DNA of 40,408 nucleotides from Thoreauomyces humboldtii. Taxonomy: Eukaryota; Chytridiomycota; Chytridiomycetes; Spizellomycetales; Powellomycetaceae. Below, one piece after another: positions 1 to 40,408 of this stretch. The stretch lies in contig JADGJA010000117.1 in NCBI GenBank assembly GCA_027596035.1, positions 1 through 40,408 on the forward strand, given 5' to 3'. Made by a program: the position numbers and the translations under genes. Below the pieces are notes generated by a model. That model was given only the letters and a program-made list of their open reading frames with translations. It was not told the DNA's origin and did not search any database. How positions within the stretch are numbered: position 1 is the stretch's first letter; each line of letters starts with the position of its first letter.

Positions 1-1277
1 GACGGGAACTGCAGTTAGTAGTCGATACTATGCAGGGAACGCAGGTGGTAACCGACGATGCGGGGGTGGGAACTCGGTTGGACAGCTTACGCTGGAGAGC
101 TTACGGTAACGGTACTGTGAGTTCCTTGCGGATGTGAGTCTCTGTAACGGAATGTAGATCGTACAGAACGTAGAACGTAACGTTGAGGATGGATAGTAGT
201 CGGTAACGCAGTACTGTGCTCTGGGAATGGAGCTAGAGAGAATGTGTAGAGGGAATGGTTTGCTGGGGAGTACTGCATGTATACTGATGTGCTGTGCCAC
301 CAGTGCCACCAGACGTTTGCGCGACAAACCTACCGGTATAGAAGGACCGGAAGTTCAGTGGAGGATGATGTTCGGGATTCAGAAGTCGGTTGCTCCCCCT
401 AATATCCCAATGAAATACAGCAGACGATGTGTCTTCTCCACGCAGCGGATGGTTGCTGCAGTACAGCCGAGAGTCCTTCCACCTGCCCTTCAGCATCGCA
501 GTCGCCTTCCAGTTCAACACCTACCTCCTGTGCCTTTCGAATCTCAGTGTGCACAACGGAGGGCCCTCGGGCTGCCCAGTGTCATATGCCACTGTCCCGC
601 ATCATTGCGTAGTTATCTCTGTTCCTTCCCATAGCGACCGAGGATCGTGGATAAGGTCAAGCTTCCAAGACATCACGTCGAGAATCAAGGCGGAGGAGGG
701 ACCGTGGGAAGGGTGCTCAACCCCCCTGCTGGAGGAAGAGGATGGATCACTTATGTTGGGCGCATGCTATCCCCTTCACAACTTCCCCATCCCAGTTACG
801 ATTTTTCATGGGACCCTGCACGATTGCATATGAGTAGACCCTGGCTCGAGTCGTACGACCGGGTGCACGGTAAAGGTACCTAAACCCATTCCTTGATCGC
901 CTTACCGTGGTACCGTGTGTAAAACCCCGCATTCTTCGTCGCGAGAGTTTGGGGGCATGTGTGGGCGGCGCCTCCTCCCTCACCTCTCTCTCTTCTCTCC
1001 TCATCCCTTTTTCGCCGCTAGCACACAACCATATCTCGTAACCTGCAAGCGGACCACCCCTCGCTGCTCTTCCCGCCGATCTCACCGCTCTCTTTACTTT
1101 ACACACCGCTTTCACATCTAAGTCGCATCTTCCCGCACGCAGCGTCCATCTGATACGCCTCTACCCTCGGCTCGCTGCTTTCACGTGTCAGCGCTCTGGT
1201 CGACATTGCCGGCAACTTTCCTTGAGACCGCTTGCGGTGACTGTCTTTTTCCCCACCCGCGCTTCTCTTTAGTCATC
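1..1277. other. Region without a recognised gene
   Basis: I see no recognisable gene here. Open frames occur on both strands (for example 429-833 plus and 233-520 minus) but none shows a familiar motif, a convincing start or a conserved pattern. The first 240 bases are rich in short variants of gtaacg. The last 300 bases are rich in C and T and probably hold the promoter and 5' leader of the CRAL-TRIO gene that starts at 1278. An exon of a gene lying mostly outside the window cannot be excluded. Confidence 0.5.
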
Positions 1278-2445
1278 ATGGACGTGCCACCTATCTACGC
1301 AACTCTGGACCCAGCAGCCGTGAAAGCGTCACCCGCGTCGGTCACATCCACGAAGACAACTCCCGTGGTCGAGTCCTCGCCGTTTACCGGCGATGCTACT
1401 GCAAACATTCACTTGCCGATCGTGTTTGGCACTCAGGAAAACTACGAGCTCTTCCGCACGCGTGTGCGCGAGTGCCCAAAGTTTGCCATGCTCGGAGCCG
1501 CCAAACTGACCGATTGGTGGATCACCAAGTTCTTTGACGGGGCGAGAGGAAACCCACAGGAGGCTTACAGGATGCTCGAGAAGACACTGGTGGGTTGGTC
1601 GATTGTGACGTGTCGAGGGAGGTTTCATGACCGTTTACTGATCGCGGTCCGGCCCATAGCAATGGAGGATAGAGTACAAGTACGACTCGCTCCTCACGGA
1701 GGACTTTTCCGCGGATCAGAAGACTGGAAAGCTCTACTACCACAACCGGGCAAAGGACGGGTCGCCCGTCCTCATCTGGCGGATCTCCCGCCACAAGGTA
1801 GATCCCAAGCTCGTCGAACATACCGTCCGTTTCATCACCTACACCATGGTCAAAGGGATCATGGACGGTACCATCTCTTCTCGGACGACGCTCCTCGTGG
1901 ATCGCCTGGGATCGAACTCGGACAACGTCGAAAGCATCGCCTTCTTCCGGAGCCTGACGTCGGTTCTCCAAACCCACTTTCCAGAGATGCTCCAGCGCAT
2001 CATCATCTTCCCGACCAACTGGCTTCTCTGGACCGTCTGGAAGGTAGTCAAGCCCTTCCTCGACACGACGGTTGTCGAGAGGATCTCGCTCGTCGGACCA
2101 AAGGAGTATAAACAGACGCTCGCGGATGTCATCGCGACGGAGAATCTCTCCCAGCGATACGGTGGCTCAAGCGTGGATTGGACGGATGCCGGCGCGACGC
2201 ACGTCGATGGCGAAGAGGAGGATCAGGACGAATGTGGGGAGGACCACGTCCATCACAAGATGGCTGAGCGCGACTCTGCAGTTAGCGTTAGCGCCATCTC
2301 GCTCGAGGGACATGCGGGAGTCGGGGGCAAAAAGGGTGAACTGCAGCAGGCCAGGATGGCCAAGGCCCACACATGGGGTGTTGGAAAGGTGAAGAAGATG
2401 TGGGGCGGGAGCAGTAAGGAGCTCTCGCAGGTGAAGGAAAAGTAA
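1278..2445 (+). CDS. CRAL-TRIO (Sec14-like) lipid-binding protein
   Basis: Exons 1278-1589 and 1660-2445 are joined over a 70-bp phase-0 intron (gtgggt...catag) and give 365 aa. Residues of about 70-115 form the CRAL-TRIO N-terminal helices, with the motif EAYRMLEKTLQWR made contiguous by the splice, which supports it. The lipid-binding domain follows at about residues 130-290 (KLYYHNRAKDGSPVLIWR, later TTLLVDRLGS and FPEMLQRIIIFPTN). Sec14-type proteins carry phosphatidylinositol, phosphatidylcholine or other hydrophobic ligands between membranes. The tail after residue 300 is acidic and then lysine-rich, ending without a membrane segment. An in-frame ATG at 1185 would add 31 residues. I chose 1278 because the conserved part begins soon after it and the upstream part looks like leader sequence. 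The ligand cannot be told from the sequence. Confidence 0.88.
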
Positions 2446-2809
2446 ATCCGCTAGACAAGTGGGTGGGGCGACAGAGGACTGAACTCTGTAGATAGACCTT
2501 TTTATTCTGTATCTACTGGAAATCGAACTTTTCTCAGTCCTTTGTGCCCACCTCATCAGGATGAGTGCTCCGGCTGTGGCCTGTGGCGCTCAAGGACGGC
2601 TATTTTGAGTCTGTCGAACCGTCCAAGATGCCCCCATGCTTTTTGCTGGCCACTGCACGGTGAACGCGCTTTGCATCGCTTTTCTCACCGGTGCCGCCAC
2701 ACGACACCCAGCTTCCCATATAGACGACTGACTGTACCTCGACCCCACGACCAGCACTCGGCATACCGCTCTTTCTCTTACCCTTTCGCATCCTTCTCCA
2801 GCAGCAGCC
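2446..2809 (+). promoter_or_regulatory. Intergenic region and probable GFA1 promoter
   Basis: This 364-bp gap holds the 3' end of the CRAL-TRIO transcript and the upstream region of GFA1. The last 50 bases before the GFA1 start are C/T-rich, like the leaders of several genes in this window. I see no clear TATA box and no gene. Confidence 0.4.
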
Positions 2810-5171
<2,362 letters not shown>

Positions 5172-5479
5172 AGATGGTACGGGACCTCCCTTGAAAGACC
5201 GATCAATAATGGAAAACTCAAAAATCACAAGATAGTCGAGGAGCGATGGATGGAAAGGACGCAGGGGCTTTGATCGAATTCTGATTCTGAATGGCTAGGT
5301 TACCCGGCCCTCCGATCTCTGCTCCCAGCGCGGACACTCTTTTGTACCTTGCTCAGGTTGGAATAAGAAAATCTTCTCGGAAAATGATTTCTGGACGCGG
5401 AAACATCTACAGATGGTTGCATCCTGGCCGTGTAGGTATATTGCAAACGAATCGACCCACCCGAAGCCCGTTTACATTC
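5172..5479. other. Convergent 3' region between GFA1 and ARP4
   Basis: 308 bp between two stop codons that face each other. It should contain both 3' UTRs. I see no other gene and no strong repeat. Confidence 0.5.
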
Positions 5480-7327
5480 TCAATGCAGTCGTTTCTCCAC
5501 GTTGACCCCGTGTTCGTTGTATTCCTCTCTCGATATCCACATTTGGTGAAACGTCCCCAACGATGCCAGGATAGAGCCTCCAATCCACGGACTGAACCTC
5601 CTCTCGGTGGTTTGCCCTGCAGCCTGCAGCTTAACTTTGACCTGATAACGCGCAACGACGGACGGGAATAAGTTAGTTTCATTCTAGAAACAGCGGAAGA
5701 AGGAGGTCGTTTGCAACTCAAACTTACGCCGACGGCCATAAGCTCATTGGCCACGCGATCCGCGAATCCGGTGAGTAAAGTGTTCGCGCCGGTGAGAACG
5801 ATTCCTCCGTACAGTGACGTCCGAAGGTCGGCGTCGCACGAATTGATGCTGTTTTGGATGAGATGGGTTATGCTGGTCGGTCTTTGCATCGCAGTGTCCG
5901 CCGTCCGTAGTGGATCCTAGAGTCAAAACGTCAGAAAATTGACCCAAGGTGCCACAAAGAAATTTGCGCTGGTTCACACCTGAAGCATGAAGCGAGGTGT
6001 GAAAAGGGACTCTGTGATCTTGTAGCGCTCGATGCCGAAGGCGTTATTGTAGCCGTCCGGAAACTCGTAGTTTTTCACAGGACGAGTTGCAAGGCCACTG
6101 ACAGAAAGTATAAGGACAATGGAGCGAAAAATAGGTGCGATTGATAACTCACTTTTCGTCGAACACGTACTCCGAGACATGGCATACCGTCTCCTTGAAC
6201 TCATCGATGGCCCGCTGCACAGCCAAATGAATATTAAAGTCCAAAGGAATCTGAAAGTCCTTGGAGATGACGCGCCTCACCTCGATCGCCAAGTTGTGGT
6301 AGCTCTCCGACGTATTTGGTCGCTGTCGCAAGTCAAACTTCGCGGGTTCCCCTGCATCAACAGGGCTCTTGTTTGCCACCAGGTACTGGGGTGTAACGGA
6401 TATCCCACGTTCCTTCAGATACAGCAATGCCTGGTTCGAAACGTGGTTCCCGGCAAACGGCTGCTTCTGAATCCCCTTCTTCAGCACGTATCCGTCAACG
6501 ACCGGCACTGCGCTGGTCATAGAACCGCCAGAGTCGAGCACTAGGGCTGTGGACCGACCCGCTGCAAATCTGTGTCGAGCTGTCAGTCCGAATTCCGAGG
6601 TGATTCATGGAGGTCTGTATGATAAGAAATCAGGAACTTACGCGGCGAGCACGGCACTTCGGGCGAGGTAAAAGCATGGAACATCGTATTGCTCGAATGC
6701 AAGCTCGATGAGCTTTTCCCGGGATTCGCGCGGGTTCCAAGACGGCTCGCTGAGGAGGAGAGGGTGTTCGCGAGAGTCCACTCTGAGCCTTGCATAAGCG
6801 TGATCCCACAGAGCCTCGTATGATTCCCAATCCTCGACTGAACGACATGGTAGTCAGGACATCAGTCCCTGATTTCAGGCTTTGGAAATAAGCATGGCGC
6901 TTCCCGCTCACCGATTCCATCTTTCAACGGATTCTTCAGCTCGACGTTCTCCTTCCATGAATACAGCTCCGTTTCTCCTACATATCTCCTGGGCTTCTGT
7001 GTTCGTGGCTTTCTGGTGTCCTCTGCCTTGATGGCTTCCGAGCCGTCTCCAGCGAGACCTCCCGGGACGCGCGGGTCTTGATCAATGTCCATCGCATCTT
7101 CCGCGGATGCTGGAGCCTTCGAAGCGTCTGGGAAGCCAACCCAAGATGGAAAGACGGCCTTTGGAGTGTCCTCTCCGGCATAACCGACCTTGCTGGTTGA
7201 AGATCCTATGTCGAAAACCAATGCCGAGACTTCATCTGAACCACAGCACAAGTAAGTCAGTACAGCACCTGGAAACAATGTACGCCCGACCGACATTCTT
7301 ACCTCCTCCATATGTTGCGGTGGTCAT
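5480..7327 (-). CDS. ARP4: Actin-related protein 4 (BAF53 type)
   Basis: Seven exons on the minus strand: 7327-7303, 7235-6912, 6837-6642, 6569-6153, 6097-5980, 5916-5728 and 5641-5480, giving 476 aa. Arp4 is a nuclear actin-fold subunit of NuA4 acetyltransferase and of the INO80 and SWR1 remodellers. The N-terminus MTTATYGG joins by splice to [16 protein letters not shown], the first phosphate-binding loop. [34 protein letters not shown] and [18 protein letters not shown] follow. The end [17 protein letters not shown] is typical of the family. Every intron has GT-AG ends and restores a conserved block, so the model is firm. The insert after SWVGFP (7050-7130) is acidic and variable, as in other Arp4 proteins. 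The gene is head to head with SSRP1, 261 bp apart. Confidence 0.95.
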
Positions 7328-7588
7328 GACGCTTGGCCCACGCAGAATTGCCAACTGAAAGCAGCGAGGGAGTCGAACGAGTCCGAGGTGGACGGGGGAA
7401 TTCGTCCGAAGCGTTCCGACATCTTTTCCCCCGCCAAAGGTCCCTTCGGTCAAGGCACACCGTTCACTGCCAACAGATAAGCACTTGGCATTGAGGCTCA
7501 AACAATCGACCAGGAAGCACAGTCGGCGTATGCATACGTAGCATTTCTGATCCGACTCAAAAAACCTCACCGAACATTATTATTTCAC
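7328..7588. promoter_or_regulatory. Shared ARP4/SSRP1 divergent promoter
   Basis: This 261-bp gap separates the start codons of two chromatin genes read in opposite directions. It must hold both core promoters, so a bidirectional promoter is likely. I see no clear TATA box. The functional link is inferred from spacing only. Confidence 0.55.
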
Positions 7589-10316
7589 ATGGCGAGAGAG
7601 ATCGAGGAGGTCATCCTCGGCGGAAAGAATGGTACAAAGGTGAGAGCTAACTTCAGTACACGTGTCGCGAGGCCTACGTGTATCCATACTTTTGACAATA
7701 CATAGGCGATGGGGAAACTGAAGATTGCAGAGGCTGGAATCGGATGGAAGAACTCCGTTACCGGCAAAATTCACGCAGTGCCCGCCGACGACATTCATAA
7801 GTTATCGTGGCAGCGTTGCGCTCGAGACTACCAGTTGCGAGTGCAAACCAATGATGGAGACGTTCTAAAGTTTGACAACCTCCCAAAAGAGGTAGAGCCT
7901 CCGGCCTCATTGCTGATCTTTGCCTTGTATCCTGACCTTTCTATCACAAGTTGTACGAATCCATCGCTCCCCTCACGAAGAACTTTTACTCCAAAATCCT
8001 GGAGAGGAAGGAAATCTCGCTGAAGGGCTGGAATTGGGGATCGGTAGAGTTCCAGGGGAACCAGATGGGCTTCAATGTCTCCAACCACCCGGCATTCGAG
8101 GTGCCGCTAGGCGAGGTCGCCAACACCAACCTGCCCCTCCGAAACGAAGTCTCCGTGGAATTTGTTTTGCCCGAAATCGCCGCTAAAGACATCAAAAGGA
8201 AGGGGGCCCAGGAAGACACCCTAACCGAAATCAGGCTTTTCGTTCCGGGCGCGGGAACACAGAGCCAAGTCGTGTCCACAGGGAACGGCGTGCAAGTTTT
8301 CAAAGACAAGGATCAGACGGAGGGAGAAAAGGCAGAGAACGGCGACGGGGATGAGGAGACCGCTCCCGATGGAGGCGACGGAGAACAGCTGGCAGTTGAT
8401 GGAGATGGAACCGTATTGTCTTCTGCAAGCTTGCTTTGCGAAACCATCAAGCAGAAGGCTGACTTCGGCGGAGGAGTCGGGGAACCCATCGCTAGTTTCG
8501 AGAACATCCTGTGTCTCACACCTCGGTTCGTTCATGATCGCCCCGTTCTCCGCTCCGCCAACCAGCTAAACGTTGTTTTTGTGTTCAATTAGTGGCCGAT
8601 TCGAGGTCGAACTGCATCTTGATTTCTTCCGCTTGCGCGGAAAGTCCCACGATTACAAGATCTTGTTTAGCTCCATTATCACCATGGCGCTCCTTCCCAA
8701 ACCCGACGATCTGCATTACATGTTTGTCATCGGATTGGACCCTCCACTGCGTCAAGGCCAAACGCGGTACCCTTTCCTGGTGTTCCAGTTCGAGCGCGAG
8801 GAGGAAGTTGAGCTTGATCTCAACATGGAGCCGTAAGTGATCCTTTGCTTGTCACCCTGCGTCTGTTCCCCGCACTCATTGTTGGACCTGTAGCGAAATT
8901 ATGAGCACCACATACGAAGACCGCCTGAAGAAGGCCTACGACGGCCCTATTTACGAAGTAATTAGCGAAATCATCAAAGGCTTGTCTGGCAAGCGCATCA
9001 CCGCACCGAGCGACATCTTCCGAAGGTACTTCTTTCGCTGAGACTACCGCGAATAGTTCTTGTCGTACTTAGTGATCTCTTCTTGTCTAGTTCGCAGGGA
9101 CAAAGCGGCATCAAATGCGCAAACAAGGCTAACGAAGCTTATCTTTACCTCCTCGAAAAGTCGATTCTTTCCATTCCCAAGCCGCCAATCTTTATTGCAC
9201 ACAACGAGATCTCTGCCGTCACGTTCTCGCGCGTTGCTCAAGCGGGCGGAAGCACTCTCAAGACATTTGAGATCAAGTTTAACTTGCGCGATGGGCCAGA
9301 TTATACATTCAGCAGTATTGCAAGGTCAGTCTCACCGAGATCACGCAGAGTCTTTCCTTTGAAACTCACGCTCACTGCAGGGAGGAGTCGGAACCTTTGG
9401 AAGCGTTCTTCCGCGCAAAGAACATGAAGGTCCTCACGGAAGAGCCCGAAACTGCTCGGGCATATGTGGAGGACAGCGACGTGGACAGCGAGAACGACGC
9501 GCCCCGATCGCGGGTGAAGGAGGTGCCAACCGGCGGCAACATCTTTGATCAGGAAGACGAAGGCTCCAGCGGTTAGTTCCTACGAAGCCAACTACGGCAG
9601 GGAAGCGGTGCGTAATACGCTTTCTTTCACTCTTTACAGAGGACGAGGATTTCGCCCCCGGAAACGAGAGTGATGTGGCGGAAGAGTTCGACGAAGCCTA
9701 CGCGGGCAGTCAGAGTGAGGGGGAAGACGGAGCGCCACCCCCAAAAGCCAAGGGGAGCGACGCCAGTGACGAAAGTGAAAGTGCGTGTCTGCATCTCGTT
9801 CGCGTATGCTTGTTGCGTGTCACGTCCAGCTAACGGCTTCATGGGTTCCGTTCGCTAGTCGAAGAGGTGGTCGACAAGCCAAAGGCCGCCAAAGCGAAGC
9901 GTCCTCGTCCGGAATCCGCATCGAGCTCGTCCAAGGCTCCCGCGAAAAAGAAGGCGAAGAAGGAGGGTCCCAAGCGCGGCATGACCTCCTTCCTCTACTT
10001 CTCCAAAGACAAGCGCCCCGAGATCCTTGCAGACGCGCCCGGGCTCGCCTTACCCGAGGTAGCTAAGAAGTTAGGCGAGCTCTGGAAGTCTGTTTCCCAG
10101 GAGGAGAAGGCAAAGTACGAGGAGATGGCAAAGGTCGACAAAGAGCGGTACCAGGACGAGAAGGCTGAGTTCGATGCAAATGGGGGCGGTGGGAAGGAGC
10201 AAGAGGGATCCAGCGAGAAGAAGGCCCCGAAAACAAAAGCAAAGCCAAAGTCCGTCAGCAAGGAACCCCCCAGCAAGTACAAGAGCGAGGAGTTCGTAGA
10301 GTCTGATAGCGATTAG
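7589..10316 (+). CDS. SSRP1: FACT subunit SSRP1 with C-terminal HMG box
   Basis: Nine exons: 7589-7639, 7706-7891, 7951-8525, 8593-8832, 8894-9025, 9091-9324, 9381-9571, 9640-9780 and 9859-10316, giving 735 aa. With Spt16 it forms FACT, the histone chaperone that loosens and rebuilds nucleosomes during transcription and replication. Visible parts are the N-terminal POB3-like domain (KLKIAEAGIGWKNSVTGK), the SSRP1 middle region with LSGKRITAPSDIF and tandem PH-like folds, a strongly acidic stretch, a Lys-rich linker, and an HMG box at about residues 620-690 (GPKRGMTSFLYFSKDKRP ... YEEMAKVDKERYQDEK). Another acidic insert lies in exon 3 (8310-8400). Yeast Pob3 is about 550 aa and lacks the HMG box, which Nhp6 supplies in trans. 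This gene therefore has the animal and plant layout. Confidence 0.95.
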
Positions 10317-10940
10317 TGTAGAAACCTTGCCATTTCATCTAAGCACATGCAGCGTGCACGTTGTGCACAAGCTAGGATAGAAATGTCTGAGGTGGGCGGC
10401 AAGGCTGCAATGCGCAGCTCAACCAAAAAACCCTTCATGGCCGAACGCAAACATCTCGACTACACCTCCCGCGGATGACGTCGCCGACACCGTCCTGCCA
10501 ACTTCTGGGTTTCATTTACTCAACGCTCATCGATCCCCAGATGGTCGGAAGCGTCACCGGAACGACAGGGCGGTTCTTTGGAGCGCTGGAGAGCAACGAG
10601 ATTGTGTTTGAAGTTTGATGCGACGGGCAGCGCGCCTATCGGCGGTCGGCAGACCGTGTCAATCTGCGCCATTGTATCTCATTTTGTTCACATTTGCTTG
10701 TTGATCGGATCACATACTCCTCTCCGCCTTCTGCCGTGTCCTTCGATGTCCACAAGCTGTGCTGCCGAAGCCGAATTGCGGACTCAGGACTTGAGTACCC
10801 GGTAATGTTATATAACGCATCTTCCTCCCAGCAAGACCTCTCCCATCTCTGGCGTATTATCCGCTGAAGATCGGATACGATGCTATTTGAAGTCGTAAAA
10901 TGCTACAGTACGTGCGAGGCAATATTGACGCCATTTCAAA
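10317..10940. other. Convergent intergenic region
   Basis: 624 bp between the stops of SSRP1 and the DsbA-like gene. Short open frames (for example 10578-10805 plus) show no family motif. It probably contains the two 3' UTRs. I see no RNA gene or repeat. Confidence 0.45.
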
Positions 10941-11736
10941 CTATGGGCTAGGCGACGAAGCGGCTTTCTTCGCAAGGTCTTCGAATATCTGGAAGCAAAG
11001 AGGGTCAGTTCAGCAGAACCCAAATGTGAAGAGGAGAAGCCAAGCAGCTCTGACCTCGACGAACACCGATTCGTCCTGTGCGCCGGAGATCTCGTAAGCC
11101 CCACGGTCGATGCGGAAGAAGGGTACGCCGGTGATCCTTCTCCTCCTCGCAGCATCCAATCCCTCCAGGACCTCGTGCGTGCCTTCGTCGGACTCCAGAT
11201 ATCGTAGCACGGCGTCGCGATCGAGTCCTCCTTTCGCTCCAGCGTCCGCGAGAACATTACGGTCTCCCAGATTCTGAGCGTTCTCGAAGTAGGCGTTGAA
11301 AACTGCGTCGACGACGGTCGACTGCTTCCCTTCCTGCTTGGCGTACTCCAGCAGCCGGTGAGAGTCCATGGTGTTGGCAATCAAGCCTTCGTAAGAGAAG
11401 TTGATGCCGACGGATCGCCCCGTATCGCCCATCGCCTTTATCATGTTCTTCACGCGGTCCTCCCCAAACTTCCCAATGTAAGAATCCATCTTGCTCCCTC
11501 GGCGGGAAGGTTTCTGAAGGTACCGGTATCAGCGCCGCTATCAGTGCTCTCAGACTCGGACTGTCTTACGGGTCCAGCATGAAGGGTTTGAATTGAACGT
11601 CAAAGGTGATCGGAAGCCGCTTGTCGGCAACCGTTTGCATGGCCTTTTCCAGGCGTCGCTTGCCCACGTAGCAGAACGGGCAGATGTTGTCGGACACGAT
11701 TTCGATGAGGATTTTCCGGGGGAGGACAGAGGACAT
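10941..11736 (-). CDS. DsbA/FrnE-like thiol oxidoreductase with apparent frameshift
   Basis: Exons 11736-11570, 11513-11055 and 10988-10941 on the minus strand would give about 223 aa, the size of FrnE-type DsbA-like proteins. The thioredoxin-fold active site is DNICPFCYVGKRRLE with a CPFC pair near residue 19. Later family blocks are DSHRLLEYAKQ, GVPFFRIDRGAYEISGAQ and the C-terminal VFVEIFEDLAKK, which is restored by the last splice. The protein probably acts as a disulfide oxidoreductase or isomerase, or a GST-kappa-like enzyme; the substrate is unknown. No signal peptide is seen. Exon 2 opens in the expected frame (PNLPAEG) but the rest is read in another frame. One additional G in the run near 11496-11499 would reconcile them, so this is either an assembly error or a real break. 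An ATG at 11757 is an alternative start. Confidence 0.8.
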
Positions 11737-12332
11737 GGCGAAAGATGGTTCGGGCAAAGGTGAGGGAGGTGCACGAATGCTAATCGATGTATATTACTTG
11801 GCGATTGCAAAGGCGATGTGGTGAGAGCTCAAGACGATGAACAAAGACATCTACTATATATGAAGTTGTCAGTCGTTGGAGGAAGCCGGAAAAGCCGAAC
11901 GGAATTGTAATGGCCGTCGCACAGTCGGGATGAGTAATTGATGTCCGGCTCTTCGAACGAACAGAGTAAAATTCACATCATGGCTGTGCTGCGCATTATA
12001 CCTACATCTAGGACTTAGGATTGGTACGTCAAAAAGTCAGGCACCTACATGTACTCACTTTTCAGTATATTTTCGATGCACGGTATTTGCCGTGCCAGCA
12101 GCTAGCCTCACCCGATACTACGACCGGATGGGGCAACACCTAGTACCATCGACCTGGTGGTGGCGGAACATAGCCAGCCCACGTCATGCGCTTTCCATGC
12201 GTGATGATGTAGGCAATTTGTGAGTAGGTTACAGATGCCTGTGAACAGAATATTAGACTGCGCATTACTTCCATCAACAGGTACGGACGAGTGTTTAGAA
12301 AAAAAAATGCTATGGGTAAGGGATTACGCCGA
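11737..12332. other. Intergenic region without recognised gene
   Basis: 596 bp between the start of the DsbA-like gene and the stop of the DUF3712-like gene, both minus strand. It holds the promoter of the former and the 3' UTR of the latter. A short A-run lies at 12299-12307. I see no gene, RNA or repeat that I can support. Confidence 0.45.
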
Positions 12333-13790
12333 TCAAAACAAGCCCACGGGCACGCCTTCCTGGCGATAATCGAGATCGACACTGTACTGCCCAACCATAC
12401 ACCCAAGTGTGCTCTCGACATCGACGTCGAACAAAGTGAGACCCGCAGCGCCGCTCCGCGTCTTCCCGCCTGAGAATCCCGCGGCCATGATGGCCGTGAC
12501 AGCGCTTTTCGAGATCTGAAGTCGCATGCCCATGGTCCCCGTCATGACGAACTGACCAGCAGGCACCACCACCACCTGATTCCTCGCCACCAGATCCTCG
12601 TCCAGCGTCCCGATGACCTCGCCTCGACACGTTACGCGGCCCTTCATCCAGAGGATAGACACAGGTGCCTCCATGGGGTTGAATATTTCGAGACGCGTAG
12701 CACTCTGGAGGGTGGCAAGTCGGAAGGGATCGATGACGAGCTGCGTCCTGGTAATCATCTTGCGGGTCTCCCCGGGGAGGATGGTGGTCACGTCGAGGGA
12801 TGCCAAGGCTGGACCAAAGTAGGCGAATGGGGTGGAGGTAGTGAGAGAGCCGCGTATCGTCACGGTGCTCGGTTGGCCCGTGACGTACTGTCCCAGGAGT
12901 AGGCGTCCAGACCGAGCCTGCTCGGTTGTCTGTGGCGAATACTTTGCAACGCAAGTGACCACGTTGAGACCTGGTGCAAGGACCAGGTCGCGCATTTCTA
13001 CATATCCAACGCGATGGACTCCTTCGTGATAGAGTCCGAGAACCACGTCACCCATGGAAATGGAAAGGTCAGAAGGATTTTGCATCTCGCACGTTGTCGA
13101 TAGGAGGATGTGATCTTTCGTCCCGCTGGTAGCCACAGCTTCTTTGATGCTGATATCCGAGAGAGCGTCCAGACCCTTCAAAGCCAGGGTCTTTCGCATG
13201 GAGACGTGGCGGATCGGCACAACACCCATCACCAGGACCGTGATGTCATCGGCGAGCAGGACGAGCTCAAATATCTTGCTCTGCATCATAGTCTCTGCAA
13301 ACGTTCCGAACGCCTTGTGGTCCGTGATCCGCACGTGGACTTTGGCGTCGAGTTGAGCACATCCTTTGACTGCGTGTATCGGCGGCATACCCACCGCTTC
13401 CCCGACCACCACCACGTCTCCCTCGGCTCCCAGGTATCCGAGCTTGACGACCCCGTCGAAACGGATGACAGCTTCGATGGGTCCCGCCTCAGACACTCTG
13501 CCCTTCATTGTCATGTCGACTCCATCAGCGGTCGGGTTGAGGATGGCACCACCGGTGATCTCGATCCTACTCCGGGCGACCAGCTGAGAGGCGACGAATG
13601 GGAGGAGCCATCGAGTCAGGAAGCGAAGAACGAGGAAGTTCGAAAGAATGAAGGGAAGGAGGAGGAGCCTTGGGTGCGATACTAGGGTCCGAGTGACCGA
13701 CGCAGGTAAGAATGGCATGCTCCGCTGTATGACGGAATTGAGAAGCGAGAGATGTTGCGGGGAGGTAGTTGCGAGCTTGTCTCTTGCCAT
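12333..13790 (-). CDS. DUF3712-like membrane-anchored protein
   Basis: Single exon of 485 aa from the ATG at 13790 (MARDKLATTSPQ). An in-frame ATG at 13910 would add 40 Pro-rich residues and include a palindromic G-run, so I prefer the shorter form. A hydrophobic segment near residues 40-70 (LLLLPFILSNFLVLRFLTRW ending at VASQLVA) looks like a signal anchor. The rest is rich in beta strands and hydrophobic pairs, with phrases such as DVTTILPGETRK and EIFNPMEAPVSILWMKGRV. These resemble the repeated LEA2/DUF3712 sandwich of large fungal membrane proteins of unknown function, possibly vacuolar or lipid-related. I recognise this by pattern only. An antisense frame (12310-12954 and others) is a shadow. 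Confidence 0.65.
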   Translation of the reverse strand: MARDKLATTSPQHLSLLNSVIQRSMPFLPASVTRTLVSHPRLLLLPFILSNFLVLRFLTRWLLPFVASQLVARSRIEITGGAILNPTADGVDMTMKGRVSEAGPIEAVIRFDGVVKLGYLGAEGDVVVVGEAVGMPPIHAVKGCAQLDAKVHVRITDHKAFGTFAETMMQSKIFELVLLADDITVLVMGVVPIRHVSMRKTLALKGLDALSDISIKEAVATSGTKDHILLSTTCEMQNPSDLSISMGDVVLGLYHEGVHRVGYVEMRDLVLAPGLNVVTCVAKYSPQTTEQARSGRLLLGQYVTGQPSTVTIRGSLTTSTPFAYFGPALASLDVTTILPGETRKMITRTQLVIDPFRLATLQSATRLEIFNPMEAPVSILWMKGRVTCRGEVIGTLDEDLVARNQVVVVPAGQFVMTGTMGMRLQISKSAVTAIMAAGFSGGKTRSGAAGLTLFDVDVESTLGCMVGQYSVDLDYRQEGVPVGLF

Positions 13791-15389
13791 GTCGGGCGGG
13801 TCTAGGGGCGCCCCTAGGGGGTTTGGGGGGGTTCCGGTAAATCCACATGTGTCGATCCGGGGTTTACGGTACGGTAGCCGCTCTTCCTTCCCTCTTTTCG
13901 CACGGTGCACTCCCGGGCGCGAGATTATAACTCACAATCCTCACGGTTCATATTGACGAACTACGGAGCTCTTACACCTTTCACGTCGACTAAATCACTC
14001 ACAATCAACGATATCAATTCAAATAAGCTGAAGGTTCTTTCAACACCATCCGTGCATGAACGCCCAGGTCATCAGCGCTGCCGAAAGCATTTGGTTTCCA
14101 AGTCTCCACCATGTTTTGTTGAACAGACTTTCACGAAAGGTCAAGCCACCTTCGCTAGATGTGGTAGCCGCCCTCATCCTACTCCGGGCTCGTTATCCCA
14201 GACTTCAGGACATCGGGTGGTCTGCCAGTCGTTGTCTCCGCCGGACCGTCAGTGCGTGCGCTGTGTCCACACTCTCCGCTAGTCTGATCAAGGGGTGTAA
14301 TGGACTCGACGATGGAGAGCCGCTTGGAGGCTTCGCTGAGATTTGTAAAGAGTAGTCGAAGGGCCTCGCCTGTCATGAGGTTAAAGGTCAGCACTGGCCT
14401 CGAAGATTAGATCGTGGACTCTTGCTTGGTCGGATCAGTTCCTGATCTTCTCAAGTACACGAGCCGAGGCGAAGAAATTCTATTCAACATCAGTGCTTTC
14501 TCCGGCTCCTGTGATAGAAAGGACCGGGTAAGGTAAGGCCATGTAATTTTTAACGTACGGCTCAAGGCTTTCTTTGGTACCTTTTGCGTCAATATGAGAA
14601 AATCCTGCATCCCACCTCCTCCAGCTTCCAGGAATGAGAAGCGTGGCGCTCCCCTAGGACGTGTTGCCTCTTCATCGCAAGATAAGTTTATTGTCGCCGA
14701 TATCCACACTTCGCTTGTCACTATTCCTGCCGAAGACATTGTTGTTGAACCTCCTAGTGAAGTGCGCAAGCTGTCGATGGCTGCACGAAAAGAGTCTGCG
14801 GCGCGCACTGCTGGATCAGCGGGCCGCGCCAACAAATGAAAGAACGATTTTAGGGCCATAGGTACTATGATTTAGCATATTCTTGCTCGTTTCGAAGAAC
14901 CGGGGGACTGCTGGGGTTCTTACGGCAGTCGGATGTCGCCTCGCGTGTTCGCAGAGGTAGGTGGCTTGCTCCTAAATTTCTGTGAGGTGATAGAAACTAC
15001 CGGCGATGTATTGTCCTGACTCTGCCTGTACGGACTGCGATGGCTAAGGCTTACGAGTTGCGGGCAATTAGTTCGGTAGTGGTGGTGGACGAAAGAACTT
15101 TCAGCATTCCCGCCGCTACGCATGAGTTCCAAATCCGGTCGCCAAGAGGGGAACAGCAACAAGACTAGTCAACAGCTTGCAGAACATTTTACAGAGCGAA
15201 GAAGACTAGTCAGAACTTCCTGGGTGATTTTGAAGCACAATCGGTGGGCTCTAACATCAGAGCTGCAGCGATCCAAACCTGCTGTAGTCTGTTAAACAAA
15301 TCCGGACAGAAAAGGTCCGGGCTGAGCCTCTGAGGCCAGGGCTGAGGGCTGAGGAAGAGTCCATGCTTCTCTTCACCTCCTCATGCACA
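13791..15389. other. Sparse region with weak ORFs only
   Basis: 1.6 kb between the DUF3712-like gene and the NTA1-like gene, which diverge here. It contains a perfect 16-bp palindrome with G-runs at 13802-13831. It also contains an open frame at 14056-14355 plus (99 aa, with the hydrophobic stretch SLDVVAALILLRARYP) and one at 14594-14839 plus (81 aa, ending Ala/Arg-rich). Neither has a recognisable domain, and I cannot join them with good splice sites. They may be a degenerate gene or chance frames. Confidence 0.4.
13802..13831. repeat. 16-bp palindrome followed by G-runs
   Basis: ctaggggcgcccctag at 13802-13817 is its own reverse complement. It runs into G5, TTT and G7 up to 13831. Together with the G4 inside the palindrome this gives several G-runs that could form a quadruplex on the plus strand. 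It lies just upstream of the chosen start of the minus-strand gene at 13790, so it would be in that gene's leader. Confidence 0.7.
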
Positions 15390-16314
15390 ATGAGATTGGC
15401 GTGTTTGCAGCTATCACCCGAGCTAGGCCAACCCACACGCAACCGCTCTCATGCTGATGCGCTCCTCGCCGAATTAGAGCTGAAGAAAGGCTCCGTGGAT
15501 TTGCTCATCCTTCCCGAAATGTGTTTCTCTGGTATGTAAGGAAGCTTCAAGGCCCGTTGATGGACGGTACCAAGTTTGCAGCTCAAAGACGAGAACAGGA
15601 TACACGTTCGCGAGTCGCGAGGCGGTCCTGCCTTTCGCGGAGAAGGATGATGGAGAAACCGTTCAGTGGGCAAAACGATGGGCGAAGGCTCTGGACGCAA
15701 CGGTCCAGGTCGGATTTCCACGTCTCGTGCCTTCGGAAGCTGCAGACTCCCCGCCTATTCTTTACAACTCCGTTGCCATTGTCGGTCCAACGTCAGTCCT
15801 GAACTTTTACGACAAACACTTTTTGTTCGAGACCGACCAGGCCTGGGCGTCCCCAGGTTCTTCCTTTCGAAATATCCCGACATCCTTGGGCGTTCTAGGC
15901 CCTGGGATCTGCATGGACCTCAACCCTTTCGAGTTTGAGGCGCCCTTTGACGCTTACGAGTATGCCAACTGGCACCTCAAACACGGCACCCAGACGTTGA
16001 CGTTGAGCATGGCGTGGATTCTTGGAGAGGAGGGCGGCGAGGGTGACGACGGAGGAGAGATGTGGGGTGAGATGCCTGTCCAGAGCAGTCTTCGCTACTG
16101 GGCCATGCGAATGCACCCCGTTGTGGAGGCGGATGATCCGGTTATTTTTGCGTGCGCAAATCGAGTGGGCCAAGAAAAAGAAACCACGTTTTGTGGATCC
16201 AGCTGCGTGATGGTCTTGGGTGGGAAGCAGATCACCCTTCTGGGCGCTCTTGGGCGACGGGAAGAAGGAGTACTGCTTGTAGATACAGAAGATGCCATTG
16301 CCGCCTTACATTGA
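15390..16314 (+). CDS. NTA1: NTA1-like protein N-terminal amidase (nitrilase family)
   Basis: Exons 15390-15531 and 15599-16314, joined over a 67-bp phase-1 intron (acceptor gaacag), give 285 aa. Nta1 removes the side-chain amide of N-terminal Asn or Gln and so feeds proteins into the Arg/N-degron pathway. The nitrilase triad is visible: Glu43 in LILPEMCFSGY, Lys120 in NFYDKHFLFETD and Cys152 in GICMDLNPFEFEAPFDAYE. The last motif is close to yeast Nta1 and separates this gene from other nitrilases. The splice creates FSGYTFASREAVLPF, as expected for the family. The protein is much shorter than yeast Nta1 (about 457 aa). It ends soon after the core fold, so substrate loops near the C-terminus are missing or reduced. 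Confidence 0.85.
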
Positions 16315-16519
16315 ACCTTACGAAACCCAACGTGTTCTACGCGATTGAGAAACGGTGCGGCGATACAGAACGATCCCACATTTCCTTTTATATTTGATGG
16401 AGAAAGTAATATATAGTCCTTAGCGCAACTTCGCAAAAAGGCCATGGAAGGTGTATCAGACGGAAGGGAGCGCTGCGGCAAGGCTACTAGGCCCGCAGCC
16501 CTGTCTGGCTTCGCACGCC

Positions 16520-17221
16520 TCACTGGCTAACGATGGCAGCCTGGCCGTCCGCAGCTTTCTGCGACTTTCCAAGAAGTTTCCTACAAACAACCAAGATGGG
16601 TGAGTTCGTTTTGGCTGGGATATTGCGACAGCCTCCACCGAACGGTATATGACGTACTGCCTGGCCTGCCTGACCATGATCTCCTTCCTTTGCCTCAAAC
16701 TCCTCTCCCTAGCCTCTGGGGTGGATTCCCAGACCTTGAGCTCCTCCAACCTCCCGACGCCAGCGTCGGCTTCCTTTGTCAGATCGAGACCCGCCAGAAA
16801 GGCGTTCGAACTCTGCTGACCGGTGGGCCTCCGTAATGGCTGCTGGGTTTCGGGGACGGGGTTGACGGGAGGCGGCGGAGCGACGAGCTTTCCGGTGAGG
16901 ATGTTCTCGCAGGTTTGCTCCACGGAGCGGGTGCGGGAGAGGTCGAGCTCGATGGTGTGACGGGGAAAGTGAGGAAACATTTGCAGAACGGTCTCGGTTT
17001 GGTGAGACGGTACTGGCCGGTGGGGACGCGCAGGTTGTGATGAGGGGGTCGCAGAAGTTGCAGGAGTTGTTTCTCCTGTCATTCAGAACGAGGTGAGAAC
17101 AAGAACTACAGGAGAAGGCGGTGTAAAATAAGCATGTAGGAAGGAGCGAACCTAGGATAATGTAGCGTACGAACAGCGCCAGCAAGATTGCTGCTGCCAG
17201 AAGTGTGAAAACGTCTGCCAT
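16520..17221 (-). CDS. CUE-domain ER membrane protein (Cue1-like)
   Basis: Exons 17221-17152, 17075-16658 and 16580-16520 on the minus strand give 182 aa. The first 22 residues (MADVFTLLAAAILLALFVRY) form one membrane anchor. A Pro/Thr-rich spacer follows. A CUE ubiquitin-binding domain lies at about residues 48-86, with the MFP motif (QMFPHFPRHTIELDLSR) and EQTCENIL. The C-terminal third is charged and helical (RERSLRQRKEIMVRQARQ), like the E2-recruiting region of Cue1/AUP1-type proteins. The family docks a ubiquitin-conjugating enzyme at the ER during ER-associated degradation. The last intron removes an open but unlikely extension and ends the protein at GQAAIVSQ. The start codon is 199 bp from that of SMG9, read in the opposite direction. 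Confidence 0.85.
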
Positions 17222-17420
17222 GCTTGGGGACTTGTGATATGCTTCTGGTGTGAATCGCTCTGTTGTCTGCTTGTTTGCGTCGTTGGGAGCCGCCTCGCTT
17301 GTCGGAAGGTGGGGAAGTGTCACAAGAGCACCAGCTTGTCCGAGATCTCTGAACACTTGACCACTTCTTGCACCCTCGGCACCCGTTCGCTTTTTGACTT
17401 TCGTTCCTCCGGGAAAAGGC
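17222..17420. promoter_or_regulatory. Short divergent promoter, CUE gene and SMG9
   Basis: 199 bp between two opposed start codons, the shortest such gap in the window. It must contain both core promoters. No individual factor site is recognised. Confidence 0.5.
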
Positions 17421-18875
17421 ATGTCATCCTCTCCTCCAAGGCAGCAAGCTCAAGAGGTTCCCAGAGCATCTTCTTCTTCACCAAGATCCACGGCACGGAA
17501 GGCTCCTCGACGGCGTGCTCCATCTTCCAAAGAGGGTGACTCCGGCAGCAGTGGGAACGACACGGCTCAGAGGAAGCGCGACGGCGGAGGTGGAAAAGGA
17601 GATAGAGAAGAGCGTGTTCGCGCGCAATCCTTACCACAGTCGCAGGCTGCTCTCTCGCAACCGCTGGGTGCAAAGTCTCCTCGCCATGGCACCCCGATCC
17701 TGCTCGAGCGACGGGTCCCGCCTGTAACCGCCGGGGCTGGGAGGACTGGGATCATGCCCACCGGTCTCCTCCTCCGCAAACCTACCCCAGATCTCTCCGC
17801 TGCTACTCGGCCCGATACTTTTGGATCACGACTGGCTACTCGACCATCAGACCGTGCAAAGTCCGAACCCACCGGTCTTGAAGCCCCTTCTGCCGTTCGG
17901 GACGGTCAACATCCGGCTTCCCAGACCGGTAGCCCCTCATCTGTCCACAAGATCCTCGACCATCAGCAACGCTTTCAACTGTCGGAGCCGGCTCATCGGG
18001 CGCTGTCTGACCTCCCGGGATGCTTCATTGTTGGCATCCTTGGATGCAAACGTGTGGGCAAGTCCACCATCCTTTCCCACCTTGCCTCCAACCCGAGTCT
18101 CTTCTCCCCGCGCACGCCCACCACGGGCATAGACCTCCATGTCACGCCAGAGCGTGTAGTGCTGCTTGATACGCAATCCCTTTATATCGGCGCGGGCCCG
18201 CAGCCGAGGTCGGAACTCGTTCATTCGATCCGCATGGCAACATTTGTCATGGCCGTCTGCCATGTCATCCTGGTGGTAGGCGACGATGCGCCAGATCAGA
18301 ACCTGATGACCTTTCTCAGGCGTGTGGAAACGGTTCGACACCGGCTGTTGCCCATCGCGCCCAGGGAGGAGGCACGCGATAGATGTCCCGTCATCTCCTA
18401 TGTTGCGACAAAGTGCAAAGGTGGAGCTTTCGCCACGGACAACTATCAAGCAGTTGCCCACGTGGTCTCCGAGAGCCTCAAGGGGATGAGGATCAGGATG
18501 ACCGGCGGACCCTCGCTTGAAGTAGCTTTCCCTTACTACCGTGCAAGCCCCGCCCTTGAAGATCCTTCCATCGCCCCCGTCACTTCCCCAAACGTCTTTC
18601 TCCTGCCCGTCGCGCCATCCGTCGCAAAACACAAACGCATCACCCTGCAGGATCTGATGATCGATCGTGGCGTACCGGCAAGATTCGAGATGATGCTGAA
18701 GCACCTTAGAAATCAGGTGTTCGTCACTTCGAGGACCCCATCCGCCGAGCGTCCCGGTTGGAGGGCCTGGTTTGGAATCAGCGAACGAGAATGGCTGAAG
18801 GGAGCGGCCAGAAGCTGGGAGATACTCAGGAAGGCCGACGTTGCTGGCGAATGGATCAGGGCCGGCAAGGGATAA
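17421..18875 (+). CDS. SMG9: SMG9-like nonsense-mediated decay factor
   Basis: Single exon of 484 aa from the ATG at 17421 (MSSSPPRQQAQ). The first 190 residues are Ser/Arg/Pro-rich and probably disordered, as in animal SMG9. A G-fold NTPase-like domain follows: P-loop GCKRVGKS at about residues 208-215, then TPTTGIDLHVTPERVVLLDT, which matches the SMG9 switch region (TTGID...T.ERV..LDTQ). SMG9 pairs with SMG8 and restrains the SMG1 kinase that phosphorylates UPF1. The Walker A lysine and serine are present. A segment like FLRRVETVRHRLLP fits the helical part. The gene has no intron, unlike most neighbours. A 362-aa antisense frame (17937-19025) is a shadow. SMG1 and SMG8 are not in this window. 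Confidence 0.85.
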   Translation: MSSSPPRQQAQEVPRASSSSPRSTARKAPRRRAPSSKEGDSGSSGNDTAQRKRDGGGGKGDREERVRAQSLPQSQAALSQPLGAKSPRHGTPILLERRVPPVTAGAGRTGIMPTGLLLRKPTPDLSAATRPDTFGSRLATRPSDRAKSEPTGLEAPSAVRDGQHPASQTGSPSSVHKILDHQQRFQLSEPAHRALSDLPGCFIVGILGCKRVGKSTILSHLASNPSLFSPRTPTTGIDLHVTPERVVLLDTQSLYIGAGPQPRSELVHSIRMATFVMAVCHVILVVGDDAPDQNLMTFLRRVETVRHRLLPIAPREEARDRCPVISYVATKCKGGAFATDNYQAVAHVVSESLKGMRIRMTGGPSLEVAFPYYRASPALEDPSIAPVTSPNVFLLPVAPSVAKHKRITLQDLMIDRGVPARFEMMLKHLRNQVFVTSRTPSAERPGWRAWFGISEREWLKGAARSWEILRKADVAGEWIRAGKG

Positions 18876-19393
18876 CGTTTCTTGCTTCTGCTTGAACATC
18901 CCTTTCTCTCTGTTGACTCTTCGAGTGATCCTCTCCTTCACGAGCATTTGACCCGCCTTAACGCCCCCATGACCGAACCCTTCACCTTTGATCGCAAGCA
19001 ACCACCGCAATGGGGTATTTGGCACCGTTTCACAGAGTGCTGTCTACAAAGCTCCGCGATCGCTTCAAAGCAGATCCAAACACCCGCGGTTCGTGAACTG
19101 ATGAGGGACGCTTCAGTCCCGCACTGACTTCTTCACGCCAGCTGAGTCTTGAGCGCAGAAAGCATGCGCAGATTTGCAAACTTGCTTTAAAAGTTATCTA
19201 GCAGTTACTCAAACATCATATAGGATGATGCCTTATAGGAGGAGCATCGATGTTTTCTCATTCGGATAAGCACAATCACATACGCTGGAGAAAAGTCGAC
19301 CTTTGAGAAGCAGCCCGCTGTCACACTTCAGCGGCAGGTAGCACGACGGCTCGCGCATCACAGGCCTTCCAAAATTTGCGCCGGCAGTAGCTA
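18876..19393. other. Convergent intergenic region
   Basis: 518 bp between the stops of SMG9 and the Myb gene. A weak open frame at 18882-19127 has no recognisable motif. I see nothing else. Confidence 0.45.
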
Positions 19394-21107
19394 TCATTGT
19401 TCAAATACCTCGCTTAATCCAGCATGTCGTAAGTCAGCTGACCAGGCGCGTTTACTGACAAACTTGACTGCTGCAGCTGTAGGAGGAACCTTGAACCAGC
19501 CCTTGGTCTTCAGGTAGCTGAACAGCCGTCGCGCCTCGGTCTCTGACATGTTCATAACGTTCACGACGGAGCTCCAGTCCCTGGGGTTCGACCGGGCGTT
19601 CACGGTAGCCCGAAAGCGTTCATAGTCCTGCAGAGCAAACAGGGAATGGTCTGAGCGACGCGAGATTCGTCTGCATAAAGTCTTCGTCGATCCGCCATAC
19701 ACACCTGTGTACGCCAATCCGATACTTTGCTAGGAGCCATGTGTAGATAATACCGCTCCTTGCATTTGCTATAGTCGCGTCCCGGCACACATTCTGCAAT
19801 CTTGTGCCAGTCTGACTGTCCAAATTGCCCGATGGCTGTTTGCAGAGCCTGCAAAAGTATGTAGACATCGTCATCGACATGGAGATCACACAGCATAGCT
19901 CATGTGGTCATGGACTGTTGCACACCCACGCACCTGGTCTTCTGCCGGCGTCCAAGTCCCCCTTTTAGTTGCTTCCGGCTCCAAGGCTCTGAAGCGGGAC
20001 CGACAATCGTTTTGGGTTCGAGTAGGAAGACCGGCTGCGATCACCGCCCAGTTTTCGGGATTGCGGGTCCAAGCTGTCTGCAACATGGCATCCTCTGCAT
20101 CGGTCCATGGATCACTGATCCTCGAACGCCTTTTTGGACTACGCGCCGACTTAGCCATGTCAGAGTAACTACAACGCACAGGTGGTGGAAAGTGTACCGT
20201 ATCCCATTTGACCAGTGCTTTGTTCGCAAGTGTTCCTTGAAGCAGTCGAGGGCGGTCCTGCGACCCTGTCGACCATCGAAAGCGCATCAAGGCCTGCAGA
20301 GTCAATCGCAAACCTCGCAAGGATGCGGCCTCACCCCGACGTGCCGAGCGACCTGATCCCATGATCTGCCACCCCACTCCCGCACTGCCCAAAGGAGCTT
20401 TTCGTGCTCGGCCTCCGTGAAGCTTGCAAGGACGAGGTTGCGTTCCAGTTGGGGACGATTGACGACCCACTGTCTCCAGCAGCTGTCCGCAGTGATGTTC
20501 ATGTCGTCGACAGAACTCCCGACGAGACCAGCGATCATGTCCCAATCCAAGCTCAACTCGATGGCGGCCATATCGTTGCTCGTTGCGACGGGCTTGGTGG
20601 ACCCCGTCGTGCGGTCAAAGGTAGCCATCTGGACATGCAGCTTGACCGCATCGACCAGGGCATGGTTGGTCTTTTCAGCCCACCGATGGTTGCGGTAGCA
20701 AACGTCGCTGCGAAGGGATGATCGTCCGTACAGGGTTGACTGGATCTGCTCGTCGTAGTTGGGAGCGGGTGTCGAGTCGGTGTGACGATCGTGCCATATC
20801 GGCCGTCTGCCAATGTCGTGGATATCATACGGGTCACCAGTCGGTCGACTCTGTCGTTCGAAAATATGAGTTCTCCCAGCAAAGGCCCCAGTGCACTTCC
20901 CGAAGACACGGACCCCACCGGCACGTTGGAATCTACTTCGACTTCTGCGTCGCCCTCTCCCACCTCGCTACTCTCGTCCTGTCGAAGCTGAGCAAAGGGG
21001 TTACTCTCGGATCCCCGTTGGGCGTAGAGCTCCTCATCTTCGTCGCTGGACGAGGGGAGTGACTCTTGACGAAAACTCGTGATTGTTCGCGGTGTACTCT
21101 TTGGCAT
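19394..21107 (-). CDS. Multi-repeat Myb/SANT DNA-binding protein
   Basis: Exons on the minus strand: 21107-20838 (or to 20787), 20745-20335, 20293-19934, 19848-19705 and 19627-19394, giving about 472-489 aa. After an acidic, Ser-rich N-terminus there are several tryptophan-spaced SANT/Myb-like repeats. The clearest are FTEAEHEKLLWAVREWGGRS, SDPWTDAEDAMLQTAW ... NRSRFRAL-like (read NDCRSRFRAL), and GTWTPAEDQALQTAIGQFG ... CKERYYLHM; a weaker one is DYERFRATVNARSN. This array resembles SNAPC4/Bas1-type proteins, which bind promoters, but the exact orthologue is unclear. The introns after 20335 (41 bp) and possibly after 20787 (41 bp) are very short; for the first, a donor giving 92 bp is also possible. 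The last three exons join cleanly in phase 0. Confidence 0.75.
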
Positions 21108-21741
21108 GCCCTCGTCTCAGAAACCGCTATGAACTGCCAGCCCAGCTGCGGACAGCACCGTAGTATGACTCCAATTCTCAAGACCCTGACCCGACGTGCC
21201 TGCTTGACGGACCCGACACCAGAAAATGTGGATGCGAAGCGACTTGAAACTGTGCGGGGGGCTCTGCTTCGTCTGCGGTAACACCAATGACTCACACCAC
21301 ACACGCGCCCTCGCCCTCCTCTCGGCCGACATTTTCCCACGCCAGCAGTGTTCCCTCTCTATTCCGTCGGCGCAACTCTTCTGAACCAACGACCGCTGTG
21401 ACCCTCTTCGAACTTCCGCCTTCATCCCAACTCCATATTATAGATTCGTTCTTCTCTGATCCTCGCTTCAGCCTCCCCCTTCTGTCTTCCTCTCTGACAT
21501 CCCTCCGTCACCCTCCCTCGTCTTCTCAAAACCTTCCCACGTCCAACCAGAAGCGCGTCCGCCCGGGCCTGACCTCCCGCCGTGCAGTCGATTCCTTCCG
21601 AGAGCCTTCGTGCCGATCCTGTCTCGCTTAACCAACTCTATTCTTTTCGTCGGCCCACCCAACCTCACGCCTTTTGGCAGCCTTCCGTCCGCCTCTCAAC
21701 CCGCAGTTTAGCACCACTCCCCTCTTCAATCCTTCGAAATC
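21108..21741. promoter_or_regulatory. Divergent region between Myb gene and Argonaute
   Basis: 634 bp between two opposed start codons. The half next to Argonaute (21290-21740) is strongly C/T-rich on the plus strand, like other leaders here. No gene is recognised. The open frames across it are low-complexity by-products of the pyrimidine bias. Confidence 0.45.
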
Positions 21742-24700
21742 ATGGACTACGTCTCTCGCAGCATGTCTTCGATGAGGTTGGACCCATCCGCAGTCAAGCT
21801 AACAGAGCTGCCTCTGCGTCCCGTTCCCGGAAAGGACGGTCGGGCGATCAAGGTTCGCTGCAACATATTTCCACTTAGGTGAGTACGATGCGCTACCTGC
21901 GAAAGACTTTCGAAGAGGTCGCGATGTGACATCTACTAACATCCTCCTCGTTCCTTCAGGATCGCGGCCGAAACCATCGCCTACCAGTATGATGTTGTCA
22001 TGGACCCCGACATCCCAGTTCTCTACAAAAAGGCGTGGCGTCTTGCAGAGCCTTTGTTTCGCGATGGCAACCATCGAGCATACATCGCCTTTGATGGAAA
22101 GAAGAACGCGTTCTCAACTGCAATCCTTGGCCCCATGTGCCACAAGGTCACCATTGATCAAGACGCCGACGACTATTACCCTCCCCTCCAGCAACAGCAG
22201 ACAAGCCCTGGCGGGAGCGATCGAGGTGGTCGTGGAGGTGCACGGGGCGGGCGAGGTGGCATGACGCGCGGACCGTACCAGCACAGAGACCTTGACCCGT
22301 TGCCACGCGAGGTCAGGCCCGGGAAGGCTCAAACTCTCCGCATCGAGGAAATTACGGTAGCCATAAAGCAGGTTTGTGATGCGTAGGTCTCATTCCAGTA
22401 TCCCCCTGAAGCCTCCTTGACGATTTTTCGTGAGAACAGGTCGGAAAGATTGACTTTCACTCACTTCTTCTGTATATGGCCAAGAAAGGTCCCGAGACAG
22501 AGACGGCTTTTCATGCAACTACAGTCCTCTCCACTGTCCTCCGTCATATTCCTGGAATGACCTTCATCAGTGCCGGCGCCAACTTTTATTCCCCAGAAGA
22601 TCGCACACACATATCTGGCGGGCTGGAGATTTGGCGCGGTTACCATCAGTCCATTCGAGTTATGATGGCCGGCCACCTTGGTGTCAACGTTGACGTTGCC
22701 GCTACCGTCTTCCGTCAAGGAAACCTCTCGTTGATCGACCTTGCCTGCCAGGCGCTGCGGGTTCGCGACGTGAACGATCTCGCTCGTATGCCCCCCGCCG
22801 CGCTCCGTGCTCGTCTTGCGTCGGAACTTCGTGGGGCGAACGTTGTTACAACCCATAGGGCCGACATGAAACAGCGCTTCAACATTGGCACAGTCTCTAA
22901 AGACACCTCTGATACGAGCATGTTCGATTACAATGGCAGAAAGGTTTCTGTCACGACGTACTTTCTGCAGCAGTACAATATCAAGATCAACTATCCATTC
23001 TTGCCTTTGGTGCTCAAGGTTAGCAGAACGTTGTGATCACGTGTCCCTTTGCAATCTGCTCGCACAACTTCCACAAACTTGAACGTTCAATTTAGGCAAA
23101 TGGCAAATCCGCGTTCCCGATGGAATTCCTGGCTATAACACCCTCACAGCGGTTCAAGAAAAAGTTGAACGGCGATCAAACTTCTGATATGATCCGCGCG
23201 ACTGTCCAGCGTCCAGTAGACCGTGAGAAAAAAATCGCTAATGCCGTAGCTAACACACTCAAGTACCAGAACAACCCTCACCTGGCTTCCTTTGGTCTAT
23301 CTGTTGACCCGGATCCGATGACTATCCCAGCACGGGTGCTCAACGCTCCGAACGTTGTCTTTGGCGGCAAACAGCAGTGTAAAGGGGGAGATGGTTTCTG
23401 GAAGCTCGGCAAGGCGCTTGCGAAGCCTTCCAAGATCAACGCGTACGCCTTTGCGTTCTTTTGTCAAGTCTCGGACAAGGACGCTCGTGAGATCGTCTCA
23501 CAGCTCATCGGCACTTTTCGCCAAACCGGCATCCAGTTCGGTTCGGCCGCCGAATGCCCACTGCGAATACAGAATCCCGAGCAGTCGCAAAACGTGCGCA
23601 AGACCCTTCACGCCCTCGCTACCGAAGCCACCAGAACCTTTAACTCTCGCTGCCAAATCATCTTCTGTATTGCTCCCAAAGGCCTCAAGATCGACAACGG
23701 ATCGCGCGTCCTTTACGACGAAATTAAGCGGATCACACTCACCGAGATGGACGTGTTGTCTCAATGCATGGACTACGGAAAAGTCCGTCTTGAACGGCTG
23801 TCGCCCAAGTACTCGGAAAACGTTGCGCTCAAGACCAACGTCAAGATGGGCGGAGCAACCAACTTCGTGGACCGCCTGCCTTTGATGGACCGCCCCACCC
23901 TCATCTGCGGTGCCGACGTGACACACGCTCACGCTGGCTCGGCAGCGCCCTCTGTTGCAGCAGTCGTTACGTCTGTTGACAACCAGGCTGTCAAGTACCG
24001 GACCTTCCTGTCGGCTCAGCCGTCTCGCGTCGAGATTATTGGAGACATGGAACGGATCATGAGCGACGCCCTCGATGCGTTTCGAGCAGGATCCAAGATA
24101 TACCCCGAGCGCATCATCTTTTTCCGTGACGGCGTGTCATCTGGGCAGTTCAGGGAGGTCCGAGAAACGGAGATTGCAGCCATCAAGAGAGCCCTCGCCA
24201 AGCGCAAGCTCGAAGGGGTCAAGCTCACATTTATGATCGTGCAGAAGCGTCACCACATCCGCCTGTTCCCCAATGATCCCAACAATCAGGATAGATCCGG
24301 CAACTGCCTTCCAGGAACTACCGTGCGTTACGATTGACTTGAACGAGAGGTGGTCGAGAGCACCATCAGCTCACACGACGGGCTTTTTGCTAGGTTGACA
24401 CGTCCATCCTCCATCCGAGCGAGTTCAACTTTATCATCCAGTCTCATGCCGGCCTACAAGGCACCTCTCGGCCCACCCTCTACCACGTCCTCCACGACGA
24501 GATCAAGGTTTGTGGTTTCCGAAGGGGGCCGATGCGATAGGAACCAACAAACTCACTCCTTCTTCGACCTTTTTCACGCTTCAGATGAGCTCGGACGCGC
24601 TTCAGCAGTTGTGCTACAACCTCTGCTTCCTCTCCGAACGGGCCACGCGGAGCATCAACATGGTCGCGCCTGCTTACCGCGCTCACTTGGCAGCGTACTG

Positions 24701-24945
24701 TATGTGTTCTTTGAAACTTTTCTCTTTCTTTCTTTTTCGCGACTTCTTCACTCAACTATGCCCGTCCTTTTCCTTTACCCTTCCCCTCTGCTCTTTGTTC
24801 TCGTGTACAAGATGGTCGAATGTTCCTGGAAGGCGACTTTGGCAGCGACGCAGCGTCCACGCTCTCTGGCACGTCCCAGGAGATTCCCGTGTCCCTCCGC
24901 AAGGTCATGCCCCTTATGGACCAGCATACGATGTACTACATGTGA
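21742..24945 (+). CDS. AGO: Argonaute, slicer-competent
   Basis: Seven exons: 21742-21878, 21960-22371, 22440-23018, 23096-24322, 24394-24507, 24585-24699 and 24812-24945, giving 905 aa. Argonaute binds small RNA and silences or cuts matching transcripts. N-terminal, linker and PAZ domains are visible (PAZ end: [15 protein letters not shown] joined by splice to [20 protein letters not shown]). MID follows, then PIWI. The PIWI tetrad is complete by position: Asp650 in CGADVTHAH, Glu689 in [13 protein letters not shown], Asp721 in [13 protein letters not shown], and His857 in [21 protein letters not shown] is also conserved. The end is TMYYM. An Arg-Gly-rich insert lies inside the N domain at about residues 130-149 ([17 protein letters not shown]), preceded by a short Gln run. 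No Dicer or RNA-dependent RNA polymerase gene is in this window. Confidence 0.95.
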
Positions 24946-25458
24946 AGCGTTGGACCCTCCAATTATCTCTTTTCTTCCTTTCTTTCTTCCACTTGTGTTC
25001 CTTACTGTACATATCTTCGCTTCCGCCTCTCCCTAGTCTCCTGTGCCTGTCTGCGTGGCCTGGTCTAGAATCGGTCCTAAGGTTGTCTCGAAGAGATAAC
25101 CATCCCTTCGGGAAGGTTGTGAATGAGTTGGTAGATTCCTAATCGAATGTTGTAGATCTACTTTTACTTTTGATTCTGCTTGTCCTGTTGGTGTGGCCCC
25201 CAGGAGAGTGGCTGGTCTTGTGATGAAAGCCGGATCGGGAAAGAACTGCTTGTGGGGAGAGGGTCCGATCGAAGCGGACGAGAATGCGCCAAGCGGCCGA
25301 TGAGTCATTCCGACCGCCCTTCACCCCCTTTTGTTTGCTTCATCATCCCCCGTCACTCCCATTCCCTTTCTTTTTCCTATACAGGAAGATCTCTCGCACT
25401 CCGCACGACGTCTTGATAGGGGGCTCTTTCCTACTAGTTTAGGGGGACCTTGCATCAG

Positions 25459-25506
25459 TACCACCACCACCACCACCACCACCGCCACTACCACTACTAC
25501 TACTTC
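25459..25506 (+). repeat. ACC/ACT trinucleotide microsatellite
   Basis: Runs of acc followed by act repeats with a single gcc interruption. It is non-coding as annotated and lies 120 bp upstream of the start at 25630. Confidence 0.9.
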
Positions 25507-25524
25507 CGACTACATTAGCAGCCG

Positions 25525-25560
25525 TCTCTCTCTCTCCCTCTCTCTCTCTCCCTCTCTGTC
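25525..25560 (+). repeat. CT-rich tract
   Basis: Almost pure tc/ctc repeat of about 36 bp, 70 bp upstream of the start codon at 25630. Pyrimidine tracts of this kind often mark fungal transcription start regions. Confidence 0.85.
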
Positions 25561-25629
25561 TTGGCTCTCCGTCCTTCATTCGCCCTTTTCGTTCTCTCCT
25601 CGCTGTTGCTGTCAGTTGTTCGTACGATC

Positions 25630-27420
25630 ATGCTTGGGCGCGCAGGCTCTCCTCCTCCTTCCATCGTGACATCGGGAAGGACAGGCTGGATCACTCCTCC
25701 CCATCCACAGCTGCTGCAGCCTTGCTCACCTCGCCGGAGTGCAACCAACACCACCTCCACTTCTCCAACGACTCCTCCCGCTTCGCCGCTGGCCGCTGCC
25801 GCCGCCGCTCGCTACAGCAGAGCCGCGCCCACAATCTCCTTCCCTCACCACCCTCAGCACTCCACCAACACCAGCAATGCTGACCACCATTCGCACGCTT
25901 CTATACCATTTTCTCAAGGCACCTCCTTTTCGAGGTCCTCCTGCGATGCCTGCAAGTTGCGCGCAGAGCGGATCGCAGAGGCAAAGGCACGCGTGGAAAC
26001 TGCAAAGACGGGAAAGCGCATCACCCCCTGGCACCCCGTCGGATCGGCCACCCCACTGGCCAGCCCTCTACCTGTCACATCCCCTGTCCGAGCCTCGAGG
26101 CAGAGTCTGACCGACAGCCTGTCGGCCGTCTCCCCAAAGGTGGATTCGGGCCTGCGATCGCATGAGGGAACTCCTCGATCCGTCACTTCGCCTTGGAAGC
26201 GCCCCGGCGGCCAGCCAGTATCCCCCGCAGGCTCATCCCCCTCGGGAACGGGAACGGGAGCGAGCAGGGACAGGGCGCAGTCGACCAGGCCAGTCTGGAT
26301 CTCGCGTCCGTCTCCCGCAGCAGACTACCGGTCCACGCCCAGACCGAGGTCAGCCACGAAACCACGCACAGGAAGAACACCGGCCGCACCCATCAGTCCG
26401 CAGGCGCGGCGCCACGTCACAGCGAGCATAGCCGCCGCCGCTGAAGTCGCCAACGTCGTGCGGGAACCTTCGGTACCGATTCCTTCGACTGCGGTGACCT
26501 CCGCCGTTTTCAAGACTCTGACCCTTGAGCCGGAGCTGACAGTGGAGGAGGACCCCATATCATGCCCGGTTGTCCTCGAGAACGTCCTCCCAAGCGTTGC
26601 CGCTGGTGTGACCGAGCGCCCTGTCCAAACTGGAGACATGCGGTCTGGTGGTCCGACCGAGCCTGCTTCCGCTACCTTCCTTCTTCCAAGCGTAGTAGCC
26701 ACGTTTACCTCTGCAGATGCTCTATTCGGATCTCCATTGGTCGTGGCGGCGTCGGATTCCCTTACTCCATTGTCCTGCATCCTTCCCCTTGCAGCGGTCG
26801 TGCTGTCCGATGTCTCCCTTGTGACGCAAAGCTCTTCGGTCCTAGCAATCTCCCAAGCCATCGAGACTCTGCACCTGAAGCCGTCCCCACCTGTCAAGCT
26901 CGCCGTCCCTTTCCGTCCCCGAGCACCCTCCATCACCATCCCAACCGTCGAACCTCCACCAATTGCGCAACCCCTTGTCCTCCCGCCACGTCGCCCGCGC
27001 GTCGACATGACTAACCTCACGGCTGTTTCCACTCACCTCCAATCCACCGCCGACTCGATGCAAACCCTACACCGAACCCTCCGCTCCCCCACCGCCACAC
27101 GACAGGAAAAGTCGAGCACCAAGGCATCGTACATCCAGGACGCCGAACACCTCGTCGCCCTGGCGAGGGACGTCTGCGTCTCGTACACGGGTCCGGCCAA
27201 GCGATGCGAGGACCACACCCTTCGGATCGAGCTGGAGGGTCATCTCCAACAGGTCAGCGTCCTCGCCGTGCAGCTGAACGCGGTCGCCAGGAGGAAGAAG
27301 GCGGACATGGCCGACAGGGACGCGGACGGCGTGGTCCTAGCCTGCGCCGGAAACCTCCTGAGCGCGTGTCTGAAGGCCGTGGACGCTTTGAACGCCGTGG
27401 GAATCACTCTGGCTCAGTGA
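25630..27420 (+). CDS. Unrecognised Ser/Thr/Pro-rich protein
   Basis: Single open frame giving 596 aa from the ATG at 25630 (MLGRAGSPPPSIVTSGR). I do not recognise it. Residues 1-100 are Pro/Ser/Ala-rich. A short charged block with a CxxC pair follows (SSCDACKLRAERIAEAKARV) and looks helical. The middle is low in complexity with Val/Ser/Pro. The last 140 residues are different: they look like an all-helical bundle (DAEHLVALARDVCVSYTGPA, QVSVLAVQLNAVARRKKADM, GVVLACAGNLLSACLKAVDA). Such a layout (disordered scaffold plus C-terminal helical bundle) fits a cytoskeletal or polarity adaptor, but that is only a guess. The long frame, plus the switch to ordered sequence at the end, argues that it is real. 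Confidence 0.7.
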   Translation: MLGRAGSPPPSIVTSGRTGWITPPHPQLLQPCSPRRSATNTTSTSPTTPPASPLAAAAAARYSRAAPTISFPHHPQHSTNTSNADHHSHASIPFSQGTSFSRSSCDACKLRAERIAEAKARVETAKTGKRITPWHPVGSATPLASPLPVTSPVRASRQSLTDSLSAVSPKVDSGLRSHEGTPRSVTSPWKRPGGQPVSPAGSSPSGTGTGASRDRAQSTRPVWISRPSPAADYRSTPRPRSATKPRTGRTPAAPISPQARRHVTASIAAAAEVANVVREPSVPIPSTAVTSAVFKTLTLEPELTVEEDPISCPVVLENVLPSVAAGVTERPVQTGDMRSGGPTEPASATFLLPSVVATFTSADALFGSPLVVAASDSLTPLSCILPLAAVVLSDVSLVTQSSSVLAISQAIETLHLKPSPPVKLAVPFRPRAPSITIPTVEPPPIAQPLVLPPRRPRVDMTNLTAVSTHLQSTADSMQTLHRTLRSPTATRQEKSSTKASYIQDAEHLVALARDVCVSYTGPAKRCEDHTLRIELEGHLQQVSVLAVQLNAVARRKKADMADRDADGVVLACAGNLLSACLKAVDALNAVGITLAQ

Positions 27421-27539
27421 ACACTCGTCGACCTCCTGGTCTTTCCTCCTTTTTATTTGTGTGCGAATTGTTTTACACTGTTACACCCCTCACTCTCCAG
27501 TGGGGTACCCTCCTTTCGATCGTACGATGCTATCTGTAG

Positions 27540-28118
27540 ATACTCTATTCTTACAATAGTGCAGGGTCCCATGATAGGCGCAACTGGGATTGGAGCATTG
27601 TGGAGGGGAGGGGAGTTGATGTCGCCCGCCTAGGCGCCAAGCACAAAGAAGTTCGGGCTCTCTGTCGCCGCATCGAACGCATCATCTCCATGCTGGAAGA
27701 AAGGAAAAGAATCCAGCAGTTGATCTCAAAGAAAGTCAAGTGCATCCACATGTTGGCCGCACGGTTCCTCAACGCATACGATGCAGTCGTTTTCCCCCGT
27801 CTCAAGGTTGCGGACATGATGAAAGAGTCCTGGTCTGGTCCTCAGGGTGTTGCTCAATCTGCCTTCTCCCAACTGTCTCACCTGAACTCGTGGGATCGAA
27901 TCGAACGCTCGTTTAAATCGGAAGGGAATGTTTTGCTGAATGGAGACGAGACACATACGACAAAGTCGTGCTGCGAGTGCGGAAACATGCGACTGATGAA
28001 GAAGCAGAAGATCTACAGGTGCTGGACATGCTTCACAAACAGTAATCGAGACGGGAACGCCGCAGCAACCATTGGCCTCAAGGCCTTTTGCCGAACTCTG
28101 CGGATGCTGGAAGGTTGA
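27540..28118 (+). pseudogene. Fanzor (TnpB-like nuclease) C-terminal remnant
   Basis: The frame is open from just after a stop at 27537 to the stop at 28118, without a convincing ATG at its 5' end (first ATG near 27690). It encodes only the C-terminal part of a Fanzor/TnpB-like protein: a helical stretch (EVRALCRRIERIISMLEE), a RuvC-II-like segment AYDAVVFPRLKV, the block NGDETHTTKSCCECGN, a second zinc pair YRCWTCFTNS, and RDGNAAATIGLKAF with the RuvC-III aspartate. TnpB and Fanzor are RNA-guided DNA nucleases of transposon origin. The wedge domain, REC part and RuvC-I aspartate are missing, since only 120 bp separate it from the stop of the previous gene. It is therefore a truncated copy, unlikely to cut DNA alone. 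No internal stop breaks the remaining 190 codons. No terminal repeats or guide-RNA end were recognised. Confidence 0.82.
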
Positions 28119-28574
28119 AAAAGAAACGGGCGGGCATAGACGTCGAGCCGGAAAGGAGGCCCCTCTCGGAAGCGATGGAAAAGACATAATTCGATAAACA
28201 ATCTTCAAAAGACCTTCGTCAGTACCGAGAAAGACGGGAATTGCTGCATAAATGGACGGCTTACCGCACCACGTCGAACCCGGCAGGGTCCGGAAGCCGC
28301 TTTGCGTACCGGTAGATACACTGCCAGATGTAGTATGGCGCTCCTGTGCATGGATCCTGCAGGTTGCCACCAGCATCCTGGATGACGGTAAATTGGCTGC
28401 TTAGGTAATTGTCCCCAGTTGCTGCATTTCCTCTTTCCTCCCCGTTCCCCGTTGGAAATTCCCGACATAAGACGAAGCCTCAACTTTCCCAAGAACACCA
28501 CGCTGGACGACCCGGCCCACGTGCAGAGAGAGAGAGAGAGCCACTTGAGGACATTGCTTGGAGGGTGTCTAGGT
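28119..28574. other. Intergenic region between Fanzor remnant and MYND-SET gene
   Basis: 456 bp. Its first part is where a guide RNA would be expected if the Fanzor had been intact, but I recognise no such structure. On the minus strand 28262-28402 reads as a protein-like exon (see the separate entry). An AG dinucleotide run lies at 28525-28541. The right end should contain the promoter of the gene at 28575. Confidence 0.4.
28262..28402 (-). other. Possible orphan exon
   Basis: Read on the minus strand after a cctaagcag acceptor-like site near 28403, this stretch encodes FTVIQDAGGNLQDPCTGAPY, continues with YIWQCIYRYAKRLPDPAGFD and stops at VVR. The composition is protein-like and unlike the shadow frames around it. 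I find no upstream exon, because the region to the right is the start of the MYND-SET gene. It may be a remnant of another gene or of the element that brought the Fanzor, or chance. Confidence 0.25.
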
Positions 28575-30675
28575 ATGGCGCCCAAAGAGTCTTCTCCAGT
28601 TCAGGTCGTCGACCAGCATGCTCTAGGGCTGGGTTCCCCTCATATGCAACTTCTTAACGACGACGTCCAAGGAAGGTACCTTGTTAGCACCTCTGCCCTC
28701 GACAAGAAGACCGAGCTTCTTGCAGTTGCCAGTCCTTATGCTTTCGCCCTCTTTGACAACCACAAGAAGCGCGTATGTGCTGTGTGCCTTGCCTTCAACG
28801 ACCAAGGCGCCTTTCACTTGCACTGCCGCAACTGCGACCAGGTTTACCTGTGCTCCCCGAACTGTCTCGCCACACTTCTTGCGGACGGCCATCATGTGGT
28901 CTGCGTTCAGCTGAGGCGCCTTGCCACTTTCAAAGCCCCGCAGCACGAGAAGAGCGTCCTCAAGATATTGCTCTTTATCTTGTTCCGGAGGCACGTCGAG
29001 CGAGGCCGGCACCTGCACACGTCGGCCAACCTACGGTTTCCCTTGCTTGCCGAGTCCTCTCCGTTGAGCGACCAGAGCGCGAGGTGGGTAACAAAGTTAG
29101 GCGGGACACTGAGAGTGCTAGCCACCGTTGACCATCGTCTTTTCTTCACGTCAGCCTTAGTAAAGCCACGGATTCAGCCTCAGTGCACTCTCCCGGTCCT
29201 CCGGACAGTCCCATTCCGACCATCGTCGAACCCAATGAGATTGCTGCTCCGAAGGCCTTCCGCCCGTCCACTCCACTGTCAACCACGTTGCATAGGTACA
29301 CGACCCCACCAAGGCACGACCCGGCTCACTCCTATACTCCTCCACCAGCGCCGCCGACCCCGCCAATCTCGCCTCAGACTGCACCCCCGGCCTGCACGTT
29401 TCGCCATGTAGACCTCTTGCAGTCCCATTTCCTTCAATGGCCCGCGGACGATACCAGCGATTGGCGAAAGACCAAGAACTTCATTGTCAAGCTTTTGGAA
29501 GAGTGCGGGCTGCTTGAGGATTTGGATAGGGTTCCTCAGGTACCTGGCGGAGATCCTTCCGAATTTGTGCTTCATCTGGTCAGCAAAGTCGAAAGCAACG
29601 GGTTCGGGTTGTGGAGTCCGAAGAAAGAGAACTGTATGGGTAGGGCCGTTTTCCCTCAGGCCAGCTACTTCAATGTAAGTACTGATTGTAAGATCAGACC
29701 CATTATTGCCTTGGAAGTCAGGCAAAGAAGGATTACAATCTTATCGCTAATCGTGGAATCCCTTTTCATCATCAGCACTCTTGTAGTCCGAACAGTCAGT
29801 GCTTGCAAACGGGTCCTCGCATGACGATCACCACCCTAAGGGCGGTTCCCAAGGGCACCCCGCTTACGATTTCATACATTGACGCCAATGTTCCCATGCA
29901 GCAGCGCCGAAGAGTGCTGATGCAAGATTATCATTTTCACTGCATGTGCGAGCGATGCATCGCCGAGGATTCTCGATCCGGTCCTTTGCCGCCCGTTTCC
30001 TTTACGCCCATCACCTCTTACTCTTCGTTGGCAAGTCCGTCAGCTGGCCCTTCCCCGTCACTTTCGGATCCCCTCCAGCAACAGCAACAGCAGCAGCCCC
30101 GTCAGAAACTGACGTATGAGCGCAGCTTTGCCAAGGAGCCTCGTGGAAGAGGTCGAGGAGCCCGCGCAAAACTGGCTCGCGCTGCCGCCGCCACCTCGAC
30201 TGTGCCTGCCGGCAGCGCGGCTCTCATTACACGGCTTCCAGCTGGAGAAGCGGGCGCAGGGACGACTGTGTTGCGCTCGCAGAGTAGCTTGGTGTCATCA
30301 CCGGCACAACCCCAGCCACTACCTACCTCTCCATCACGGCCCCCCGTGAGCCTTCTTGCATCGCACCCACCGCCTCCCGTGGCAGTGTTGACTATCATTC
30401 CTCCTCCCTTGACTGTCAACAATCGAACAACTTCATCGACTGCCTCCGCATCTACGTCCATCTCCCCTTCAGGAACAAGTCCAAGGTCACTCCGTCGATT
30501 ACCACTCGGGGCTCCTAACGTGGCCGAGATCCGGCAACGTATATCCATATCTGCCCCCCGCCCTGGCCCTACCAAAGGTGTCTCTAGCGGGGGAAGTGGC
30601 AGGAGAAACACCAGGCGGAAGGGTGGTTCCGCTGGAACTGGAACCGTGTCACCCGTAATCGTCTCGACTCCGTAG
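28575..30675 (+). CDS. MYND-SET (SMYD-type) protein
   Basis: Exons 28575-29083, 29155-29674 and 29776-30675 give 642 aa. The MYND zinc finger occupies residues 68-110 with all eight ligands (C68, C71, C84, C87, C93, C97, H106, C110). The SET core NHSCSPNS is created by the last splice at residues 343-350. SYIDANVPMQQRRRVL carries the likely catalytic Tyr376, and the post-SET cysteines are in FHCMCERC. Enzymes of this class methylate lysines on histones or other proteins. Between MYND and SET lies a long Pro-rich insert (29180-29390). The C-terminal 230 residues are Ser/Pro-rich with a Gln run and a basic end (RRNTRRKGG). No ATG precedes 28575 in frame. The substrate cannot be told; yeast Set5/Set6 and animal SMYD proteins are the nearest relatives. 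Confidence 0.88.
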
Positions 30676-30892
30676 CCCTTTCTCTTAGCATTAGAACCCA
30701 TTCCTTTCGGATTTTGCATCACCGAAGAAGACACAGACTACCGCTCATAGAAGACCGTCTCCTTTTATCATTAATAAGTGAAATAGCTTCTTGACGAATC
30801 CACGTCATATGCCACTCCTTCCTAGTTGTCGAACGCGAATGCGCGCGTCCTGCGCGCCCAGTATTGTCCGCAACCGGAAAGCATGCGTTAGG

Positions 30893-32416
30893 TCACCTCT
30901 TGAATCGTCCTGTGATGACAGCCAGCAGAAAAGAGACGATCACCCAGGGCTGCGACCTGGACAGAATATTGAGGATGTACTTGAGAACGTTGGGGCGAAC
31001 TCTGAGTTGCGCGTCCGGTTTTCGCAGAACTGTCCGGGAAAGCACGGGTGTCGTTGGTTTCGGAGCGACGAGCAGAGCGGAATGACTTTCCGCGCTCGGT
31101 GGAGCATCGATGAGGACGGGTACTACCGTAGACGCGACCTTACCGACCGGGACCAGAGGGCCACCGACAGGAGAAGGGTCGGACAAGGAGGACGATTTAA
31201 TGATGGAGCTCCGGCGTTCCTCAACGGGTAACGGCTCGCCTTCAGCAGCAGCGATGAGGACCGAGGCAGTCCGCTGTGTCTGGATCTTCCTAAGCATCTT
31301 GTTGGCCTTCCGCATGCCCACCTGGCGTAAGAGGTTTCTGCATTAGTGACCATGGCCCAGGATGAAAACAACCAGGAAATCTTTGCTCACAGGAATAGCT
31401 TGCGTGGTGACCATTCCTACGACCCCTTTCGGAAGCCATCCTCCGAGGTCTCCGTCAACGACCTGCACGACTCTGCACATGCGTGGACGGCCCTCCGGGT
31501 CGGGCTGGATGACCTGCCCAGCGATCCTGGCCAACATGCGGACGTCCGAAGATTTGGCATTGAATTGAGGATGATCGTCGATGGATTGTGTCACGTTAAG
31601 GTAATGACCCTCCCCCAGGCGTTTCGTAAAGGCGACGACCAACGCGGCGCGGGACTTGGTCGGCCAGACGCCCTTTGTGCGAAAATACTGCACGGTGGTG
31701 CGATTCGATACCTGCTCGATGACACCGGCCTCCTGACAGAGCTCATCCCAGTTGGTCCGTCTCGTTATATCGCCCAAAAGGTCGAACACCTCCTCCGGAG
31801 TGCCCTCCATGGCCATGCTGTATCTGAAGAAGAACTCCTTTCCCACCATCGAATCGATGCAGATGCTGAAGTTTCCCCAGCTCTGCTTCAATACGGTGGC
31901 CCAGACGGCACCCGGAGTTCCGGGTGGGCTGGAAGGGGACGCTTTGGTGTCCGCCAACGCCAGAAACTCCCTTTCCAACTCGGGGTATCGGGAAATGTAC
32001 GGGTCGTCTGGTGTTGCGGCGGGTGGGATGCCTTCCAGAAGTATCTCGGAAGGAGCATGAACCGCAGCGGGGAAAATTTCCGGCTTCGGCTCTGCAGACT
32101 CCGATGCGTGGGCAAGCTTCTCTCGCCTCTCCTTCAAGAGCCGGGCTTCAAGCTCCATCTTGAGCAGGCCGTTCACGCCATCTTCTTCCTGGACATGACC
32201 AATCAATGCGGCTTGTGAATGGAGGGGATGAGCGATGCTTTCGACCAAGCTTGGGACGCCGAGAATACGAAAGATGCAAAGGGAAAGGAAGCAGAGGGTG
32301 GCGATTGTCGCAAGGTCGGGCAAACTGTCCAGGGCCTGATATGAGATAGCAGCCGGGATGGACACTGCGCTCGCCAAGATGAGGACATTGACCGCTGTAG
32401 ATAGGGTAAAGGACAT
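30893..32416 (-). CDS. START-domain membrane protein
   Basis: Exons 32416-31391 and 31321-30893 on the minus strand, with a 69-bp phase-0 intron, give 484 aa. Two hydrophobic segments lie at the N-terminus (STAVNVLILASAVSIPAAIS and LATIATLCFLSLCIFRILGV). A START/SRPBCC lipid-binding domain covers roughly residues 170-350: FFFRYSMAMEGTPEEVFDLL, RRTNWDELCQEAGVIEQV, GVWPTKSRAALVV and DGDLGGWLPKGVVGMVTTQA. The splice yields QAIPVGMRKANKML, as expected at the START C-terminal helix. A Ser/Pro linker and one more hydrophobic segment (SQPWVIVSFLLAVITG) close the protein. Such proteins move sterols or other lipids between membranes; an ER or contact-site location is inferred from the anchors. An in-frame ATG at 32557 would add 47 Pro-rich residues. 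It converges on the MYND-SET gene. Confidence 0.85.
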
Positions 32417-32799
32417 AGCTTTTGAACTCAGGTGCTGTATTCCAGGGGGCACGCGGGGAGGATGTGTATATGGGGTCGTGAGATGGAGGGCCAAAGGGAA
32501 GAAGGTAGGAGGAGGAGCGGAGTCTACAGGAGCACAAGCTTCTCGTGCACCATACACCGATGCGGTTTACACACCAAGACAGCGTGATTCTGCTCAGGCA
32601 CATCGAGAAGGTACTCCTGCTTGCAAGACTCAATTTCAAACCGTCTCTTACAACGTACATCCATACCTCATATGTCTTGACTTTTGATGAAATATTTGAT
32701 ATAGAGCTAGGTGGACCATTTTGCGGGATGTACAGTAAAGCAGCATCCTCCATGGATCATCTCAAAAAAGAAGTCCTACTCTATCTGGCCCTCCATGGA
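32417..32799. other. Intergenic region upstream of START gene
   Basis: 383 bp between two minus-strand genes. It holds the START gene promoter and the 3' UTR of the J-domain gene. No other feature is supported. Confidence 0.45.
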
Positions 32800-33267
32800 T
32801 CATCTTCTCGGTGATCTCGTAGTGTAACCCAGCGCATCGCCGAGCCCCTCGCGATCCCTAGCGGCCATGTAGCCTTGCCATGCTGCCGCGGTCTCCTTCC
32901 GTTCCTGCTCAGCGCTCCGCAGGCTGACTGCAGACCCAACGGCCAGCAGCGCAAGAAACCCGGCAACGACGGTTGCGTTCACCGGGCTTTCTGGGGCTTT
33001 GGCTTCTGGTGGTCGATTTTCCCGCTCCAGGGCTTGCGTCAAAGTCGCATAGGCACGCCGGACCTCTTCATATCTCTCCAGGGATCGGGCACGTTCGGCA
33101 TCGTTGAGCCTCAAGGTTTTATCCGGATGTGTCTCTTTGAGGAGTCGGAAATATTGATTTTTGATTTCAGTTGGTGATGCGGCGGGGGAGAGGTTGAGGA
33201 TTTGATGCGGGGTCTGGGGTATGCGTGGACGAGGGACCGCTAATATGCGCGGGAACTTTGACGACAT
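32800..33267 (-). CDS. Small J-domain membrane protein
   Basis: Single exon of 155 aa. The J domain spans about residues 18-80 and has the essential HPD tripeptide at 47-49 (FRLLKETHPDKTLRL). Helix I/II phrases are TPHQILNLSPAASPTEIKNQY. It therefore should stimulate an Hsp70. A hydrophobic segment at about 98-115 (ATVVAGFLALLAVGSAV) suggests a single membrane anchor near the C-terminus, with a short charged tail. The first 15 residues (MSSKFPRILAVPRPR) are basic and could be a mitochondrial targeting signal; ER is the alternative. Its start codon lies inside the first copy of a 62-bp tandem duplication, and the second copy places another ATG 62 bp upstream. Confidence 0.88.
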   Translation of the reverse strand: MSSKFPRILAVPRPRIPQTPHQILNLSPAASPTEIKNQYFRLLKETHPDKTLRLNDAERARSLERYEEVRRAYATLTQALERENRPPEAKAPESPVNATVVAGFLALLAVGSAVSLRSAEQERKETAAAWQGYMAARDREGLGDALGYTTRSPRR

Positions 33268-33367
33268 GCTGAAGACGGTGATCTTTACGGTTGTGAAAAA
33301 GCTGCTATGCGCGGGAACTTTGACGACATGCTGAAGACGGTGATCTTTACGGTTGTGAAAAAGCTGC
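33244..33367. repeat. 62-bp tandem duplication over a start codon
   Basis: Copies 33244-33305 and 33306-33367 are identical by eye over 62 bp, beginning tatgcgcgggaactttgacg. The first copy contains the start codon of the J-domain gene and the first eight codons. The identity implies a recent event or an assembly artefact. Confidence 0.95.
33285..33329 (-). promoter_or_regulatory. Upstream ORF created by the duplication
   Basis: The second copy provides an ATG at 33329 that reads MSSKFPRIAAFSQP and stops at 33285. That is 17 nt before the true start at 33267. If the leader begins upstream of 33329, ribosomes would meet this 14-codon uORF first and main-frame translation should fall. Confidence 0.55.
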
Positions 33368-34576
33368 GCGGGTGAAAGTCATCCTGGCAGCCGAAAGTCG
33401 ACGTGATCGCCGATTGCTCCCGCTTTCCTTCTTCCTGGATTTTGTCCAGCTTCTTGCCAGGCGCCCTTCTCTCTCGTTCCCGCGATCAGTTCGCTAAACT
33501 AGTCAAGATTAACCAATTTCACTATACACTGTTACTACCCACCAGATTCAATCCGAGTGCCCCGTCGGACTTGGGTCGCGGTCATCCACTTGTGTGTGGC
33601 AAATGGATGACCGCGACCCAAGTAAATCAGACAGCTACACCAGTGTTCTTTTCTGCAACTCCACTTCGCGGATGGTCGTCCGGTCTTGTTACGGAAGACG
33701 CCCGGAGCCGCCCATCCAGCCAACGTAACAAAGAAGCAGCGAGAACCGATCTCGTAAAGCGTGAACCGCTTACCGCAGTGTCACCTTTTTCGTCCCAAAT
33801 GCTGTCGACCATCAACGAGACGATGGTCGCTTCCTCCGTGCACTTGGTCAAGGGTCGGAATATGCTTCGCAGGGGCCTCATTGGATTGCCGCACACTTTG
33901 CACTTTGTACCTGGCCTCGGTAGACTGCAGAGGCCAAGCTGACGAAGAGTTGGAGGAACTCTCCTTGACCTGGAACTCGAGACAGCGGGACTCAGGCGAA
34001 AAGGGAAACATGGTACTGGCCTTGTCCGTGTTCGTGCCGGATTCCATCGAATCCAGCAGTCACCTCTCAGCCGGATGAGCAGCTGGGCGGAAGGACCAAA
34101 ACCGGAACCAATACGGACACATGGGATCCTCATCAGGGTCGCAACAGCAACTGACAGCTCTGCCTGCCACGTCAAGAAACACTGAAAGGTTTGTGCCCTC
34201 AAAGGCTCCAGGCCTCAAGGTCTCAAAGGCTCAAGGCAAGCCTGCGCTGCGGCGTTTGCGGCAGTTTGGCCGGAGAGCTCCGTGGCGTGCGGTCAACTTG
34301 CCCTCTCCCTGTGTGTCTTTTTGTTCCAGAGATGGGAATTGTTCTCTCTTTCGTCACGGGAAACAACCTCATCACCACACAGCCTCTCCTCCTCCTCTTT
34401 CCTCTTGCCGTATGTACAGTCTTTCGTCTGCCTAGTCCCTCTACCCTTGACTCTAGAAGAGTCTTTGATATCCATCTCGTGTTGGCTGTTTTCCGCGCGC
34501 ACTCGTTCTACCACTGCTTTCGGACCATCGCGAAGAGACACCGTGGCAAACTCTTGGTGGCGGCAAGGAACGTGCA
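33368..34576. other. Intergenic region with hairpin; no firm gene
   Basis: 1.2 kb between the divergent J-domain and kinase genes. It holds the long hairpin at 33569-33623 and an imperfect direct repeat near 34196-34240 (variants of ctcaaaggctc). Open frames occur on both strands: 33403-33942 plus, and 33627-34202 minus with the zinc-like phrase TKCKVCGNPMRP. None is supported by a domain, and they overlap one another. The last 250 bp are C/T-rich and likely belong to the kinase gene leader. Confidence 0.45.
33569..33623. repeat. Inverted repeat, 24-bp arms and 7-nt loop
   Basis: The left arm 33569-33592 (acttgggtcgcggtcatcca then cttg) and the right arm 33600-33623 pair with one mismatch. 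The loop is tgtgtgg (33593-33599). Transcribed from the minus strand, the mismatch becomes a G-U pair, so the RNA stem would be continuous over 24 bp. No transposon ends or coding role are evident. Confidence 0.9.
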
Positions 34577-37164
34577 ATGTCAGACCCATACTGGCCGGAA
34601 AGGCGGGTCGGCTAGTAAGTGCATTGCAGAGGACTTGCTTCCCTTAATGGCTTCTTGACCCAGGAGCTGATCATTGCGTTACATCCTTAGTGAAGACAAC
34701 GTCTGGTTCGGCGTGCAAAAGGCCACCGGCCTCAAGATCGTCATGAAGCTGTTCGAAAAGGAACGCTTCGCCGACGGACCCATCCGCGATGAAAAGGTCC
34801 TCACCGAGGTCAAGATCCTGAAGGACCTATCCCTCGCCTATCCCGCCCGCATCGTCAAGTATCTGGACTTTTACGAGAACGGCGAGGAGCAACTCGTGCT
34901 GGTCATGGAGAGGTAAGCAAGTGGACGACGTGTCACCGCGTGAAGCGCGCTACTCGCTCTGAGCTGTGTCTGGACTGCGTCTTGGATCATCAGAGCCGAT
35001 TGCAACTTGCAAGACATCCTGGACCAGTCAAAGTCGCTTCCGGAACTCACAGCGCGAGAAGCCATCTTTGGCATGATCGAGGCTCTGTCGTGTGTGCATG
35101 CCGCCTCCCTTGTTCACAGAGATATAAAGCCAGCCAATCTTCTCCTGATGGACCGCAAGGATATGGCCTCGCTGAAGCTCGGTGACTTTGGCGTCACTGT
35201 CGGCAACGTCGGTTATGACAGCCTCAATCAAAGCGCTGGAACGTCGGGGTACCAGGTATGAAGGTTCGGCGTGGGCTTTTGTCGCGGGTTTCGGCGGCGA
35301 TGCTCAAGAACGGCTGCTTTCCTCTTTGCAGGCTCCCGAGATGCTGGCGCGTTCCTTCTACGGGAAACCGGTTGATCTTTGGTCATGCGGTGTCGCTGCC
35401 TTCCAGACGCTTTTCGGTACCCTGCCGTTCAAACCCGTCCCTGCATCTGGGATGTTTGCCACCAAGAAGATTGGGCCAAAACAACAGCTGGAAGCTATAC
35501 GGCGAGGTCTCGATTTCCCCGCCGGCATTCCGGTGTCCGAGGAGGCTAAAGATTTCGTGCGATGTCTTCTTCAAATGGACCCGACGAAGCGTCCGTCCGT
35601 ACAGCAGGCTATGGAGCACCCCTGGTTCGGGATCGATCATCAACACAAATTGGCGGCTGTCCCTGCCGTTCAGAGGGATTACGAGCCTGTACAGGGCAAC
35701 CCTGACTGGATGATCATCCGCCAACCAGACGGGACTGTCTACTATCACAACCAGCGCACGTCGCAGACCACGTGGGATCCGCCGCGTGGGACGTCTTTGC
35801 CGCAAAGGCGTTCGTTGAGCGATATCGCTCGTCAAAGCGGAACACCTGTAGATCCGGGGGCCGATGACGTGGAGACAGAGTCAACCAAGTTCCAGTCGCT
35901 CCGCGATCCGGACAAGTTAGTAAAGGCAAAGTCAACTCCGAATCTCAAATCCAGCGAGACGGAAACCGGCCACCTGGAAGAACCGAGAAGTGAGAGCAGA
36001 GCCTCTAAAGCGTCGAATGATTCCAAGAGGGGTCGACGAGTTCAGTTCAATGAGGTTTCCGATGTCATCGCCGCTCCGGAGTTATTCGACGATGAGGAAA
36101 ACAACGGTGCTGATGAACTCGATGCAGATGGGGTGGAAGCGGATAAGGCACCATCATCGATTCCGTCCCGCAGAGATTCGGCCATCGCGCCAGAAGACGT
36201 TCTGGAGCGTCGACGGCGTGACACTATCGCACAGATGTACGGCAACCCTTCAAGCCCACTACATAGTCGTGGGCCTGCGAAGGCTCTTACTATAGACTCT
36301 GCACGGGCAAAGGAGATTGTCGGCAAATTGGGCAATACCGCTGGAAAGTACAAGGAGCAACTGTGGAAGTTTGCCGCCAACCAGCGAGCCAAGAAAGAAG
36401 CTAGCGCTGTGTCTATCTCGCCTACCTCAGCAATTGTCACTCCAGACGCCGGCAGTTCACAGCCAGCGATGCAAAATCCTTTGCCCGCGGCCGCACTACA
36501 GCCACGGACCAGTTCTTTCAGCCCACATCCTTTGGTGAGAAACACCGCCGAGCACCAACCGCGAGCCGCTCAAGCTGCGGAATCCACACCACCCCCGTTA
36601 CCCGCTCGCACCCGACGGAACGTCTCGGGGGCACTCGGCGGGGCCGGCCAACCCGATCTCGCCAGCGTAGTCGCACTTGCCCAGACATTCTCCGCCGGAG
36701 CCGCCCCACCGGCTCCGCCGGCACGTCCTATACCCCCTAAGGCGCGATTACCAGTCCGAGAGCCTTCCGGAAACCCATTTGACGACCCACCGGCAACGGT
36801 CGACGCTCCAGTTACCAGTGTTGTGACGGAGGATCCGTTTGAAGAAGCCGTTAGCATCGCAAAACCTGTCGGTCAAAGCGGTGTGCGTCTGCCGGGATTC
36901 CCTTCATCCGGGGAGATGAAGGCAAAAGTTCGGGGCCCGCCCGTCATTCTCCGGCCACGCCAGCACCAGAAAGATGTGGACCCTAGCAAACCTATGCCGC
37001 CTACCTTGCCACTGTCCAAGTCTTCCCGCTTGGGTGGCCTCGATCAGCCCGAGAAGAGCCTTGCACCGCCGCTACCGGCCAATCCAGAGAGGTTCTCGTC
37101 ATCCGACAGCGTCAACAGCGTCCGCTCCCTCGCCGCACGTTTTGAGAGGTCCTCGTCACCGTAA
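34577..37164 (+). CDS. Ser/Thr protein kinase with WW domain
   Basis: Exons 34577-34614, 34691-34912, 34994-35255 and 35332-37164 give 784 aa. The kinase domain occupies about residues 5-280. It has the ATP lysine Lys32 (LKIVMKLFEKE), LVHRDIKPANLL with Asp130, KLGDFGV with Asp151, and the GTSGYQAPE segment, which is created by the third splice. The glycine-rich loop is poor (RRVGYEDNVWFGV) and the lead before it is only about 12 residues. A WW domain follows at about 297-326 (DWMIIRQPDGTVYYHNQ ... TTWDPP), with both tryptophans and the tyrosines. The remaining 450 residues are Ser/Pro-rich with many PPLP/PPAPPARP-type motifs that could bind WW or SH3 domains. I do not recognise a named orthologue. 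The first exon rests on one ATG and a 76-bp intron with a good branch site. Confidence 0.85.
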
Positions 37165-37393
37165 TCTTCCGTCCTATAGTTCCATCATCTTATCCCCGCA
37201 CTTTCTCGCATCTAGTTTTGCCGTACCCCATTTTTCTCTTAGAATGATCGCTTCCTGATTTGACCCTTTCTTGCGAAACATGCAGCACCCGCATGGGTTC
37301 GGGAAGCACGGAATGTACAGAAATTGTGATAAAGCAGGAAGATAACTATGCACATGCAGAACTTCATGGTGATATACTTGACAACATGACGAA

Positions 37394-38584
37394 TTATTCT
37401 GCCTTGACGTGCGGCAGAGGAGCGGCGGCAGAGGAGGAGGCTACTTGAGTGGCCTCAGGCGGAGGGGGCATGTTCGCCATCTCCTTCAAGAACCTGTTCC
37501 AACCGAGACCACAGTAGGAATATCAGAATTTATAAACCGGAGGTAGGACGCTTGACCATACCCACCATTGAACGCTGCCGAAGAGGCACGCGGCGATGGC
37601 GATCAAGGCGATCACGTGCGGGTTCCCTCCCGTCACCACCGCCAGCATCGTCAGCGAGAGGAACAGTCCCAGGAAGGAGAGGTTCATGGCGCCCTGGACC
37701 CGTGTGTTGACGCCTGGAGTAAAGACAGAGTTCCAGATCTCTTCCACGATGCCGAGATCCGACACTTTCGGGGTGGGAACGGGCGGCACGACAACGTGGG
37801 TCTTGGAAGACTGGATATCGGCGCAGAACTCGTCTTCGATGGTTTCGTCGGGGGCTTCGGTGGTGGTAACGCTTGACGGCAAGGGGACAGGCGGGATTAC
37901 GACATGAGTCTTTGCTGAGAGAAGGTCGCCTTGAAGCTCGTCTTCGACGGTTCGATCCGTTGGTTCGTTGACTGTGGCGAAGGCAGGAACGGACGGGAGA
38001 GGAACGGAAAGAGGAGCAGACGGAACAGTGTCTGGATTCTCCTTCCGTAAACCGTATGATGGGTCATCAAGCAGTACCTTCTCCGCCGGGTTTACCGGGA
38101 CTGACGTTTGAGAATTGGTAGGAGGTTCAGCCGCCTGTGGAGCATCGTCTAGCTGCACTTCTTCTTCGCCATCTCTTCGGTTGTGTCCCAACGGTTCAGC
38201 TGCGGCGCCCAGACCGGCCTCGCCAAGCATCGCTTCAAGCAGTTTCACTGGCTTTTCGAGGACTTCTCCAGGCGAAATCCTCATATCCTCCGTTCCTCCT
38301 TCCTTCTTGATTGAGTAACTACCATCTCGGTTGTCGAAAGTTTCGTCGTCCTCTCCAGCCCGCTCCGCGACCAGGTCGGGAATGTCAGAGTCAGCGCCAT
38401 TTTCCGTGGTGGTTTCGCTTGCGCTGAAACCGCTGGCGCTAGAGTTACTCGAAGGCTTCTCGACGAGGACGATCGATTCGAGGGACGTGTCGTACAATGG
38501 TATCTGCAGATCTTTGAGTTGACGATCAAGATCAACGGGATCTTTCGAATCGGTACGGGGAAGAGCGGCGATAACTTGATCCAT
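37394..38584 (-). CDS. PKR1-domain ER protein with long N-terminus
   Basis: Exons 38584-37566 and 37493-37394 on the minus strand give 372 aa. The C-terminal 90 residues match the Pkr1 family: EEIWNSVFTPGVNTRVQGAM, two hydrophobic segments (NLSFLGLFLSLTMLAVVTGG and NPHVIALIAIAACLFGSV), then QWFLKEMANMPPPPEA, restored by a 72-bp intron with a gtgggt donor. Yeast Pkr1 is a small ER protein needed for assembly of the V-ATPase V0 sector. Here it is preceded by about 260 acidic, Pro/Ser-rich residues. These include two copies of a unit like TVEDELQ...AKTHVVIPPVP (37881-37964 and 37771-37850). The frame stays open upstream to an ATG at 38881, but that would overlap the start of the derlin gene, so I chose 38584. 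Confidence 0.78.
37771..37964 (-). repeat. Internal protein repeat in PKR1-domain gene
   Basis: Two coding units of about 80-110 bp encode TVEDELQGDLLSAKTHVVIP and TIEDEFCADIQSSKTHVVVP, each followed by PVP. Bounds are approximate. The copies have diverged in DNA but keep the SKTHVV(I/V)PPVP core, so the protein sequence seems to be under selection. Confidence 0.75.
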
Positions 38585-38852
38585 CGAGTAAAGAGGAATA
38601 TCGTATGAAAATGAGAACTTGACGGGTTGACGGGAAGGAACGGCTGTGGGAAATGGTTCAGTCTGCAAAGGACTGGCTACTGGTGTAGTGTGGGAGTAGG
38701 GCAGAACGCATGCAGAAGGCAGTGAAGGAGTGACAGGTTGCACGACGCGCCCTCCTTCCGCAAGGGGACCGGGGGGACACCAGGGGTACAACCACCACCA
38801 CTCATCGAAGACATCACCGAAACTAGAGCCATCCCGAAAAACACAATCTACG
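38585..38852. promoter_or_regulatory. Divergent gap between PKR1-domain gene and derlin
   Basis: 268 bp between the chosen start codons, which probably hold both promoters. The minus-strand frame of the PKR1-domain gene is open through it, so part could be coding if the upstream ATG at 38881 were used. Confidence 0.45.
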
Positions 38853-39937
38853 ATGGCTGCACGACCTGGAGAGCGAGGCATAGTAGAGGAGATCAGGTAT
38901 GTGGTTGGTCTGCATACTGCGATTCAACTTCTCATACCGCGATTCCACTTCTCAGCTTGTTTTACAATGGCATGCCCGTCGTGACGAGATCACTTTTCGC
39001 AGGCACGCTGGGACTCTCGTTAGCAGCGGGCTTGAAAGTGATCCAACCCCACCAACTTCTGTTCATTCCATCCTACATCTTCACGAAGTATCAAGTACGA
39101 AAGACCTTTGCGTGAGTTACATGGCAAACGCTGACTCTTTTGTGATCTTACAGATATGGCGTTTGGTGACAGCATACCTCTGGCAACCTCTTGGGTTCCC
39201 TTTCTTGATGAATCTGTACTTCTTGTATCAGCAATCACGCGCTTTGGAGACTGGACTCTTTGTCGGTAGAACCGCCGACTACGTGTTCTTCATTCTCTTC
39301 TCCATCGGAGCCATCAACGTGAGCCTGCATACGACGGCATCTGAGCTTCTGTGCGATCATCCGACTGCCCCCTGATGCACGGAATTCATCCTTTGCAGGT
39401 TGCAGCATATTTCCTTGAACTTTTCATGCTCTCGGACCCGCTTCTGATGTCGATCGTTTACGTGTGGTCCATGCACAACCGTGACCAAAGGGTCTCTTTC
39501 ATGTTTGGAGTACAGTTCAAGGTGAGTCACTGAGCGGAAGATCCCTGTTTTCCTTCGAATCCTCTGATGTGACGATCTCCAACCAGGCCATCTACCTGCC
39601 TTGGGCCCTCGTAGCGATGGACGTTCTGCAGGGAAACCCTCTGCCCATCGCCAAACTGGCTGGCATCGCAGTCGGCTTCGTCTACTTTTACCTAGATCAG
39701 ACTTACCCGGCGCAGAACAACGGGCGGAAGGTACTCAACACGCCTCAGATCCTTTACAAGTACTTTCCTCCTCCCGCTGGTGGTAGCGGCGGAGGGGCAG
39801 CGGCAGGCTACCGATTTGTGCCTCCTGTCCAAGCAGCGGGGGGCGGTCCCGCTGCTGCAGGTGCTGCACGGGGCGCTGGAGCAGGCTTGTCGCAGCGCCA
39901 TACGTGGGGATCAGGAAACCGGCTAGGAACAGATTGA
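38853..39937 (+). CDS. Derlin (Der1-like) ERAD channel component
   Basis: Exons 38853-38896, 38956-39094, 39154-39318, 39399-39521 and 39587-39937 give 273 aa. Derlins are inactive rhomboid proteins that help pull misfolded proteins out of the ER. The family blocks are [32 protein letters not shown] joined to [20 protein letters not shown], and [20 protein letters not shown], with several membrane segments. The rhomboid catalytic serine/histidine pair is not seen, as expected. A Gly/Ala-rich tail ends in [12 protein letters not shown], which fits the SHP box that binds the p97/Cdc48 ATPase. The splice junctions all restore conserved sequence. It lies head to head with the PKR1-domain gene. 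Confidence 0.94.
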
Positions 39938-40408
39938 TGAAGCATAATCCGTACTACTCTTTGTCCGTAGTTTTGGGACGCTCGCAAGTGTAATTTGATC
40001 AGCCCAAGTACGAAGTCATTGGTCTGTTAGGAATCCTTGTGAAACCACCACGAACATGATGGCCCACCGATGAGAGAATGACTTGGCAAGGACACTGCCA
40101 CACATTCCGAGAAAGGTTGGACGGTGTCCACGGAATGAATGCATCACGGTGACGGATGGTCATGACGAAAGGCATTCCCAGAATTCCGGGCGGGCCAGGA
40201 AAACCTTATAATCTTCCACTCCCCTGGTCTCGTGCTACAAACTAAAAAAAAAAAAAAGGGAAAGCCAAGTGTGTCTCAAAAAGTCAAAATGGGGGGACAA
40301 GGGCAAGGACAAGGGAGGAGATCTGTTTTGGCTCCGTAGGAAAACTCTGTTTGGCAGGCAGCACAGCCTCACTTCAGTCACTTGTCAAACCCAATCGGCC
40401 GCCCACCC
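39938..40408. other. Window end, no gene recognised
   Basis: 471 bp after the derlin stop. It holds the derlin 3' UTR, an A14 run at 40244-40257 and a purine-rich stretch (40258-40322) with repeated gggcaagg-like units. It may be upstream of a gene beyond the window. Confidence 0.45.
40244..40257 (+). repeat. A14 homopolymer
   Basis: A run of 14 adenines followed by a G-rich, purine-rich stretch. It has no clear link to a transcript end and may be a retroposed poly(A) tail or a simple repeat. Confidence 0.8.

Follow-up and report, generated by a model that had tools for sequence, protein, structure and literature searches.

We describe here a C-terminal fragment of a Fanzor gene (27618-28118, plus strand) in a 40,408-nucleotide stretch of the genome of the chytrid Thoreauomyces humboldtii (the whole stretch analysed, hereafter the window), and conclude that it is very probably an ordinary mobile-element relic in decay, with no present job. 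The segment is homologous to Fanzors, lacks RuvC-I and has a dispersed repeat at its upstream junction, and no intact relative was found in our searches. The order and mechanism of its truncation, and its lack of function, we infer. It would represent a non-mobile, catalytically incomplete remnant of a divergent Fanzor2-like (TnpB-family) gene whose N-terminal part, RuvC-I and WED/REC parts included, would have been lost. Going by the domain order of Fanzors, we take the missing half to have held the WED and most of the REC parts. The features considered, numbered from the first letter of the window, are as follows.

25519..27420, plus strand: frame of an unrelated upstream gene, 633 codons, stop at 27418-27420
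27540..28118, plus strand: whole open frame as first delimited, 192 codons and a stop codon, a chimera in which repeat DNA precedes the Fanzor fragment
27544..27611 (possibly to 27631), plus strand: dispersed-repeat (R) copy whose left end is fixed (TCTATTC...) and which contains the palindrome GGTCCCA...TGGGATT; translated as codons 1 to ~24 of the frame
27618..28118, plus strand: Fanzor C-terminal fragment, 166 codons, comprising the pre-RuvC-II helix, RuvC-II strand, zinc (TNB) domain and RuvC-III helix
27690..27692, plus strand: earliest ATG of the frame, at residue 51; translation from it would give a 142-residue protein
27777..27800, plus strand: RuvC-II strand DAVVFPRL, a strand in the model, with P86 at 27795-27797
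27948..27950, plus strand: E137, the alternative RuvC-II glutamate of Fanzors (E-x6-C-x2-C), located by regular expression and invariant in a 16-sequence alignment
27969..28031, plus strand: C4 zinc ribbon (C144/C147/C161/C164), from the PF07282 match, pattern search and alignment
28050..28052, plus strand: D171, RuvC-III aspartate in RDGNAAATI, from the translation, pattern search and alignment
28575..29099, plus strand: first part of the next gene, ~460 bases past the stop of the fragment

Fanzor features of the fragment

A first-pass annotation, made from the letters alone, had described the frame as a truncated Fanzor without RuvC-I, and this identification stands: the homology holds, and the RuvC-I stretch of the nearest relative (on contig C622, below) finds no counterpart in the window. 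The profile search proposed at that time returned PF07282 (Cas12f1-like_TNB) above its cut-off over residues 121-178 (E=2.6e-7; 31.2 bits against 26.3). The top match among NCBIfam models was IS607_TnpB (E=3.8e-7), which at 29.4 of 350 cut-off bits lies far below its threshold, a shortfall expected because a fragment was compared with a full-length cut-off. Against PDB sequences the best match was 9b0l_P (TnpB-like protein L79; E=2.4e-9, residues 57-178).

The residues singled out earlier, namely two C-x2-C zinc pairs (C144-x2-C147 and C161-x2-C164) and the RuvC-III aspartate of RDGNAAATI (R170-D171), are present in the translation. Spelled out, the signature reads E137-x6-C144-x2-C147-x13-C161-x2-C164-x6-D171, and residues 137-171 match the pattern E-x6-CxxC-x(12,18)-CxxC-x(4,8)-D, which distinguishes Fanzors from TnpB. 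Hallmarks reported for Fanzors are a DPG motif at RuvC-I and a glutamate relocated six residues ahead of the zinc finger (PMC10711439), this rearranged glutamate being placed on the loop from strand five to the TNB domain (PMC11423790). The TnpB/Fanzor motif [TS][TS]-x-x-C4 zinc finger-x(5,50)-RD is likewise found in the frame. An older motif for the TnpB/Fanzor superfamily, D-x(125,275)-[TS][TS]xx-C4-RD (PMC3627910), adds a RuvC-I aspartate 125-275 residues ahead of [TS][TS]; no such aspartate occurs in the frame, the formal pattern match (D12) being translated repeat, and DPG at RuvC-I has no match in the frame, as expected given the truncation. Two of the three active-site acids remain in the fragment, RuvC-I having gone with the N-terminal half.

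In the 16-sequence alignment, active-site and zinc positions are intact in the window copy (P86, E137, T140, K142, the four cysteines, R170 and D171), a point against decay. The proline P86 of the RuvC-II strand is invariant there, and lies close to the place expected of the canonical TnpB glutamate. Of six nearly invariant positions, three are kept in the window (L77, H114, D171) and three are changed (T138, H139, K154); the changes suit a decaying or divergent copy and so favor the interpretation as a relic.

An AlphaFold model of the frame built with this alignment had a mean pLDDT of 76.6 and a pTM of 0.49; prediction from the single sequence was uninformative (mean pLDDT 46.2). The helical lead-in claimed earlier reappears in the model as a predicted helix spanning frame residues 28-77. 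When the 16-sequence model was submitted to Foldseek, the predicted fold ranked the mimivirus Fanzor2 ternary complex 9b0l first (E=6.8e-5; TM-score 0.52 by query length), as the sole match with E<=0.001 among 312 with E<=10, with Cas12f chains next and PpFz (9cf0) appearing only at E=0.88.

Mimivirus L79 thus gives the top match in both sequence and fold, and resembles the window piece in C-terminal architecture, whereas the window piece is without RuvC-I and every N-terminal domain. The Fanzor1 proteins SpuFz1 and PpFz1 have, like it, a C4 zinc finger and a rearranged glutamate in RuvC (PMC10711439, PMC10432273), but no entry named Fanzor1 appears among the 18 PDB sequence matches at E<=1, and PpFz is only a weak fold match. 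Best matches in sequence and fold point toward Fanzor2/IS607 as a probable placement. The first-pass annotation had mentioned Fanzors from early-diverging fungi such as Spizellomyces. The host is indeed a chytrid of the Spizellomycetales, the order that also includes Spizellomyces. The comparison requires refinement as to type, in that the best matches of the fragment are Fanzor2/IS607 whereas PMC3627910 assigns the Fanzors of Spizellomyces to Fanzor1. That paper already describes fungal Fanzors as well as Chlamydomonas copies with 5' truncation. The present locus is absent from the titles and abstract openings listed for literature on Fanzors in chytrids, truncated or domesticated Fanzors, eukaryotic Fanzor and TnpB transposable elements, and Thoreauomyces genomes.

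Relatives in the Thoreauomyces humboldtii genome

The genome (20.67 Mb in 823 contigs) was searched for full-length copies, as the first-pass annotation had suggested, and yielded only partial or broken relatives of the fragment, on contigs C622, C107 and C707. With the window copy these make four known members of the lineage, each partial or broken; no full-length relative was found across the whole-genome searches, nor a second copy with the identical truncation, and the DNA of 27640-28600 matched only itself in the genome. The C622 copy is 48-49% identical to the fragment over 73 residues; it overlaps the fragment and carries the RuvC-I DPG (GADPG) that the window is without, and the zinc-finger pattern was not found downstream of it. 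The C107 copy has two stops, and its locus contains an internal direct repeat of 274 bases (82% identical) spanning part of the helical region. The C707 copy, with two stops within its match to the fragment, is a weak relative (E 5e-6 in one search with the fragment, 1.2e-6 with the C622 piece) and was not retrieved by plain tblastn with the fragment, where the best E was 2.4.

A second Fanzor family in the same genome, family A, is 25% identical to the window piece. It shares with that piece the TNB/RuvC-III region and the alternative glutamate, and differs in having a DPG RuvC-I and long open copies: an 839-codon frame that reaches the contig end (C800:7603-10119, minus strand) and a 734-codon frame (C17:38661-40751), with further pieces on C128, C52, C622 and C716. 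The T. humboldtii database protein HKX48_003392 is encoded exactly by loci of C128, and another protein of the species (P0016) agrees with C17 across the 55 residues compared. On C800, a partial match to IS607 transposase, below cut-off (26.7 of 110 bits), lies upstream in the frame of the Fanzor; no IS607 recombinase was recognised beside the window fragment. From RuvC-I to RuvC-II, neither family A nor the C622 piece is interrupted by an intron, and both frames are open. A single Spizellomycetales genome holds a second, divergent Fanzor lineage of four partial or broken copies beside a family with long frames.

Comparison of the window and C622 copies over 73 codons gave dN 0.38 and dS 1.72 by NG86, the latter near saturation, with differences distributed 28/17/40 among the three codon positions; YN00 returned no value for the pair. 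These figures suggest that the lineage of the fragment was once under purifying selection, and are silent on the time after truncation.

Outside the genome, 49 word-sharing candidates from the protein database yielded no match to the fragment at E<=0.001, and 258 yielded none at E<=0.01. Proteins of T. humboldtii are included in that database, and the fragment has therefore probably gone unannotated. Searching with a profile built from both families retrieved 21 database proteins, seven of which phmmer ties to the fragment at E<=10 within those 21.

Repeat R and the open frame

The repeat at the junction, R, is 92-95% identical to copies on C782, C379, C434 and C445 over the 55-72 bases aligned by BLAST, and 84-93% identical when whole alignment columns are counted; similarity to a copy on C85 extends to 27631. 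It occurs in at least 16 places on 14 contigs, several with weaker similarity. By eye, 15 of the 16 places have this left end in common (TCTATTC, with variants), the one on C245 being ambiguous, and in pairwise BLAST the right end varies from 96-98 bases (C782) to 149 (C434) and 253-262 (C379 and C445). One fixed and one variable end would fit the 3' end of a 5'-truncated retroposon lying on the minus strand or, by analogy, a one-ended element like the Helitron2-like Fanzor1 carriers of Chlamydomonas (PMC3627910). Compared with the majority base among the four copies closest to it, the window copy has 3 differences in 68 positions (4.4%). No target-site duplication was seen around it, the longest shared word being 4 bases, so that insertion of R at this place is a putative event.

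Since similarity to C622 begins only at 27618 (27615 in another search), the first ~26 codons of the frame are, by alignment, mostly translated dispersed-repeat DNA and not Fanzor. This calls for caution: an open frame with a zinc ribbon resembles a gene, yet its first 26 codons are mostly repeat. The earlier proposal that transposition or deletion removed the first half survives in part, in that the N-terminal part is missing and the breakpoint falls where a dispersed repeat ends; the mechanism we infer, the simplest being that R inserted and DNA beside it was lost, or that a repeat-mediated deletion followed later. The frame would have stayed open because R brings no stop in this phase and decay has yet to strike the Fanzor part.

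The frame is stop-free as first reported, its translation running to 192 residues. Openness of this extent is not rare in the window, which contains 38 stop-to-stop frames of at least 192 codons (real exons counted in), and when 27544-28600 was simulated 2000 times with a first-order Markov model, 35 of the sequences had a plus-strand frame that long. Openness is weak evidence for use; what rises above chance in 27540-28118 is its protein similarity. Antisense to the fragment there is a further open frame of 224 codons (27726-28400, minus strand), which is probably due to chance. Nor can the recent loss that had been suggested be dated by the intact frame. If the divergence of R is taken as the age of the truncation, and the two ages need not coincide, the 492-base Fanzor part would have remained open neutrally at 4.4% divergence with a probability of ~0.4 without indels, or ~0.07 with one indel per ten substitutions (both interpolated), a mild hint of recency or constraint.

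Several further observations concern R itself. The window contains a second, more diverged copy (770-838, minus strand; ~77%). R as a structured RNA was set aside: the palindrome is broken, by eye, in C782 and C570, and the model forms only 6 pairs. An Rfam search over one long R copy gave a single match at chance level (E=3). On C570 (3752-3854, minus strand), a 117-nt R copy lies within an apparent coding exon, flanked by repeated GGTACGTCT; the copy begins GT and ends AG, the insert is open in frame, and the flanks joined without it form a continuous frame (...IDWYVSRNLAVPL...CCVCGS...). By its sequence this copy resembles an intron of mobile-element origin, in the manner of introners.

Less likely readings: re-use, cargo or spliced gene

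Decay has to be weighed against re-use of the remaining half, for which the first-pass annotation had allowed and which has gained no direct support. The TNB/zinc ribbon and RuvC-III helix could have been retained as a small nucleic-acid-binding protein, started at the ATG of 27690 or joined to an upstream exon; the frame is open with its active-site and zinc residues retained, and a candidate acceptor (TAG|GCG, ~27632, by eye) is in phase with it. The RuvC and TNB domains of complete Fanzors touch DNA (PMC11423790), and the NUC domain of SpuFz1 touches its guide RNA (PMC10432273), for which reason the remnant might, by analogy, still bind nucleic acid. Against retention, the protein database holds no match, the identical truncation has no second copy in the genome, and the start of the frame comes from a repeat. 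The comparison with exapted TnpBs is also unfavorable: the TldR repressors are, like the window piece, TnpB relatives without a working nuclease, but they are described as dropping the nuclease site while guide-RNA and DNA binding persist (PMC13418256), whereas the window piece has lost its N-terminal half and retains two of the three active-site acids. We regard retention as decidedly unlikely. A more specific version, in which insertion of R made a small chimeric gene whose zinc-ribbon/RuvC-III half hinders the IS607-type Fanzors with long open frames in this genome, strikes us as exceedingly improbable. Should the piece prove to be expressed, we know of no earlier half-Fanzor with a role.

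Very unlikely, in our estimation, is that the R end and the Fanzor piece form one mobile unit, Helitron2-like or retroposon-like, with the fragment as cargo rather than wreck. R does have a palindrome and a fixed end, and Fanzor1 elements of Chlamydomonas are reported to be Helitron2-like, often 5'-truncated, and to share their ends with Fanzor-free elements (PMC3627910). The distributions speak against a unit of this kind: Fanzor matches fall on C21, C622, C107, C707, C128, C800, C52, C17 and C716, R falls on 14 contigs, and C21 alone has both, the Fanzor-side DNA (27640-28600) recurring nowhere else. That the frame is instead the last exon of an intact, spliced Fanzor gene with N-terminal exons farther upstream is extremely unlikely, even though Chlamydomonas Fanzor1 genes have 5 or 10 exons (PMC3627910), since tblastn with the RuvC-I-to-RuvC-II piece of C622 found the fragment alone in the window, the 839-residue family A protein found nothing there (weak evidence, as it missed the fragment too), family A and the C622 piece are intron-free over that region, and the space just upstream is filled by the repeat and an unrelated gene.

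The frame 27540-28118 had been placed directly after that unrelated gene; the upstream frame does end before it, at 27420, but 119 bases intervene. No Pfam family was found in this upstream frame at E<=0.01, and Rfam gave no matches over 27000-29000 at E<=5. The next gene downstream has a MYND finger below the Pfam cut-off (E=0.0036, in a scan from 28578) and a SET segment above cut-off at 29692-30672. Elsewhere in the window, 55 bases at 33569-33623 match their own reverse complement at 84%, and 96-264 is 73% similar in DNA to the flank of the family A Fanzor on C128 (L015 615-768), which is perhaps another dispersed repeat. An Argonaute gene lies ~3 kb from the fragment, at 21940-24337, with ArgoL2 and Piwi above and ArgoN below cut-off.
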